Below, one piece after another: positions 1 through 64,000 of a DNA stretch of 64,000 nt. The notes under the pieces were generated by a model. That model ran no database searches and was not told where the DNA came from. It saw only the letters and a program-made list of their open reading frames with translations. Positions within the stretch are counted from its first letter, which is position 1. Every line of letters begins with the position of its first letter. Location: the NCBI RefSeq assembly GCF_900156415.1, contig NZ_FTNM01000002.1:372001-436000 (forward strand), read 5' to 3'. Position numbers and translations under genes: made by a program. Source of the stretch: Pontibacter lucknowensis (lineage in GTDB: Bacteria; Bacteroidota; Bacteroidia; Cytophagales; Hymenobacteraceae).

Positions 1-33
1 TTTGTGAGAAGCAATTACAAAGAATAATTGAAG

Positions 34-465
34 ATGAAATCAGTAAACAGTGAGGAAATGGAGAATCAGGGTTCAGTACTATTCTACCATGGCACGAAGG
101 CTAACCTAAAGCCTGGAGATTTGATTGAGCCCGGCTTCAATTCAAATTACGGGAAGCGGAAGAAAGCGGCTTATGTCTATCTGACTGCCACCATGGACGC
201 CGCTATTTGGGGAGCTGAACTTGCTCAGGGGGAAGGCCGGGGCAGGATTTATACAGTAGAGCCAACCGGTACGATAGAAGATGACCCCAATCTGACGGAT
301 AAGAAATACCCCGGCAATCCGACAAAATCTTACCGCACCCGGAGTCCGCTTCGGGTAACCGGAGAAGTGACGAACTGGCAGGGGCATCCCGCGGAGCAAC
401 TAAAAGCGATGAAAGACCACCTCGAGCAGCTAAAGCAACAAGGTATAGAAGCCATTGAAGATTGA
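34..465 (+). CDS. arr: Rifampin ADP-ribosyltransferase (Arr family)
   Basis: Arr enzymes transfer ADP-ribose from NAD+ to the 23-hydroxyl of rifamycins and inactivate them. The protein is about 143 residues, which matches the whole single-domain family. It carries the N-terminal FYHGTKANLKPGDLIEPG block and the YVYLTATMDAAIWGAELA block, then RGRIYTVEPTG and the DDPNLTDKKYPGNPTKSYR block typical of Arr. I chose the ATG at 34; a TTG at 28 and an ATG at 58 are in frame. It converges with pbpC, whose stop lies 12 bases away. Family assignment is strong. Activity on rifampicin is inferred, since many chromosomal Arr homologues have unknown natural substrates. Confidence 0.85.
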   Translation: MKSVNSEEMENQGSVLFYHGTKANLKPGDLIEPGFNSNYGKRKKAAYVYLTATMDAAIWGAELAQGEGRGRIYTVEPTGTIEDDPNLTDKKYPGNPTKSYRTRSPLRVTGEVTNWQGHPAEQLKAMKDHLEQLKQQGIEAIED

Positions 466-476
466 TTTGCTGCGGC

Positions 477-2825
477 CTATAGAAACTTCACGGTAATATA
501 ACTATCCGTGTTCCTTCCCTGGTCATCGGTGCAGGAGATCTTATACCTGCCGGCCTTTTTCGGCTCAAAAAACACTTTTTCGTTGGCGGCTGTGGCTTTG
601 AGAAACTTGTCGTTGATGTACCAGTATACCTGCTTCACCTCGTTGTGGGCATTGCTATGCAGCATCAGTTGCTGACGTTCTTCCTGTTCCATGAAGTACT
701 CCATACCAGCAGCCGGAGAAGTAATAATGGGAGCATACTCCTTAAAAATGCGGCTGCAACTGGGGTTGTGCGCCGGAATTGGCGTATAGGGAATCCGCTC
801 TGCATCAAAAAAGGTAAGCAGTTCCGGAGCATGGTTCGGGTATAGCTGCTGCACAAATCCTGTCGCTGGCTGGCAGCTGGTGCAATAGCTGTGCTTTTTG
901 TCCTCAGAAACAGCAATGCGTTTCAGGTGGCTGCACTTCCGGGTAGAGGAGATGCCGGGGATGAACGTATCCAGCACCTGGTTTCGGCAGAAACTGTTGG
1001 CCGGGCTGCCGCTTTCGGCACACACCGCTCTTAAACCAATGCCCTTTGGTTGCTGAAACCACCCGGCGGTGGAGTTGTAGTCGATGCTGTTAAAGATGTC
1101 GAAGAGCAGGGGAGTGGCTGAGTCGGTGCCATTGAGTTCGGGCACCCCTTCGCCGGAGAAATTGCCTACCCACACGCCCACCGTGTACTTCTTGTTGTAG
1201 CCGATGCTCCAGGCATCCTTGCGCCCATAGGAGGTGCCGGTTTTCCAGGCGATCTTGGGCAGGTTCGGACTGTTGTGCGCATTGTGCGGCAGGTCAGGAC
1301 GGGTGAGTTGTGTCAGAATCTGATTCGTCATGTAAGCAGCTCCCGGCGATAATAGTTGAGTTTCCTGTTCTGTTGTGTCTTCCTGTAACCATCTGATGTG
1401 GCTATACCTGCCCTGGTTTGCAAAAGCGGAATAGAGTAAAGTCAGCTCTTCCAGTTTCACATCACACCCTCCCAAGATCAGAGACAGACCTAGTTGGTTG
1501 CCCTTGCGTTTCATCTCCGAAAACTCCGCCTGCTTCAGTTTCTGCACAAAGGTATAGACGCCCAACTGGTCGAGCACTTTCACCGCCGGCACATTGAGCG
1601 AAGTAGCCAGGGCATGCGCTATGGTCACATTGCCATTGTAGTTGCCAAAATAGTTCTGCGGACGGTACCCGGCATAATCTACAGGTACATCGGTGATCAT
1701 GGTTTTAGGTGTAAGCAGACCTTTGTCGAAAGCCGCAGCGTAGAGGAATGGCTTTAAGGTACTGCCAGGGGAGCGGACTGCTCTTACTCCGTCCACCTGC
1801 CCGTGGTGCGCAAAGTCATTGAAATCAGCTGATCCCAGGTAGGCTTCAACAGCCCGGGTCTGGTTGTTGATCACCAGCACGGCTGCATTGTGGATGTTCT
1901 GGTAGCGCAGCCGCTGCATGTAGTTGTATGCCAATTGTTCCACCTTTTCCTGTACCTGTCGGTTAAGCGTGGTTTTGACAATCGGGTGGTTTTTATACCT
2001 GCGGAACATACGGTAGGCGAAGTGCGGGGCCACCTTGGGAGCCTGTTGCCTGTGAGCTTCCAGCGGCTCCAGCAAAGCATCCTCAATTTCCGATGCCGGG
2101 AAGGCCCCTTGCTCCTGGTAGAAGCGCAACCACTTGTTCCGGAAGTCCACGATCCGCTCATTCTGCTCCCCAATGCGTAGCGAAGAGGGTTTGTTAGGTA
2201 TAACCGTCAGCGTGACCGCCTGCGCCAGACTCAATTGCCTGGGCGACTGCTGAAAATAAAGCACAGAGGCTGCCTTTACGCCTTCAATATTTCCACCAAA
2301 TGGCACCAGATCCAGGTATAGTTGCAGAATTTCGTCTTTGCTGTAATACCACTCCAGCTGCAGTGCCCGAAACATCTCGTAAAGCTTGTTCGCATAGGTA
2401 CGCTTTTGCGGATAAAGCAGCCGTGCCACCTGCATGGTAATGGTAGAGGCGCCTGAGGTTTTTTTGTTTTGCAGCAGGTTATTGACAAAGGCTCTGCTAA
2501 TGGCAAAGGGGTTGACGCCGGGGTGATAGTAAAAATACCTGTCCTCCTTCAGCAGCACCGCCTTTTTCAGGACCGGGTTGATCTCGTCCGGCTCCAGCTG
2601 CATACGCCACTTATCATCCCGGCTCAGAAAAGCATTGATTACACTGCCATCCGAAGCGGTGATCACAGGGGAATAGGATATGTTTACTTTGAGTGGGTAG
2701 AGGTGGTTGAGAAGGGCAAAGGTCAGGCAAAGCAGCAACACAAGGTGTAGCGTATACCGGAGCCAGGGCTTGCTGTAAGTGAGCAGCCGTCGGGGTAGGG
2801 TATAGGTTATGTTTTGTGTTGACAT
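477..2825 (-). CDS. pbpC: Penicillin-binding protein 1C
   Basis: Bifunctional class A penicillin-binding protein of 782 residues, anchored by one N-terminal membrane segment (about residues 24-42). The glycosyltransferase 51 domain has the catalytic EDRYFYYHPG motif near Glu94 and the TITMQVARLL block. The transpeptidase domain has SPGSTLK at about 352-358 (nucleophile Ser355), an SLN motif near 409 and KTGTSYGRKDAW near 530. A C-terminal PBP1C-type (BiPBP_C) domain with several cysteines follows. It is read in the same direction as the upstream alpha-2-macroglobulin gene, the pairing also seen as pbpC-yfhM in E. coli. The gap between the two genes holds repeats, so co-transcription is uncertain. 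Confidence 0.93.
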   Translation of the reverse strand: MSTQNITYTLPRRLLTYSKPWLRYTLHLVLLLCLTFALLNHLYPLKVNISYSPVITASDGSVINAFLSRDDKWRMQLEPDEINPVLKKAVLLKEDRYFYYHPGVNPFAISRAFVNNLLQNKKTSGASTITMQVARLLYPQKRTYANKLYEMFRALQLEWYYSKDEILQLYLDLVPFGGNIEGVKAASVLYFQQSPRQLSLAQAVTLTVIPNKPSSLRIGEQNERIVDFRNKWLRFYQEQGAFPASEIEDALLEPLEAHRQQAPKVAPHFAYRMFRRYKNHPIVKTTLNRQVQEKVEQLAYNYMQRLRYQNIHNAAVLVINNQTRAVEAYLGSADFNDFAHHGQVDGVRAVRSPGSTLKPFLYAAAFDKGLLTPKTMITDVPVDYAGYRPQNYFGNYNGNVTIAHALATSLNVPAVKVLDQLGVYTFVQKLKQAEFSEMKRKGNQLGLSLILGGCDVKLEELTLLYSAFANQGRYSHIRWLQEDTTEQETQLLSPGAAYMTNQILTQLTRPDLPHNAHNSPNLPKIAWKTGTSYGRKDAWSIGYNKKYTVGVWVGNFSGEGVPELNGTDSATPLLFDIFNSIDYNSTAGWFQQPKGIGLRAVCAESGSPANSFCRNQVLDTFIPGISSTRKCSHLKRIAVSEDKKHSYCTSCQPATGFVQQLYPNHAPELLTFFDAERIPYTPIPAHNPSCSRIFKEYAPIITSPAAGMEYFMEQEERQQLMLHSNAHNEVKQVYWYINDKFLKATAANEKVFFEPKKAGRYKISCTDDQGRNTDSYITVKFL

Positions 2826-2856
2826 TTAGGTTAGTACTGGTTTTCAATTCATGGCG

Positions 2857-2872
2857 CGAGCGTCCTCGCTCG
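2857..2872. repeat. Short GC-rich hairpin in the pbpC/A2M gap
   Basis: CGAGCG and CGCTCG flank a TCCT loop within GCGCGAGCGTCCTCGCTCGTG-like sequence 32 bases upstream of the pbpC start. It looks like a dispersed intergenic element, not a terminator, because no T-run follows on either strand. Confidence 0.4.
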
Positions 2873-2986
2873 TGTCTACTATGGTGGGGCCTCTGGCCCA
2901 GGTATAACTGCTCTTGCTAGCGTAGCGGCGGCTATTCAGGTATAGCAAGCCGAGTTGTTTCATCGCCTGCCCTGGCCGGGCGGGCC

Positions 2987-3014
2987 TTACTTTTTGTCTT
3001 GACACAAAAAGTAA
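2987..3014. repeat. Perfect 11-bp inverted repeat, dispersed Bacteroidota-type element
   Basis: TTACTTTTTGT and ACAAAAAGTAA form a perfect 11-bp stem around a 6-base loop. A second GTCAAGAC copy of the loop sequence follows at about 3023. From memory, this sequence recurs between genes in many Bacteroidota genomes and produces spurious short ORFs. The 365-bp gap 2826-3190 contains this element, the small hairpin at 2857 and the period-8 array at 3156, with no credible gene. Confidence 0.55.
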
Positions 3015-3155
3015 GCAAAAAAGTCAAGACCCTCCAAACTCGCTGAACACTCGAACAGTGGAGTGTCATTAAGTGCACTTGGTACAGGTGATCTGTTCCA
3101 TAGCTCAAGGGACAAGGATGTCTTTCAATGCGTGCCAGTGGTGTGTGCAGAAATC

Positions 3156-3206
3156 CACTCCTAAACTCTCAAACTCCTCAACTCCCAAACTCACCTCACT
3201 CTCACA
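3156..3206. repeat. Period-8 degenerate array at the 3' end of the A2M gene
   Basis: On the plus strand, units of the form AACTCNNA repeat every 8 bases (CTCCTA AACTCTCA AACTCC and so on). The array runs through the stop codon of the minus-strand alpha-2-macroglobulin gene, so in the sense direction the gene ends in and is followed by GAGTTTGAG-like repeats. It is one of ten such arrays in the window. Confidence 0.65.
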
Positions 3207-6200
3207 ACCCCACCCCCCGAGTAGCTATGATACTCTGCATTATACATCGCATCAGCCCCGATCGGCCCTAACTGAAACGTCCCCTTCGACACGGCACGTA
3301 CCTGGTAGAAAAAGTACTGCGGCTCTGGCTTGGCGGTGGCGTAGAGGTTGATCCTGTCGTCGCGGATGTCGATATGATCCGGGGTAGCAGGTTTTTGCGC
3401 TTCTATCCAGCCGAACTCACGGGCTGTCATCAGGCGCGGGTTTTCTATCTCAAAACCGGCTGGCAGCATGTCGGTGATGGCGATGTTAGGCATGCTTCTG
3501 CCGTCCAGCGACTGCAGCTCCACACGCACTACCACCAGATCGTTTTGCCGGAAGGTATTGTCAGTGATTTCTCTGCCATTGCGGTCGAAGAAGGTTTTGC
3601 GTACTTTCAGGTAATTGTCTTCGCGCTTCACGTCGCCGCTCTGGCTGATGCCTTCCAGTTCCCAGAAATAATAGGCAGTGCCTGTTCCCTTACTTCGAAT
3701 ACTGATCGTGCCGCTGCTGATGTTATTAGTCAGCGTCAGGTCGTTACCGGAGAAGGTGCCGATCTGCTTTCCGTTCTGGTATACCTGCGCCGTTTGGTTG
3801 CCCTGGTTCCTGCTCGAAAGCTTACCCAAAGCCATCAGCGCAAAAGCACGTTCCTGGGTGTTGTACCACCGCTTAGAGCGCAGTTCATCAGATAAATGTC
3901 GGGCCAGTGTGCCGACCTGCGGGTTGTCCGGGTCAGCTTCAATCAAACTGTTCAGCGAGATCGCCATGTCACGGATGGGTGAGTAGAAGCTGCCGCCGAG
4001 GGCACGTACAGAGGTTTCGCCGGCAAAGGAGCGGGGCAGAATCTGGTTGAAGCTTTCGCGGCTGCCGTTCAGGGCGTAGGTGCTGGCCAGCAGGTAGCGG
4101 GCATCCAGCGACAGCAATTCCGGTTTGGCCTTGTAGTAGTTCATGGTCGACCAATCCACCGTGCCCGCAATGCTGAGCACGTAGAGTGAGTAAGTGGTTT
4201 CGCGGGCGGCGATATACTTGCTCTTCACCTGGCGGCTGGCATCGTAGTAACGGTATTCTTCCATGGCCTTGCCCTTTACCTTTTGCTGCAGGTAGCGCAC
4301 CGCCTTATCAAGGACATCCTGCGTTACCGGGAAGCCGGCCTTCTTCGCCTCCAGCAAGAAGTGCGTGGCATAGGTGCTGCTCCACCAGTCGGTGTAGGTG
4401 CCGCCGGGCCAGTAAGTAAATCCGCCGTCATATTGCTGCATCAGCTCAATTTTGGTGATAGCCTCCTGCACCAGGTAGTTCGGGTTGAAGCTGCGGCTCT
4501 TGTTGTCCTGTTGCAGCGAACGGGCCAGGTCAGTGTAGTAGAGCAGCGGGAAAGCCGTGGAAGTAGTCTGCTCCAGGCAACCATGCGGGTAGCGCAGCAG
4601 GAAGGTAATGTCATCCGTAAACTGTGCTAGCGGAGAACGGCTCACCACCAGCTTGGCCGACACCGACGAAGGTATAAAGTCGTTGGCCAGTTTGATGTCG
4701 GCTGTGGCGCCGTCTTTCACGCTGCCAGCATCCGCTACTTTGGTCAGTGGTGCGATAGGGCGTACCGTGATATCGGTGTTGCTGACAAAAGACTCGTTCA
4801 GGGCATTGACGGTCACTTTCACTGTAGCCTGCCCGATGGCAGGAGTAGCTACTAATTTGTAAGTTACCTGCGCCTCGGTGTTCGGGTTTATACCTGCGGA
4901 TTTCCGGGTTTCGCCTACCACACGCAGCGGGCCTGTCACGGCGATGGTGCTGGCGGCTGTGGTTTTGCTTGTGGTGGTATTGCTGAGCGTAACCGGCACC
5001 AGGATCGTGTCGCGGGGACTCACAAAACGAGGCAGGGCCGTGCTGATCACTACCGGATCTGACACCCGCATCATCTTTTCGGAAGAGCCGAAGGCATTGT
5101 CCTTATAGGCCACGGCCATGATGCGCACAGCCCCCGAGAACTCAGGTATACGCACGTTTACGGCTGCCTCGCCGCTGGCATTTGCCTTTAACTGCCCGCT
5201 CCACAGCGACACGAGCTTTACCCGTTTGTTGGTGAGCGGATTGATGCGTTTTGCCAAATCGTAACCGTCGCCGCCAGTGCTGGAGCGGTTGCCAAGTTCC
5301 GGGAACAGGAAGGGGTACAGGTCATAGCCCGTCACTTCCAGCGCCCGCTTCTGGTAGAAGAAGCCATGCGGGTCAGGTGTTTGGTAATCCTTTATCTGCA
5401 GAATGCCTTCATCCACCACGGCCAGGGTCACTTCAGCGTTTGGCGCCGTTTTCACCTTCACCTGTTGCACACGGCTGGAGCGGGACGCTTCGGGTGCCTG
5501 TATGGCAACAGACAACTGCGTGCTCTTCCTGGTAACACTAAGGGGTTTAAATCCACGGGCAATGGTCAGTGGCATCTGGTTGTCCTTAACCTGGCGCAGG
5601 GCAATGGCGGTAATGTAGGCTGTTGGCAGGTGTTCGTCTTTGATCGGCAGGGTAAGCGAAGCGGCTTTTTTGTCGGTCTTGAGGTAGTAGTAGCTCAGCA
5701 CTTTGTTCTGTTCCACCGTCACCAGAATCTTCCCGGCAAATGGAGACTTGAACAAAACTTTAGCCTGGTCGCCTACCTCGTATTTTTCTTTGTCGAGTGA
5801 TATATCTACTTCGCCCTCGGTGTTCACGGCAAAGGAGGTGCTTTCGGTATCGCCCCAGCCGTAGGCATAGAACTCCTGCGCCACGTAGTTGTAGGCGCCC
5901 GGACGCATCACCCGAATTTCATACTGCCCGGAAGTAACAGGGGTGAAATTGAACACAGCGCCATTGGCAGGTATTTGCATATCCTGATTAATGATGACCT
6001 GCTCTCTGCGCTGCGACCTGTAGCTGTACTCGTCGCTATGACGAGCAATCACCGATTCGTAGGTATAGCGCACGAGTTGCACTCTGGCTGTGGTCTTAAC
6101 CGGTGAACCAGTGCGATCGAGGGCAATTAGCGGAATGTTGAGTGCGCTGCGGGTACTCACATAGTCATCAAAGTTCCGGATACCGTAAAAAGCCTGCTGC

Positions 6201-8626
6201 GTACTCACGTCAAACTTGTTGAGGCGGTTTACTGGTCGGCCGGTTTCATCGAAAACAGTAGTATAAAGTGAGCCGTCCAATAAGCCGATGTCTTTGAAGT
6301 TCTCCAGCTCAAAAGTTTCCTGCCCTTTGCCCTGCGCGTCGGTTTCTCCCTGGCGGGTGCTGGTCTGGATGTTGATGGAGCCGGAGGTATGGATATCAAA
6401 AGTATAATCTGGGTAGCGCTTGGCCTCAAAGGTTTTCTTTTTGAGGCTGAGCTGCGTTTCGTAGTTGCGGTTAGCGGCCGGGGGGCCGAACAGGTTCTGC
6501 GCCGTCAGGTTAAGTACAAGCTTCTCGCCGGCATTGTAAGTGCTTTTGTTGAGGACAGCCGTCACCTTCAGGCGGTCGGGCATAAACTCCTCTACCCCTA
6601 TCTTCTTTGCGTTCAGCAGTACATCGTTGCCGGAGTATACCTCCAGGGTATAAGTACCCGTGACAGCAGCTCCGTTCAGGATGAAACTGGTTTCGCTGGC
6701 ACCCTGGTTGTTCAATTTGCCTTTGGTGCTGCGGTACTCTTTGCCGTTGGGTAAGAGCAGTTTCACTTTAATAGGCAAGCCTGCCACCGTTTTCCAGTCC
6801 GGCGTGCGCACCACCGTGTTGACATGAATGGTGTCGCCGGGGCGGTAGAGATCGCGATCTCCATAGATGAAGGCATCATAGTTCAGATCGGTCAGGCGTT
6901 TGCCACCTACTTCAAAGCGGGAGGTATTTACCTGGGTCTGGCTATAGGGCATGTAATTGAAGTCGTCACCTTTGCGGGCCGTGATCATGCCGATCTTAAA
7001 ATCAGGTGCTGCTGTGCCGGTGTTGCTGAACCGGGCCACCCCATCCTTGTCAGTCGTGGCTTTGTGCACCACCTGGTTGTTGGTGCTGATAAAGCGAATT
7101 TCAACCCCGTCCAGGGTGCTGGCCTCGCGAATGGAATTGGCAAATACCACTACTTCGTCCTTGCCCTGCTTGGCGATCAAACCAATATCCGACACCGACA
7201 CAATTTTGGAATCCTTCAGCCAGTTTTTATCAGTGCTGGCCACGGTGATCACATACAATCCTTTGAACTGGCTATCGAAATCAAGGTCGTGCAGGTTGAG
7301 GTTGAGCAGGTAGGAGCTGCCTTGCTTGCGCAGGCTTTCGGTGTTGTACTCGCGCTCGAAAAGTGTGTTGCCGCTGTTTTCGTTCACATCGTAGTAGGAG
7401 CTGGAGTAGTACTCTTCCGTTTCCTCGTCGTAGTAGCCGTCATACATTTTACCCTCGCGCAGATAGTGCAGAATGTTGTTTTCGTATACCTTGCTGATGC
7501 TCACTTTTATGCGCGGCACGTTGCTCAGGTTGAGGGCGATGTTGCGGGCACCCTGGCTGCTGAGGTATATACTCTTTCCGTTGGCAAAACTGATGCTTGG
7601 TTGCGTTGAGGCAAACGTGACGCTGTGCCGGTAAGGCTGGCCCATCGGCTTTCCGGCCATACCTGCCAGGTCACCGGAGAGGGTGAGGGTATAGGTGCTG
7701 TTCTGGTTGAAGTTACCTTTCAGTACCAAACCGTTTTGCAGGCGCTCCACCGTATACTCCCGGCGCGGGCTAACTTCGATCAGGTTGCTGATGTTGCTAT
7801 TGGTAACAGGCTGCGTGGTAAGGATATAGATGCGCTCCTGGCCTTCTTCCAATGCGGTCACCACCTCGGCTACCATCATACGCTGGCGGCTTGGCAAGAG
7901 TACATCCCGTTCTATGGTCTGGTCAGTTTGAGAGGTGCTTCCTGCCACGCTCAGGCCCTTGGCAATGTGCAGTCGCAGCGGGATCTCTTTATCCTCTTGT
8001 CCTGCCACATTTTTAACCCGAATGGTCACATTGTCTCGGTTACCGCTGGCCAGCTCTATGGGTAGCTCTTTATTTCCTGCATATACTTTTAGATGTTCCC
8101 GTAATTCCTGGAAAAGCACCGGATAGTTAAAGTCGAGCTGTAAACTGGCCTCGAGCTGGTTCGGATTGTTCTCATTTGTCACCCAATAGCTTTTTACCTG
8201 ATGCAGCCGGAGGTAGGGGGTATGGAAAGTTAGGCCCTGACCGGCGGGTATCTTATACTTTTCAGTTGTGTGGCGTAGCAGATTTTCTGTTAGCTCCGCT
8301 TTATAATTCGTAGTAGGGGCAAAGGGTTTGTCTGGTGAGAACACCAGTTCGTTAGGAGCCGTCCATTTATACTTGCCGTCCACCCTTGGCGTGATGGTCA
8401 GGTATGGAATTGTATCCCATTGGTTCAAAAGCGAATCGCCTACCAGGTCTTTGTCAAATAGGAAGACCAGGTTTTGTTCCCGGGCGATTTCCTGCTCAAA
8501 ATTCTTGCTTTGCAGCCGCAATTCATCGCTCTTGCTTCGGCAACTGAACACGCAAAGTAAAAACAGCCATACACAGAGTCGGAGCAGGTGCCGAAGTGGT
8601 GTGGGGTGGGGGTGTCTTATATTCAT
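3191..8626 (-). CDS. Alpha-2-macroglobulin family lipoprotein with thioester
   Basis: Large periplasmic protease trap of about 1811 residues, the bacterial alpha-2-macroglobulin (YfhM-like) family. I place the start at the ATG at 8626, because the protein then begins with basic residues, a hydrophobic stretch and the lipobox LLCVFSC, so it should be a membrane-anchored lipoprotein. A longer reading to 8692 lacks that logic. MG-type beta domains come first. The thioester motif CLEQ, in YPHGCLEQTTS, is intact with its Cys near residue 1350, so protease trapping by covalent linkage should be possible. The complement-like helical thioester domain and a C-terminal receptor-binding-like domain follow. 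It lies upstream of pbpC, consistent with envelope protection during peptidoglycan repair. The last codons overlap a period-8 repeat. Confidence 0.92.
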   Translation of the reverse strand: MNIRHPHPTPLRHLLRLCVWLFLLCVFSCRSKSDELRLQSKNFEQEIAREQNLVFLFDKDLVGDSLLNQWDTIPYLTITPRVDGKYKWTAPNELVFSPDKPFAPTTNYKAELTENLLRHTTEKYKIPAGQGLTFHTPYLRLHQVKSYWVTNENNPNQLEASLQLDFNYPVLFQELREHLKVYAGNKELPIELASGNRDNVTIRVKNVAGQEDKEIPLRLHIAKGLSVAGSTSQTDQTIERDVLLPSRQRMMVAEVVTALEEGQERIYILTTQPVTNSNISNLIEVSPRREYTVERLQNGLVLKGNFNQNSTYTLTLSGDLAGMAGKPMGQPYRHSVTFASTQPSISFANGKSIYLSSQGARNIALNLSNVPRIKVSISKVYENNILHYLREGKMYDGYYDEETEEYYSSSYYDVNENSGNTLFEREYNTESLRKQGSSYLLNLNLHDLDFDSQFKGLYVITVASTDKNWLKDSKIVSVSDIGLIAKQGKDEVVVFANSIREASTLDGVEIRFISTNNQVVHKATTDKDGVARFSNTGTAAPDFKIGMITARKGDDFNYMPYSQTQVNTSRFEVGGKRLTDLNYDAFIYGDRDLYRPGDTIHVNTVVRTPDWKTVAGLPIKVKLLLPNGKEYRSTKGKLNNQGASETSFILNGAAVTGTYTLEVYSGNDVLLNAKKIGVEEFMPDRLKVTAVLNKSTYNAGEKLVLNLTAQNLFGPPAANRNYETQLSLKKKTFEAKRYPDYTFDIHTSGSINIQTSTRQGETDAQGKGQETFELENFKDIGLLDGSLYTTVFDETGRPVNRLNKFDVSTQQAFYGIRNFDDYVSTRSALNIPLIALDRTGSPVKTTARVQLVRYTYESVIARHSDEYSYRSQRREQVIINQDMQIPANGAVFNFTPVTSGQYEIRVMRPGAYNYVAQEFYAYGWGDTESTSFAVNTEGEVDISLDKEKYEVGDQAKVLFKSPFAGKILVTVEQNKVLSYYYLKTDKKAASLTLPIKDEHLPTAYITAIALRQVKDNQMPLTIARGFKPLSVTRKSTQLSVAIQAPEASRSSRVQQVKVKTAPNAEVTLAVVDEGILQIKDYQTPDPHGFFYQKRALEVTGYDLYPFLFPELGNRSSTGGDGYDLAKRINPLTNKRVKLVSLWSGQLKANASGEAAVNVRIPEFSGAVRIMAVAYKDNAFGSSEKMMRVSDPVVISTALPRFVSPRDTILVPVTLSNTTTSKTTAASTIAVTGPLRVVGETRKSAGINPNTEAQVTYKLVATPAIGQATVKVTVNALNESFVSNTDITVRPIAPLTKVADAGSVKDGATADIKLANDFIPSSVSAKLVVSRSPLAQFTDDITFLLRYPHGCLEQTTSTAFPLLYYTDLARSLQQDNKSRSFNPNYLVQEAITKIELMQQYDGGFTYWPGGTYTDWWSSTYATHFLLEAKKAGFPVTQDVLDKAVRYLQQKVKGKAMEEYRYYDASRQVKSKYIAARETTYSLYVLSIAGTVDWSTMNYYKAKPELLSLDARYLLASTYALNGSRESFNQILPRSFAGETSVRALGGSFYSPIRDMAISLNSLIEADPDNPQVGTLARHLSDELRSKRWYNTQERAFALMALGKLSSRNQGNQTAQVYQNGKQIGTFSGNDLTLTNNISSGTISIRSKGTGTAYYFWELEGISQSGDVKREDNYLKVRKTFFDRNGREITDNTFRQNDLVVVRVELQSLDGRSMPNIAITDMLPAGFEIENPRLMTAREFGWIEAQKPATPDHIDIRDDRINLYATAKPEPQYFFYQVRAVSKGTFQLGPIGADAMYNAEYHSYSGGGVVRVR

Positions 8627-8679
8627 AGTATAGGTAGAAGAAGGGCAAAAATTGGTTGGTTGGAGTATACTTTTAAAAT

Positions 8680-8752
8680 GGCTCCTTTGCATTGATTTTA
8701 GAGAAAAATGCTACGTAATGATATGAATTTTTACAGTAGTTGCAAAGGAGGC
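8680..8752. promoter_or_regulatory. Inverted repeat upstream of the A2M gene
   Basis: GGCTCCTTTGCA at 8680-8691 and TGCAAAGGAGGC at 8741-8752 pair at 11 of 12 positions across about 50 bases. They begin 54 bases upstream of the chosen A2M start. They could be an operator or a leader stem; nothing else in the 8627-8948 gap looks functional except the mnmE terminator. Confidence 0.3.
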
Positions 8753-8891
8753 TATACCTAAATCAGCATGATTGAATAAGGTTAAAAAGAATTCATACCT
8801 TTTACCGCTTTTATATGGAGTGCCGCCCTGTTATATGTGAGCTATCTAAAGCCAGGACGGTTAGTTTAAAAGCATGTGTCAGTAATAGAAA

Positions 8892-8922
8892 AATGCCTGA
8901 TTACAGCTGGTAATCAGGCATT
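8892..8922 (-). terminator. Terminator downstream of mnmE
   Basis: AATGCCTGATTA and TAATCAGGCATT form a perfect 12-bp stem with a 7-base loop, followed on the minus strand by a run of T. It lies 27 bases after the mnmE stop. Confidence 0.75.
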
Positions 8923-8948
8923 GAAGGTATGGTCAAGTATTTTCTGGT

Positions 8949-10328
8949 CTACTTTCCGATGCAGAATTTTGTGAAGATGTTGTCCAGCAAATCATCCGTT
9001 GTGATCTCTCCGGTGATCTGGCCTAGACTGTAAAGCGCACGGCGTATATCAGCTGCCACCAGGTCGCCGCTCATACCCAGGCCCAGCCCGTTCAGCACAT
9101 CGTCCAGTGCTTCATAGGTTTTGTTCAGACTGTCGACGTGACGCAGGTTGGTCACGATGGTTTGCTGCTGTGTATTTAGTTTGCCCAGGTTCACCTTGTC
9201 CACCAACGCTTGCTTCAGGTCCTCCAGGTTCGCGCCCTCTGCGGCGGATATCTGCACCATACCTTCTATACCTGCAAAGGCAGCCAGTTTTTCCGGCGAG
9301 GCCCGGTCAATCTTATTCGCTACCGGCAGGAAAGGCAGTTTCTTAGGATTAAGCACTTCCAGTTCTGACCGCAGTGCTTCCGGCGTCGTGTCGGTGATGT
9401 CGAACAGGTAGATGATCAGGGAAGACTGGCTTAGCTTCTGCATGGTGCGCTCCACGCCGATGGCTTCCACTTTGTCGGTTGTTTCGCGCAGACCGGCTGT
9501 GTCGATAAAGCGGAACGTCACTCCCCCGATGTTGATCTCGTCTTCGATGAAGTCACGTGTCGTACCAGGCACATCCGATACAATGGCTTTCTCTTCGTTG
9601 AGTAGTTTGTTGAGCAGAGTAGACTTACCAGCGTTTGGCTTGCCCACGATCACAGTCGGTACGCCGTTCTTGATCACATTGCCCAGCTCAAAAGACTTGA
9701 GCAGTTCGCGGATGATCTGCTGAATGTTCAGGATCAGGATACGCAACTGGTCACGATCGGCAAACTCCACATCCTCTTCCCCAAAGTCAAGCTCTAACTC
9801 GATCATGGAGGCAAAATGCACCAGTTCGGCCCGCAGTCGCTTGATCTCCTGCGAAAACCCGCCCCGCATCTGCTTCATGGCCACTTCATGCGAAAGAGCG
9901 GAGTCAGAGGCGATCAGATCGGCCACGGCCTCTGCCTGTGCCAGGTCAAACTGTCCGTTCAAAAAAGCACGTTTCGTAAACTCCCCGGCATTGGCCAGAC
10001 GGGCACCCTTTTTCAGGAGCAGCTGCATGATCTGCTGCACAATAAAGTCAGAGCCGTGGCAGGAAATCTCCACCACATTTTCCTTGGTGTAGGAGTGAGG
10101 AGCCACAAAGAGCGAGACCAGCACTTCATCGACAATCTTGTCCCCATCGCGCAGCGTTCCAAAGTGGATGGTATGGCTGGCTTGTTGGGTGAGGTCTTTT
10201 CCTTTGAAAACTGAATTGGTGATGGTGATGGCTTCCGGGCCCGAAAGGCGGATCACCGCGATGGCGCCTGTTCCGGACGCTGTGGCTACCGCTGCAATGG
10301 TATCTGTATGTATGAGCTGATTGGTCAA
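8949..10328 (-). CDS. mnmE: tRNA uridine-5-carboxymethylaminomethyl modification GTPase MnmE
   Basis: MnmE, with MnmG, makes the cmnm5 modification at U34 of tRNAs reading split codon boxes. The 459-residue protein has the N-terminal folate-binding domain (RLSGPEA, SCHGSDF) and a helical domain. The G domain is inserted with G1 GKPNAGKS at 229-236, G2/G3 elements PGTTRD and DTAG at 276-279, and NKID at 338-341. The invariant C-terminal CIGK carries the Cys used in catalysis. Length and all motifs are normal. It is single-gene by context: an upstream TAATTTTG element lies close to the start and a strong terminator follows. Confidence 0.97.
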   Translation of the reverse strand: MTNQLIHTDTIAAVATASGTGAIAVIRLSGPEAITITNSVFKGKDLTQQASHTIHFGTLRDGDKIVDEVLVSLFVAPHSYTKENVVEISCHGSDFIVQQIMQLLLKKGARLANAGEFTKRAFLNGQFDLAQAEAVADLIASDSALSHEVAMKQMRGGFSQEIKRLRAELVHFASMIELELDFGEEDVEFADRDQLRILILNIQQIIRELLKSFELGNVIKNGVPTVIVGKPNAGKSTLLNKLLNEEKAIVSDVPGTTRDFIEDEINIGGVTFRFIDTAGLRETTDKVEAIGVERTMQKLSQSSLIIYLFDITDTTPEALRSELEVLNPKKLPFLPVANKIDRASPEKLAAFAGIEGMVQISAAEGANLEDLKQALVDKVNLGKLNTQQQTIVTNLRHVDSLNKTYEALDDVLNGLGLGMSGDLVAADIRRALYSLGQITGEITTDDLLDNIFTKFCIGK

Positions 10329-10351
10329 GGTATAGCAGGTGTTTTAAAACA

Positions 10352-10359
10352 CAAAATTA
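10352..10359 (-). promoter_or_regulatory. Candidate -7 element for mnmE
   Basis: The minus strand reads TAATTTTG, matching the Bacteroidota TAnnTTTG consensus, about 24 bases upstream of the mnmE ATG. A clear TTTG -33 box at the right spacing is not obvious, so this is tentative. Confidence 0.35.
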
Positions 10360-10398
10360 CGCATAAATCAGGCATTCTTCATGAAACATTCGTGAATC

Positions 10399-10938
10399 CT
10401 ACTTCCTGCTATACTCTTCCCAGGTTTTACTCTTGTGATGGTTGTCCCCAAAATAAGTCAGGATTTTGTGAAAGGTGGAGGCATCGAGGTAACCAGGTAC
10501 GGGTGTGAGCATGTTGAACTTTTCGTCCAGGTATACGGTAGTCGGGTAACTCATCTGTCCCTGTAGCAGGGCTATAGCCAACTCGTGTGCCCGGTATTGT
10601 TCCTTGAAAGTATAGGTATGGCCATTGAGGGTGATCGGCTTTTTGCCCTCAGCGTCAAGCTTCACGGCATAGTAGTTCTTGTTAATGTAAGCCACCACCG
10701 CAGGATCAGTGAAGGTAGACTTGTCCATCTTTTTGCACCAGCCACACCAGTCGGTATACACATCAATCACGACTTTCCGAGGCTGCTTTTTGATCTTTTC
10801 AGCAGCTTCTTCTATGCTGAGCCAATTAATCTTAACTTCTTTTTGAGGAGTATTTTCGTCAGGCGATACATTGTGCCAGGTATAGCTGGAGAATAGCAGC
10901 AGTGCTAGCAATGGCAGGAGGAATGTTTTCTGTAGCAT
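10399..10938 (-). CDS. Thioredoxin-fold secreted protein
   Basis: A 179-residue exported protein. An N-terminal hydrophobic segment (about residues 4-18) is followed by a thioredoxin domain with the redox motif WCGWC at 64-68 in DVYTDWCGWCKKMDKS. The cis-Pro loop is in SYPTTVYLDE, and a PVPGYLD stretch is typical of the thioredoxin_7/DUF255-like group. It probably reduces or checks disulfides in periplasmic proteins; the target is unknown. It stands between mnmE and the metal-transport operon on the same strand, with no sign of shared function. Whether it is anchored or fully secreted cannot be settled from sequence. Confidence 0.82.
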   Translation of the reverse strand: MLQKTFLLPLLALLLFSSYTWHNVSPDENTPQKEVKINWLSIEEAAEKIKKQPRKVVIDVYTDWCGWCKKMDKSTFTDPAVVAYINKNYYAVKLDAEGKKPITLNGHTYTFKEQYRAHELAIALLQGQMSYPTTVYLDEKFNMLTPVPGYLDASTFHKILTYFGDNHHKSKTWEEYSRK

Positions 10939-11011
10939 AGCAGGTTATCTTTGAATCAGAACGCTTAAAGTTATGCTTTTTATATAGGTTGCTTTATACC
11001 TTGTTTTCAAT

Positions 11012-11890
11012 CTAATGTCCTACGGTTTGCACACGCTTCTGTCGGCGCAGTTTGCCGTGGGTAGGTGAAAAAAGGAAGGCCAGCAGAAACTCTATACCTG
11101 TCACGGTAGCGATGGCGCCGGCAATGGACCCATCGAGCCAAACCGCCAGGTAGTACCCGGCAAAAGAGGCAATGGTCCCTAGCAGGACTGAAATACCCAG
11201 CATGGTCTTGAAATCATCCGTCAACAGGTAGGCCGTGGCAGGTGGAGCAACCAGAAAAGCCACCACCAGAATAGCGCCCACCGACTCAAATGAAGCCACC
11301 GTTGTAAGCGACACGGCACCCATCAGCAGGTAATACCACAAGGAAGTGGAAATGCCTATGGCTGCCGCAAAAGCCGGGTCAAAGGTGGTCAGGAAAAGCT
11401 CCTTGTACCCCAGTACAATAAATAACCCAATAAGCAGGGTAACTACTGCCAGCATCCAGACAGTGCGGGGACCCATGCTCAGGCCTCCTTCAGTGATGAT
11501 CAGGTCGAGCGGTACATAGGCTATCTCACCATAAAGCACGCAGTCCTGGTCCAGGTCCACCTGACCGGCAAATACGGAGATCAGAATGATGCCGATGGCA
11601 AAAAGCCAGGTAAAGGTGACGCCAATGGCCGCATCTGCCTGTACCCGCGCAAAGCGGTGGAAGAACTCTATCAGAAAAGTGGTGAGCACACCCAGCAGAC
11701 CGGCCCCGATCAGCATCGGAATGGTATCACGCGAGCCTGTAAACATAAAAGCGATCACGATGCCCGGCAGCACGGCATGCGAAATAGCATCGCCCACCAT
11801 GGCCATGCGCCGCAGTATCAGGAAGCAACCCAACAGACTGCAGCATGTGGCTACCAAACTTCCCGTCAATATGATCCAGAATGCGTTCAT
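11012..11890 (-). CDS. Metal (Mn/Zn/Fe) ABC transporter permease, last operon gene
   Basis: A 292-residue ABC-3 family integral membrane permease with eight or so hydrophobic segments. The conserved core is ISHAVLPGIVIAFM, and VESVGAILVVAFLVAPPATAYLL near residues 195-220 is the family signature. It forms a heteromeric channel with the other permease encoded at 12089-13372 and is powered by the ATPase at 13485-14276. It has no extra cytoplasmic domain, unlike its partner. The 198-bp gap upstream carries a 22-bp inverted repeat pair built from period-8 arrays, which could affect how much of the transcript reaches this gene. The metal is not decidable from sequence; manganese or iron is favoured by the DtxR-type regulator. 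Confidence 0.9.
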   Translation of the reverse strand: MNAFWIILTGSLVATCCSLLGCFLILRRMAMVGDAISHAVLPGIVIAFMFTGSRDTIPMLIGAGLLGVLTTFLIEFFHRFARVQADAAIGVTFTWLFAIGIILISVFAGQVDLDQDCVLYGEIAYVPLDLIITEGGLSMGPRTVWMLAVVTLLIGLFIVLGYKELFLTTFDPAFAAAIGISTSLWYYLLMGAVSLTTVASFESVGAILVVAFLVAPPATAYLLTDDFKTMLGISVLLGTIASFAGYYLAVWLDGSIAGAIATVTGIEFLLAFLFSPTHGKLRRQKRVQTVGH

Positions 11891-11913
11891 GTATTATTAT
11901 AGTTAGCGAATGC

Positions 11914-11935
11914 GCGATGGAGTGAATGAGTGATT
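11914..11935. repeat. Left arm of 22-bp inverted repeat (period-8 array)
   Basis: GCGATGGAGTGAATGAGTGA-type sequence just upstream of the last permease gene. It is the exact reverse complement of 12053-12074. The two arms could pair in the operon transcript and close a loop of about 117 bases. Confidence 0.7.
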
Positions 11936-12052
11936 ATTTTATATTATGAAATTTTCATTCTCGTAGGCGAGATGCCTTTTACCTAATTCTTATAAAATAT
12001 CTTGTGTGATTTGGTCAGTTCTCTACCTTATTTTGCGGATATTAAATTTATA

Positions 12053-12085
12053 AATCACTCATTCACTCCATCGCTCATTCACTTA
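12053..12085. repeat. Right arm and period-8 array after the fused permease stop
   Basis: On the plus strand AATCACTC ATTCAC units repeat every 8 bases, ending four bases from the stop of the minus-strand fused permease gene. Bases 12053-12074 pair perfectly with 11914-11935. Confidence 0.7.
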
Positions 12086-12088
12086 ATT

Positions 12089-13372
12089 TTATGGAATCCT
12101 CGCGCTGTGCGGATCGAGATCAGGGTAATTAAGCTCTTCGATGAGTCGCTGTTCCAGTTCCGGGGTGATGATGTGCTCGATGGTCTCGGCGTCTTCATGC
12201 ACGTGGTCGGAGGCCAGATTCAGGTACTGCGTCAGGTATAGCTCCCATAGGCGATGGAGGCGTACAACCCGACGACCGCGTTTTTCGCCCTCCGGTGTCA
12301 GCAACCAGCGCTTGTCCTCTTTTTGGAGATAACCTTGCCGCTTTAGTTTCTGTAATCCGCGTATGGCTTCCTTCCTGGGTATATTGCGTCTTTCCAGTAA
12401 TTCTTCCAGACTGCGGGCACTGTCATAGTCCTGTCGGAGTTCACCTAACTGGTAGAGTAGTTTGAGGAGGTTTTCTTCCAGAATTCGCGTTTTATTGCGT
12501 CGCTGCCGCAAGATACGGGCAATCCAGCCGCGACCGGGAGCAAGGGCGAACGACAGGATCGCAATCATCGACACGATCAGCACAATCCAGGGCCCTGTCG
12601 GCATAGAAGGGGCCGTGTATGAGACAAAGGCGCCCGCTATACCTGAAAATGCCCCTATCAGCGCAGCAAGTACCAGCATGACTTTCAGGTTTTCGGTCCA
12701 GAAGCGAGCCGCAGCAGCCGGTGTGATCAGCATAGCGGCCATTAGTACAACGCCTACAGCCTGTATACCGACCACTACTGCAAAAACTGTGAGCGTTGTG
12801 AGAAGTAACTCCAGTCCGCGTACCGGGAAGCCGATGGTGCGGGCATAGGCCTGGTCGAAACAGAGTAGGGTAAGTTCTTTGAAGAATAGTACGACGGCAA
12901 CCAGAAGCAATACTGCTACCACCCCAAAAGCGATCAGGTCTTCGCCGATAAGCGAAGCCGCACTACCAAACAGAAACTTGTCGAGTCCACTCTGAGCAGC
13001 ATTGCCGGTCTGCTGTATGGCAGTAAGCAAAAGGATACCAATCCCAAAGAAGACCGAGAGCACCAGCCCGATGGCTGTGTCTTCCTTGATGCGTGAACGG
13101 GAAGTGATGTAATCGATCACCACCAGCGAAAGCCAGCCCGTTACAAATGCGCCGATCAGCAGGATGAAGGGGTTTTTGGTGCCTGACAGGATAAAGGCCA
13201 GGCAGACACCTGGCAGCACGGCATGTGCCACGGCATCGCCCACCAGCGTCCGCTTGCGCAGCAGCGTGAAACAGCCCACCACCGCCGAACTCGCAGCCAG
13301 CAGCACCGAGCCCAGCGTCACGTACCGTATGTTGGCATCGGTGAAGGAGAAAAACTCTATGAAGTCCTGCAT
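12089..13372 (-). CDS. Metal ABC transporter permease fused to a DtxR-like C-terminal domain
   Basis: A 427-residue protein. About residues 1-275 form an ABC-3 family permease with hydrophobic segments and the motifs VAHAVLPGVCLAFIL and GIQAVGVVLMAAMLITPAAAARF. After residue 280 comes a basic linker, then a soluble winged-helix region (SLEELLERRNIPRKEAIRGL, LTPEGEKRGRRVVRLHRLWE). The end matches a DtxR/MntR dimerization and metal-binding region, including HVHEDAETIEHIITPELEQRL and YPDLDPHSARIP. A permease carrying its own metal-sensor-like domain suggests transport gated by cytoplasmic metal, or membrane-tethered regulation; both are inferences. The similar HTH and EHI-type segment occur in the free regulator at 15223-15879 in the same operon. 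Confidence 0.88.
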   Translation of the reverse strand: MQDFIEFFSFTDANIRYVTLGSVLLAASSAVVGCFTLLRKRTLVGDAVAHAVLPGVCLAFILSGTKNPFILLIGAFVTGWLSLVVIDYITSRSRIKEDTAIGLVLSVFFGIGILLLTAIQQTGNAAQSGLDKFLFGSAASLIGEDLIAFGVVAVLLLVAVVLFFKELTLLCFDQAYARTIGFPVRGLELLLTTLTVFAVVVGIQAVGVVLMAAMLITPAAAARFWTENLKVMLVLAALIGAFSGIAGAFVSYTAPSMPTGPWIVLIVSMIAILSFALAPGRGWIARILRQRRNKTRILEENLLKLLYQLGELRQDYDSARSLEELLERRNIPRKEAIRGLQKLKRQGYLQKEDKRWLLTPEGEKRGRRVVRLHRLWELYLTQYLNLASDHVHEDAETIEHIITPELEQRLIEELNYPDLDPHSARIP

Positions 13373-13412
13373 GGGTTTGATTGTTATTCTTTAATTGCTT
13401 GGTGCATGATTC

Positions 13413-13432
13413 GGACAGTTCGCGATCTGTCC
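13413..13432. repeat. Short palindromic element upstream of the fused permease
   Basis: GGACAG and CTGTCC flank an 8-base centre TTCGCGAT. It lies between the ATPase stop and the fused permease start. It resembles a dispersed intergenic element; an operator role is possible but unsupported. Confidence 0.35.
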
Positions 13433-13451
13433 CTACAGGCCATACCTTCTA

Positions 13452-13480
13452 AATCACTCATTCACTCAATCACTCATTCA
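13452..13480. repeat. Period-8 array after the ATPase stop
   Basis: AATCACTC ATTCACTC AATC repeats with strict 8-base spacing, starting four bases from the ATPase stop (minus strand). In the sense direction it reads GAATGAGTGATTGAGTGAAT. No inverted partner is seen in this gap. Confidence 0.65.
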
Positions 13481-13484
13481 AAAA

Positions 13485-14276
13485 TTAACTTTTCTCCCTC
13501 GCCGGGAATTCCTGCTTGCGGAGAAGATCACCTACTTTGGAGAGCAGGGTGAGTTTGCCGCCGTAGGTTTGCTCCAATAGCTCCTGGTTCAGCACCTGCT
13601 CGGTAGGGCCGGAGGCTACCAGGCGCATGTTGAGCAATACCACCCAATCGAAGTAATCAGAGGCGGACTGCAGGTCATGGTGCACCACGATCACAGTCTT
13701 GCCCTCATCACGCATCAGGCGAAGCAGCTGAATGATGGCCGTTTCGGTGGCTATGTCGACGCCCGCGAAGGGCTCGTCCATGAAATAGATGTCGGCATTC
13801 TGGGCCAGTGCCCGCGCCAGGAACACCCGCTGCTGCTGTCCACCTGACAGCTGTGAGATCTGCCGGTTGGCAAAACCCTGCATACCTACTTTTTCGAGCG
13901 CTTCCATGGCGGCGTCGTTATCTGCTTTGCGCGGGCGTTTGAATAGACCCAGTTGTCCATACCTGCCCATCAGCACCACATCAAACACAGAAGCCGGAAA
14001 GTCCCAGTCCACTGACTCACGCTGGGGTACGTAGCTGATGCGGCTGTATACCTGCTTCAGCGGTTGGTCAAAGATGCGCACGTAGCCACTGCTCACTGGT
14101 AGTAGGTTCATCATAGCCTTGATCAGGGTAGACTTGCCTGCGCCGTTCGGACCGATCACACCCACGAGCGCACCGGCCGGCAGGGTGAGGTCAATGCCCC
14201 ACAGCACCGGCTTGCGGTCGTAACTCACCGTCAGGTCGTGTACTTCTACTACTGGGTTTTTTACTTGAAGTATCAT
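13485..14276 (-). CDS. Metal (Mn/Zn/Fe) ABC transporter ATP-binding protein
   Basis: Cytoplasmic ATPase of 263 residues. It has Walker A GPNGAGKST at about 41-49, the Q-loop near YVPQRESVDWDFP, signature LSGGQQQR, Walker B DIYFMDEPFAGVD and the switch His in VIVVHHDL. It drives the two permeases encoded downstream. The stop of the binding-protein gene lies 12 bases upstream, on the opposite side of its start, so the order regulator, binding protein, ATPase, permease, permease is a tight operon up to this point. Confidence 0.95.
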   Translation of the reverse strand: MILQVKNPVVEVHDLTVSYDRKPVLWGIDLTLPAGALVGVIGPNGAGKSTLIKAMMNLLPVSSGYVRIFDQPLKQVYSRISYVPQRESVDWDFPASVFDVVLMGRYGQLGLFKRPRKADNDAAMEALEKVGMQGFANRQISQLSGGQQQRVFLARALAQNADIYFMDEPFAGVDIATETAIIQLLRLMRDEGKTVIVVHHDLQSASDYFDWVVLLNMRLVASGPTEQVLNQELLEQTYGGKLTLLSKVGDLLRKQEFPAREKS

Positions 14277-14288
14277 AGGATAGCCTTC

Positions 14289-15221
14289 TTATTTTAAAGA
14301 AGTTATAATCGTGTTTGTGTTATGCCGCACCATCCCGGTATAGGTGCCTTCCGGGGTGCCCTCTTCGCCCATGGCATCAGAGAAAAGAGTGCCGCCAATA
14401 CGCACAGTGTGCCCGCGTTTGCTGCTGCCCTGCACCACGGCCTCAATGGCTTTCGGCGATACCGAAGACTCCACAAAAACTGCCTTGATCTTGTTGGCCA
14501 CTATAAACTTGACCAGCGAAGACACATCCTGCAGACCGAACTCAGATAGGGTAGAGATACCCTGCAGTCCGCGCACCTCTATGCCGTAAGCCTCGCCATA
14601 GTAGCCAAAAGCATCGTGCGCCGTGATCAGGATGCGTTGCTGCTCCGGTATGGAGGCAATGGCGGCTTTGGTTTCGTTGTGCAAGGCTGAGAGTTCACGC
14701 AGGTAGGCCGCTGTTTGCTCCTGATATACCGCTGCATGCTGCGGGTCCTTCTTCTGGAGTTCACTGCTCAGGTGCCCTACCAACTGCATCCAAAGCGATA
14801 CATCGAACCACACATGCGGGTCATGACTGTCGGCATACTCCGCTGACTTTAGCAACTGGTGGTCAGGTATACCTGCGGTCGCGGCCAACACCGTTTTGTA
14901 GCGGCTCAGCTTTTCCAGCACTTCCCCCATTTTGCCTTCCAGGTGCAGCCCGTTGTAAATGATGACATCGGCTTCTGTCAGCATGTTCAGGTCGCCCTGG
15001 GTAGCCTTGTACAAGTGCGGGTCGACGCCGCTGCCCATGATCGCGTCCACATCGGCCGCGTCGCCCACTATGTTCGCGACGGCGTCCTTCAGTATACCTG
15101 TCGTAGTCACGATCCGCATCCGCTTTCCGGCGGGTACCTCGCCTCGGCTATCAACCTGTGAACAGGCCGTACCCATCAGCATAACCATTAACAGGCTTAG
15201 GATTAGAGTAAAGGCTCTCAT
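14289..15221 (-). CDS. Metal ABC transporter substrate-binding lipoprotein (ZnuA/MntA type)
   Basis: Cluster A-I solute-binding protein of about 310 residues. I chose the ATG at 15221: it gives a lipoprotein signal with lipobox LMGTAC (Cys about residue 20) and sits one base after the regulator stop (TAGCATG). An upstream start at 15257 would run 36 bases into the regulator gene. Metal ligands expected for the family are visible: His in SGVDPHLYK, His in NGLHLEGK, His in DPHVWFD, with later Glu/Asp in the C-terminal lobe. There is no His-rich loop of the kind common in zinc-specific ZnuA, which favours manganese or iron. Confidence 0.92.
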   Translation of the reverse strand: MRAFTLILSLLMVMLMGTACSQVDSRGEVPAGKRMRIVTTTGILKDAVANIVGDAADVDAIMGSGVDPHLYKATQGDLNMLTEADVIIYNGLHLEGKMGEVLEKLSRYKTVLAATAGIPDHQLLKSAEYADSHDPHVWFDVSLWMQLVGHLSSELQKKDPQHAAVYQEQTAAYLRELSALHNETKAAIASIPEQQRILITAHDAFGYYGEAYGIEVRGLQGISTLSEFGLQDVSSLVKFIVANKIKAVFVESSVSPKAIEAVVQGSSKRGHTVRIGGTLFSDAMGEEGTPEGTYTGMVRHNTNTIITSLK

Positions 15222-15222
15222 G

Positions 15223-15879
15223 CTAGGCAGACAGAAAAATATTGCGGGCCACCTCACTGGATACCACCAGGTTCTTTTTGTTTTCCAGGTTTATTTCCAG
15301 CGAGTTGTCATAAGGTATCTTGTCTATTACTTTAATTTTGGCTCCCAGGAATATACCCATTTTGTCAAGGTATTGCAGGAAGAGCGGCTGGGAGTCATTG
15401 ACGCCTACTACGGTACCGGAACTGTTTACTTCCAGGTCAGCGAGCAGGCACTGCTGCTTGGTATTCATCTCGCCGTCTTCCGTAGGAATAGGGTCGCCGT
15501 GGGGGTCAAATTTTGGATAGCCCAGGAATTCATCGAGCCGCCTGATGAGCAGATCAGAGTTGATGTGCTCCAGTTCCTCCGCCATATCGTGCACTTCATC
15601 CCAGTTGAACTTCAGCTTCTCTACCAGAAAAACCTCCCATAACCTGTGTTTGCGGATGATCTGTAAAGCCACTCGTTCGCCTTTCCCGGTCAGCGTCACA
15701 CCACGGTACTTCACATAGTCGGCTATACCTTTGGCACTGAGCTTCCGCAGCATATCGGTTACCGACGCAGCCTTGGTGTCCAGCGCATCTGCAATAGCAT
15801 TGGTGTTCACCTCACGGTTGCCGCCATCCGAAAGCTTGTATATGGCTTTGATGTAGTTTTCTTCAGTAAAACTATGCAC
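15223..15879 (-). CDS. DtxR/MntR-family metal-dependent transcriptional regulator
   Basis: A 218-residue regulator. An N-terminal winged helix (about 1-70: SFTEENYIKAIYKLS, TKAASVTDMLRKLSAKGI) is followed by the dimerization and metal-binding domain (HRLWEVFLVEKLKF, DEVHDMAEELEHI, FLGYPKFDPHGDPIP). The C-terminal SH3-like FeoA domain starts at about 150. It should repress the metal-uptake operon it heads when metal is plentiful. The upstream region is dominated by a ten-unit period-8 array ending 10 bases from the start codon, so the operator, if in the usual place, overlaps or lies beyond that array. Confidence 0.93.
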   Translation of the reverse strand: MHSFTEENYIKAIYKLSDGGNREVNTNAIADALDTKAASVTDMLRKLSAKGIADYVKYRGVTLTGKGERVALQIIRKHRLWEVFLVEKLKFNWDEVHDMAEELEHINSDLLIRRLDEFLGYPKFDPHGDPIPTEDGEMNTKQQCLLADLEVNSSGTVVGVNDSQPLFLQYLDKMGIFLGAKIKVIDKIPYDNSLEINLENKKNLVVSSEVARNIFLSA

Positions 15880-15889
15880 AGGTTTTTAA

Positions 15890-15972
15890 TTGAGTGAATA
15901 ATCGGTTGCGTGAGTTAGTGATTGAGCGGCTTGTTGACTGAGTGGTTGAATGATTGCGTGAGTTAGTGATTG
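15890..15972. repeat. Ten-unit period-8 array in the metal-operon leader
   Basis: Plus-strand units TTGAGTGA, TTGCGTGA, GTTAGTGA, TTGAATGA and variants repeat with exact 8-base spacing over 83 bases. A 16-base segment, CGTGAGTTAGTGATTG, occurs twice here (15909 and 15957) and once inverted at 16034-16049. It lies between the fabH stop and the regulator start. Confidence 0.75.
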
Positions 15973-16033
15973 TTTATAGTTTGATATAATTTATCCTTTA
16001 AAAATGTAAGATTCATATATCATACTTTATCTA

Positions 16034-16064
16034 CAATCACTAACTCACGTAACCACTCAATCAT
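16034..16064. repeat. Period-8 array after the fabH stop
   Basis: CAATCACT AACTCACG TAACCACT repeats every 8 bases and ends three bases from the fabH stop codon. Its first 16 bases are the exact reverse complement of two segments in the array at 15890-15972. Confidence 0.7.
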
Positions 16065-16067
16065 AAA

Positions 16068-17066
16068 TTACCAACGGATAAGCGCAGAGGCCCAGGTGAA
16101 GCCGGAGCCGAAAGCTGCCATGCATACCAGGTCACCCTCTTTGATGCGTCCTTCCTGCACGGCTTCGCTCAAAGCGATCGGTACAGAAGCTGCAGTAGTA
16201 TTGCCATACTTGTGAATGTTGCTCATCACTTTTTCGGCTGGGAGCCCCATTTTCTGCTGTATGTAAGAGGTGATGCGCAGGTTGGCCTGATGCGGTATAA
16301 GCATGTCTACATCAGATGCCTTATATCCATTTTTATTAAGTGCTTCTTCAATTACCTCGGGGAAGCGTGTCACGGCGTGTTTGAACACCTGGTTGCCGTT
16401 CATGTAAGGGTAAATCGTGCCTTCATCGATCATCTCGTGCGTCAGGCGGTCCTTTTTGGTACTGCCCGGATCGATCACAGCCAGCTCCTCAGCAAACTCG
16501 CCATCGGAGTGCAGGTGCGTGGACAGGATGCCGCGCTCGTTGCTTTCAGAGGGAGTGAGGACCACCGCACCGGCACCGTCACCGAAGATTACCGATACGT
16601 TACGGCCGCGGGTAGAGAAGTCCAGACCGTTCGAGTGAATCTCGGAGCCTACCACCAGAATGTTGTCATACATGCCGGTTTTGATGAACTGGTCTGCTAC
16701 CGAAAGTGCATACACAAAGCCAGAGCATTGGTTGCGCACATCCAGCGCTGGTATTTCTTTTAGTCCCATTTCACGTTGCATGAGCACCCCGGAGCCAGGA
16801 AACACATAGTCCGGGCTGAGGGTGGCAAACACGATCATGTCTACGTCTTCAGGCTTCAGGCCGGCCATTTCAAGTGCTTTCATGGAGGCCTTGGCTCCCA
16901 TATTGGAGGTCGTATCTACCCCTTCCTGGAAATAGCGACGCTCCTGTATACCTGTTCGCTCACGGATCCATTCGTCAGAAGTTTCCATGAGTTTTTCCAG
17001 ATCAAAATTGGTGACCACCTTCTCAGGTACATAATGGCCTACGCCAGCTATCTTTGAATTTCGCAT
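16068..17066 (-). CDS. fabH: 3-oxoacyl-ACP synthase III (FabH)
   Basis: Condenses acyl-CoA with malonyl-ACP to start fatty acid synthesis. The 332-residue protein has the Cys-His-Asn triad: Cys114 in RNQCSGFVYAL, His259 in IPHQANLRI and Asn289 in HKYGNTTAAS. The terminal FGSGFTWASALIRW is the family ending. It stands alone, not in a fab cluster. A TATATTTG element lies 20 bases upstream of the start. Bacteroidota often hold several FabH paralogues, and which chain (straight or branched) this one prefers is not visible. Confidence 0.95.
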   Translation of the reverse strand: MRNSKIAGVGHYVPEKVVTNFDLEKLMETSDEWIRERTGIQERRYFQEGVDTTSNMGAKASMKALEMAGLKPEDVDMIVFATLSPDYVFPGSGVLMQREMGLKEIPALDVRNQCSGFVYALSVADQFIKTGMYDNILVVGSEIHSNGLDFSTRGRNVSVIFGDGAGAVVLTPSESNERGILSTHLHSDGEFAEELAVIDPGSTKKDRLTHEMIDEGTIYPYMNGNQVFKHAVTRFPEVIEEALNKNGYKASDVDMLIPHQANLRITSYIQQKMGLPAEKVMSNIHKYGNTTAASVPIALSEAVQEGRIKEGDLVCMAAFGSGFTWASALIRW

Positions 17067-17085
17067 AATATAAGGTTTAGCTTTA

Positions 17086-17093
17086 CAAATATA
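17086..17093 (-). promoter_or_regulatory. Candidate -7 element for fabH
   Basis: TATATTTG on the minus strand, 20 bases upstream of the fabH ATG, fits TAnnTTTG. No convincing -33 TTTG was found at the expected distance. Confidence 0.4.
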
Positions 17094-17142
17094 CTGATTC
17101 TATTTCAATTTAGATTCGTCTAAAAATAATTTTTAATGTTGC

Positions 17143-18273
17143 CTATACCTGAGCTAACAGTTGGTTGATGACATGTAGTAGTTTTACTTCTTCGCTTTCC
17201 CAATAAATGGAAGCAGGTATACCTGATTGATAAAAGGCTTTGGTGGTCAACTGTTTGGTGAGCTCGTCTATGTTTATTTGGATAAAGTCAACAGATATGC
17301 CCGCCTCGTTTCCCTCTACTATACCTTTCCACAAAGGGTTTTCCTGGATCAGAATAGGTAGTCCGAAGACCATGTATTCATATAGCTTGGTAGGGATGCA
17401 ACGAAATGTGCTGGCATTGGGTCGATAGGGCAACAAACCAATATGGCTTTTCTCTATCTGCTGCAGAATAGCCTGGTGCGGTACCAGTTTGTCACCGCCT
17501 ATCAGCTCTACGAAAGGCAGTGCCTGGCAGGCTTCTCTGAGTTTCGTCAAGGTATGGCTGCTGGCACAGTAGCCAATAATGGTCAGCTTTACATTTCCCC
17601 GAACCGCCTGCAGTTGCTTTGCCAGCCCAATAGCCTCCCATATCCCGTACTCTTCTGCTATAGTGCCACTGTAGATCAGGCGCAACTGCCCATTAGCTGG
17701 CAGGCTGACCGGCGTTGCAGGCTCGATCGGATTGCCTTTGTACTTGTTCTGGATAAAGGTATAGCGGTTGCTGATGAAGGGAAGTTCATCGGCATAACTA
17801 ATCTCAGCCAGCAGGAAGTGGTCTGTGTGGTTGGCTGTTATCTTTTCAACACTTCGTACCGCCAGGGCCAGTAGGTGCTTGAGAGGCCAGCTGTAATTGT
17901 GCTGTGCGCGCAGGTTGAGGCTATAATTCTCCCGTATGTCGTAAATGATCCTGGCGCCATACCTGGCTTTATACAGCAGGGTGGGTAGCAACAGTTCGTG
18001 TGTGCCTACAATAACTACCTGTGGTTTGATGTGCTGCAGCAGACGGTAATAGTCACGCTGGGCAACCATACGGCCCGCGCTCAGCCTGCGAAACCGGAAG
18101 ATCGGGTGGAAGTGCATATTGGCCGGTGCTCCGGCAGGTAAAGGTGCTTCGTAACCGGCTACATGGATGCTCAGGTCCGCTAGTTTGCTAAGTGACAAGC
18201 CCAGCTTTTCGTAAAGGCGGGTATCATTTATAGGTTTCAGGAGCGAGGCTAGCAGGATTCTCTTTTCAGACAT
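17143..18273 (-). CDS. Glycosyltransferase (GT4-like, GT-B fold)
   Basis: A 376-residue protein built like a GT-B glycosyltransferase. The N-terminal half begins KRILLASLLKPINDTRLYEKLG. The C-terminal donor-binding half has LRLIYSGTIAEEYGIWEAI, a VKLTIIGYC strand, and the HIGLLPYRPNASTFRCIPTK plus LYEYMVFGLPIL segment that corresponds to the GT4 donor site. It probably adds a sugar to a cell-surface glycan; neither donor nor acceptor can be read. It is divergent from dapD, with about 50 bases between the starts, and has no polysaccharide cluster around it. Confidence 0.78.
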   Translation of the reverse strand: MSEKRILLASLLKPINDTRLYEKLGLSLSKLADLSIHVAGYEAPLPAGAPANMHFHPIFRFRRLSAGRMVAQRDYYRLLQHIKPQVVIVGTHELLLPTLLYKARYGARIIYDIRENYSLNLRAQHNYSWPLKHLLALAVRSVEKITANHTDHFLLAEISYADELPFISNRYTFIQNKYKGNPIEPATPVSLPANGQLRLIYSGTIAEEYGIWEAIGLAKQLQAVRGNVKLTIIGYCASSHTLTKLREACQALPFVELIGGDKLVPHQAILQQIEKSHIGLLPYRPNASTFRCIPTKLYEYMVFGLPILIQENPLWKGIVEGNEAGISVDFIQINIDELTKQLTTKAFYQSGIPASIYWESEEVKLLHVINQLLAQV

Positions 18274-18324
18274 CGCCTAAATTTAATACTTTTACGCATT
18301 CATTCTCTAAAAACGAAAAATAGC

Positions 18325-19137
18325 ATGGCATTACAGCAGATAATAGAGCAGGCCTGGGAAAACCGTGACTTGCTGAAAGAACAGAATACGATTGAAGCGA
18401 TTCGCGCTGTCATAGAAGAGCTTGATAAAGGACGTCTGCGTGTGGCAGAGCCGGCAGGTAACGACTGGAAAGTAAACGAGTGGGTAAAAAAAGCGGTGCT
18501 GATGTACTTCCCGATCCAGGCCATGAAAACGATCGAAGTGGGACCCTTTGAGTTTCATGATAAGATTGCTCTGAAGAAGAACTATGCCGAGCTGGGTGTT
18601 CGTGTCGTGCCGCATGCGGTGGCCCGTTACGGTGCTTACCTTGCCAAAGGCGTGATCATGATGCCATCTTACGTGAACATCGGCGCCTATGTAGAAGAGG
18701 GTACCATGGTAGATACCTGGGCGACTGTAGGTAGCTGTGCTCAAGTGGGCAAGCATGTGCACCTGAGTGGAGGCGTTGGTTTGGGCGGTGTGCTGGAGCC
18801 TGTACAGGCGGCCCCGGTGATCATCGAAGACGGAGCCTTTATCGGATCGCGCAGCATCCTGGTAGAAGGTTGCCGCATCGGTAAAGAAGCAGTGATCGGT
18901 GCAGGTGTAACTATCACAGGCAGTTCCAAAATCATTGACGTGACAGGTAGCGAGCCGAAAGAGTACAAGGGTTATGTGCCACCGCGTGCTGTTGTGATAC
19001 CCGGTTCCTATACCAAAAAATTCCCTGCAGGTGACTTCCAGGTGCCTTGCGCCCTGATTATTGGCCAGCGCAAGGAGAGTACTGACCTGAAAACGTCACT
19101 CAACGATGCGCTTCGTGAAAATGCAGTAGCTGTTTAA
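18325..19137 (+). CDS. dapD: Tetrahydrodipicolinate N-succinyltransferase
   Basis: DapD transfers succinyl from succinyl-CoA to tetrahydrodipicolinate in the lysine and meso-diaminopimelate pathway. The 270-residue protein has the N-terminal helical domain, then the left-handed beta-helix with hexapeptide repeats from about residue 100 to 210. Recognisable segments are RVVPHAVARYGAY, GAYVEEGTMVDTWATVGSCA, VHLSGGVGLGGVLEP and GSRSILVEGCRIG. Length is typical. It is followed at 19164 by a strong terminator. No other dap gene lies in the window. Confidence 0.96.
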   Translation: MALQQIIEQAWENRDLLKEQNTIEAIRAVIEELDKGRLRVAEPAGNDWKVNEWVKKAVLMYFPIQAMKTIEVGPFEFHDKIALKKNYAELGVRVVPHAVARYGAYLAKGVIMMPSYVNIGAYVEEGTMVDTWATVGSCAQVGKHVHLSGGVGLGGVLEPVQAAPVIIEDGAFIGSRSILVEGCRIGKEAVIGAGVTITGSSKIIDVTGSEPKEYKGYVPPRAVVIPGSYTKKFPAGDFQVPCALIIGQRKESTDLKTSLNDALRENAVAV

Positions 19138-19163
19138 TTTCTATAATTCCCTTTATTTAACAG

Positions 19164-19194
19164 AAATCCCCCTGCCATATCAGCAGGGGGATTT
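19164..19194 (+). terminator. Terminator of dapD
   Basis: AAATCCCCCTGC and GCAGGGGGATTT form a perfect 12-bp stem with a 7-base loop and a T-rich tail, 27 bases after dapD. It can also serve the converging VOC gene. Confidence 0.85.
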
Positions 19195-19230
19195 CTATTT
19201 TTAGGGTATAGCTTAAATCATTAATATAGC

Positions 19231-19620
19231 CTAGCCTCTTGAATGCAGGGCAACTCGGTTACCTTCGGTGTCTAGGAACAGGGCCATAAAGCCGATGTCT
19301 TCCGCTATCAGGGTTTTGTCCTGCAGCACTTTCCCGCCTGCTTGCTCAACCCTGGCCAGTTCGTTAGCCAGGTCACCGGAAGGAGAGGAGAAGTACACCA
19401 ACGTTCCCTCGGTTGAAGGTGTATAGTGCTTGTCGTGCTTTACCAGAGAGCCGGGAGCGCCAGAACCTTCATCCGACCAGGGGAACCATGCCATTTCCTC
19501 TTCGCCCACCGGCTGGTAGTGCAAGGTATAGCCCAAGACGGATTCATAGAATCGAATGGCCCGCGGCATATCTGTCACCGGTATCTCAAACCAGCCTACT
19601 ACATTAAAGGTTTGTGCCAT
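19231..19620 (-). CDS. VOC-family (glyoxalase/dioxygenase fold) protein
   Basis: A 129-residue vicinal-oxygen-chelate protein with the repeated beta-alpha-beta-beta-beta fold. It begins FNVVGWFEIPVTDMPRAIRFYESVLG and ends with FMALFLDTEGNRVALHS, where the family places metal ligands. Members range from glyoxalases to antibiotic-binding proteins, so the reaction is unknown. Its start lies two bases after the stop of the 3-hydroxyacyl-CoA dehydrogenase gene, so the two are surely co-transcribed. That may point to an acyl-CoA related role, but this is only context. Confidence 0.82.
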   Translation of the reverse strand: MAQTFNVVGWFEIPVTDMPRAIRFYESVLGYTLHYQPVGEEEMAWFPWSDEGSGAPGSLVKHDKHYTPSTEGTLVYFSSPSGDLANELARVEQAGGKVLQDKTLIAEDIGFMALFLDTEGNRVALHSRG

Positions 19621-19622
19621 GG

Positions 19623-20528
19623 TTATTGCGCGAAATGCTTTTTCTTGAAACGGTCCGCCACAATCAGTTCTTTGCTGCCGTGCGTCCAGGAGTAGAAGCC
19701 CTGTCCTGACTTCACGCCTTTATGACCAGCCTGCACCATGTTTACCAGCAGTGGGCATGGGGCGTATTTCGGGTTACCAAAGCCATCGTGCAGCACGTTC
19801 AGGATCGAAAGGCATACGTCCAGCCCAATGAAGTCTGCCAGTTGCAGCGGTCCCATCGGATGCGCCATGCCTAGTTTCATGATGGTGTCGATCTCTTCCA
19901 CGCCGGCTACACCTTCATAGAGGGAGTAGATGGCTTCGTTGATCATCGGCATCAGGATGCGGTTGGCAACAAAACCTGGGTAGTCGTTACACTCAGTAGG
20001 CACTTTGCCCAACTGCAGCGACATGTCCATCACCTGGCTGGTCACTTCGTCAGATGTAGAATAGCCGCGAATAATCTCAACCAGTTTCATCACCGGCACC
20101 GGGTTCATGAAGTGCATACCGATTACTTTATCCGGGCGGTTGGTTACCGAAGCGATTTTAGTAATGGAGATAGAGGAGGTATTGCTGGCCAGTATCGCCT
20201 CTGGCTTGGCAAAGGCATCCAGGTCTTTGAAAATCTTCAGCTTAAGATCTACATTTTCGGTGGCTGCCTCTACAATCAGGTCAGCCTCCTGCACACCCTG
20301 CTTCAAATCAGTATTTGTGCTGATTCGGTCTAATGTCTGATTTTTTTGCTCTTCCGTCAGGTTGCCTTTGGCCATGATGCGGTCGAGGTTTTTAGTAATA
20401 GTGGCGAGTGCCTTGTTGAGCGCCTCTTCCGAAATGTCAACCAATGAAACTGAGAAACCATTCTGGGCAAACACGTGGGCGATGCCGTTGCCCATAGTGC
20501 CCGAACCAATGACTGCTATTTTCTTCAT
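19623..20528 (-). CDS. 3-hydroxybutyryl-CoA (3-hydroxyacyl-CoA) dehydrogenase
   Basis: NAD-dependent oxidation of 3-hydroxyacyl-CoA, or the reverse reduction of acetoacetyl-CoA. The 301-residue, single-function enzyme has the N-terminal Rossmann fold IAVIGSGTMGNGIAHVFAQNG, the catalytic His in IGMHFMNPVPVMKLVEII, and the C-terminal helical domain with GFVANRILMPMINEA and KSGQGFYSW. It is the short Hbd/PaaH-type form with no enoyl-CoA hydratase domain. The VOC gene follows two bases downstream. The direction of the reaction in this organism cannot be told. Confidence 0.93.
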   Translation of the reverse strand: MKKIAVIGSGTMGNGIAHVFAQNGFSVSLVDISEEALNKALATITKNLDRIMAKGNLTEEQKNQTLDRISTNTDLKQGVQEADLIVEAATENVDLKLKIFKDLDAFAKPEAILASNTSSISITKIASVTNRPDKVIGMHFMNPVPVMKLVEIIRGYSTSDEVTSQVMDMSLQLGKVPTECNDYPGFVANRILMPMINEAIYSLYEGVAGVEEIDTIMKLGMAHPMGPLQLADFIGLDVCLSILNVLHDGFGNPKYAPCPLLVNMVQAGHKGVKSGQGFYSWTHGSKELIVADRFKKKHFAQ

Positions 20529-20963
20529 AGTACTATATGCGTGTAGTTAGAAATCTATTACAAAGCTAATAGAATTCGGACAAACATCGGTTTTAAAAAC
20601 ATTTCTCTTGGAAGACTTCAATTTTTAGGGTCCTGTAAAGGCAGATGTGTTACCTGAAGGTACCAGGTATAGTTAATATTCTATACAAAATTATGTCAGG
20701 CAATTTTATTTGTAACCGAAGTGCTGATTTAACTGTAAATCAAAGAAATATCGACCTGTTTTAGGTGATACATAATAATTGATAAATAAAATATTGGTTT
20801 AAAGTATACAAAAAAATGCGATTATATACATCCTTTAAAGTATAGAGCTCGTAAAAAGCTTAAAACAAAAAAATGCAAAGCTGGTCAATAGCCCGGTTTT
20901 GAAAACAAAGCAGACGGTTTTGCTTTCAATGCATTGAATAGGAGAAATTAAAACTAAACAACT
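20529..20963. other. 435-bp AT-rich non-coding stretch
   Basis: I see no gene, RNA or terminator here. The sequence is clearly richer in A and T than its surroundings and probably holds the divergent promoters of the dehydrogenase gene and the first DUF5670 gene. One AGGTATA word lies at about 20665. Confidence 0.5.
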
Positions 20964-21116
20964 ATGGGAAATTTACTGTATATCATAGCCGTTGTGCTAG
21001 TTATCTTTTGGCTGATCGGATTCCTCGGATTCCCTGACGCTGTAGGTGGTATTATCCACGTACTTTTAGTGCTGGCTGTTATCGCAGTGCTGCTGCGACT
21101 GATACGAGGCGCTTAA
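20964..21116 (+). CDS. DUF5670 (lmo0937-like) small membrane protein, copy 1
   Basis: A 50-residue peptide starting MGNLLYIIAVVLVIFWLIGF and ending RLIRGA. It has two hydrophobic helices (about 3-21 and 29-44) joined by a short GFPDAVGG turn, which is the lmo0937/DUF5670 pattern. Function is unknown; family members are often stress-induced. It is the first of a tandem pair about 90% identical in protein. AGGAGA lies some 20 bases upstream of the ATG. Confidence 0.85.
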   Translation: MGNLLYIIAVVLVIFWLIGFLGFPDAVGGIIHVLLVLAVIAVLLRLIRGA

Positions 21117-21183
21117 CCTATATAGCGTAACTACGTTAGATAGGATAACAGACTATATTTTCGAAATTAAAATATTTAAAACT

Positions 21184-21333
21184 ATGGGAAATTTATTGTA
21201 TATCATAGCCGTTGTGCTAGTTATTTTTTGGCTGATCGGATTCCTCGGATTCCCTGATGCTGTAGGCGGATTGATTCACATCTTATTGGTGATCGCCGTG
21301 ATCGTGGTATTGCTACGACTCATACGGGGCTGA
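21184..21333 (+). CDS. DUF5670 (lmo0937-like) small membrane protein, copy 2
   Basis: A 49-residue peptide, the tandem duplicate of the gene 67 bases upstream. The first 29 residues are identical; differences are conservative (GLIH for GIIH, ILLVIAVIVV for VLLVLAVIAV) and it lacks the final Ala. Nucleotide identity in the first half is nearly complete with a few silent changes, so the duplication looks fairly recent but is under selection on protein. A strong bidirectional terminator follows at 21347. Confidence 0.85.
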   Translation: MGNLLYIIAVVLVIFWLIGFLGFPDAVGGLIHILLVIAVIVVLLRLIRG

Positions 21334-21346
21334 TAATACTAACTCA

Positions 21347-21387
21347 AAAACAGAAAAGGCTGCAAGTAATTGCAGCCTTTTCTGTTT
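21347..21387. terminator. Bidirectional terminator after the DUF5670 pair
   Basis: AAAACAGAAAAGGCTGCAA pairs with TTGCAGCCTTTTCTGTTTT around a 4-base loop. It serves the plus-strand pair and the converging minus-strand gene at 21405. Confidence 0.85.
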
Positions 21388-21404
21388 TATGCCTCTGAGT
21401 AAGA

Positions 21405-22022
21405 TTACTTTCTGAAAGGAAAGCTAAAACCGGCTCTGATAACCGGGTTTGAGTAAGGCGAGGCATAGGAGTCGTTGAAGTTGTAAAGTAGCAATATATC
21501 TGCTGCACCCCGTTCGCCAATTTTTTGCCTGTAGCCAAGTCCTGCCATAGGTATACCTATAAAGCGCCTGCTGAACTCATACACTCCTGTATTGTAATTC
21601 ATCAAAGGAAGTTCCACACTCAGTTGCTCAAATTCACCATGAATCACGAAGTTTTCAAATACCTGCTGCTGCGCAAACACGCGGCCGCCGTAGTTGTGCA
21701 TGCTGTCGCCCCTGAACCTCCTGTAATGATATACACCGCCTATACCTAGCCAAAAGGTTTCAGTAGCACGATAGCCCAGCACTGGCAGTAGTGATACGTT
21801 GGTAAATGTGCCAAACTGCAAACCAAAGCTACCACCCCAGAACATGCGATCGATCAGCGCCTGTGGTGCTTCTTCTCCCGGGCGAACCACCTGGGGGCGG
21901 ATTACCTCAGGCTGGGTTTGCGGCTGTATCACACGGGGCTGTCGTTGCTGCTGGGGCTCCACAGTTGGTCCTGTAGGCAGTTCACGTTTGCGGCGCACCG
22001 TGTCGGGTTCTGTCTGGGCCAT
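21405..22022 (-). CDS. Predicted outer-membrane/secreted protein with disrupted signal peptide
   Basis: A 205-residue protein I do not recognise as a named family. After a Pro/Gln-rich, charged linker (about residues 8-50) comes a region of alternating hydrophobic strands (SFGLQFGTFTNVSLLPVLGY, YHYRRFRGD, GLGYRQKIG) ending in AGFSFPFRK with a terminal aromatic-basic pattern, suggesting a small beta-barrel. In frame just upstream of the ATG the bases would encode PLCCLLGSTAVMAQ, which is the end of a signal peptide. The reading frame then meets a TGA created by a 24-bp inverted duplication. As read, the gene therefore lacks its signal start. It could be a real mutation or an assembly artefact. 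Confidence 0.55.
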   Translation of the reverse strand: MAQTEPDTVRRKRELPTGPTVEPQQQRQPRVIQPQTQPEVIRPQVVRPGEEAPQALIDRMFWGGSFGLQFGTFTNVSLLPVLGYRATETFWLGIGGVYHYRRFRGDSMHNYGGRVFAQQQVFENFVIHGEFEQLSVELPLMNYNTGVYEFSRRFIGIPMAGLGYRQKIGERGAADILLLYNFNDSYASPYSNPVIRAGFSFPFRK

Positions 22023-22066
22023 GACCGCTGTGCTGCCCAGCAGGCAGCACAGCGGTCATGGCCCAG
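22014..22066. repeat. Perfect 24-bp inverted repeat at the gene start
   Basis: Bases 22014-22037 are the exact reverse complement of 22043-22066, with a 5-base loop. One arm is the codons for a signal-peptide cleavage region; the other is its inverted copy, where the N-terminal signal codons should be. Confidence 0.85.
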
Positions 22067-22129
22067 TAGTTTGTAACTATAGCGTAGCGGCATATCTTGC
22101 TTTATTACAGGTTGTCGCAGGTATATACG

Positions 22130-24087
<1,958 letters not shown>

Positions 24088-24558
24088 ATGGCACTATCAA
24101 AAATCACATATCAAAAGGTATCGCTTAAATATGGTATTTTCGTAGGTATAGCGCACGTGCTCTTTTTTCTGATCATGCGCCTGCTCAACCTGCAAAACAG
24201 AATAGAGCTCTCCTTCCTTAGCGCTGTTTTCCTGATTATAGGTATAGCAGTGGCTATTTCTCAATTTAAGAAAGCGAAGGGAGGGAACATCAACTATTTC
24301 CAGGGCTTGGCCATAGGAGCGACCACAGGTGTAGTTTCCTCTACCATACTGGCTCTTTTCCTGGTGCTGTATGTTACCGGGCTGGATACAGCATACCTGG
24401 CTAATCTGCAGTCAAGTTCACTGTTCCCGGTAAGTTTGTCGGTGCTTTCACTCTTTGTGCTAACCATTATATACGGTACAATTCCGGGCTTTATCATCGC
24501 TTTTGTCGCCATGCAGTGGTTTAAACGTGCAGACCATGCCGTGCCAGAGCGTATCTAA
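24088..24558 (+). CDS. DUF4199 membrane protein, copy 1
   Basis: A 156-residue protein with four hydrophobic segments (about 14-32, 43-60, 73-98, 115-142), consistent with the DUF4199 family common in Bacteroidota. A charged loop KKAKGGNINYFQGLAIG separates segments two and three and is the most conserved part. It ends MQWFKRADHAVPERI, very similar to the end of its downstream neighbour, so the two are tandem paralogues. Function is unknown. Confidence 0.78.
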   Translation: MALSKITYQKVSLKYGIFVGIAHVLFFLIMRLLNLQNRIELSFLSAVFLIIGIAVAISQFKKAKGGNINYFQGLAIGATTGVVSSTILALFLVLYVTGLDTAYLANLQSSSLFPVSLSVLSLFVLTIIYGTIPGFIIAFVAMQWFKRADHAVPERI

Positions 24559-24607
24559 TGAGCAAAATTCACTTTTATAATCTGAACAAGACACCCGATA
24601 CACCACT

Positions 24608-25066
24608 ATGGAAAAAATTGGCCTCAAATACGGCCTGTTCACGGCACTGGGACTGATCGTTTACTTTTTGCTGATGAAGCTTGTCGGACTGGAGCAGGTC
24701 ATTGAGCTGCGCTTTCTGAACGGTGTGATCATGGCAATAGGTGTTACCATGGCCATTCGTGCTTTTAAGATAAGCCGTCAAGGCAACATCGGATACTTCT
24801 CTGGCCTTGGTACAGGCATCATCACATCTGCCCTGGCAACAGTACTGTTCGCAGTATTTATGGTCATCTACATCAAAGCTTTTGATGATGCCCTGCTAAA
24901 TGTGCTGGCCGGCGAGCAGTTCTTTGGTGGGCGTATGGCCATCACACCTGGTATTGTAATCTTCATGGTCCTGATGCTGGAGGGTGTGATATCCGGCTTT
25001 ATGGTGGCCTTCATTGCCATGCAATGGTTTAAGCGCCGCGACCACAAAGTACCCGGCAGCCCGTGA
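24608..25066 (+). CDS. DUF4199 membrane protein, copy 2
   Basis: A 152-residue paralogue of the gene 49 bases upstream. It shares the start pattern GLKYGLFTALGL, the loop KISRQGNIGYFSGLGTG and the ending AMQWFKRRDHKVPGSP, with four membrane segments in the same places. Overall identity is modest by eye, so the duplication is old. The pair is probably one operon ending at the terminator at 25103. Function is unknown. Confidence 0.78.
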   Translation: MEKIGLKYGLFTALGLIVYFLLMKLVGLEQVIELRFLNGVIMAIGVTMAIRAFKISRQGNIGYFSGLGTGIITSALATVLFAVFMVIYIKAFDDALLNVLAGEQFFGGRMAITPGIVIFMVLMLEGVISGFMVAFIAMQWFKRRDHKVPGSP

Positions 25067-25102
25067 CAGATATAAGCTTAAAGCAGACAAGATATTTTCA
25101 AA

Positions 25103-25143
25103 AAGAGAGGCGGCCCGGAATTTTCCGGGCCGCCTCTCTTTTT
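25103..25143. terminator. Bidirectional terminator
   Basis: AAGAGAGGCGGCCCGGAA pairs with TTCCGGGCCGCCTCTCTT around a very short loop, with A-runs before and T-runs after. It separates the DUF4199 pair from the converging small gene at 25160. Confidence 0.9.
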
Positions 25144-25159
25144 GGATTTTACTGCCGTC

Positions 25160-25390
25160 TCAACTTACCAGGTTGTCGGGCCGCTGTATAATTTGTACAA
25201 CTACTTCATGTAAATCGCCTTCCTCGTCTTTTAGTTTATAAATGACCATCGGGTTGTCTGCATCATGTATAGGGGTGATATTGACAACTTTACCCGCGTC
25301 CAGCCTGTCTTCGAGCTGTTGCGTCAGGTCTTGAAATGCTTTTGCGAAGTTAACCTCAAGCGAACTGGGATTATAATATTTGGTTTTCAT
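25160..25390 (-). CDS. Small hypothetical protein
   Basis: A 76-residue soluble protein of no family I know. The first half (SSLEVNFAKAFQDLTQQLED) is amphipathic helix. The second half alternates strands (VVNITPIHDADNPMVIYKLKDE, LHEVVVQIIQR). There are no cysteines, signal or membrane segment. Conserved reading frame, a bidirectional terminator at its 3' side and normal codon use support it being real. Confidence 0.6.
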   Translation of the reverse strand: MKTKYYNPSSLEVNFAKAFQDLTQQLEDRLDAGKVVNITPIHDADNPMVIYKLKDEEGDLHEVVVQIIQRPDNLVS

Positions 25391-25704
25391 GGTTATTTCA
25401 CTTTATATGGAGGGAGCCGCCTTTGCGGAACCGGGAGCCACTGTTAAAAATACTATTTCGAGGGTTTTTCTTTTTATACTGTTATCGGGTGGCTTAGTTA
25501 CGATATAGCTGATTTTGAATACAAGTTGTTTTTATAGTTTAAAATCATTTTGAAATCTTGCTATTTATATAATATTTGCATTAAGCTATGCTATTAGAAA
25601 AATATAAAAAATATGCCTTTTTTAGCCGAACTAATGTAATGTAATTCCGTTCATAACACTAAATAACAAAGAGTAGCCGTTTATCGGCGAAATGCCCGAA
25701 TACC
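25391..25704. other. 314-bp AT-rich gap
   Basis: Upstream regions of the divergent genes at 25160 and 25705. Only the promoter candidate at 25549 stands out; I see no other element. Confidence 0.45.
25549..25578 (+). promoter_or_regulatory. Candidate promoter of the secreted helical protein gene
   Basis: TTTG at 25549, an 18-base spacer and AATATTTG at 25571-25578, near the TTTG/TAnnTTTG consensus (A in place of the first T). It would give a leader of about 120 bases before the ATG at 25705. Confidence 0.4.
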
Positions 25705-26106
25705 ATGAAAAGAATTATACCCATACTGATTATACTAGGATTTACCTTTAACACTGCACACGCGCAGCGGTTAAAGGAAACGGACGACGATCTGGATAAA
25801 AAGGTATTGGCTATCAGCCTGACCGGTCCCCAGATGGCGATCCTGGAAATGAAGCGCGAACTGAATCTGAGCGAAGAGCAACTGATGCAGGTAGAACTGT
25901 TACATGAGGAGCGGTACCAGCGGATGGCTGAAGCTGAAATGAATCTGGAAGACCCACTGAAACTGCAACGTACCTACAGAGAGATACAGATCCAGCTGGA
26001 TAAGGTGATGGCTGGCATCTTGACCGAAAAACAACTAAAACAGTTTCTGGAACTGGAAGGGCGTCAACACGTCAATTTACTGACTGGTAATGAGGAGGAA
26101 GAGTAA
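25705..26106 (+). CDS. Secreted helical protein (Spy/LTXXQ-like)
   Basis: A 133-residue protein with a clear signal peptide ending NTAHAQ (about residue 21). The mature part is almost entirely charged helix: GPQMAILEMKRELNLSEEQ, MQVELLHEERYQRM, LTEKQLKQFLELEGRQ. The spacing of short LSEEQ and LTEKQ motifs recalls Spy/CpxP periplasmic chaperones and zinc-resistance proteins, but the similarity is weak. It is a single gene with its own terminator. Function is unproven. Confidence 0.65.
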   Translation: MKRIIPILIILGFTFNTAHAQRLKETDDDLDKKVLAISLTGPQMAILEMKRELNLSEEQLMQVELLHEERYQRMAEAEMNLEDPLKLQRTYREIQIQLDKVMAGILTEKQLKQFLELEGRQHVNLLTGNEEEE

Positions 26107-26126
26107 TAGCCTATACTTCTGCAAAA

Positions 26127-26154
26127 ACAAAGCCCACCATATGGTGGGCTTTGT
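26127..26154. terminator. Terminator between convergent genes
   Basis: A perfect 28-base palindrome, ACAAAGCCCACCAT and its complement, lies between the stops at 26106 and 26157. Confidence 0.75.
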
Positions 26155-26156
26155 CA

Positions 26157-26546
26157 TTAGTTAGAAACGGGAAGCGGTCGCAGGTAGGTGATTTCACTCA
26201 CCTTGCTCAACGCATTAAAACGAACCTCAGCCCGGTTTGCCTCGGACAGCTTATTTCGTTCATTGCAATGTGATCCTGGTTCAAAGTAGTATATGAATAC
26301 ACGCTGCCCCCGGCGCATCAACTGCTCCGCATCGGGTTTTCCAAGTATATCTTTGACTTCCTCTTCCGGACGTCCATATAGCTCGCGGCGTATTCCATCA
26401 AACTCTTTCACCATCGTACTGCGTTGCCCCTGGCAGCCTCTCTTGTCCTGTTGCCATTTATCACTGTCAAAGCCTTCAATACGGGCCGGGTCAGCGCAAC
26501 CCAACAGCAGCATCAGTAATAGGGTATAGAAGTAGTACGTTTTCAT
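26157..26546 (-). CDS. Lipoprotein of BamE/SmpA-like size, unknown role
   Basis: I start this at the ATG at 26546, giving 129 residues with a lipobox LMLLLGC. A longer frame to 26675 has no signal logic. The mature part has DKWQQDKRGCQGQR, then VKEFDGIRRELYGRPEEEVKDILGKPDAEQ, then RVFIYYFEPGSHCN. The helix-GRPEEEVKDILGKP-strand pattern is reminiscent of the BamE/SmpA fold. There are two mature cysteines. Function is unknown. Confidence 0.68.
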   Translation of the reverse strand: MKTYYFYTLLLMLLLGCADPARIEGFDSDKWQQDKRGCQGQRSTMVKEFDGIRRELYGRPEEEVKDILGKPDAEQLMRRGQRVFIYYFEPGSHCNERNKLSEANRAEVRFNALSKVSEITYLRPLPVSN

Positions 26547-26815
26547 CTGTGGTTCTCTTACCTCAAAATTGCAGCATCCGACTTTGGCATACAAGTAAAA
26601 GCAACAATTTATAAAACAGAAAACTGCATAAGCCGAAATAATACACTTGCCATACATACTAAGTTGCAGGTCCACAAGCGTTTAGCATATATGTGGGTGC
26701 GATGAGCTTGACGATAGACCGCATATGGGATATAAACAAGGCAAAAGGGAACAATTGTTGTGTTTTTCCCTGTTAGTACTGTAATTGCGTAAAACCCTAT
26801 AAGTAGAATAACCCT

Positions 26816-27631
26816 ATGATAAGAGCTATTGTCACCTCTTTTGCCCTTAGTTTCATGCTGGTTGCCACTCCTGGCGGGGCACGACACGATGAGTCGGAGC
26901 CGACGGGACGCACGGCTGAAACTGTTCTGACTTCCACTTCACTTGCCCGTTTGTCCTTAGCCGAGAAAAAACTTGCATTCGATGAACATGTGCAGGAGGT
27001 TTATAACAGATCGGGTTTGAAGATGGCCGGACTTTCTTTCAGTGTGTTTGAGCGGGCTTATACCGGTTACCATAACTTTAAGCAGGACGGTCTGACGGCA
27101 ACTGACAAACAGATCCTCACGGTTGTTGATTTCACCAAGCCGAGCAACCTGAAGCGCATGTGGATCATTGATCTGGATGCGAATAAAGTGCTTTATAACA
27201 ACCTGGTGGCCCATGGCCGCAATACAGGAAATGTAAGAGCAGAGAAGTTTTCGAACGAGCCTAACTCCAACATGAGCAGCATGGGCTTCTACCTCACCGA
27301 CAAGACTTATTATGGCAAGCATGGGCTTTCCCTGCGCTTGTCAGGTATGGATGAGCAATTTAACTCCAAAGCCATGGAGCGTGCCATCGTACTGCATGGC
27401 GCTGACTACGTAAGCGATGATTTTGTGAAGCAGTATGGTCGGCTAGGCCGTAGCCTGGGATGCCCGGCTGTGCCAAGAGCTATTTCAGGTAACGTGATCG
27501 AGCTGATCAAGGACAATACTGTACTGTACATTCACAGTGCAGACAAAACCTATACCTCGGACTACCTGAACATTGAGCGAGCCGTTGAAGGCTTTGCAGC
27601 GCTGCAGGGTACAACGCCCGTTAGTGCATAG
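26816..27631 (+). CDS. Murein L,D-transpeptidase catalytic domain family protein
   Basis: A 271-residue exported protein (signal segment about 5-20) of the L,D-transpeptidase-like family found in Bacteroidota. The catalytic-type region is IVLHGADYVSDDFVKQYGRLGRSLGCPAVP, with the His and the Cys of HGA and SLGCPAV near residues 200 and 220. Before it, LWIIDLD-like strands and SNMSSMGFYLTDKTYYGKHGLSLRLSG match the YkuD fold. It should cleave or form 3-3 peptide crosslinks in peptidoglycan. It is a single gene with its own terminator. Confidence 0.83.
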   Translation: MIRAIVTSFALSFMLVATPGGARHDESEPTGRTAETVLTSTSLARLSLAEKKLAFDEHVQEVYNRSGLKMAGLSFSVFERAYTGYHNFKQDGLTATDKQILTVVDFTKPSNLKRMWIIDLDANKVLYNNLVAHGRNTGNVRAEKFSNEPNSNMSSMGFYLTDKTYYGKHGLSLRLSGMDEQFNSKAMERAIVLHGADYVSDDFVKQYGRLGRSLGCPAVPRAISGNVIELIKDNTVLYIHSADKTYTSDYLNIERAVEGFAALQGTTPVSA

Positions 27632-27649
27632 AAAGTTTGCCAACCGAAT

Positions 27650-27697
27650 AAAACAGAAAATGCCACGCCGGATTACCGGCGTGGCATTTTCTGTTTT
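27650..27697. terminator. Bidirectional terminator after the L,D-transpeptidase gene
   Basis: AAAACAGAAAATGCCACGCCG pairs with its inverse around a loop of about 6 bases, with A-rich and T-rich ends. Confidence 0.88.
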
Positions 27698-27711
27698 ATA
27701 GCTTTATAGAT

Positions 27712-27909
27712 TTAGGTCTGGTCTTTTGTCGTTTTTACCAGGTTGATACCAGCAAAGAAAAAGATCAGACCTACTACAAAGGGTACAGCGGCCGTGTACT
27801 GGCCAATAGCCGCGCCGTCGCCTCCCATTACAAAAGCATATGCCCCCCAGATGATGCCGATTATACCTAGTATGGTCAGAATGGCACCGAATGTTCGTTT
27901 CATATTCAT
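27712..27909 (-). CDS. Small two-helix membrane protein
   Basis: A 65-residue protein with hydrophobic helices at about 6-28 and 40-58, and an acidic-Gly loop (GGDGAAIGQ) between them. The ATG at 27909 and a second one two codons on are both usable. I cannot name the family. Length, normal composition and its own terminator side support a real gene. Confidence 0.62.
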   Translation of the reverse strand: MNMKRTFGAILTILGIIGIIWGAYAFVMGGDGAAIGQYTAAVPFVVGLIFFFAGINLVKTTKDQT

Positions 27910-28101
27910 GATAATTCGTTTTAGTTGAAGCTGCTTTTGCAGCGATTTTAATGTATTACGAATTTCATATAAAATAGGGTAGCTATTTATAACCCTTCTG
28001 CCTATACCTGTCCTCTTCTGCTCGTTTTTTTCCGCGCGCTTGCGTATACTTTTTAGTGCAATAAAAGTATATGATGAAGCAGCACACCCGACTGACTCAG
28101 A

Positions 28102-28109
28102 TACTTTTG
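28102..28109 (+). promoter_or_regulatory. Candidate -7 element for the M48 peptidase
   Basis: TACTTTTG fits TAnnTTTG, 57 bases upstream of the ATG at 28166. No good -33 box is seen. Confidence 0.3.
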
Positions 28110-28165
28110 TGCGATAGCTGAATAAGGATTTGAATGGCAGTTAAAAATTTAAGGAGAAGCGTAAG

Positions 28166-28975
28166 ATGAGAGCAGTCATGAAGTTGATCGTCGCCATTCT
28201 GATCGCGGCGGTATCACTGGTCACGTACTGGTGCAACAGACAGGAAAATGAGTTTACAGGCCAGGTGCAGCACGTAGACATGACCGTAGAGCAGGAGATC
28301 GCGCTGGGACTGCAGACCGCCCCCAAAATGGCATCTCAATATGGTGGGTTGCACCCTGACGAGCAGGCGAGGGCACAGGTAAACGAAATAGGGCAGCGCC
28401 TTGTTCAGAATACCCGTGTCAGAGAAACACCCTATAAGTTCGACTTTCACCTGCTGGCCGATGAAAATACAGTAAACGCATTCGCTTTGCCTGGCGGACA
28501 GATCTTTATAACAGCTGGCCTGCTGCGCCGCCTCAGTTCAGAGGCCCAACTGGCAGGAGTGCTGGGCCATGAGATAGGACATGTGGTTGGACGGCACTCT
28601 GCCCAGCAACTGGCCAAGGCAAAGCTCACCCAGGGCCTCACCGGCGCTGCTGCCATTGCCACTTATGATCCGAATAATCCTGCCTCGCAAACCGGTGCTG
28701 TGGCTGCCGCCATGATTGGGAAATTAATGAACATGCGCTATGGCCGGGAGGATGAGTTGGAGTCCGACAGACTGGCTGTGCGCCTGACAGGTGAGGCTGG
28801 TTATGACCCGCGGGCCATGATAGAGGTGATGCGCATTCTGGAGGAAGCCAGCGGTGGTGCCAGTGGTCCTGAGTTCACTCAAACGCACCCAAACCCAGGC
28901 AACCGTATAGCTGAAATTGAGCGTGCCATCCAACAGAAATATCCAAATGGCTTGCCCGCTGGTTTGATCGACTAA
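28166..28975 (+). CDS. M48 family periplasmic metalloprotease, copy 1
   Basis: A 269-residue zinc peptidase of the BepA/LoiP (M48C) type. The N-terminal hydrophobic segment ends with SLVTYWCN, a possible lipoprotein Cys. The zinc motif HEIGH is in LGHEIGHVVGRHSAQQ (about residues 134-138), and the third ligand Glu is in GREDELESDRLAV. The QTHPNPGNRIAEIE end is typical. A purine-rich AAGGAG lies upstream of the ATG. It probably degrades misfolded outer-membrane proteins. A second M48 lipoprotein lies at 34553-35389. It is followed 42 bases later by the lipid-kinase gene, so the two may share a transcript. Confidence 0.9.
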   Translation: MRAVMKLIVAILIAAVSLVTYWCNRQENEFTGQVQHVDMTVEQEIALGLQTAPKMASQYGGLHPDEQARAQVNEIGQRLVQNTRVRETPYKFDFHLLADENTVNAFALPGGQIFITAGLLRRLSSEAQLAGVLGHEIGHVVGRHSAQQLAKAKLTQGLTGAAAIATYDPNNPASQTGAVAAAMIGKLMNMRYGREDELESDRLAVRLTGEAGYDPRAMIEVMRILEEASGGASGPEFTQTHPNPGNRIAEIERAIQQKYPNGLPAGLID

Positions 28976-29017
28976 GCCATCAAACTTAAAATCAACCAAA
29001 GACACCACGACAGCAGC

Positions 29018-29926
29018 ATGCAACAAGAGGATAAGATCAAAAACCTGCTATTTGTTATCAACCCCATCGCAGGCGACATAGACAAAAGTGAGCTGGAGGA
29101 AGAGATAAGGACTGTCTGTACCGAGCATCAGCTGAACTGCACCATTTACCGCACCACCGGTGAAAGAGACCACGAGCATGTAAAGAAAAAAATCGAGCAG
29201 CATCAGTATGATGCGGTGTTTGCAGTAGGGGGAGATGGTACGGTCAGTCTGGTGGGCGCCTTGCTGATAGGCAGTAAGACGCCCCTGGGCATCATCCCGC
29301 TCGGTTCAGGCAACGGGCTTTCCAAGGACTTAGGTATACCGCAGGACACAGAGGAGGCGCTGCAGCTGATCCACGAACACGTGATACGCAACATCGACAC
29401 CATTGACCTGAACGGGCAGCCTTCTATTCACCTCAGCGATCTAGGTTTTAATGCGTTGGTCGTAAAGCGATTCTGCGAGGGTGACAAGCGAGGCCCGGGT
29501 GCCTATGCCTGGATAGCCTTGCAGGAATACATGAACTACGAACCAAAGTTCTACCGCATTGAAACCGATACGGAGAATTTTGAAGGAGAGGCTTTTATGG
29601 TCACGATTGCCAATGCCAATGCCTTTGGGAGCAATGCTGCCATCAACCCGAGCGGTATCCTGAACGATGGCCGTTTTGAAATCTGTCTAATTGAGCCCTT
29701 TCCGAAGGCTGCAGCTCCAGCACTGCTGTTCCGCATGTATACAGACAACATAGACGGGTCGGTTTATACCCGCCGCATCAGCTGCCGCAAAGCCACGGTT
29801 TACAACGTTGACCATGAAGTGGTGCACATCGATGGGGAGCCGGCCGAGTTGGGAGAGGAGATAAAAGTTACGATGCACCCCAAAAGCCTGAAAGTCATAC
29901 TGCCTATACCTGAAGAGGAAGGTTGA
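29018..29926 (+). CDS. YegS/BmrU-like lipid kinase (diacylglycerol kinase catalytic domain)
   Basis: A 302-residue cytoplasmic enzyme of the diacylglycerol-kinase fold. It starts KNLLFVINPIAGDIDKSELE. The nucleotide-binding GGDGTVSLV is near residue 73, followed by the GIIPLGSGNGLSKDL motif. The C-terminal beta-sandwich includes ANANAFGSNAAINPSGILNDGRFEI and VVHIDGEPAEL. It phosphorylates diacylglycerol or a related lipid; the substrate is not readable. Its stop lies seven bases from the converging phosphoesterase gene. Confidence 0.92.
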   Translation: MQQEDKIKNLLFVINPIAGDIDKSELEEEIRTVCTEHQLNCTIYRTTGERDHEHVKKKIEQHQYDAVFAVGGDGTVSLVGALLIGSKTPLGIIPLGSGNGLSKDLGIPQDTEEALQLIHEHVIRNIDTIDLNGQPSIHLSDLGFNALVVKRFCEGDKRGPGAYAWIALQEYMNYEPKFYRIETDTENFEGEAFMVTIANANAFGSNAAINPSGILNDGRFEICLIEPFPKAAAPALLFRMYTDNIDGSVYTRRISCRKATVYNVDHEVVHIDGEPAELGEEIKVTMHPKSLKVILPIPEEEG

Positions 29927-29933
29927 GCCAAAA

Positions 29934-31163
29934 CTATACCTCCTGCGTCTGCTCTTTTGGCTGCAGTACGGAACCGAGTTCTTTTCTGAACACTACAGCT
30001 CCGGGTTTTGAAACATTTTCCCCCTCAGTCACTGCGAGGGCTTCTATCCATACCTCTCCGGTATCATAATAGTTAAGCACAAAAAAGCCCCGCTGCTCCA
30101 GCGTAAAAGTGGCTTTGCCGCCCTTCTTCACGAATGATGTTTTACTCCCGGACCCGCTGACAATGTAATGGTTGTCCCGCACTTCAAAGTGCTGCAGGTT
30201 GTGGTCGTGCCCTGCCACATATACGATGTTGCTGTACTGATGGAAGATACGAAGCAGGCGTTTGCGCATTTTGCGGTATTTACGGTGCGACATGTCCTCG
30301 TAGGCACCGAACATTTTGCGGTAGAAGGGATACAGCGAGCCAAAAATGGGCAGCGGAATATAAAAGCGCTTGTGGGCGGCCGTCAGCGGAAATATGTGTT
30401 GCTTGATCGTGAACTTGCCACCATGCAGGGCATTGCTGTAAAGTGGGTGGTGCGCGGCCACCACGATGCGCTGGTGCCGGTTTCGTCTTAAGATCTTGTT
30501 CAGGCGCAGGAAGAAGTCTTCGATGTCATCATAGGGGCAGCCCTGTTTGCGGCCCATCGGCTTTTCGCCGCGCTGCACCCACCACTGTGTGTTGATGATC
30601 ACCAGCAGCAGTCCATCGGCTAGCTGTATAGCCTCCGGGCCTGGACAACCATGTCGTGGCAGGTAGCTGCATTCGTCCTGCAGTGTATCCACCACATACT
30701 TTTCTTGTCGCAGCACATATTCCAGTCCTTTTTTGCGTCCTTTGTTCCAGTCATGGTTACCGCTCAGAAAGATCTTGCGTCCTGCATACGCTCTCATTTG
30801 ATGCAACAGAAAGTCCAAGCGCTCTTTGGCGGCAGGGTAGTGGCGGTGGGTTTCAGCAGGGAGTCCAACAGGATACAGGTTATCGCCCAGAAACAGGACG
30901 CTACCGTCTGGTCCTGTATTATGCTGCCATTCATCTAACAGCTTCATCACAGGGTCGGTGCCATCGGTCGCCACATAGCCAACGTCCCCCATAAAAGCGA
31001 TGCTGTGCACCAAACGGGCCTCTGGTTTGGGCAGGCACTTGCGCCAGCCAACATCCGATAGTTTGTAGAAGGGTTTGTTCCGGTACTTGAGCTCTTGCCA
31101 GTAGCTGAACAGCCCAAATACCAAAAATAGCACAGTAGGTATGAGAATAAAGTATAGCAGCAT
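29934..31163 (-). CDS. Membrane-anchored calcineurin-like metallophosphoesterase
   Basis: A 409-residue protein with an N-terminal membrane helix (about 2-21). The phosphoesterase fold has metal-binding blocks HSIAFMGDVGY, LFLGDNLYP, LSGNHDWNKGRK, AAHHPLYSNALHGG and VAGHDHNLQHFE in the right order. It probably acts in the periplasm on a phosphate ester, but the substrate is unknown. Its ATG overlaps the stop of the LON-domain gene (TGATG), so the two are translationally coupled. Confidence 0.9.
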   Translation of the reverse strand: MLLYFILIPTVLFLVFGLFSYWQELKYRNKPFYKLSDVGWRKCLPKPEARLVHSIAFMGDVGYVATDGTDPVMKLLDEWQHNTGPDGSVLFLGDNLYPVGLPAETHRHYPAAKERLDFLLHQMRAYAGRKIFLSGNHDWNKGRKKGLEYVLRQEKYVVDTLQDECSYLPRHGCPGPEAIQLADGLLLVIINTQWWVQRGEKPMGRKQGCPYDDIEDFFLRLNKILRRNRHQRIVVAAHHPLYSNALHGGKFTIKQHIFPLTAAHKRFYIPLPIFGSLYPFYRKMFGAYEDMSHRKYRKMRKRLLRIFHQYSNIVYVAGHDHNLQHFEVRDNHYIVSGSGSKTSFVKKGGKATFTLEQRGFFVLNYYDTGEVWIEALAVTEGENVSKPGAVVFRKELGSVLQPKEQTQEV

Positions 31164-31798
31164 CAGAAGTTGGGTGGTGTAAGGTTTTTGAAATGCCCAT
31201 TGAGCTTGACACGTTCCTTCAGCTTTTCAGTTTCGGCTACGATGGGCAATACCTGTTCAAGGTGCTGAAGGATCATCTCTTGCCGCAGTGCCTCACTGTT
31301 ACACTGCAATAAGGTATATTCCTGTTCTGTATTGAGGCCTAAATTGTGGGCTACGTCAAAAGAACTAAAGTTTTCGGGTAGCTCCATCAGGATACTGCTT
31401 ATACCTAGAGCGGTATACAGTTCCTGCAGTTTCTCACGTATTTTCATCTTTGTCACGATGTCCTCGTCCTCCACGTTCTCTACTTCCTCTACTTTGCCGC
31501 CTGCATACAGTCTGCCCGGTGCCTGCCTGTCAAACTCCAGTATCTTGAATATGCCCAGTCCCTGGGTGCGAATATCCATCTCACCGGTGTCGTATTTTTT
31601 CTCGACGTGCAGCAGTTTGATCTCCGTGCCATACAGGCCCACGCCATTGTTAATGAAGGCAGGTATCCCAAAAGTGCCCTCGTTTTCGATGCAGTCGTGG
31701 ACCAACTGCTTGTAGCGTGGCTCGAAGATGTGCAGGTTCAGCTTCTCGCCCGGAAACACCACGATATTCAACGGAAACAAGGGCAGATATTTTTGCAT
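31163..31798 (-). CDS. LON peptidase substrate-binding domain protein
   Basis: A 211-residue protein with only the N-terminal (LAN) domain of Lon. It begins LPLFPLNIVVFPGEKLNLHIFEPRYKQLV and has GTFGIPAF and DIRTQGLGIFKILEF strands. The C-terminal half is helical (MKIREKLQELYTALG, LQHLEQVLPIVAETEKLKERV). The AAA and protease domains are absent and nothing suggests truncation, since free LAN proteins are common. It may be an adaptor or a small-molecule binder. It overlaps the phosphoesterase by one base. Confidence 0.88.
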   Translation of the reverse strand: MQKYLPLFPLNIVVFPGEKLNLHIFEPRYKQLVHDCIENEGTFGIPAFINNGVGLYGTEIKLLHVEKKYDTGEMDIRTQGLGIFKILEFDRQAPGRLYAGGKVEEVENVEDEDIVTKMKIREKLQELYTALGISSILMELPENFSSFDVAHNLGLNTEQEYTLLQCNSEALRQEMILQHLEQVLPIVAETEKLKERVKLNGHFKNLTPPNF

Positions 31799-31898
31799 GA
31801 TCTATTCTTTAGCTTAATAACAGGCAAGTACTGGTTTTGTATATGGAATACGGGTATGATCAGAGCCGTGTTAAGTATCGTAATTCAGTCAGGTTGCT

Positions 31899-31932
31899 TT
31901 TGTTGCATTATAAGCCAAAACACTTAGCTTTG
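31899..31932 (+). promoter_or_regulatory. Promoter of mtgA
   Basis: TTTG at 31899-31902, a 22-base spacer and TAGCTTTG at 31925-31932 followed by CGC. Transcription from it would start near 31939, inside the longer ORF. That supports translation from the ATG at 31957. Confidence 0.5.
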
Positions 31933-31956
31933 CGCACTTATTTTCAACCTCTTAAA

Positions 31957-32694
31957 ATGAAGAAGAAACGGCTGGGCTTTCGCGAGATCAGGCTCGTCAT
32001 GACAAAGCTTTTGCTGAGCCTCGTGCTCCTGAGTGTGCTATGGGTATTGGTATACCGTTGGGTGGCTCCACCTGTAACGCTGCACATGGTCAAGCGCCGT
32101 GCTGAAGCCGGTGTGGCAGGCAAGGAGGATCCTGCGATCAGGTATAAATTCGTGTCGTTGGAGGAAATGTCGGACCAGTTGCCGTTGGCTGTGGTGGCGT
32201 CGGAAGACCAGCTTTTCCTAGAGCATCATGGCTTCGATTTCAATGCCATTGCCGATGCGTTTAAACGTAATCAGAAGGGGACCAACATCAGAGGGGGGAG
32301 CACCATCAGTCAGCAGGTGGCCAAGAACGTGTTTCTGTGGCATGGCCGGAGTTACCTGCGCAAGGCTGTGGAGGCTTATTTTACTTTTCTGATCGAAGTG
32401 CTCTGGGGCAAACAGCGTATTATAGAGGTATACCTGAACATTGCGGAGATGGGGGATGGGGTGTTTGGTGTGGAAGCGGCCTCTCAAAAGTACTTCAACA
32501 AACCGGCATCGCAGGTTGGTCGTCAGCAGGCGGCACGTCTGGCGGCGGTCCTTCCCAACCCGATCCGGTATTCCGCCGGTCGACCTTCGGCTTATGTGCT
32601 GGGCCGACAGTACCGCATAGCCCGCGCCATGGGCCGACTGGGCGGAACTACTTACATCAAAACCATACTTCCTGAGAAAGATGAGAAGAAATAA
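31957..32694 (+). CDS. mtgA: Monofunctional biosynthetic peptidoglycan transglycosylase
   Basis: MtgA polymerises lipid II into glycan strands. From the ATG at 31957 the protein has 245 residues, the family length, with basic residues MKKKRLGFREIR followed by one membrane helix. The glycosyltransferase 51 motifs are AVVASEDQLFLEHHGFDF (catalytic Glu), RGGSTISQQVAKNVFL, KQRIIEVYLNIAEMGDGVFG and AARLAAVLPNP. A longer start at 31837 is rejected because a promoter lies inside it. The next gene starts 14 bases before its stop. Confidence 0.94.
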   Translation: MKKKRLGFREIRLVMTKLLLSLVLLSVLWVLVYRWVAPPVTLHMVKRRAEAGVAGKEDPAIRYKFVSLEEMSDQLPLAVVASEDQLFLEHHGFDFNAIADAFKRNQKGTNIRGGSTISQQVAKNVFLWHGRSYLRKAVEAYFTFLIEVLWGKQRIIEVYLNIAEMGDGVFGVEAASQKYFNKPASQVGRQQAARLAAVLPNPIRYSAGRPSAYVLGRQYRIARAMGRLGGTTYIKTILPEKDEKK

Positions 32695-33175
32695 GTTAAT
32701 CTATGCGCTGGTCCTGGGTATAGGCCTGTCGACCGCAGCCTGTCAGCAGCAGGAGGAAAAGCAGGTGGAGCTTGACGCCAATGCTCCTGTTACACAGAAC
32801 ACGGCGGTGGCAGAAGCCCAGGTGCGCAACATGCTGGCCTCACAATCAGCTTGCTGGAGCCAGGGCGACCTCGACTGCTTTATGCAGGACTACTGGAAGT
32901 CGGACTCCCTGCTGTTTGTGGGCAAGAGCGGCCTGACCTACGGCTGGCAAAAGACCCTCGACAACTACCGCAAGAGCTACCCTGATCCGGCCGCCATGGG
33001 CAAGCTGACCTTCAACCTGAAGGAAATGCGCCACTTGTCTGCTGACCACATGCTGGTAGTAGGCCAATGGCACCTGCAACGCGAAGCCGAACTGGGCGAC
33101 CTGCAAGGACACTTCTCCATTATCCTGAAACGCTTTCCCGACGGTTGGAAGATCATAGCAGACCATTCGAGCTAG
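32681..33175 (+). CDS. NTF2/SnoaL-like (DUF4440) lipoprotein
   Basis: A 164-residue protein with a lipoprotein signal ending LSTAACQQQ (Cys near 21). The mature domain has the cone-shaped NTF2 pattern: LASQSACWSQGDLDCFMQDYW, LLFVGKSGLTYGWQKTLDNY, HLSADHMLVVGQWHLQ, and GHFSIILKRFPDGWKIIADHSS. DUF4440 members include ketosteroid-isomerase-like enzymes, but most are of unknown function. It overlaps mtgA by 14 bases. A period-8 array begins directly after its stop. Confidence 0.82.
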   Translation: MRRNKLIYALVLGIGLSTAACQQQEEKQVELDANAPVTQNTAVAEAQVRNMLASQSACWSQGDLDCFMQDYWKSDSLLFVGKSGLTYGWQKTLDNYRKSYPDPAAMGKLTFNLKEMRHLSADHMLVVGQWHLQREAELGDLQGHFSIILKRFPDGWKIIADHSS

Positions 33176-33177
33176 TC

Positions 33178-33199
33178 AAGTTTGAGAGTTTAGGAGTTA
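33178..33199. repeat. Period-8 array after the NTF2-like gene
   Basis: AAGTTTGAGAGTTTAGGAGT in the sense of the gene, 2 bases after its stop. It is complementary in large part to the array at 33312-33356. Confidence 0.65.
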
Positions 33200-33260
33200 A
33201 TAAGAGGGATGGAATGAAGGGTTTAATGATTTCAGGTATACCCTTCAACTATAATATTTT

Positions 33261-33300
33261 AAAAGCGGAAGGCCTGCTCCATAGCAGGCCTTCCGCTTTT
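33261..33300. terminator. Terminator between convergent genes
   Basis: AAAAGCGGAAGGCCTGCT pairs with AGCAGGCCTTCCGCTTTT around a 4-base loop, with A- and T-rich ends on both sides. It sits between the two period-8 arrays. Confidence 0.9.
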
Positions 33301-33311
33301 AAGCTGTAAAT

Positions 33312-33356
33312 TAACTCTCAAACTCTTCAACTCTCAAACTCTCAAACTCCTAAACT
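33312..33356. repeat. Period-8 array directly abutting the APP1 gene stop
   Basis: Plus strand AACTCTCA AACTCTTC and three further units with perfect 8-base spacing, touching the stop codon of the minus-strand gene at 33356. Confidence 0.75.
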
Positions 33357-34495
33357 TATTCATCTCCCGCGGCATCCACTTCTGTTTCTCTGGCGATCTC
33401 TGGGAGTTCTTCTGTGAAAATGTAGCCGCATTGGGCGGCGTGTTCGGCGGCTTCGAGTGTTTCTTTCACAAGCACCATCTCCACTTCTTTGTTGTCTTTG
33501 AATTCGTCGAAAATGGTGACTACTTTTTTGGTGTGCTTCTCGATGTTGACGTCCCGTATGTAAATGGCCAGTACACGGCCGGGATGCTTTTTGACCACTT
33601 CTGCATAGATCTCGGCATCCTGCTGCCCACTGTCACCGATCAGGATGAATTTGAGCTCCGGGTAAGTGATCAGAATATTTTCGATCTCCTTATACTTATG
33701 GCTCATGTGATCGGAGGCGCCAAGCTTGCTTTCATCCATTCCAAAGTCACGCAGCAGGAGGGGACCTTGTGGGATCTCGTTCAACTCCAGGAAGTGGTAG
33801 AGCAGGTCATAGGTGTTCCAGGGACTGCTCGATACGTAGAAAAAAGGATTATTGCGTTTTCCGTTTCGCCCTAGCTGCAGTGATTTGTAAAAGGATGAAA
33901 CACCATGGAAAGGTATACGGGAGTGGGCATTATTAAGCAGTACGTTCCGGCCTGTCTGCAGCATACTGGTGGCACCGGTTCGCACAATGGTGTCGTCGAT
34001 GTCGCTGATAATGCCATACTCTGCATCAGGTGGTGGTACCAGTACATGCGCCTGGGCCTTTACCGGCCCCTCAAAGGCTACAGGGGAGTCTGTTAGCGTT
34101 ATGTTGATCGTATGCCAGATATCATCGAGTACCAGTGGCTTTTCGGGAGCCAGGTTCATGACGAAATAACCTTCTACATCGGTGGTAATCTCGTGCTTCT
34201 GATCACCCAGGCACAACTCTACCCGTGCCCCCGGTATTTCGCGACTGTTAAAGCGCTTGTACATGTTTAGAATGTTCTCCCACAGGGTATCGTTCTCTTC
34301 TGACACGGTTATGCCTTTATCAACCAGCACACGGCCTTTTACATACAGTCGGTTGGGGGTTCCGTAGCTTCGGTAGGTCATAATGTGCAGCGGGCCGAAC
34401 ATATTGAGTTTGCGGCGCAGATTGAAAGTTAGGGTATCAAACTTTTCCTCAACTTTTAAGACAGCTTTCGCAGCAGTGTTTTTTATTTTTTTCAT
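33356..34495 (-). CDS. APP1-type phosphatase (DUF2183) protein
   Basis: A 379-residue protein. Residues about 40-160 form a beta-rich domain (LYVKGRVLVDKG, RVELCLGDQKHEITTDVEGYF). The catalytic HAD-like APP1 domain follows, with DIDDTIVRTGATSM (nucleophile Asp in DxDxT), YVSSSPWNTYDLLYHFLEL, KFILIGDSGQQDAEIYAEVV and AIYIRDV. Yeast App1 dephosphorylates phosphatidate; the bacterial substrate is likely a lipid phosphate, inferred. There is no signal or membrane segment. It is followed immediately by a period-8 array. Confidence 0.85.
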   Translation of the reverse strand: MKKIKNTAAKAVLKVEEKFDTLTFNLRRKLNMFGPLHIMTYRSYGTPNRLYVKGRVLVDKGITVSEENDTLWENILNMYKRFNSREIPGARVELCLGDQKHEITTDVEGYFVMNLAPEKPLVLDDIWHTINITLTDSPVAFEGPVKAQAHVLVPPPDAEYGIISDIDDTIVRTGATSMLQTGRNVLLNNAHSRIPFHGVSSFYKSLQLGRNGKRNNPFFYVSSSPWNTYDLLYHFLELNEIPQGPLLLRDFGMDESKLGASDHMSHKYKEIENILITYPELKFILIGDSGQQDAEIYAEVVKKHPGRVLAIYIRDVNIEKHTKKVVTIFDEFKDNKEVEMVLVKETLEAAEHAAQCGYIFTEELPEIARETEVDAAGDE

Positions 34496-34521
34496 AGTCT
34501 GCAGGTATAGGTTGTGAACAG

Positions 34522-34547
34522 AAAGGCCTGCCCTGCGGCAGACCTTT
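34522..34547 (-). terminator. Terminator after the M48 lipoprotein gene
   Basis: AAAGGCCTGCC and GGCAGACCTTT pair with one mismatch around CTGC, six bases downstream of the M48 stop at 34553. Confidence 0.55.
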
Positions 34548-34552
34548 GCTGG

Positions 34553-35389
34553 TTATAAGTTCAGGCTTCTTTTCAGTTCATTGAAGTCCGTGTTAGCGGC
34601 CCCGTCAGTGGAGCAGTTGCGCTGCCGCGCCTGCTGCTGTATGTTCTCAATGCGGTTGTCCGGGTTGGGGTGCGTGCTCAGGAACTCAGGCGGATTGCTG
34701 CCCTGCGCCTGGTCGTTCAGCTTCACAAAAAAGCCCGCTGCTCCATCGCAGGCGTAATAATCGGTGCCGTCCAGGTAAACCACAGAGGCGTTGTCGGCTT
34801 CGGTTTCCGCACCACGGCTAAAGCGCAAACCAGCCAGTGTGCCTGCCAGCTGACCTGCTATCTGCTGAAGGGTGCCGGCATTGTTGCCTAGCGCTACCGA
34901 AAGCAGAATGGCGATGCCATACTCACGCTGTAGCTGTTGTACGCTGTGGCGCTTGTCGGCGTGGGCTATCTCATGGGCCAGTACACCGGCAAAGTGGTCC
35001 TCGTCGTCCAGAAACTTCATCAGGCCGGTATACACGTAAATGTGCCCTCCGGGTGCTGCAAAGGCATTCAGGGTCTCACGGTCGTCGATGATCTTCACGG
35101 ACCAGACAAACTCGTTTCTGTATTTGATCTCCCCGGAGTTGAGGACCCGGTTCACGATGCGGTCGAGGTGGGTATAGGCTTTCTGTACATTGGCGTTGTT
35201 AGAGTTGCGCTCCAGCAGTTTGCCCTGGGCGCGGAAGGTGGAGTCCACTTGCTGCGATACCTGCTCACCTAGTCGGATGTCGTCCTGGGTGGAGAAGATC
35301 ACCCCTTCATTGTCTTTGCAGCTACTCATGAAAAACACACTGACAAAGACAAGCAGCCAGGGTGCCGTACGATTGATATACTTCATCAT
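34553..35389 (-). CDS. M48 family metalloprotease lipoprotein, copy 2
   Basis: A 278-residue zinc peptidase with lipobox VFFMSSC (Cys near 24). HEIAH is in VLAHEIAHADKRHSVQQLQ (about 143-147) and the third ligand Glu is in RGAETEADNASVVYL. The LSTHPNPDNRIENIQ ending matches the M48C type. Two Cys in the C-terminal part (YYACDGAAG, RNCSTDG) are likely a disulfide. It is a distant paralogue of the protein at 28166-28975 and probably also acts in outer-membrane quality control. Confidence 0.9.
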   Translation of the reverse strand: MMKYINRTAPWLLVFVSVFFMSSCKDNEGVIFSTQDDIRLGEQVSQQVDSTFRAQGKLLERNSNNANVQKAYTHLDRIVNRVLNSGEIKYRNEFVWSVKIIDDRETLNAFAAPGGHIYVYTGLMKFLDDEDHFAGVLAHEIAHADKRHSVQQLQREYGIAILLSVALGNNAGTLQQIAGQLAGTLAGLRFSRGAETEADNASVVYLDGTDYYACDGAAGFFVKLNDQAQGSNPPEFLSTHPNPDNRIENIQQQARQRNCSTDGAANTDFNELKRSLNL

Positions 35390-35561
35390 AAAATTTAGAG
35401 TGATAAAATGTATTTAAGCTATGCGAAGGTGTAGCCGTTATCAGCCTCCTTCGGTTTGCTTAAAACTAACGCATATAGATTTTAGTATGCGCTTACGGAT
35501 TAAAAATAGCCTTGGTTGGAAGGAGAGGGTTGGGGGATGTTCTGAGAAAATAGTGCAAATA

Positions 35562-35590
35562 AAAAAGCCCCTGAATTTCAGAGGCTTTTT
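35562..35590 (-). terminator. Terminator of the M16 gene
   Basis: AAAAAGCCCCTGA and TCAGAGGCTTTTT pair with one mismatch around a short loop, 17 bases after the stop at 35607, with a T-run in the minus-strand sense. Confidence 0.75.
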
Positions 35591-35606
35591 CCAAGTGTAG
35601 TATGGT

Positions 35607-38456
35607 CTATTTTACGGATGAGGTACCTACGGGGTTGCCGTTGGTATCCAGCTCCACTACGTCGTAGCTCAGCTTCTGCAGCTCAGGCAACACTGTTTTC
35701 TTGTCACCCACCACCACGATGTGCATTTTGTCGGCTGGCAGGTGCTTAGCTGCCAGGGCGTCGATCTCCTGCTTCGTGATGTTGTTCAGTATCTGCGTCT
35801 GCTTGCTTACGTAGTCCTTCTTCAGGTCGTAGCGCAGGATGCGGCCCAGGAAATTCGCCTTTTGTGCAGGCGTCTCGTACTGGCGGGCATCTGACTGACC
35901 GATGGAGTTCTTCATGAACTGAAGCTCTTCTTCAGTAATGCCTTTGGTTCTGTAATCGTTGATCTCTTTCATGAATTCAACTACAGAAGCGGCAGTGGCA
36001 TCGGCACGTACGCCAGCAGAGGCTGTGTAAGGACCAGCGAAGCGGCTACCACCGAAGCCTGAACGGGCACCGTAGGTATAGCCTTTATCTTCACGCAGGT
36101 TCAGGTTGATGCGGCTGTTGAAAGCACCACCCAATACAAAGTTCATCAATGATGTTCTGTAGTACTCACCGGTCGCGTCATAAGGCTGGGCCACGTAACC
36201 AATTCTGATCTCTGACTGTGCTGCGTCTGGCTTATCTACGAAGTAAATTTTAGTACCCGCAATTGCTGGAGCTTTCACATCAGCAGGAATGCTTACGTTT
36301 TTCTTCTTCCAGTTTTTAAGGAATCCCAGTTTGCTAACTATTTCCTTTTCGTTGATGTCGCCCACGATCACCAGCTCAGCTCCTGTAGGCGTGAAGTTGG
36401 CAGCGTAGAACTGCTTCACGTCGTCCAGCGTGATGCTGCTCACCGACTCCGTAGTTCCTGAAGTCGGGATAGCCATAATGTGGTTTTCGCCATAAAGCAG
36501 TTTGTTGTACACGCTGCTGGCGATGGCCGTCGGCTGCGTCGACTGGTTGGCTATACCTTCCAGCTGTTGCTTTTTCAGTCGCTCAAAGTCATCGGCTGCG
36601 AACTTAGGACGGAACAGGCGCTCTTCGAGCAGAACGAGTGTCTTGTCCAGGTTCTTCTTCAGCGACTGCACCGTTACATAGGTATCTTCTGTACCGGAGC
36701 CGATGCGGATAGAGCTACCCAGTTTATCGAGCTCGTTGGTGAATGCTTCTGACGTGTAGTTCTCAGTGTCCTCGTTCAACAGGGATGCCGTAAGTGAAGC
36801 TATACCTGCTTTTCCAGGATTGTTAGCTAACAAACGGTGTCCGCCAGGAATAGTCAGCTGCAACGTAACAGTTGGAATCTCATCAGACTTGGTGCCGATC
36901 ACTTTCATACCGTTCTTAAACTTCGAAGTATAGAAGTTCGGTACGCTCACAGCTTTTGCCTGACCCGCTAACGGGCGCTTGCTGCGGTCAAACGAGTCAA
37001 CTGCCTTGGTATAGCTCAGGCCGCTGTAATCCTGTGGCTGCGCTACCGACACATTGGTATCAACAGTATAGTTGTCAGCCTTAGCCACCATCTCCGGCTT
37101 GCCTTTTGGCACTACGCTCAGGATAACGGCGTGTTTGCCCTTGATGTACTGGTTGTACACACGCTTCACGTCGTCTTTGGTCAGCGCGTTGATGCGGCGG
37201 ATTTCTTCCTGCAGGTAGTTCGGGTTGTTGCGGAAGGTTTCGTAGGCTGCCAGCTGCGATACTTTGCCGCTCACACTTGCCATACGATTGATCAAGCTCG
37301 ACTCGGCAGAAGCCTTGTAGCGCTGAAGGTCTTCGTCGGTAACACCACGGGTTTCAAACTCAGCGATCGACTTGCGCAGGAGCTCCTCCATTTGTGCCAG
37401 TGTGCTGTTTGGATATGCCATGATGGTGATGCCAAATTCGCCAGCCAGCTCAGAAGTAGAGTTGAAGGCAGATGCCTGCATAGCTTTCTGCTCTTTTACA
37501 AAGTTTTTGTAGAAGATAGAGTTACGGCCCTGTCCCAGGATCTCAGCCAGTACGTCCAGTGCATGCTCGTCTTTGTGACCAGCCTCCGGCACCGGGTAGG
37601 TCATGCGCAGCATCGGGAAGCGGATGTTGTCTTCGTAAGAGATGTAGCGGTCAGCAGTAAGAGAGGCCAGCATTGGCTGCATGTCCTGTACGGCAGGGCC
37701 GGCAGGTATAGAGCCGAAGTATTTCTCCACCAGTTTTACCACATCAGCCGGGTTCACGTCGCCGCCCACTGTTACAGTGGCGTTGTTAGGTCCGTACCAG
37801 CGCAGGAAGAAGTTTTTCAGGTCGTCAACGTTCACACGGTTCAGGTCCTCGATGTAACCAATCGTAGTCCAGGAGTAAGGGTGACCATGCGGGTACAGGT
37901 GCTGCGATGTTTTCTCGTACACCAGGCCGTAAGGACGGTTATCGTAGTTCTGACCGCGCTCGTTCTTCACGGTTTCGCGCTGCACCTCAAACTTCTTCTG
38001 GGTTACAGCGTCGAGCAGGAAGCCCATGCGGTCAGCCTCCAGCCACAGAGCAGTCTCCAGCTGGTTGCTAGGCACAGTCTCAAAATAGTTGGTGCGGTCG
38101 CGGTTGGTAGTACCGTTCAGGGTACCGCCAGCATCTGACACGATTTTGAAGTGTTCTTCGTCGGCCACGTTGTCGGAGCCCTGGAACATCATGTGCTCAA
38201 AGAAGTGCGCGAAGCCTGATTTGCCTACCTCTTCGCGGGCAGAACCCACGTGATAGGTTACGTCCACATGCACCACCGGATCGGAATGATCTTCGTGTAC
38301 GATCAGGGTGAGGCCATTGGCCAGTTTGTACTTTTCGTAAGGTATAACCAGTTCATCGCTTTTCTTGGTTACCTTTTCCACGAGTTTTGTCTGCGCCTCG
38401 GCTGCACTGACCACACTGGCTGTGAGCACGATACTCAAACCGATTTTCTGAAGCAT
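35607..38456 (-). CDS. M16 (insulinase/pitrilysin) peptidase, two fused halves
   Basis: A 949-residue periplasmic peptidase with a signal peptide ending SAAEAQ. The first half carries the inverted zinc motif HFFEH at 84-88 and the downstream ligand Glu in the ETVKNERGQ region. The second half (from about 500, PNFYTSKFKNGMKVIGTKSDE) is the inactive M16 partner domain without HxxEH but with the YTYGARSGFGG substrate-binding segment. Together they form the clamshell in one chain. It likely degrades peptides or transit-type fragments. Single gene with its own terminator. Confidence 0.94.
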   Translation of the reverse strand: MLQKIGLSIVLTASVVSAAEAQTKLVEKVTKKSDELVIPYEKYKLANGLTLIVHEDHSDPVVHVDVTYHVGSAREEVGKSGFAHFFEHMMFQGSDNVADEEHFKIVSDAGGTLNGTTNRDRTNYFETVPSNQLETALWLEADRMGFLLDAVTQKKFEVQRETVKNERGQNYDNRPYGLVYEKTSQHLYPHGHPYSWTTIGYIEDLNRVNVDDLKNFFLRWYGPNNATVTVGGDVNPADVVKLVEKYFGSIPAGPAVQDMQPMLASLTADRYISYEDNIRFPMLRMTYPVPEAGHKDEHALDVLAEILGQGRNSIFYKNFVKEQKAMQASAFNSTSELAGEFGITIMAYPNSTLAQMEELLRKSIAEFETRGVTDEDLQRYKASAESSLINRMASVSGKVSQLAAYETFRNNPNYLQEEIRRINALTKDDVKRVYNQYIKGKHAVILSVVPKGKPEMVAKADNYTVDTNVSVAQPQDYSGLSYTKAVDSFDRSKRPLAGQAKAVSVPNFYTSKFKNGMKVIGTKSDEIPTVTLQLTIPGGHRLLANNPGKAGIASLTASLLNEDTENYTSEAFTNELDKLGSSIRIGSGTEDTYVTVQSLKKNLDKTLVLLEERLFRPKFAADDFERLKKQQLEGIANQSTQPTAIASSVYNKLLYGENHIMAIPTSGTTESVSSITLDDVKQFYAANFTPTGAELVIVGDINEKEIVSKLGFLKNWKKKNVSIPADVKAPAIAGTKIYFVDKPDAAQSEIRIGYVAQPYDATGEYYRTSLMNFVLGGAFNSRINLNLREDKGYTYGARSGFGGSRFAGPYTASAGVRADATAASVVEFMKEINDYRTKGITEEELQFMKNSIGQSDARQYETPAQKANFLGRILRYDLKKDYVSKQTQILNNITKQEIDALAAKHLPADKMHIVVVGDKKTVLPELQKLSYDVVELDTNGNPVGTSSVK

Positions 38457-38545
38457 ATTAGTCTTTTTAGGTGAACGATTGGTCTTGTGTTAGGACCAAT
38501 ATAACACATAAAGGTTTAATGCTATAGAAAAATATAGACGAACGC

Positions 38546-38956
38546 CTATTTTGTCTCGGCAAACACTTGTTTAGCGAACATAACAGACACGGCCAGCGTC
38601 AAAAGCGCGACTACCAGCATGGCCGTAGTGAGCAGGAAAGCCATACCTGCCGTTTGGGTAGAATTAGGCTCAGGGGCTTCCTGCACCATCTCGAGCAGAC
38701 GGATAAAATAGGTTCCGGATCGCCAGCCAAGCAGCAGCGTTAGCAGACCGGCCTCGGCTGTGCCCAGCAAAAAGCCCCAGCGCTGACGGCGGTTCAGAAA
38801 GTGCCCGGCAACCAGGGCCAGCAAACCACCGGCTATACCTGTGATAAGCGCAGTGCGGGCCTGCTCACCCGCCACATCAACGGCTACGGCGCCACAGCCC
38901 AGCATGAACACGCCAAAGAAGGCGTAGAGGTAGGAGATCTGTTTATGTATGGTCAT
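38546..38956 (-). CDS. Small four-helix membrane protein
   Basis: From the ATG at 38956 the protein has 136 residues: MTIHKQISYLYAFFGVFML, then three more hydrophobic segments, ending KQVFAETK. A longer frame to 39052 adds 32 residues with no membrane logic. I recognise no family; the size resembles small DoxX/TMEM14-like membrane proteins, and a TMEM14-type pattern (YAFFGVFMLGCG, TALITGIAGGLLALVAGHFL) is possible. Function unknown. Confidence 0.62.
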   Translation of the reverse strand: MTIHKQISYLYAFFGVFMLGCGAVAVDVAGEQARTALITGIAGGLLALVAGHFLNRRQRWGFLLGTAEAGLLTLLLGWRSGTYFIRLLEMVQEAPEPNSTQTAGMAFLLTTAMLVVALLTLAVSVMFAKQVFAETK

Positions 38957-39066
38957 GGGTATATCTTTATCGTGGGGCAAATATAAGGGTAAATGTTGAG
39001 GAGGTATAAGCAAAAGCGGGTGCACGATCTTTGGGGCGAATAACTTTTGCACAAGATTGAAGTATT

Positions 39067-40164
39067 ATGGGCAGGAGGCGCCTAATGCCTCAGCAGATGA
39101 CGAAGAAAGAACTACATAATTTATATAAAGATCCTGCCCTCTCGGCCGAGTGGGCGGGGTTAATCTATACCTCTGACGAAAAGCCGGGCATCACCCGCAA
39201 AAAAGCCGGTACCGGTTTCTATTACCTCAACAACAAGGGAGATAAAGTAACAGATGAAAAGGCGCTCGAACGAATCAAAAAACTGGTGATACCGCCCGCC
39301 TGGACCGAAGTATGGATTGCTAAATCAGCCCGTGGTCATTTGCAGGCTACGGGTAGGGACGACAAAGGGCGCAAGCAGTATATTTATCACCCTGAGTGGC
39401 AAAAAGCCCGCAACCTGACCAAGTTCGGCCGCATGATCACATTCGGAAAGTCGCTGCCCGCCCTGCGCGAACAGGTACAGCAGGACATCCAGTCCCGCAA
39501 GCTGGACAAGCGCAAGGTGACGGCCCTGGTGGTGTCGATCATGGATAATGCGCTGATTCGGATCGGGAACCGGGCCTACGCTAAGTCAAATAAGTCCTAT
39601 GGCCTTACCACACTGCGCGACCGTCACGTGACCTTTAATGGCAGCACCGTCACCTTTTCGTTTGTAGGCAAGAAGGGGGTGGAGCAGAAGATCGACCTTA
39701 AGGATCGCCGACTGGCGCAATTAGTCAAAAAGTGTAAGGACATTCCGGGCTACGACCTGTTTCAGTATTACGACGAAGACGGGGAGCGGCAGACACTTGA
39801 GTCCGGCGACGTGAACGAATACCTGCGGGATGTGACCGCTCATGATTTTACGGCAAAGGATTTCAGGACCTGGGGCGGCACTGTGCGCATGGTGGAGTGC
39901 CTGGAGCGGGTAATCGACGATAACCCGGAGATCGATAAGGAGAAAGGTATAAAAGAGGCAGTGAAAGAAGTGGCGAAGGGCTTGGGAAATACACCAACTG
40001 TTTGCAGCAAATACTATATCCACCCGGAGGTAGTAAATCTATTCCGGGAGGACAAACTGCTGGGCTTCCTCAAAAAGCACGACCCCACCAAGTCAAAAAA
40101 CAAACACCTCAGCAGCATGGAAACATTCGTGCTGAAGATGCTGGAGAAAAGTTTGAAAGTTTAG
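39067..40164 (+). CDS. DNA topoisomerase IB (poxvirus-type)
   Basis: A 365-residue type IB topoisomerase that relaxes supercoils through a 3'-phosphotyrosine. The N-terminal DNA-binding region holds KGDKVTDEKALERIKKLVIPPAWTEVWI. The catalytic domain has ALIRIGNRAYAKSNKSYGLTTLRDRHV, a Lys loop in FVGKKGVEQKIDL, the DFTAKDFRTWGGTV block and the Tyr in VCSKYYIHPEVV. The C-terminal tail is Lys-rich. Its last four codons run into a period-8 array, so the array shapes the final residues KSLKV. Confidence 0.93.
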   Translation: MGRRRLMPQQMTKKELHNLYKDPALSAEWAGLIYTSDEKPGITRKKAGTGFYYLNNKGDKVTDEKALERIKKLVIPPAWTEVWIAKSARGHLQATGRDDKGRKQYIYHPEWQKARNLTKFGRMITFGKSLPALREQVQQDIQSRKLDKRKVTALVVSIMDNALIRIGNRAYAKSNKSYGLTTLRDRHVTFNGSTVTFSFVGKKGVEQKIDLKDRRLAQLVKKCKDIPGYDLFQYYDEDGERQTLESGDVNEYLRDVTAHDFTAKDFRTWGGTVRMVECLERVIDDNPEIDKEKGIKEAVKEVAKGLGNTPTVCSKYYIHPEVVNLFREDKLLGFLKKHDPTKSKNKHLSSMETFVLKMLEKSLKV

Positions 40165-40203
40165 AAGTTTGAGAGTTTAAGAGTTGGGGAATTTAGTTTG
40201 AGG
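40150..40203. repeat. Period-8 array overlapping the topoisomerase IB stop
   Basis: AGTTTGAAAGTTTAGAAGTT and further units with 8-base spacing begin inside the last codons and run past the stop at 40162-40164. The inverted partner is at 40376-40406. Confidence 0.7.
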
Positions 40204-40253
40204 AGACATCTTTTAGCCCAGTTCTGCTGATTTTATTGGTAATAGACCTTAAA

Positions 40254-40317
40254 GGAGAAATCTGAATTTTTAACACAAAGGTAAAGCTTCAGATTTCTCC
40301 CTTTGGTCGAAATGACA
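40254..40317. repeat. REP-like inverted repeat
   Basis: GGAGAAATCTGAA at 40254-40266 and TTCAGATTTCTCC at 40288-40300 pair perfectly, followed by CTTTGGTCGAAATGACA. From memory, the GATTTCTCCCTTTGGTCGAAATGACA type is a widespread intergenic repeat in Bacteroidota. Confidence 0.6.
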
Positions 40318-40375
40318 CGGAAATGCTTTAGTTTATACCATTGGATGATTGTATGTTATAATAGGTCTATACCTC

Positions 40376-40406
40376 TAAACTCTCAAACTCCTCAACTCCT
40401 AAACTT
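40376..40406. repeat. Period-8 array after the kinase-like lipoprotein stop
   Basis: AACTCTCA AACTCCTC and following units in 8-base steps, touching the stop of the minus-strand gene. Inverted relative to the array at 40150. Confidence 0.7.
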
Positions 40407-42007
40407 CAGTTGCCTTCCCGGTCGTATGCGTGCACTCTCACATCGCGGGTGGTGCGGTCTTTAGCCTCAGTGCCGAATTCGATTTCGTTGCCGCGTTCGG
40501 TGTCGTAGATGTGGGTCATTTTACGCCAACCTTTTACAGACGATCTGTCCGTGATTTCATCTTCTCCTAGTCCCCCATATACATCTACCAGTATACCTTC
40601 TGCTACGTCGCCTTCCAACAGGAATTCATCATCTCCGCTAAGACCGTGCAGCGTGATCTTTTCAGTCTCTTTTCTGAAGAAAATGCGTTGGTACAGCACC
40701 TTCTCAGGTATACCGTTTTGGGTAGGACGAATTAAGATGACTTCAGTGCGATCATCGTCCAGTCGTTTAACTATAAATTTATCGCGCTGGTCGGTACCGG
40801 CGATGGTCACATGCCTGGCCAGGATTCCGTACATTTCTTCGGCTACCTCCAGTAATTGGTTGCGCCGGTTTTTCAGGCTCTGGATAGAGCTTTCTCCCCT
40901 GAGGGCGAAAATGGGGGGAGGCAGGTTTCTGACTGCTTTTTCGATGGTTTGATCTGTGAGCCTGCGCTTTAAATCCTCTGCTATTGCCACCCAATCCGTG
41001 CGGGTAAGTTCATGCAGCAGGCGCTCGTCTATAAACTGAGCATTGATCATCAGGGCTTTCACATCTTTGATTTTGGGTCCGAAGGAGTTGAACTTGCGGG
41101 CCATCAGTTTGCTGGTGGCGATGAAAGGTATAATCCCGTCGTTCATTTTCAGGAATACCTGATCCCGGTCTTTGGGAATGGGTTTATACCTGATATCCTT
41201 TGGTCCTTCCTGATAAGCCGCCCAATCCCATTGTCCCTTGTGGCGGTCCCAGTCACCGACCAGCACATCCAGCAGTCGGGCGCGGGCAAAGGCCTTCTGG
41301 TCGAAGTGGTGTGTGTTGGTTTCATAGCGGTTGCGCAGGGCATCATCTGAGCCTTCAAAACCTGCTACGTCTCCGAACATACCCAGCGTGTCGGCTATAC
41401 CCTCAAACTTCTCTTCGAGCATGAATACCTTACCCTGCACCGCCCCGGCATGTTCTCCAAACAAAGTATCGTTGGTAGGTACATAGTAGAGGGTTGGAGA
41501 GGTATGGTAGATCCCGGCGGCTTTGGCTAAGTCAGGTATGATCAGGGCACCATAGGGAGTGGCAGAGGAGGTTTGATCGCGCAGTATATTGGTGACAAAG
41601 GTGGGACGCCAGAATTTGGCCAGCACCAGCACCGGGTCTTTGTCGATGGAGCGGAAAGCGTAGATGCGACCGAGGCTGTCCTGAAGGTGAAAGCTGCTGG
41701 TCTGGTAGCCGCCCCCTTTTTTAATGACCTCCATCCCGCCGTTAACGCGTGACAGATCGAACACGGGAAGTTTTACAGGAGTAGTCCAGCTGTCGCGATG
41801 GTGACGGCCCCAGAAGAGGCGATGCAGCCAGCCGCGTTCGTAATGGCGACCAGCCACGACCCATACGCTGTCAGTGCCAGCCGGGGGCAGATCATGCTCT
41901 CCCGGCTGCACCAAAGCGTCTTGCTGGTAAAAATCATTGTCGGCGCAACTGCTCAATAATAGAGTGAGAAGCAGCAGAAGCGCCGTTTTAAGGTATAGGT
42001 GCTGCAT
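40406..42007 (-). CDS. Lipoprotein with a kinase-like (GDWDRH) core
   Basis: A 533-residue lipoprotein (lipobox LLLSSC, Cys 21). Residues about 120-290 have a pattern recalling CotH/Fam20-type kinases: LVLAKFWRP and GKVFMLEEKFEG before GDWDRHKGQWDW at 251-256 on, then YKPIPKDRDQVF at 278-283, where Asp residues could bind metal. In Bacteroidota the same region is usually found inside much longer proteins with an N-terminal phosphoesterase and C-terminal beta-barrel; both are missing here. The stop is followed at once by a period-8 array, so it may be a shortened form. The kinase idea is inference; the biochemical role is unknown. Confidence 0.62.
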   Translation of the reverse strand: MQHLYLKTALLLLLTLLLSSCADNDFYQQDALVQPGEHDLPPAGTDSVWVVAGRHYERGWLHRLFWGRHHRDSWTTPVKLPVFDLSRVNGGMEVIKKGGGYQTSSFHLQDSLGRIYAFRSIDKDPVLVLAKFWRPTFVTNILRDQTSSATPYGALIIPDLAKAAGIYHTSPTLYYVPTNDTLFGEHAGAVQGKVFMLEEKFEGIADTLGMFGDVAGFEGSDDALRNRYETNTHHFDQKAFARARLLDVLVGDWDRHKGQWDWAAYQEGPKDIRYKPIPKDRDQVFLKMNDGIIPFIATSKLMARKFNSFGPKIKDVKALMINAQFIDERLLHELTRTDWVAIAEDLKRRLTDQTIEKAVRNLPPPIFALRGESSIQSLKNRRNQLLEVAEEMYGILARHVTIAGTDQRDKFIVKRLDDDRTEVILIRPTQNGIPEKVLYQRIFFRKETEKITLHGLSGDDEFLLEGDVAEGILVDVYGGLGEDEITDRSSVKGWRKMTHIYDTERGNEIEFGTEAKDRTTRDVRVHAYDREGN

Positions 42008-42054
42008 AAAGTATAGATACCATACTTAAACGCAGCACCGTTACAAGGTTTTCG

Positions 42055-43704
42055 CTATTTTCGTTTTTGTATGTAGTAGCCGATCAGACCGGCGGTGGAG
42101 CTGTCGTGCTCAGCCTCCTTGTTGCCCAGTATTTCCTCTTCAATCGTACCAGCCAGTTGCTTGCCCAGTTCCACACCCCACTGATCGAAGCTGTACAAGT
42201 TCCAGATCACCCCCTGCACAAAGGTCTTGTGCTCGTACATGGCAATCAGGCTGCCTAGGGCATGTGGCGTGAGCAGGTCGAACATAATGGAAGTAGAAGG
42301 TTTGTTACCTTCGAATACCTTATGCGATACCAGCTGCTCCAGCTCTTCACCGGCCATCCCTTTCTTTTCCAGCTCAGCCCGCACCTCTTCTTCGGTTTTA
42401 CCTTTCATGAGGGCCTCCGTCTGGGCGAAGAAGTTAGAAAGCAGCATGGGGTGGTGCTCACCGATCGGGTTGTGGCTGTTCACCGGAGCCAGGAAATCAG
42501 AAGGTATAAGCACTGTGCCCTGGTGGATAAGCTGGAAGAAAGAGTGCTGCCCGTTGGTACCGGCCGCTCCCCAGATCACCGGCTGCGTCTGGAAGTTCAC
42601 AAACTCGCCGTTGCGCATAGCCGTCTTGCCGTTGCTTTCCATCTGCAGTTGCTGCAGGTACTCCGGCAACAGGCGCAGGTACTGGTCGTAAGGCAGCACG
42701 GCATGCGACTGCGCCTCAAAGAAGTTGGTGTACCAGATGCTCAACAGGGCCATCAGCACCGGTATGTTCTGGCGCATCAGCGTATTTTTCAGGTGCTTGT
42801 CCATGGCCTCGGCGCCACGGAGCAGTTCCTCAAACCGGTCATATCCCAGGGCGCAGGCTACTGACAAACCAATGGCTGACCAAAGCGAGAAACGGCCGCC
42901 CACCCAATCCCAGAAGCGGAAGGTATTTTCAGGTGCAATTCCGAACTTAGAAACCGCCTCCGTGTTGGTAGAAAGGGCCACAAAGTGCTTACTCACATGC
43001 GCCTCGTCCTTGGCAGTTTCCAAAAACCAACTGCGGGCCGTGTGGGCATTGGCAATGGTTTCTTTTGTCGTAAACGTTTTGGAAGCGATGATAAAAAGCG
43101 TCGTCTCCGGATCAACTTTGCGCAGCACTTCTGCGGCGTCGGTGCCGTCCACATTGGAGATAAAGTGCACCTCGATATCAGGCTTCTGGTACTTCTTCAG
43201 CGCCTCTGTCACCATCTGCGGACCCAAGTGAGAACCGCCTATACCTATGTTCACTACATGCCTCACTTTTTTGCCCGTAAAGCCCGTCCACTCGCCGCTA
43301 TGCAGGCGGTCGCAGAAGTCCTTCATCTGGCGCTGCACATCCCGCACTTCCTCCAGCACATTTTCACCTTCTACCAGCAGCTCCTGATCCGTGAAATTGC
43401 GCAGGGCGGTATGCAGCACAGCGCGTCCTTCTGTGGCGTTGATCCTCTCGCCGCGCAGCATGCTCTCGATGGCGGCAGGAACCTTCGTTTCCTCGGCCAG
43501 TTGGATCAGCAGATCCAATGTCTCTTCGGTGATGCGGTTTTTGGAGAAGTCGTACAGTGTGCCGTCCACTTCAAAGGAAAACTTTTCGAAGCGCTGCGGA
43601 TCAGCTTTAAACAGATCGCGCAGGTGCTGATCTTTTAGCTGGGCGAAGTGATCTTCCAGTTTTTTCCAGGCATCGGTCGTGGTCGGGTTGTCGGTGTGTA
43701 GCAT
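42055..43704 (-). CDS. pgi: Glucose-6-phosphate isomerase
   Basis: Interconverts glucose 6-phosphate and fructose 6-phosphate. The 549-residue protein has the family signatures [14 protein letters not shown] and [14 protein letters not shown], the substrate region [15 protein letters not shown], and [16 protein letters not shown] with the catalytic His. Near the C-terminus [13 protein letters not shown] ends with the ring-opening Lys. It is on the opposite strand from the glycosidic-phosphorylase cluster that begins at 43931, but the pathway is adjacent: beta-glucose 1-phosphate becomes glucose 6-phosphate by the mutase at 44226, then fructose 6-phosphate here. Confidence 0.97.
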
Positions 43705-43930
43705 GTTTTATTTTGTATGATGGTTACGGCTGAAACTACTCTGAAAGCTCCTGCAAGGTTGTTTGAATGAGCAGGATTTAAGGCTTAAAGATACAGTATT
43801 TTGGAAGCCGGGCTCGCAATCGGCATCATTTAACTTGTAGCTGCGTAGGTTTAAGATTGAAAAGTCTGATGCGAGGCTTTACAGTTTACGCACCAGGTTT
43901 ATCTGAATTACACATTTTAACTTACAGATT

Positions 43931-44116
43931 ATGAAAGAGGAAAAGGATCAACCCACTGATAAAAATTCTCCTAAAGCAAAGATACTGCGCGAGGATGACG
44001 GGAAAAGGACACCGCCTACCCATGCGAAATATGTAACCGGCGGACAGCATCTCTCAACCCGGCCGGAGCAGGGCCCTGACGTACCACCACATGAGCGCAC
44101 AGAAGGTATTCCGTAG
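43931..44116 (+). CDS. Small hydrophilic hypothetical protein
   Basis: A 61-residue, charged, proline-rich peptide with no hydrophobic segment (KEEKDQPTDKNSPKAKILRE, then PPTHAKYVTGGQHLSTRPEQG). It looks intrinsically disordered. I recognise no family. It lies 109 bases before the mutase gene. Modest confidence that it is translated. Confidence 0.45.
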   Translation: MKEEKDQPTDKNSPKAKILREDDGKRTPPTHAKYVTGGQHLSTRPEQGPDVPPHERTEGIP

Positions 44117-44225
44117 GGATAAATAATCCGCTTGAACTGAATGACTTCAGCTTGCAGTTGAGCCATTCAGTTCGGGCAGCTTATCACTTCCCTGGTATTC
44201 TTTCTTTTAAACTAACCAACGAACT

Positions 44226-44972
44226 ATGAGTACCCTCCAGCAATTACTTCAGGACAAAAATATAAAAGCGCTGATTTTGGATCTCGATGGTGTCATTACA
44301 CAAACAGCCCGGGTACATGCCCAGGCCTGGAAACGGATGTTTGATTCGTACCTGAAACAAAGAGGCGAGAAAGAAGGAAAGCGCTACGAACCACTCGATA
44401 TTGAAACCGACTACAGGGAACACATTGATGGCATCCCGCGCTACGATGGGGTGCGCAATTTTCTGACCTCCCGCGGTATTACTTTGCCGGAGGGCACACC
44501 AGAAGACGAAGAAGGCGATGAGACGATTGGAGGACTCGGGAATCTGAAAAACATGTACTTTCAGGAATTGCTGAAGCAGGAAGGCGTGGATGTATACGAA
44601 GACACCATTGCCTGGCTGAAGCGACAGAAGCAACACGGCATGCGGACGGCTGTGATATCGGCGAGTAAAAACTGTGTGGATGTGCTGCATGCCGCAGGTA
44701 TAGAGCGGCTTTTTGAAGAGCATGTGGATGGACTGCAGTCTGCTGAACTGGGACTGAAAGGCAAACCGGCGCCCGACATCTTTTTAGAGGCAGCCCGCCG
44801 GCTAGGTATAGCGCCCGGGGAGGCGGCTGTGTTTGAAGACGCACGCAAAGGCGTAAAGGCTGGCAAAGCCGGTGGTTTTGCGCTGGTGGTAGGGATAGAC
44901 CGTCACCACGATGCTGAAGGCCTGCAGGCAAATGGCGCTGATATTGTCATCAAAGAATTTCCCAAGGTATAA
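44226..44972 (+). CDS. Beta-phosphoglucomutase-family HAD hydrolase
   Basis: A 248-residue HAD enzyme. The nucleophile motif is LILDLDGVITQTARVHAQAW (Asp19, Asp21), with a helical cap at about 30-120. Motif II is AVISASKNC, and AVFEDARKGVKAGKAGG supplies the metal-binding acid. The insert-type cap and the GRYDGVRN-like segment (IPRYDGVRNFLTS) match beta-phosphoglucomutase, which turns beta-glucose 1-phosphate into glucose 6-phosphate. That is exactly the product of the GH65 phosphorylase two genes downstream. The trehalose-phosphatase gene follows 31 bases later. Confidence 0.88.
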   Translation: MSTLQQLLQDKNIKALILDLDGVITQTARVHAQAWKRMFDSYLKQRGEKEGKRYEPLDIETDYREHIDGIPRYDGVRNFLTSRGITLPEGTPEDEEGDETIGGLGNLKNMYFQELLKQEGVDVYEDTIAWLKRQKQHGMRTAVISASKNCVDVLHAAGIERLFEEHVDGLQSAELGLKGKPAPDIFLEAARRLGIAPGEAAVFEDARKGVKAGKAGGFALVVGIDRHHDAEGLQANGADIVIKEFPKV

Positions 44973-45003
44973 ACCGCTTTTTCGATATCCCTAATCCAAC
45001 ACT

Positions 45004-45825
45004 ATGATACAGAAACGTGAGGCCCTCGAAATTCCTTCGGCCCTCAACCAACTGAATGAACTCAAAGCACAGTTTCAGGGCAAAACGCCCGCTATCTTCC
45101 TTGACTACGACGGCTGTCTGACACCCATTGTGCAGCGCCCTGAAATGGCTGTGTTGACCGACGACATGCGGCTGGCCCTGCAGGAGTTGGCTACTGTCAC
45201 GAAGGTGGCCGTGGTGAGCGGCCGCGACCGGCAGAATGTGGCCGAACTCGTGCAGCTTGACAACTTGTACTATGCCGGCTCGCACGGTTTTGATATAACT
45301 GGTCCGGGAGGTATGGCCTCGGAGCCGGGAGGTGCCAAAGCCGCCCTGTCCGCTCTTGACAAAGCAGACACCATGCTTCAGGAAAAGCTCAGACAAGTGG
45401 AAGGAAGCCAGGTCGAACGCAAGCGCTACGCCATTGCGGTGCACTACCGAAACGTGGCCGACGATCAGGTAGAGACGGTGCGAAAAGCTGTGGATGAGGT
45501 GCTCGACTCCATGCCGGAGCTGAAGATTGGCTTAGGGAAAAAGATTTATGAGCTCAAACCAAATATTGACTGGCATAAAGGTAAGGCGGTAATGTGGCTG
45601 ATGGAAGAACTGGGCCTGAGCAAGGGCAACTATATCCCGCTCTACATTGGCGACGATATAACCGACGAGGATGCTTTCGTTGAGCTGCAGGGACAAGGTA
45701 TAGGGATACTGGTAGGTGAGCATGATGACAAGACGGCTGCTACCTACCGCCTGGAAAGTGTGGACGAAGTGCGTGTTTTTCTGGAAGACCTGACAGACAC
45801 CATCAAAAAGATAAACCATGGCTGA
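45004..45825 (+). CDS. otsB: Trehalose-6-phosphate phosphatase
   Basis: A 273-residue HAD phosphatase (type with C2b cap). The catalytic motif is IFLDYDGCLTPIVQRP (Asp34, Asp36). The SGRDRQNVAELV, YYAGSHGFDITGPGG and KIYELKPNIDWHKGKAV segments are family hallmarks, and YIGDDITDEDAF binds the metal. It dephosphorylates trehalose 6-phosphate. No otsA (synthase) lies in the window. It overlaps the GH65 gene by 8 bases, so they are co-translated. Confidence 0.94.
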   Translation: MIQKREALEIPSALNQLNELKAQFQGKTPAIFLDYDGCLTPIVQRPEMAVLTDDMRLALQELATVTKVAVVSGRDRQNVAELVQLDNLYYAGSHGFDITGPGGMASEPGGAKAALSALDKADTMLQEKLRQVEGSQVERKRYAIAVHYRNVADDQVETVRKAVDEVLDSMPELKIGLGKKIYELKPNIDWHKGKAVMWLMEELGLSKGNYIPLYIGDDITDEDAFVELQGQGIGILVGEHDDKTAATYRLESVDEVRVFLEDLTDTIKKINHG

Positions 45826-48220
45826 CTGGAGCATCATTTATGATAAGTGGGTTCCCAAAGAGCAAACCCTGCGCGAAGCACTCTGCACCTTAGGCAATGG
45901 CTACATTGCTACCCGTGGCGCATTCGAAGAAGCCCGTGCCGAAACAGACATTTATTATCCCGGTACCTACCTGGCCGGTGGCTATAACAGACTTACCTCC
46001 GAAGTGGCCGGCAAGGAGATCGAAAACGAAGATCTCGTGAACTGGCCTAACTGGCTTCCGGTTTCCTTCCGGCAGTCCGGTGAAGAGTGGTTTCATATGA
46101 GTAATGTGGAGGTGCTGGATTTCAAACAGGAGCTGGACATGAAACACGGCACACTTTGTCGCACAGTGTATTTCCGCGATAGCAAAGGCCGTGAGTCCAA
46201 ACTGAATACCCGCCGCATCGTCAGCATGGCCAACCCACACCTAGCGGCGCTGGAGTGGCAAATGACACCCATTAACTGGTCGGGAGAAGTGGAGTTGCGT
46301 GCCGCCCTGGACGGACGGGTGATCAACAGCGGCGTAGCCCGCTATCGCGCACTCGCTAGTCAGCACCTGGAAACCTTGGATCAGGGGCAGTATGATGAAG
46401 AATGTATGTACCTGGTGGTGCAGACAGTGCAGTCTAAAACGCGTATGGCGCAGGTAGCCCGCACGCGGGTATACCTGAACGGCGACGCCAGCGGAATTAT
46501 GCCTCAGACCAGAATCGAGCAGGGTTATGTGGAGCATCAGTTTAAGCTGCAGGCTACCGAAGGCCAGCCGCTTCGCCTCGAAAAGAGCGTGCTTCTCTAT
46601 ACCTCACGCGACTGGGCCACCTCCGAACCTTTGCTGGATGCCTGTGTCAACATCACAAGGCAAGGGAACTTCGAGAAAGCACTGGAAGTACACAAGCGGG
46701 CATGGCAGCGGCTCTGGAACCGCTGCGACCTCGACACGGCCTGCAACAAGAAGGTGCAATCAGTTTTGCGGCTGCACGTGTTTCATCTGCTGCAAACTGT
46801 TTCCGGCCATACCGTTGACCTCGACGTAGGCGTGCCTGCCCGTGGCTGGCACGGGGAAGCCTACAGAGGACACATTTTCTGGGACGAACTGTTTATTTTT
46901 CCTTTCCTCAACCTGCACCTGCCCGCCATTACGAGGGAGCTGCTCATGTACCGCTACCGCCGCCTGAACGAAGCCCGAAGCGCTGCGAAAGAATCAGGTT
47001 ACAAAGGGGCGATGTTTCCGTGGCAAAGCGGCAGTAATGGCCGTGAGGAAAGCCAGGTCATTCACCTAAACCCTCAATCCGGGCGGTGGTTGCCGGACAA
47101 CACTTACCTGCAGCGGCACATCAGTTCGGCAGTGGCATACAATGTTTGGAATTACTACCAGGCTACCGAAGACATGGATTTCCTCAGCTATCACGGCGCT
47201 GAGCTGCTACTGGACATCGCCCAGTTCTGGTCTACCATCGCCACACTGAATAAAGATACCGGGCGCTACGAAATCCTGCATGTGGTGGGGCCTGACGAAT
47301 ACCATACCGAGTATCCTGATTCAGACGAAATTGGCCTCAACAACAACGCCTATACCAATGTACTGGCTGTGTGGGTGATTCAGAAGGCGCTGCAACTGAA
47401 GGATGTGATCGATGACTCCCGCTTTGAAGAGCTGCTCACCAAGCTGCACCTCACCCCGGATGATCTGACACGCTGGGAGGAGATCAGCAGGCGGATGTAT
47501 GTTCCTTTTCTGGAAGACACGAAGATCATCGCGCAGTTTGATGGCTACGATCAGCTGCAGGAGTTCGACTGGGACACATACAAAGCCAAACACGGTGAGG
47601 CCATGCGACTCGATCGCATTCTGGAGAGTGAAGGTGACAACGTGAATAAGTATAAGGCCAGCAAACAGGCAGACGTGCTGATGCTTTTCTATCTGTTTTC
47701 GTCTGAGGAGCTGCTTTCTATCTTCAAGCAACTCGACTACGACTTCAAGCCAGAGAGCATACCTGATAACATCGCCTACTACGAACAGCGCACCTCTCAC
47801 GGATCCACTTTAAGCAAGATCGTGCATGCCTGGGTGCTGGCCCGTTCAGACCGCAAGCGTTCCTGGGCTAATTTTGAAATGGCTCTGATGAGCGACCTGG
47901 AGGATATACAGGGTGGCACCACGGCCGAAGGCATACACCTGGGTGCCATGGCAGGTACGGTAGACTTAGTGCAACGCGCCTATACCGGCCTCGAGATCCG
48001 CGATGATGTGCTGTGGCTGAACCCGGTGCTTCCTGATGAGATGCCCTGCCTCAACCTGCAGCTGCGCTATCGGGGACATTGGCTGCAACTGAATATTACC
48101 ACCAGGAAAATGATTATCACGTTTGACAAAGGCTGGTCCAAAGAAGTAAAAATAGGGGTCCAGGGCGAAATCTATACCTTCCGGACAGGTGATCAAAAGG
48201 AATTTGATATTCAACGCTAA
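45818..48220 (+). CDS. Glycoside hydrolase family 65 phosphorylase
   Basis: An 800-residue GH65 enzyme. The order is an N-terminal beta-sandwich, a helical linker and an (alpha/alpha)6 barrel with catalytic acid Glu494 in VVGPDEYHTEYPDSDEIGLN. A barrel segment GRGWHGEAYRGHIFWDELF (written ARGWHGEAY here) and phosphate-site residues TSHGSTLSKIVHA and GTTAEGIHLGAMAGT follow. Because phosphate replaces water, products are glucose and beta-glucose 1-phosphate from trehalose, maltose, kojibiose or nigerose. The adjoining OtsB suggests trehalose. The mutase at 44226 would channel the product on. Confidence 0.92.
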   Translation: MADWSIIYDKWVPKEQTLREALCTLGNGYIATRGAFEEARAETDIYYPGTYLAGGYNRLTSEVAGKEIENEDLVNWPNWLPVSFRQSGEEWFHMSNVEVLDFKQELDMKHGTLCRTVYFRDSKGRESKLNTRRIVSMANPHLAALEWQMTPINWSGEVELRAALDGRVINSGVARYRALASQHLETLDQGQYDEECMYLVVQTVQSKTRMAQVARTRVYLNGDASGIMPQTRIEQGYVEHQFKLQATEGQPLRLEKSVLLYTSRDWATSEPLLDACVNITRQGNFEKALEVHKRAWQRLWNRCDLDTACNKKVQSVLRLHVFHLLQTVSGHTVDLDVGVPARGWHGEAYRGHIFWDELFIFPFLNLHLPAITRELLMYRYRRLNEARSAAKESGYKGAMFPWQSGSNGREESQVIHLNPQSGRWLPDNTYLQRHISSAVAYNVWNYYQATEDMDFLSYHGAELLLDIAQFWSTIATLNKDTGRYEILHVVGPDEYHTEYPDSDEIGLNNNAYTNVLAVWVIQKALQLKDVIDDSRFEELLTKLHLTPDDLTRWEEISRRMYVPFLEDTKIIAQFDGYDQLQEFDWDTYKAKHGEAMRLDRILESEGDNVNKYKASKQADVLMLFYLFSSEELLSIFKQLDYDFKPESIPDNIAYYEQRTSHGSTLSKIVHAWVLARSDRKRSWANFEMALMSDLEDIQGGTTAEGIHLGAMAGTVDLVQRAYTGLEIRDDVLWLNPVLPDEMPCLNLQLRYRGHWLQLNITTRKMIITFDKGWSKEVKIGVQGEIYTFRTGDQKEFDIQR

Positions 48221-48281
48221 AGTCAATTAAGGCTTGGGTTGTACCTATACCTGCCTCGGAACCTATTATACCTGAAGAAGC

Positions 48282-49220
48282 ATGCATAAAATTCTAACCA
48301 TCACGATCAATCCTGCCTTAGACAAAAGCACCCATGTGAAGCGGGTGCTGCCTGAGAAGAAGCTCCGCTGCGACGAACCAGTTTACGAGCCGGGGGGAGG
48401 TGGCATCAATGTTTCGCGCGCTATCCGTAAACTGGGTGGAAGCTCCTGCGCCTGGTTGCTCTCCGGAGGACCTGCTGGTGAAAAGCTCTGTGACCTGCTA
48501 AAGGAAGAAGGTGTGGAATATTGGTCTGGCCAAACCAAAAGCTGGACCCGTGAGAACCTGATGGTCATGGAGGATAGCACCGGCGATCAGTTTCGTTTCG
48601 GCATGCCCGGTCCCTACATTGAGGAGTCGGAGTGGCAGCAGGTGCTGGATAAACTGGAGAAGTTGGAGCAGGTACCCGAGTATGTGGTGGCCAGTGGCAG
48701 TCTTCCTCCAGGTGTGCCCGATGACTTTTACCTCCGGATGGCGGTGATCGCGCATGAGCGCAATTTCAAGTTGATCGTGGATACTTCGGGTGAGGCTTTA
48801 GTGAAGGCGGCAGGAGAGGGGCTATACCTGATTAAACCAAACCTGGGTGAGTTGGCGAAACTGGCCGGAAAAGACCACATATCAGCAATGGAGCAGGAAG
48901 AGTTCGCCATGCAGGTGCTTAACGAGGGCAAGTGTAAGGTGCTGGTGGTGTCGCTCGGCCCTCGCGGTGCCATGCTGGCGTCCAAAGAATCAGGTATACA
49001 CTATGTGGTACCGCCTACCGTAAAGCAACAGAGCGCCGTCGGTGCAGGTGATAGCATGGTCGCTGGCATCGTGATGAGTTTGCTCAGGGGCTGTCCGCTG
49101 GAGGAAGTGGTACGTTACGGAGTAGCCGCCGGCACCGCCGCGACCATGACGCCAGGATCTGAACTTTGTCGCAAAGAGGATACCGAGGAGATTTACCAGT
49201 GGTTAATGGAGCATAAGTAG
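48282..49220 (+). CDS. 1-phosphofructokinase-family hexose kinase
   Basis: A 312-residue ribokinase-fold (PfkB) sugar kinase. It begins LTITINPALDKSTHVKRVLP. The sugar-binding GGGGINVSRAIRKLGG region is followed by VVASGSLPPGVPDDFYLRM and the catalytic VGAGDSMVAGIVMSLLRG (Asp as base). The ending AAGTAATMTPGSELC matches the PfkB/FruK/LacC group. It phosphorylates fructose 6-phosphate, fructose 1-phosphate or tagatose 6-phosphate; FruK or PfkB cannot be separated by eye. It sits 61 bases after the GH65 gene and likely belongs to the same operon. Its terminator is at 49229. Confidence 0.88.
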   Translation: MHKILTITINPALDKSTHVKRVLPEKKLRCDEPVYEPGGGGINVSRAIRKLGGSSCAWLLSGGPAGEKLCDLLKEEGVEYWSGQTKSWTRENLMVMEDSTGDQFRFGMPGPYIEESEWQQVLDKLEKLEQVPEYVVASGSLPPGVPDDFYLRMAVIAHERNFKLIVDTSGEALVKAAGEGLYLIKPNLGELAKLAGKDHISAMEQEEFAMQVLNEGKCKVLVVSLGPRGAMLASKESGIHYVVPPTVKQQSAVGAGDSMVAGIVMSLLRGCPLEEVVRYGVAAGTAATMTPGSELCRKEDTEEIYQWLMEHK

Positions 49221-49228
49221 TAAATAAA

Positions 49229-49256
49229 AAAGGGTGAAGCTCTCGCCTCACCCTTT
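49229..49256. terminator. Bidirectional terminator between the kinase and aldolase genes
   Basis: AAAGGGTGA and TCACCCTTT flank a partly paired centre (AGC/GCC), with A- and T-runs on the sides, between the stops at 49220 and 49277. Confidence 0.75.
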
Positions 49257-49276
49257 CTATTTATAATTCATACTGA

Positions 49277-50347
49277 TTAAGCATTGCGATTCACACAATT
49301 CAAATCTTCAAACGCCTCTTTCAGTCTGGCGATGAAGTTCTCCTCGCCTTTGCGCAGCCATACGCGTGGGTCGTAATACTTCTTGTTTGGAGAGTCAGCA
49401 CCATCCGGATTGCCGAGCTGGCCTTGCAGGTAGTCCTTTTTCGACTCGTAGTAGTTTTTCACACCATCCCAAAAAGCCCACTGCATGTCGGTGTCTATGT
49501 TCATTTTGATAGCACCATAACCGATCGCTTCCGTGATCTTGGCTTTCTCAGAACCTGAACCACCGTGAAATACGAAGTTCACTGGATTATCGCCTGTACC
49601 GAATCTCTCTTTGATGAAGTCCTGTGAGTTTTTCAGGATCTCAGGGCGCAGCTCTACGTTACCCGGCTTGTACACGCCGTGCACGTTGCCGAATGCTGCC
49701 GCGATCGTGAAGCGGTCGCTTACCTTTTTCAGTTCTTCGTAGGCATAAGCCACCTCGTCAGGCTGGGTATAGAGACGGGAGCTGTCCACGCCGGTGTTGT
49801 CCACGCCGTCTTCCTCGCCGCCGGTCACGCCGAGTTCGATCTCTACGGTCATTCCGATCCTGTTCATGCGCTTGAGGTAGCTGGCGCAGGTCTCGATGTT
49901 TTCTTTGATCTCTTCTTCAGACAGGTCGAGCATGTGAGAGCTGTAAAGCGGCTTGCCGTGCTGCTCGTAGTATTTCTCACCGGCGTCTAACAGACCGTCG
50001 ATCCAGGGAAGCAGTTTCTTAGCAGCATGGTCAGTGTGCAGCACTACAGGTACGCCGTAGGCTTCGGCCATCAGGTGCACGTGCTGGGCACCGGAAACAG
50101 CGCCTGCAATGGCGGCTTTCTGATTGTCGTTCTCAAGGCCTTTGCCTGCAAAGAATGTGGCGCCACCGTGCGAGAACTGAATGATAACAGGTGAATTAAG
50201 CGACTTGGCTGTTTCCAGCACAGCGTTGATAGAGTTGGTGCCAATCACGTTAACGGCTGGCAGTGCAAAGTTATTCTCATTGGCATACTTGAACAGCTCT
50301 GTAACTTCATCGCCGAACAAAACCCCTGATCTGAAACGTTTTTCCAT
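49277..50347 (-). CDS. fbaA: Class II fructose-bisphosphate aldolase
   Basis: Zinc-dependent cleavage of fructose 1,6-bisphosphate. The 356-residue, class IIA (E. coli FbaA-like) protein has zinc ligands in VVLHTDHAAKKLLPW (His, Asp-His), the insert characteristic of class IIA (SHMLDLSEEEIKENI), EIELGVTGGEEDGVDN, and the phosphate-binding FVFHGGSGSEKAKI and KMNIDTDMQWA. Convergent with the PfkB gene across a terminator; together with Pgi they complete upper glycolysis in this stretch. Confidence 0.96.
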   Translation of the reverse strand: MEKRFRSGVLFGDEVTELFKYANENNFALPAVNVIGTNSINAVLETAKSLNSPVIIQFSHGGATFFAGKGLENDNQKAAIAGAVSGAQHVHLMAEAYGVPVVLHTDHAAKKLLPWIDGLLDAGEKYYEQHGKPLYSSHMLDLSEEEIKENIETCASYLKRMNRIGMTVEIELGVTGGEEDGVDNTGVDSSRLYTQPDEVAYAYEELKKVSDRFTIAAAFGNVHGVYKPGNVELRPEILKNSQDFIKERFGTGDNPVNFVFHGGSGSEKAKITEAIGYGAIKMNIDTDMQWAFWDGVKNYYESKKDYLQGQLGNPDGADSPNKKYYDPRVWLRKGEENFIARLKEAFEDLNCVNRNA

Positions 50348-50453
50348 GAATGTTTAAGTTTTATTTCGATTTGAAATTAAACATAAATTAGTTCTAAACC
50401 GAAAATAGATGGCAGGAGCTTCAGAAAAGCAGGTATATACCTGGCAGAAGGGC

Positions 50454-51863
50454 TTAATCAAACACGAGCACCTTGTCTTTGTTCTTGCCGCGCATGTGTC
50501 CGCGTATGATCTGCTGTATGTCCTTGTTGTCGTTATAGCGCTGGATTTCTGACTTAAAGTCTTCCAATGAGTTAGCTGAGAAATACTCGTCCACAAAGCC
50601 AAAGCCAAGGTAGGTACCGTGCTCCACCACAACAATAGACTTTTCCCCTAATTCACGACCCTTGCCTACAATCACAAAGCTGTTGTGCTCATAGGTAAAC
50701 GATTCGATGGCAGCGTCTACACGGGCGTTATACTCCTCAGGTGTTTCCACACCAATACAAGCGCCTTTGCAGATGTGTACCTGATAGTCAAAGCAGGCGC
50801 CCGGCGTTTTATACAGATCGCACAGCTTCTGGCACAGGTTATACTTCGACACCTTATGGAATAGAAAACCTTTGGCCTTGAATTGATTCGATAGCGCAAT
50901 GATGGGTGTCATGTTCACATCATCAGCTTTGTTGATACTACCAAAAGTCAAACGCTTATAGCCGTTTTCGTCTTCGTAAGCAAAGATGCCGGTATTGAAT
51001 ACACTGCGCCGTTGCTGCCGGTTGTAGTGTGGCTTCATGCGCTTGATCTCTGCTGACTCAAACAACAACGCCACCAGTTCGTTGCCCATCAGTTCGTAAG
51101 TAATATCAGCGATCTGGTTTTTGAACTCAATGGACTTTCGGCTCTTATAATCGATGTTGAAGTGCTGGATAATGCGCTTCTTGATGTTGATGCTCTTGCC
51201 TACATAGATCACTTCACCCGCTTCATTGTAAAAGTAGTACACGCCCGGCACCGTTGGCAATGCATCCACTTGCTCTTTACTGATAGCTGGAGGAAGGAGA
51301 GAAGCCTTGATTTCGTTCTTGAGCTGCTCGGCCGGGTCCGCCACGTGGTGGGTACCGTCGATAACCGGACGATTGATCTTGATCAGTTTGTCGAACAACT
51401 TGGCCGTAGCTTCGGCATCGCCAATGGCTCGGTGACGCATTTGCAGCGGAATGTCAATGCTCTTGCAAAGCTTACCCAAAGAGTAGGAAGGCAAGCCAGG
51501 TATAAGCGAACGGCTCAGGCGCACGGTACAAAGCGTCTTGCGCTGAAAGGTAAAGCCCAGATCGGCAAACTCTTTTTTGATAAAGGAATAGTCGAAGCGC
51601 ACATTGTGAGCCACGAACACCATTCCCTCTGTGAATTGCACGATCTCCTTGGCCACCTCGTAGAACTTCGGTGCGTCCTGCACCATGTCGTCGGTGATGC
51701 CGGTGAGTTGGGAGATATAGTAAGGTATAGGCCGCTGCGGATTGATCAGGGTGCTATACTTGTCAACGATCTCTTTGCCATCATGTATGAAAATGGCAAT
51801 CTCTGTGATTCTGTCCTGGGTGGGTTGGCTACCCGTCGTCTCAATGTCGATGATGGCGTACAA
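50454..51863 (-). CDS. DnaQ-like exonuclease fused to a UvrC-type GIY-YIG domain
   Basis: A 469-residue protein. Residues 1-170 form a DEDDh 3'-5' exonuclease: AIIDIETTGS (Asp, Glu), VFVAHNVRFDYSFI (Asp) and HRAIGDAEATAKLF (His, Asp). Residues about 200-285 form a GIY-YIG nuclease: PGVYYFYNEAGEVIYVGKS, then AFESAEIKRMKP-like LLFESAEIKRMKPHYN with the catalytic Glu. After that comes C-x8-C-x7-C-x3-C (CDLYKTPGACFDYQVHICKG and following Cys), the same arrangement as the UvrC iron-sulfur ligands. No UvrB-binding or RNase H half is present. It likely acts in DNA repair, like Cho. Confidence 0.9.
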   Translation of the reverse strand: MYAIIDIETTGSQPTQDRITEIAIFIHDGKEIVDKYSTLINPQRPIPYYISQLTGITDDMVQDAPKFYEVAKEIVQFTEGMVFVAHNVRFDYSFIKKEFADLGFTFQRKTLCTVRLSRSLIPGLPSYSLGKLCKSIDIPLQMRHRAIGDAEATAKLFDKLIKINRPVIDGTHHVADPAEQLKNEIKASLLPPAISKEQVDALPTVPGVYYFYNEAGEVIYVGKSINIKKRIIQHFNIDYKSRKSIEFKNQIADITYELMGNELVALLFESAEIKRMKPHYNRQQRRSVFNTGIFAYEDENGYKRLTFGSINKADDVNMTPIIALSNQFKAKGFLFHKVSKYNLCQKLCDLYKTPGACFDYQVHICKGACIGVETPEEYNARVDAAIESFTYEHNSFVIVGKGRELGEKSIVVVEHGTYLGFGFVDEYFSANSLEDFKSEIQRYNDNKDIQQIIRGHMRGKNKDKVLVFD

Positions 51864-52000
51864 GCTGATTCTTTTTTATGGCTTTTTGAAGCAGCCTCCG
51901 GTCTGTTCCAGAGGGTTATCCTGTAAACCAATATTCTTAGCAATACGTTTCAATTCGCGCTTGTGCCATACCTTGTGCAAATAGTTTTAGCAAAGACCCG

Positions 52001-53149
52001 CTATTGCTCGACTTCCTGATCATCCTCGTAGCGCTCTTTTTTCGCTTTCTCCCGCAGCTTGTCAAACATCTTCCGGAACCGCCCTGACTTCTTCTCCTTC
52101 ACTTCATCTATATCAGCCAGCAAAAAGCCAAAAGGACGCAGTGGCTCATAGGCGTCGAAAAGCACTTTCAGAATGGCGATCATCGGTATGGAGATGATCA
52201 TACCCGCCGCTCCCCAGATCTCACCGCCAATGAGCAAGGCCACGATCGCAGCGAAGGGGTTGATACTCACCTTTGAACCAACGACATAGGGTGTAATGAA
52301 GTTACCTTCCAGAAACTGCACAAACATAAACACCAGCACCACCAGTACTGCGTCAATCAGGCGGCCCGTGGTTGCCAGTGTGAACAGTGCCGGGAGCATG
52401 GCCCCGATCAGGATACCGATGTAAGGTATGATGGTCAGGATAGAGGCAAACACACCGAAGAAAATCGCATACTTTACCCCCAGCAAGAGCAAACCTGCGG
52501 AGTTGAGCAAAGCCACAATCACGATCACGATCATCAGACCTGAGATATAGCTCTGGGCCACCACCTGTATGTTGTCGATGGTGTGGTTCAAACTACCGCG
52601 CCGTTCCTTGGAAACAAACTTGTACATGAACTGCTCAAGGTGGTTGCGGTAGTAAAGAAAACAGAATACGAAAATTGGTACGATGGTGATGACGGTGAGC
52701 GCTCCTGTGGTCAGAGAGATCGTGCTGCCAACAAATGTAGTAGACATCTCCCGTAGTCCGCCTACCATGTTTCGGAACAACTCACTTTTGTTGGCCGGCT
52801 GTATGCCAAAATTATGGTAGAGGTAGTCCTGCACTTTCATAAGCAGGGCGTCAAAGTTTTTGCCGATTGTGTCCAGTTCTGACGTCAGACTCATCACCTG
52901 CATGGAAAGAAACCAAACCACAAGTCCGAGTACGATCACCACCATCACAATGCTACAGAGAATAGCCAGCGCCCTTGGGATACGAAATTTTTCGAGGTCG
53001 CGGGTGAGGGGCAGCAGGAGCAGGGCAAACAGAAGTGCAAATACCAGCGGCATAAGGATTGCCTTGAAAGTCTGCAAAACCCAGATCGCCAGAAAGAATC
53101 CCAGTAAGATCATCACATACTTGACATACTGGGGTAATTTAATTTCCAT
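52001..53149 (-). CDS. AI-2E family transporter (PF01594 permease)
   Basis: A 382-residue integral membrane protein with eight or so helices. The first two are separated by a short loop (KYVMILLGFFLAIWVLQ, LVFALLFALLLLPL). A long extracytoplasmic loop follows at about 80-150, and the family signature YIGILIGAMLPALFTL and VVGSKVSINPFAAIVALLIGG lie near 240-310. The cytoplasmic tail is very basic then acidic. Members export AI-2 or small ions/antiporters; the substrate is unknown. It stands 138 bases from the nuclease gene. Confidence 0.9.
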   Translation of the reverse strand: MEIKLPQYVKYVMILLGFFLAIWVLQTFKAILMPLVFALLFALLLLPLTRDLEKFRIPRALAILCSIVMVVIVLGLVVWFLSMQVMSLTSELDTIGKNFDALLMKVQDYLYHNFGIQPANKSELFRNMVGGLREMSTTFVGSTISLTTGALTVITIVPIFVFCFLYYRNHLEQFMYKFVSKERRGSLNHTIDNIQVVAQSYISGLMIVIVIVALLNSAGLLLLGVKYAIFFGVFASILTIIPYIGILIGAMLPALFTLATTGRLIDAVLVVLVFMFVQFLEGNFITPYVVGSKVSINPFAAIVALLIGGEIWGAAGMIISIPMIAILKVLFDAYEPLRPFGFLLADIDEVKEKKSGRFRKMFDKLREKAKKERYEDDQEVEQ

Positions 53150-53495
53150 AGGGTGTGTTTGTGTAAGGGTATACTGGCTGTTTAGTCACATGCAATTAAG
53201 CAAATGTTGTGCTCAAGTATAGTTAAATCTAAATATTTTTATGCTAATAAAATTAGCCAAATAAAACCTGGTGATTTCTTCTTATTTTGTGAACTGTAAG
53301 CTCCGTGGAATGGTTGTATAGATTAGTTGACAGATCCGATAATATTGGCTATATTTGCTGACTAAAAATATTAGCAATATCTTCTTTTGAAAGATGAATC
53401 GATCGGGCGCCGGAACTATTTGTAGCGTCTGATTTCTTTTATTTTTCTATATTTCCGAGTGATTCCACTAAATCAAATACACTTACGCTTACAGA
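53150..53495. other. 346-bp gap upstream of parE
   Basis: AT-rich divergent promoter region between the AI-2E gene and parE. Apart from the promoter candidate at 53327, I see no RNA or repeat. Confidence 0.45.
53327..53357 (+). promoter_or_regulatory. Candidate promoter of parE-parC
   Basis: TTGACA at 53327, a 17-base spacer and TATATTTG at 53350-53357. The -7 box fits TAnnTTTG. It would give a leader of about 130 bases. Confidence 0.35.
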
Positions 53496-55358
53496 ATGGC
53501 AGAGTTAGAGCATAATTACAACGAAGACAGCATTCGCTCGCTGGAGCCCCGCGAACACATCAGGCTACGCCCCGGTATGTACATCGGCAAGCTGGGAGAC
53601 GGATCTTCGGCCGATGATGGTATTTACATTTTGGTGAAAGAGGTGATCGACAACTCCATCGACGAACACGTGATGGGTTTCGGCAAAACCATCGACATCA
53701 AAATATCGGACCACAAGGTGCAGGTGCGCGACTATGGCCGCGGTATTCCGCTGGGTAAGGTGATTGACTGTGTGAGCAAGATCAATACCGGTGGTAAGTA
53801 CGACAGCAAGGCTTTCCAGAAGTCGGTAGGTTTGAACGGTGTGGGTACCAAGGCGGTAAACGCCCTTTCGAGCCACTTTCGCATTCAGTCTGTACGCGAC
53901 GGGCAGATGAAAGCCGCAGAGTTTGAGCGTGGTGTTTTAACGAACGATCTTCCGCTGGAAGCTACATCGCAGCGAAACGGTACGCTTACTGTCTTTACAC
54001 CAGACGATACCATTTTCAAGAACTATCAGTTCAACCCGGATTACCTGGAGAACCAGATCTGGAACTATGTATACCTGAACGCTGGTCTGACGATCAACTT
54101 CAATGGTAAGAAATTTTACTCCGAGAACGGCCTGTTGGACCTGTTGCGAAACAAAGCCGACGAGGAGAGCATGCGCTATCCGATTATTCACCTGAAAGGC
54201 AATGATATTGAGCTGGCGATAACACATGGTAACGACTACGGTGAGGAGTACTACTCTTTCGTGAACGGTCAGTACACCACGATGGGCGGTACGCACTTGG
54301 CGGCCTTCCGTGAGGCGATCGTGAAGACGGTGCGTGACTTCTATAAGAAAGACTACGATGCGGCTGACATCCGTGGCTCGATTGTAGGTGCTATTTCGCT
54401 GCGTGTACAGGAGCCGGTGTTTGAATCACAGACCAAGACCAAATTGGGTTCCATTGAAATGGGACCTGATGGTCCAGCCGTGCGTGCCTACATAAACGAG
54501 TTTGTAAAAGAGGCACTGGACAACTATCTGCACAAGAATCAGACGACGGCTGAGGCGCTTAAAAAGCGCATCGAGCAAAGTGAACGGGAACGCAAGGACA
54601 TGGCGGGCGTGAAAAAGCTGGCCAACCAGCGTGCCAAGAAAGCCAACCTGCACAACCGCAAGCTGCGCGATTGCCGCCTGCACTTCAACGAAGACAAGCA
54701 CGAGAACTCACTTCTATCCACGCTGTTCATCACAGAGGGTGACTCGGCGAGTGGTTCCATCACAAAATCGCGCAACGTGGACACCGAGGCGGTGTTCAGT
54801 TTACGCGGTAAGCCGCTGAACTGCTTCGGTCTGAAGAAGAAAGTAGTGTACGAAAACGAGGAGTTTAACCTGTTGCAGCACGCCCTGAATATTGAAGAAG
54901 GCCTGGAAGGCTTGCGTTACAACCGCGTGGTAATCGCAACGGATGCCGACGTGGATGGGATGCACATCCGACTGCTGCTGCTCACTTTCTTCCTGCAGTT
55001 CTTCCCGGATCTGGTGAAGAACGGCCACGTGTACATTCTGGAGACACCTCTGTTCCGGGTACGCAATAAGAAGGAGACGATCTACTGCTATAACGAAAAC
55101 GAAAAACAGGCTGCGATTGAGAAACTAGGAAAGCGTCCTGAGATCACCCGTTTCAAGGGTCTTGGCGAGATCTCACCAGACGAGTTTGGGAAGTTCATTG
55201 GCGACAACATCAAGCTGAAGCCGGTGTTCCTGCAGAAAGACACGACTATCCAGAAAATGCTGAGCTACTACATGGGCAAAAACACGCCGGAGCGCCAGAC
55301 ATTTATTATTGAGAACCTGAAGATTGAGAAAGACATAGTTGAGGAAGTATATGCATAA
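53496..55358 (+). CDS. parE: DNA topoisomerase IV subunit B
   Basis: The ATPase subunit of a type IIA topoisomerase, 620 residues. The GHKL ATPase has [15 protein letters not shown] (Glu, Asn), DYGRGIPLG and [16 protein letters not shown]. The transducer and TOPRIM domains follow, with [17 protein letters not shown] (EGDSA) and [16 protein letters not shown] (DxD). The end [23 protein letters not shown] is family-like. Length and adjacency to parC favour topoisomerase IV over GyrB. Its last 8 bases overlap parC. Confidence 0.94.
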
Positions 55359-58098
55359 CGACGAACTAAACAACGAAGGTATAGAAAGAGAAGAAGAGCT
55401 AGAGGTTGCATTTACAGACGGTGACGAAGAAGTGATCCATAACGTGACACCGGTATCCGGGCTGTACGAAAACTGGTTTCTCGACTATGCTTCTTATGTA
55501 ATATTAGAGCGTGCAGTTCCTGCCATCGAGGACGGTCTTAAGCCGGTGCAACGCCGTATCCTGCATGCGATGAAGGAAATGGACGATGGTCGCTTCAACA
55601 AAGTGGCCAACGTGATCGGTCAGACTATGCAGTACCACCCGCACGGCGATGCTTCTATCGGCGATGCCATGGTGAATCTGGGTCAGAAGGATCTTCTGAT
55701 TGAGACTCAGGGTAACTGGGGTGATGTACGTACGGGTGACAGCGCTGCTGCGCCGCGTTACATCGAGGCCCGCTTGTCGAAGTTTGCCTTGGATGTGGTG
55801 TTCAATCCGCAAACCACACTATGGCAGCTGAGCTACGACGGCCGTAAAAACGAGCCGGTAACGCTGCCGGTGAAATTCCCACTTTTGCTTGCGCAGGGTG
55901 TGGAAGGTATAGCCGTTGGTCTTTCGACTAAGATCATGCCGCACAACTTCAAAGAGCTGATCAAAGGTTCGATTGATGTGCTGAAAGGCCGTAAGACGAC
56001 TTTGCTGCCTGACTTCCCGAACGGGGGTATGGTCGACGTGACGAACTATAACTCAGGTATGCGTGGCGGCAGAATCCGGGTGCGTGCTACTATCGAGAAG
56101 GTAGACAAGACCATGCTGATCATCCGGGACGTGCCTTATGGTATTACCACCACAGGCCTGATGGAGTCGATCGTAAAGGCGAGTGAGAACAATAAGATCA
56201 AAATCAAAAAGGTAGTCGACAACACGGCTGCCGATGTGGAGATACAGGTACAGCTGCCGCCTGGCGTTTCGCCTGACCTGACCATGGATGCGCTCTATGC
56301 CTTCACGGACTGTGAGGTGTCCATCTCACCAAATACCTGTGTGATCATCGACGACAAACCGCACTTCCTGAGTGTGGATGAGCTGTTGCGTATTTCTACG
56401 TTCAAAACTGTGGACTTGCTCAAGCGAGAGCTCGAGATCCGCAAGGGTGAACTGGAAGACAAGTGGCACTATTCGTCGCTGGAGAAGATTTTCATCGAGA
56501 ATCGCATTTACCGTGACATTGAGGAATGCGAAACCTGGGAAGCCGTGCTCGAGGCGATTGATAAGGGCTTGGATCCGTTCAAGAAGCTGCTGCGTCGTGA
56601 AGTTACGCAAGATGATATCATTCGCCTGACTGAGATTAAGATCAAGCGCATTTCCAAATACGACTCTTTCAAAGCCGATGAATACATTAAAAAGCTGGAA
56701 GAGGAGATGGCTGAGGTGGACGATAACCTGGCCAACCTGATCCGTTACGCGATTGCTTATTTTGAGGGCTTACTGAAGAAATACGGGCAGGGACGTGACC
56801 GCAAGACACAGGTGAAGACCTTCGATGTGATTACTGCACAGAAAGTTGCGATCGCTAACCAGAAGCTTTACATGAATGCCAAAGACGGCTTCATCGGTAC
56901 CGGTCTGCGCAAAGACGAGTTCGTATGCGACTGCTCAGACATGGACGATATCATTGTGTTCCGTAAGGATGGTAAGTTCACCGTGACCAAAGTTGCTGAG
57001 AAAACCTTTGTAGGCAAGGACATCATCATGGCCGGCGTTTATAATAAGAACGACGAGCACATGGTCTACAACATGATCTATGTGGACGGCAAGACCGGCG
57101 TATCCTTCGCCAAGCGTTTCTCTGTGAAGTCGATCACCCGTGACAAGGAGTACGACCTGACGAAGGGTAACAAGAACTCCAAAGTGCATTATCTCACCGC
57201 TAACCCGAATTCAGAGTCGGAGGTGGTGAATATTACCCTTGCTCCGCAAGCTTCTGCTCGCATTAAGCAGTTCGACTATGACTTTGCCGAACTGATGATA
57301 AAAGGCAAAGGATCAAACGGTAATATCGTGACGAAGTATCCGGTTAAGAAGGTGGTGCAGAAGAGTCTGGGCGAGTCGACTTTGGGTGGGCGCGAGATCT
57401 TCTACGATGAAGTGATCGGCCGTCTGAACACCGAAGGCCGCGGCCGTTACCTGGGTTCGTTCAACACCGACGATACGATCCTGGTGATTTACGAAGACGG
57501 TACTTACGAGCAGACCACATTCGATCTGGCCAACCACTATACCGTAGAGAAGATCAAGGTGCTGCAGAAGTTCGATCCGGAGTTGGTTGTTTCCGCTATT
57601 TATTATGAAGGCGAGAACAAAACTTACTATGTGAAGCGATTCAAGATTGAGACTTCCACTGTAGGTAAGAAGTTCAGCTTTATACCTGAAACCAAAAACT
57701 CCAGGCTGGAGGCTGTATCTACACATTCACTTCCGATGGCCACTATTAGCTTCAAACGTTCGCTCCGAGGCGAGAAGGAAACGGAGAAACTGCTGCTGAG
57801 TGAATTCATTGATGTGAAGGGTTGGAAAGCCATGGGTAACAAATTGAGCTACTTTAAGATCTTCGATGTGAAAGTGCCGAAACAGGAGGAAGTGGAGCAG
57901 GAAGAAAAGCCTAAAACTAAGAAAGTTACCACGAAGCGAGAGCCCGTAACACTGCCTTCCGAACTGAAGGAATTGGCAGAGGAGGCAGCCAAAGTGAGTG
58001 GGGCTCAACTTGATGCGCTCGAAACCGTAGAAGAACTTACAGAAGACGGCAGTGCAAGGGAGGCTTTGAAGAAAAAGAAACAGCTGGATTTGTTCTAA
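55351..58098 (+). CDS. parC: DNA topoisomerase IV subunit A
   Basis: The cleavage subunit, about 915 residues from the ATG at 55351; a TTG four codons earlier is possible but unneeded. The winged helix holds the [11 protein letters not shown] and [16 protein letters not shown] segments. The catalytic Tyr137 is in [15 protein letters not shown], next to the [10 protein letters not shown] loop. The tower and coiled coil follow, then a C-terminal beta-pinwheel (about 500-800) with [17 protein letters not shown] and [14 protein letters not shown]. The tail (after 845) is Lys/Glu-rich and likely disordered. The 8-base overlap with parE implies coupling. Confidence 0.94.
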
Positions 58099-58159
58099 AT
58101 TAAATCCTTTTTTGCATAAGTCGTTTTAAAGCAATATATTAGGTTGCTTATTACAGATT

Positions 58160-58951
58160 ATGCGAATACTTTTCAAAGTTATATCCATTTTATTCATCAT
58201 GCTCGGTTTCCTGATAACTCCTCTGGAGGTACTGGGAGATTCCGGGCATGATGTGCTTTTAAAAAAGGCCTATGAACTGAAGGAGCAGTACAAGGAAACA
58301 GAGGCACTGGCGGTATATGAGCAGATATTAGCTGCTGATGAGTTAAATTATGAAGCCCTGTGCCAGGCCAGCCTGCTACACAATTTGATGGGTCACCGTT
58401 TTACAGATGACAGCCGCAAACTGAATCACTTCAGCACTGCAAAGTCTTATGCCCAGCGCGCCTATCAGGTGGACTCCATGGATGCCCGATCAAATTATGC
58501 CATGGCACTTTCGTTGGCCTCATTGGCAACAATCTCAGGACCGAAACAGCGACTGGCTACTTTCAGCCAGTTAAAACCCTACCTGGATGGAGCTCTGGCG
58601 GCAGATTTCAGACATGCAGATGCCTGGCACTTGCTGGGACGCTGGTATTTCAAAATGGCGAACCTCAATTTTGCCGAGATCACAGCTTACAAAGTGATGC
58701 TGGGGGGTATGGCAGATAAGCCTGCTACCAACAAGGATGCTATATACGCTATGGAGATGGCCATTCTGCACAACCCGAATAACCTGCGCTATTACTTTGA
58801 TTTGGCCAACATTTATCAGGAGATGAAAAATAAAGAAGCCTGTGTCTATACGCTGCAGCGTGCCATGGCCCAGAACCTTGACTTGCAAACGAAGGAGGAG
58901 CTGGAGTTGAGCAGGCGCTGTAAAATTATGCTGCAGGAGTATCAGAAGTAA
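58160..58951 (+). CDS. TPR protein resembling RMDN (regulator of microtubule dynamics) family
   Basis: A 263-residue protein with an N-terminal hydrophobic segment (about 5-22), then repeated helices: LLKKAYELKEQYKETEALAV, NHFSTAKSYAQRAYQVD, YLDGALAADFRHADAWHLLG and LRYYFDLANIYQEMKNKEA. The HADAWHLLGRWYFKMANLNF block is similar to the core of eukaryotic RMDN/FAM82 proteins and their bacterial relatives. Function in bacteria is unknown, probably protein-protein contacts at the membrane. Own terminator downstream. Confidence 0.65.
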   Translation: MRILFKVISILFIMLGFLITPLEVLGDSGHDVLLKKAYELKEQYKETEALAVYEQILAADELNYEALCQASLLHNLMGHRFTDDSRKLNHFSTAKSYAQRAYQVDSMDARSNYAMALSLASLATISGPKQRLATFSQLKPYLDGALAADFRHADAWHLLGRWYFKMANLNFAEITAYKVMLGGMADKPATNKDAIYAMEMAILHNPNNLRYYFDLANIYQEMKNKEACVYTLQRAMAQNLDLQTKEELELSRRCKIMLQEYQK

Positions 58952-58963
58952 CATGATAGCATT

Positions 58964-59011
58964 GCAACGCAAAGGGCCTGCTTCCGGATGGTGGCAGGCC
59001 CTTTGCGTTGC
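58964..59011 (+). terminator. Terminator after the RMDN-like gene
   Basis: GCAACGCAAAGGGCCTGC and GCAGGCCCTTTGCGTTGC pair perfectly over 18 bp around a 12-base loop. No long T-run follows, so it may act as a 3'-end stabiliser as well. Confidence 0.7.
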
Positions 59012-59099
59012 TTGAAAACTATAAGGCAGGCGAATTGTCGGTATTTAAGCAAATTATCTATAATTTAGCGCCATTCAAGCTAGTAAGAAAAGACAGCAC

Positions 59100-60179
59100 A
59101 TGATGTCTCGTTGGGTCTTAAGTTGGGTAGTGTTGGGGATGTTGACTCTTTCCGGTTGCGGCAAAGAAGAAGGTACCCGGGAGCAGATGGTAGACCTGGA
59201 GGCTGTGGCTGTGGAGGACCCGGCCAAACAGCTGGTAAGCCTCAGCGAAGCGATCGACCGGTCAAAGCGCGATGGCAGTTTGTACGCACGCAGAGCCATG
59301 GTGCTGCTGCGGCAGGGGGAACTGGATAGAGCCTTAAGTGATGTAAACGAGGCCATTAAGCTGTCGAAGGAGCCTGCTAACTTTTTCGTGAAAGCGCAGG
59401 TGCTATACCTGATGGGGCGTCACGAAGAAGCCCTGCCACTGGCGCTACAGGCAGAGCGTAACTCGTATGAAAGTTCATCACTTTACGTGCTCTTAACAGA
59501 GCTATACCTTGACAGAGGGGCGTATACAAAGGCTTCTCATTTCGCGCGACAGGCGCTTGAGTTGTCACCTGACGATCCGCATGCAATCTACTTCAAGGGT
59601 AGAGTGCTGGAAGTGACCGGTGATACAGCTGTTGCCATCAGGCATTACCAGCAGGCCTTGGAGCTGAAGCCAGACTTTGCGGAGACGCACCGATCACTGG
59701 CAGGGCTATACCTGGCGCAGCAGGACCTGGCACAGGCCAAAACGCATACGCAACAGGGTTTGCGCCAGTCACCGGAGGATCCACAACTGTGGTATTACAA
59801 AGGAATGCTACAGCTGCAGTCGGCACGAAAGGACAGCGCCCTGGCTAGTTTTGAAAAAGTGCTGTCTTTAGCAGACACGATGCAGGCAGCCCATTTTCAG
59901 GTGGCGCTACTGCAGCATGGCATAGGAGCCTACGAGCTGGCCTTGCAACACCTGGAGAGTGCTCCAAGGTATAGCAATGTGCTCAAGTACCTGTCTGTGC
60001 GGGCAAGTAGCCTGGAACGGATAGGAGAGAACCTGGCAGCACTGCGAACTTACGAACGCATGCTGGCGATTGAGCCGAAACATACGTATGCGCAGCAGAG
60101 CGTTGCCAGGTTAAGATACAGATTGGAAAGACCCAGACCCCAGCTCGACAGTATGGCTGTCAGGCAGCGGGGCTTTTAA
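59100..60179 (+). CDS. TPR lipoprotein
   Basis: A 359-residue protein with lipobox LTLSGC (Cys near 20), so probably anchored in the inner or outer membrane facing the periplasm. At least eight TPR-like repeats follow (RDGSLYARRAMVLLRQGELD, LYLDRGAYTKASHFARQALE, QDLAQAKTHTQQGLR). Start at 59100 or the second ATG at 59103. Likely a scaffold; partner unknown. Its stop is 20 bases before thrS, so it may be co-transcribed, but no functional link is evident. Confidence 0.8.
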   Translation: MMSRWVLSWVVLGMLTLSGCGKEEGTREQMVDLEAVAVEDPAKQLVSLSEAIDRSKRDGSLYARRAMVLLRQGELDRALSDVNEAIKLSKEPANFFVKAQVLYLMGRHEEALPLALQAERNSYESSSLYVLLTELYLDRGAYTKASHFARQALELSPDDPHAIYFKGRVLEVTGDTAVAIRHYQQALELKPDFAETHRSLAGLYLAQQDLAQAKTHTQQGLRQSPEDPQLWYYKGMLQLQSARKDSALASFEKVLSLADTMQAAHFQVALLQHGIGAYELALQHLESAPRYSNVLKYLSVRASSLERIGENLAALRTYERMLAIEPKHTYAQQSVARLRYRLERPRPQLDSMAVRQRGF

Positions 60180-60199
60180 CACGATACTAAGAAGAAAAC

Positions 60200-62140
60200 A
60201 TGATCAACATCACTTTGCCAGACGGCTCTGTACGCCAGTATCAGAAAGGTGTAACTGGCCTCGAGATCGCCAGCAGCATTAGCGAGGGCCTTGCCCGCAA
60301 TGTTTTGGCCGTAAAGGTGAACGATTCCGTTTGGGATCTGTCTCGCCCCATTGAAGAAGATGCCAACGTGCAGCTGCTCACCTGGAACGACGATCTGGGC
60401 AAAAATACGTTCTGGCACTCTTCCGCCCACTTGTTGGCCGAAGCACTGGAAGAGCTATACCCAGGTATAAAATTCGGTATAGGTCCTCCTGTTGAGAACG
60501 GCTTTTACTATGACGTGGACCTGGGCGAGGGCAGAACCTTCTCGCAGGATGACTTCGCCAAAGTAGAGCAGAAAATGCTGGAACTGGCACGCGCCAAAAA
60601 TGAATACAAGCGTGAAGAAGTATCAAAAGCCGACGCCATTAAGTATTTCACTGAAAAAGGTGACCAGTACAAGCTCGATTTGATCAAGGACCTGGAAGAT
60701 GGTTCGATCACTTTTTACACCCAAGGCAAGTTCGTAGACCTTTGCCGCGGACCGCATATTCCGAACACTGGTTTCATCAAAGCGGCTAAGCTGATGAACG
60801 TAGCCGGTGCTTATTGGAGAGGCGATGAGAAAAGCAAGCAGCTGACTCGTATCTATGGTGTCACTTTTCCGAAGCAGAAAGAGCTGACAGAGTACCTGGA
60901 GCGCCTGGAGGAAGCCAAGAAGCGTGATCACCGTAAATTGGGTAAGGAGCTGGAGCTGTTCGCTTTCTCTGAAAAAGTAGGTATGGGCTTGCCGCTGTGG
61001 TTGCCGAAAGGTACTCTGCTGCGTGAGCGCCTCGAGCAGTTCATGCGTAAGGCACAGGTGAAAGCCGGTTACCAGCCGGTTGTTACCCCGCATATTGGTA
61101 GCAAAGAGCTGTACATTACTTCCGGTCACTACGAGAAGTATGGAGCCGACTCGTTCCAGCCGATCAAGACCCCGAATGAAGGGGAGGAGTTCTTCCTGAA
61201 GCCAATGAACTGTCCGCACCACTGTGAGATCTACAAGACACGTCCGCGCTCTTATAAGGAGTTGCCGGTACGTCTGGCAGAGTTCGGTACGGTATACCGT
61301 TACGAGCAAAGCGGCGAGCTGCACGGCCTAACCCGTGTTCGTGGCTTTACACAGGACGATGCGCACATCTTCTGCCGTCCGGACCAAGTGAAGGATGAGT
61401 TCAAAAAAGTAATTGACCTGGTGTTATACGTGTTCAATGCCCTTGGTTTTGAAGACTATACTGCTCAGATATCATTGCGTGATCCCGAGAACAAACAGAA
61501 GTATATAGGTGGTGACGAGGCTTGGGAAAAGGCAGAGAGCGCGATCATAGAGGCTGCTGAGGAGAAAGGGTTGCGCACTGTAACCGAACTGGGAGAGGCT
61601 GCGTTTTACGGACCAAAGCTCGACTTTATGGTACGCGACGCCTTGGGCCGCAAGTGGCAGCTTGGAACTATTCAGGTAGATTATCAGTTACCGGAACGCT
61701 TCCAATTGGAATACATTGGTGCTGATAACCAGAAACATCGCCCTGTTATGATCCACCGTGCGCCTTTCGGTTCATTGGAGCGTTTCGTGGCCGTTCTGAT
61801 CGAGCACTGCGGTGGTAACTTCCCGCTGTGGCTGAGCCCGGAGCAGTTTGCCATCCTGCCTATATCTGAAAAGTACCAGGACTTCGCACAGCAGGTATAT
61901 GACCGACTGCAGCAGGAAGATATCCGTGGCTTCGTAGACAACCGCGACGAGAAGATCGGGCGTAAGATCCGTGACGCAGAAGTGAGCAAAGTGCCTTATA
62001 TGCTGATCGTTGGTGAGAAAGAGCAGGAAAACGGAGCAGTCTCTGTTCGCAGGCACGGAGAAGGTGATCTTGGCACAATGACAGTGGAGGAGTTCATATC
62101 TAGCTTTCAGTCAAAAGTTGCTGAGATGCTGAACAATTAA
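60200..62140 (+). CDS. thrS: Threonine-tRNA ligase
   Basis: Class II aminoacyl-tRNA synthetase of 646 residues with the TGS domain (1-60), editing domain with [17 protein letters not shown] (about 70-220) and catalytic core. Motif 2-like [19 protein letters not shown] and the zinc-binding Cys in [11 protein letters not shown] are present. The anticodon-binding domain ends the protein ([16 protein letters not shown]). It begins the thrS-infC-rpmI-rplT order, a classic translation operon. Confidence 0.97.
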
Positions 62141-62169
62141 AGAAAGATATTTTTTTCTTGATATAAAAA

Positions 62170-62184
62170 GTGCGATATTCGCAC
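62170..62184 (+). promoter_or_regulatory. Small hairpin in the thrS-infC spacer
   Basis: GTGCGA, loop TAT, TCGCAC: a perfect 6-bp stem between thrS and the infC Shine-Dalgarno. It could be part of an internal promoter (GATATTCGCACC resembles TAnnTTTGCACC) or an attenuation element. Confidence 0.35.
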
Positions 62185-62205
62185 CCTGATTGTAGAAACT
62201 AAATT

Positions 62206-62214
62206 TAAGGAGGT
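62206..62214 (+). promoter_or_regulatory. Perfect Shine-Dalgarno sequence of infC
   Basis: TAAGGAGGT is fully complementary to the 16S tail and lies 6 bases before the ATA start. Strong SDs are rare in this phylum; this one decides the start of infC. Confidence 0.85.
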
Positions 62215-62220
62215 AAAACT

Positions 62221-62784
62221 ATAGCTACGCCAAACAAGCGCTACATCCCACGCGGAAAAGTGGAAGAGCCATACAAAGTCAATGATAAAATAACTGCCAG
62301 AGAGGTCCGGTTAGTTGGTGACAATGTAGAGCAGGGGGTATTCTCGACCAGAGATGCTCAGAAAATAGCGAATGAGCAGAATCTTGACCTGGTTGAGATT
62401 TCGCCAACTGCTAATCCACCGGTATGCCGAATCATCGACTACTCGAAATTCAAGTACGAGCAGAAGAAGAAAACCCGTGAGATGAAAGCGAAGGCTCAGA
62501 AAGTTGTCATCAAGGAGATCCGTTTCGGTCCCAACACAGATGACCACGACTTTGAGTTCAAGCTGAAGCACGCCAAGTCCTTCCTTGAAAGCGGTTTCAA
62601 GATCAAGTCTTATGTACACTTCGTCGGTCGTACGATTGTGTTTAAGGAAAGAGGCGAGATCCTGTTGCTGAAGTTCGCACAGGCGCTTGAGGACATTGCC
62701 AAGGTGGAGCAGCTGCCTAAACTGGAAGGAAAGAGAATGTTTTTGATTCTTTCTCCGAAAGTGGCACCTCCTGCTAAAAAGTAA
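62221..62784 (+). CDS. infC: Translation initiation factor IF-3, predicted AUA start
   Basis: IF-3 keeps ribosomal subunits apart and rejects wrong start codons. The N-domain reads [20 protein letters not shown], then [12 protein letters not shown]; the C-domain has [20 protein letters not shown]. An ATG in the right place is missing. The ATA at 62221, 6 bases after a perfect Shine-Dalgarno, gives 187 residues starting with the usual ATPNKRY sequence. An in-frame GTG at 62260 would lose 13 conserved residues and has no SD. A non-AUG start fits the known autoregulation of infC, where E. coli uses AUU. Confidence 0.9.
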
Positions 62785-62807
62785 TTTGTTACATTAATTA
62801 TATACAC

Positions 62808-63002
62808 ATGCCAAAAGTTAAAACAAAATCTGGTGCAAAGAAGCGTTTTTCTTTGACAGGTACTGGCAAGATTAAGCGTAAGCACGCTTATAAAAGCCAC
62901 ATCCTGACCAAGAAGACGACTAAGCAGAAGCGTAACTTGACACACACTGGCCTTGTAAGCTCAGCTGACATGGACAGAGTGAAGCTGATGCTTCAAATCT
63001 AA
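62808..63002 (+). CDS. rpmI: 50S ribosomal protein L35
   Basis: A 64-residue basic protein, [20 protein letters not shown], with the family pattern [22 protein letters not shown]. It binds 23S rRNA in the large subunit. It lies 23 bases after infC with no Shine-Dalgarno. Confidence 0.97.
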
Positions 63003-63099
63003 TTCCCCGGAGTTAGAACGGTTAATTATTTAGTACGAACCCGGTATCTGGTCTTTTGAAGATTAAAATTTAATCACCAGCCGCCAAAACTTTTTAGAA

Positions 63100-63444
63100 A
63101 TGCCTAGATCGGTAAACGTTGTCGCAGCGCGACACAGAAGAAAAAAAATGATGAAAATGGCCAAAGGTTACTTTGGCCGTCGCAAGAATGTCTGGACAGT
63201 TGCGAAAAACGCAATTGAAAAAGGTTTGCTTTATGCTTACCGCGACAGAAAAGCGAAAAAGAGAGATTTCCGCGCCCTTTGGATCCAGCGTATCAACGCA
63301 GGTGCACGTGAGCATGGCATGTCTTACTCTCAGCTAATGGGCGCTTTGAAAAAGGCGAACATCGACCTGAACCGCAAAGTACTTGCTGACCTGGCGATGA
63401 ACCATCCGGAAGCTTTCAAGAGCATCGTTGACAAAGTAAAGTAA
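63100..63444 (+). CDS. rplT: 50S ribosomal protein L20
   Basis: A 114-residue protein beginning [20 protein letters not shown], with [19 protein letters not shown] and [21 protein letters not shown]20 is needed for early 50S assembly and in E. coli also represses its own operon by binding the leader. The 97-base spacer from rpmI shows no structure I can identify as that site. The operon ends at the terminator at 63465. Confidence 0.97.
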
Positions 63445-63464
63445 TTTACTTTAGATATATTACA

Positions 63465-63496
63465 AAAGAGGGCCTGGCGCAAGTCAGGCCCTCTTT
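63465..63496 (+). terminator. Terminator of the infC-rpmI-rplT operon
   Basis: AAAGAGGGCCTG and CAGGCCCTCTTT pair perfectly over 12 bp around an 8-base loop, 20 bases after rplT. Confidence 0.88.
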
Positions 63497-63674
63497 GCGT
63501 TTATACCTGTCTGCAAACTAACCAAAGTCATCTTTGTGTATGACTGCTGTCATCGCGCATGGGTAGGAAGTTGCGCTACTTCGCATTGTTGCGGTCAAAC
63601 ACAAATGATCAGGTAATTTATAATAGCCTGGCGTACGTTGGCCCGTTTACACCACCTTCCAAAACGATGCGGAC

Positions 63675-64000
63675 ATGGAAAAAAGTTTTACCCGAAAACT
63701 GCTGCTGTTAGCGGCTTTTATATGGCTGCCCCTGGAAACAGCCTGGGCCCAGCTATACCTGACACCACAGGTGAGGCCAAGAGCTGAGTGGCGCAATGGC
63801 TACCAAAGCTTGCCTGATGGTCAGAATGGTGCCTTTTTTGTAAACCAGCGCTCCCGGCTCACACTTGATTACAAGCAAGACAAGGTGCAGATGAAATTTA
63901 GTTTACAGGACGTCAGGGTATGGGGCGATGAGCTACACCTGAAAGACGTGCCTTCCATGGCCATGCACGAGGCCTGGGGAGAATTTGCATTGTCAGATAA
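63675..64000 (+). CDS. Alginate-export-like outer-membrane porin, truncated by window end
   Basis: The first 108 residues are visible. A signal peptide ends LETAWAQ at about residue 26, then LYLTPQVRPRAEWRNGYQ, FVNQRSRLTLDYKQDKVQMK and LQDVRVWGDE match the start of the alginate-export/porin beta-barrel family (PF13372-like). It runs past base 64000. The substrate is not readable from this part; many members are not linked to alginate. Confidence 0.72.
   Translation, partial: MEKSFTRKLLLLAAFIWLPLETAWAQLYLTPQVRPRAEWRNGYQSLPDGQNGAFFVNQRSRLTLDYKQDKVQMKFSLQDVRVWGDELHLKDVPSMAMHEAWGEFALSD

Follow-up and report, generated by a model that had tools for sequence, protein, structure and literature searches.

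The window analysed here, a 64,000-nucleotide stretch from an assembly of 4.47 Mb in 19 contigs, carries on its forward strand the gene order thrS-infC-rpmI-rplT. The upstream neighbour of infC is thrS (60200..62140; Pfam tRNA-synt_2b, HGTP_anticodon, tRNA_SAD and TGS); after a gap of 80 bases, infC (62221..62784) encodes translation initiation factor IF3 and is followed by rpmI (bL35; 62808..63002) and rplT (bL20; 63100..63444), both with ATG starts. When read from an ATA codon at 62221, the infC product comprises 187 amino acids, which match the Pfam families IF3_N (4.9e-31) and IF3_C (3.9e-31) and have relatives of known structure, 5me0 and 5lmn among them; among the best 80 of 559 loci, the best named match was an uncultured Pontibacter, at 100% identity.

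A sequence-only reading of this DNA had placed the ATA six bases after a strong Shine-Dalgarno (SD), and this arrangement was confirmed. TAAGGAGGT occupies 62206-62214, and within it the 8-base SD AAGGAGGT (62207..62214) is complementary to the 16S tail CACCTCCTTTCT; the 6-base spacer AAAACT (62215..62220) leads to the ATA (62221..62223), all on the forward strand. Further upstream on the same strand lies a promoter-like -7 box, GATATTCGC (62174..62182), an imperfect match to the Bacteroidota consensus TAnnTTTG. It belongs to a GATATTYGC box that was found at most 140 nt upstream of infC in 55/55 Hymenobacteraceae, 36/87 order-sample and 8/150 class-sample loci; from its sequence the box is possibly the infC promoter, which would imply a short infC leader. 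A sigma-70 style promoter scan gave no match on the coding strand, and no Rfam RNA leader, such as the L20 leader, was matched within the window at gathering thresholds. The infC start region was less folded than its shuffles (z +1.74; 198 of 200 shuffles folded at least as well).

The start codon of infC

An in-frame TAA stop (62206..62208, forward strand) bars any infC start further upstream, and TAA stands immediately 5' of GGAGGT in 10 of 12 loci (L001-L012). The first ATG, GTG or TTG of the open frame is the GTG at 62260..62262 (forward strand), the mechanical ORF start, which corresponds to residue 14. Translation from this GTG, with the upstream SD and ATA being incidental, has in its favour that IF3_N begins after it, at residue 20 of the product; a start there would keep the Pfam domain, at the loss of 13 lineage-conserved residues. 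The claim of the sequence-only reading that the conserved N-terminus is recovered only from the ATA was therefore overstated, although the ATA itself is established by comparison with relatives.

For this comparison, substitutions were scored against the window sequence in codons 2-13 and in the 36 bases before the ATA, using the 60 of 69 Hymenobacteraceae loci in which an AUH codon (AUU, AUC or AUA) precedes the domain anchor by exactly 19 codons, a set of 55 distinct sequences. Within codons 2-13, substitutions at codon positions 1, 2 and 3 numbered 166, 110 and 425 of 720, whereas the corresponding counts before the ATA were 398, 441 and 422 of 720. Synonymous and nonsynonymous changes in codons 2-13 stood at 246/197 in frame, compared with 74/387 and 29/447 when read in the two alternative frames; upstream of the ATA, the 36 bases gave 30 synonymous and 579 nonsynonymous changes. 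Judged by these substitutions, codons 2-13 evolve as coding sequence and the DNA before the ATA does not. At codon 14, GTG was present in 33 of the 55 Hymenobacteraceae loci and GTC, GTA or GTT in the other 22. With the GTG missing from these 22 relatives, coding substitution in the codons that precede it and no SD in the 18 bases before it, the GTG was rejected as the real start, and initiation there appears highly improbable.

The alignment of infC starts in relatives, which had been proposed as a check, was run; the codon at the position of 62221 was ATA in 11/11 Pontibacter loci and in 34/36 Hymenobacter loci, the remaining two having ATC. Nothing beyond the oddity of an ATA start speaks for a sequencing error of ATG, and because the ATA recurs throughout these loci we attach next to no credence to such an error. 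The non-AUG start that the sequence-only reading had put forward is thus supported both by the coding signature that begins at the ATA and by conservation; on this evidence the infC start is the ATA at 62221, one of the three codons (AUU, AUC and AUA) rejected by IF3.

The infC Shine-Dalgarno and its relation to the start codon

No 16S rRNA match was found in the genome's own assembly, so the anti-SD was read from Hymenobacteraceae relatives; among 31 genomes searched, 16 had a match and 10 16S loci were read, all ten of which carried the tail GGATCACCTCCTTTCT, a canonical anti-SD to which the infC SD is complementary. Against a 14-nt tail, pairing of the infC SD was calculated at -12.5 kcal/mol over 8 bases (ViennaRNA duplexfold). 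Chance occurrence was assessed in a 464-kb sample of the same genome, with 339 called gene starts and 339 mock windows. SD matches of at least 8 bases at legal spacing were present at 3/339 called starts and in 1/339 mock windows, and in 5/339 genes when starts anywhere within the first 50 codons were allowed; pairing of -12 kcal/mol or lower was reached at 3/339 called starts, in 3/339 mock windows and at 6/339 best-of-several starts. By itself, the SD motif has a frequency of roughly 1% in this genome, and it is conservation that raises it above chance. That the SD is rare in a single genome was considered as proof and set aside as insufficient, about 1% of called starts equalling it.

Several further SD matches were noted at G000:C8. 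At 133652-137299, the called ATG of an ORF whose N-terminus resembles that of a membrane protein is preceded, at a distance of five bases, by GAAAGGAGGTG, an SD match over 11 bases. Two adjacent xanthine-dehydrogenase-like ORFs and one radical-SAM moaA-like ORF (92729-96009 and 101628-102608; assigned by eye) have matches of 6-8 bases, and were perhaps acquired from SD-using bacteria.

Across 55 Hymenobacteraceae loci, legally spaced SD matches of 5 bases or more were found at infC in 51/55, compared with 0/54 at thrS, 0/55 at rpmI and 0/55 at rplT; by these counts the SD is, within the family, specific to infC among the four neighbouring genes. The suggestion that so strong an SD is unusual for the class was supported. 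Over all 165 long loci, which include 30 outgroup loci (30 of 195 genomes with a match), SDs were present at infC in 99/165, at thrS in 0/76, at rpmI in 9/161 and at rplT in 20/161, the SDs at rpmI and rplT making the contrast with infC weaker in this broader sample. Mock windows in the same comparison gave 3, 3, 0 and 7 of 211, as opposed to 162/211 for the real value, which alone was maximised over candidates.

The relation between start codon and SD was followed in 267 Bacteroidia infC loci from 79 families (177 from the class sample of 197 genomes, 193 of them with a match; 87 from the order sample of 146 genomes; 3 from the phylum sample). In 104/267 loci, no ATG, GTG or TTG occurred in the interval that opens at the upstream stop and closes five codons short of the IF3 anchor. 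Leaving out three loci without a callable start gave 264, called as 147 AUH, 116 NTG and 1 CTG; the NTG call for L388 (family f20) arose artefactually from the 150-base limit. Under an SD-aware call, an SD stood at working distance from 97/147 AUH starts versus 3/116 NTG starts; by picking among several in-frame codons this rule inflates the pairing of AUH with SD, yet it is equally open to NTG. Under an NTG-first rule, the SD was present at 39/102 AUH versus 3/159 NTG starts. Among the 92 loci with one candidate start, called by a rule blind to the SD, it was present at 27/53 AUH versus 1/39 NTG starts (Fisher 1.4e-7, kinship ignored); the latter figure had been 0/35 before 30 further genomes were added. 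In the one-candidate loci outside the class (phylum sample), 15/16 starts were AUC or AUA.

In the 107 loci that have a 6-base SD core, a test of reading frame found AUH 5-10 nt downstream at 80/214 in-frame positions and at 16/214 and 4/214 positions out of frame, and NTG at 0/642. On a 90-tip tree, parsimony counted 10 changes of start class and 13 of SD, and the Pagel test favoured dependent evolution of the two (LR 22.35, p 1.7e-4), in a fit that has one rate at its bound and on a tree built from short proteins with midpoint rooting. The 90 tips were drawn from 106 long loci, 16 of which lacked one of two required genes and were left out; of the best 80 of 559 loci, 19 were kept by hand. 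Together these comparisons indicate that the class of start codon and the SD are coupled across Bacteroidia.

The coupling has exceptions on both sides. The SD was absent from 50/147 AUH-called loci, including 5/5 sampled loci of family f52, and is therefore dispensable for an AUH start. Conversely, GGAGG or AAGGAG lay within 32 bases of the start in 9/116 NTG-called loci, 6 of which are ATG loci of family f106 (L350, L354, L356, L363, L371 and L380) with the SD core upstream beyond the spacing limit; this displaced core implies that loss of the SD alongside the codon is not general. In the order sample, called infC starts were ATG in 10/10 loci of f65, 8/9 of f97 and 9/9 of f106, and these families appear to be natural losses of the IF3-sensed codon. 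As a separate observation, the IF3 proteins of L139, L141, L163 and L282 have long Gly/Pro/Arg-rich N-terminal extensions before IF3_N. The sequences themselves thus show where infC starts, that an SD precedes this start, and that the two are conserved and coupled.

Proposed control of infC by its own product

IF3 is reported to discriminate against AUU, AUC and AUA, and not against AUG, GUG or UUG (PMC4611024), so that an IF3 gene which itself starts with AUH forms a feedback loop. Since the pair of AUA and SD recurs in many relatives, it probably acts as a self-limiting control switch and is not an error. The explanation that we favour, with good confidence, is an AUA-started infC under IF3 feedback, in which the SD compensates for the weak codon and is kept by selection. 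Translation of infC would begin from the AUA at 62221 with initiator tRNA; IF3 would destabilise initiation complexes on the AUA, so that rising IF3 lowers its own synthesis, as in E. coli; and the 8-base SD would hold the mRNA on the 30S subunit, enough IF3 being made despite the poor codon. The SD would then be under selection in a class that has largely discarded SDs, and would be rare at working distance from an ATG, GTG or TTG start. We infer that fMet is used in decoding, that the SD pairs on these ribosomes and that IF3 represses infC; autoregulation of infC by IF3 is likely here, and the SD most likely raises the poor codon to a useful rate.

The near-cognate start and its SD might instead be a relic of deep ancestry in which no feedback is left, the SD being kept only because the poor codon fails without it. 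The similar arrangement in E. coli and S. aureus (PMC13009471) is compatible with such inheritance, as are the ATG or TTG starts of some families; ATG is only one mutation away, however, and yet in some families, f40 and f48 among them, AUH is kept while AUA, AUU and AUC interchange. We therefore regard a relic as unlikely, and retain IF3 feedback as the better account.

The established precedent is the AUU-started infC of E. coli (Butler and Springer papers, cited in PMC5472188), whose regulation by IF3 is also reported in PMC10931766. That gene reads GGAGGAATAAGGT-ATT and starts three bases after thrS; it has in common with the present locus an adjoining thrS, the infC-rpmI-rplT order, an AUH start and an SD before this near-cognate codon, GGAGG in E. 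coli and AAGGAGGT here. The two differ in the codon (AUU as against AUA) and in the gap after thrS, which here is 80 bases with a promoter-like box; moreover, feedback is established in E. coli and only predicted here, in a class reported to hide its anti-SD. In S. aureus, infC likewise starts with AUA, an extended SD being predicted in front of it, and retapamulin-enriched ribosome density is reported at that AUA; S. aureus uses extended SDs generally, however, and Bacteroidia do not (PMC13009471). Streptomyces infC and sigR are reported to share a noncanonical start under IF3 control, with ATC and GTC, respectively, so that codon and lineage differ from those here (PMC5472188). The suggestion that this autoregulation is built from different parts than that of E. 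coli did not hold, given GGAGG with AUU in E. coli, AUA with a predicted SD in S. aureus (PMC13009471) and ATC in Streptomyces (PMC5472188). The parts are those of known systems; as far as was searched, what is new is that Bacteroidia keep them despite a hidden anti-SD.

A hidden anti-SD and the retention of the infC Shine-Dalgarno

Bacteroidia ribosomes are reported not to recognise SDs, their anti-SD being buried by bS21, bS18 and bS6 (PMC9976891), which counts against a role for the SD at infC. The closest comparison within the class is with rpsU and rpsR, translation-apparatus genes that, like infC, are among the few with a strong SD in a class poor in SDs (PMC9976891). In the present genome, rpsR (L194) carries AGGAGGT 9 bases before its ATG, and no SD match was found at the start of rpsU (L193), which is also ATG, unlike the ATA of infC; Tyr54 of bS21, the residue mutated in the published study (PMC9976891), is present.

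A buried anti-SD, Tyr54 and the SD of rpsR together raise the alternative that the infC SD reads the exposure state of the anti-SD. In such a double-input switch, the SD would be read for the most part by subunits whose anti-SD has been freed, those lacking bS18 or bS21, and IF3 synthesis would follow both the level of IF3 and 30S subunits that are immature or damaged. F. johnsoniae rpsU is reported to be controlled likewise, Cytophagales rpsR genes to have SDs (PMC9976891), and the SD of rpsR in this genome, alongside an rpsU without one, fits the same scheme. The calculated pairing of infC falls within the range reported for rpsR (-7 to -14), is less stable than that reported for rpsU (-14 to -21), where SDs are longer and stronger, and does not reach the -13 kcal/mol below which pairing would be of rpsU type, although the published values come from another program and the margin is uncertain (PMC9976891). 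Against a double input, the product of infC is IF3, which lies outside the occluding pocket of bS21, bS18 and bS6, whereas the products of rpsU and rpsR bury the anti-SD (PMC9976891); furthermore, presence of the SD follows the class of start codon, a pattern that suggests an SD making up for a weak codon. We hold the double-input switch to be a tentative alternative, somewhat doubtful on balance. That infC is an overlooked client of Bacteroidia anti-SD gating other than a ribosomal protein gene, with anti-SD exposure and IF3 as its two feedback inputs, is likewise conceivable rather than expected; if true, lineages with ATG, GTG or TTG mostly gave up the SD at working distance too.

Compensating SD changes have been reported for rpsU in lineages with an altered anti-SD (PMC8710568), and McNutt 2023 is described as having screened ribosomal protein genes across Bacteroidota and whole genomes in Flavobacteriales (PMC9976891), screens in which an AUA-started infC could have been missed. 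The literature searched was not found to mention an SD at infC in Bacteroidota, and novelty is claimed only within that scope. Gene callers limited to ATG, GTG and TTG may misplace infC starts in Bacteroidota; the infC SD was called together with an AUH start in 35/69 families.

Bacteroidia are a standard example of bacteria that do without SDs though the anti-SD is kept, and in the literature examined, its retention is explained mainly through genes for ribosomal proteins, foremost among them rpsU. With infC, whose conserved SD is tied to a codon rejected by IF3, a second kind of gene enters this question. Relatives with and without each part, the AUH start and the SD, constitute a ready natural experiment, and make the reason why Bacteroidia keep their anti-SD testable at another kind of gene.
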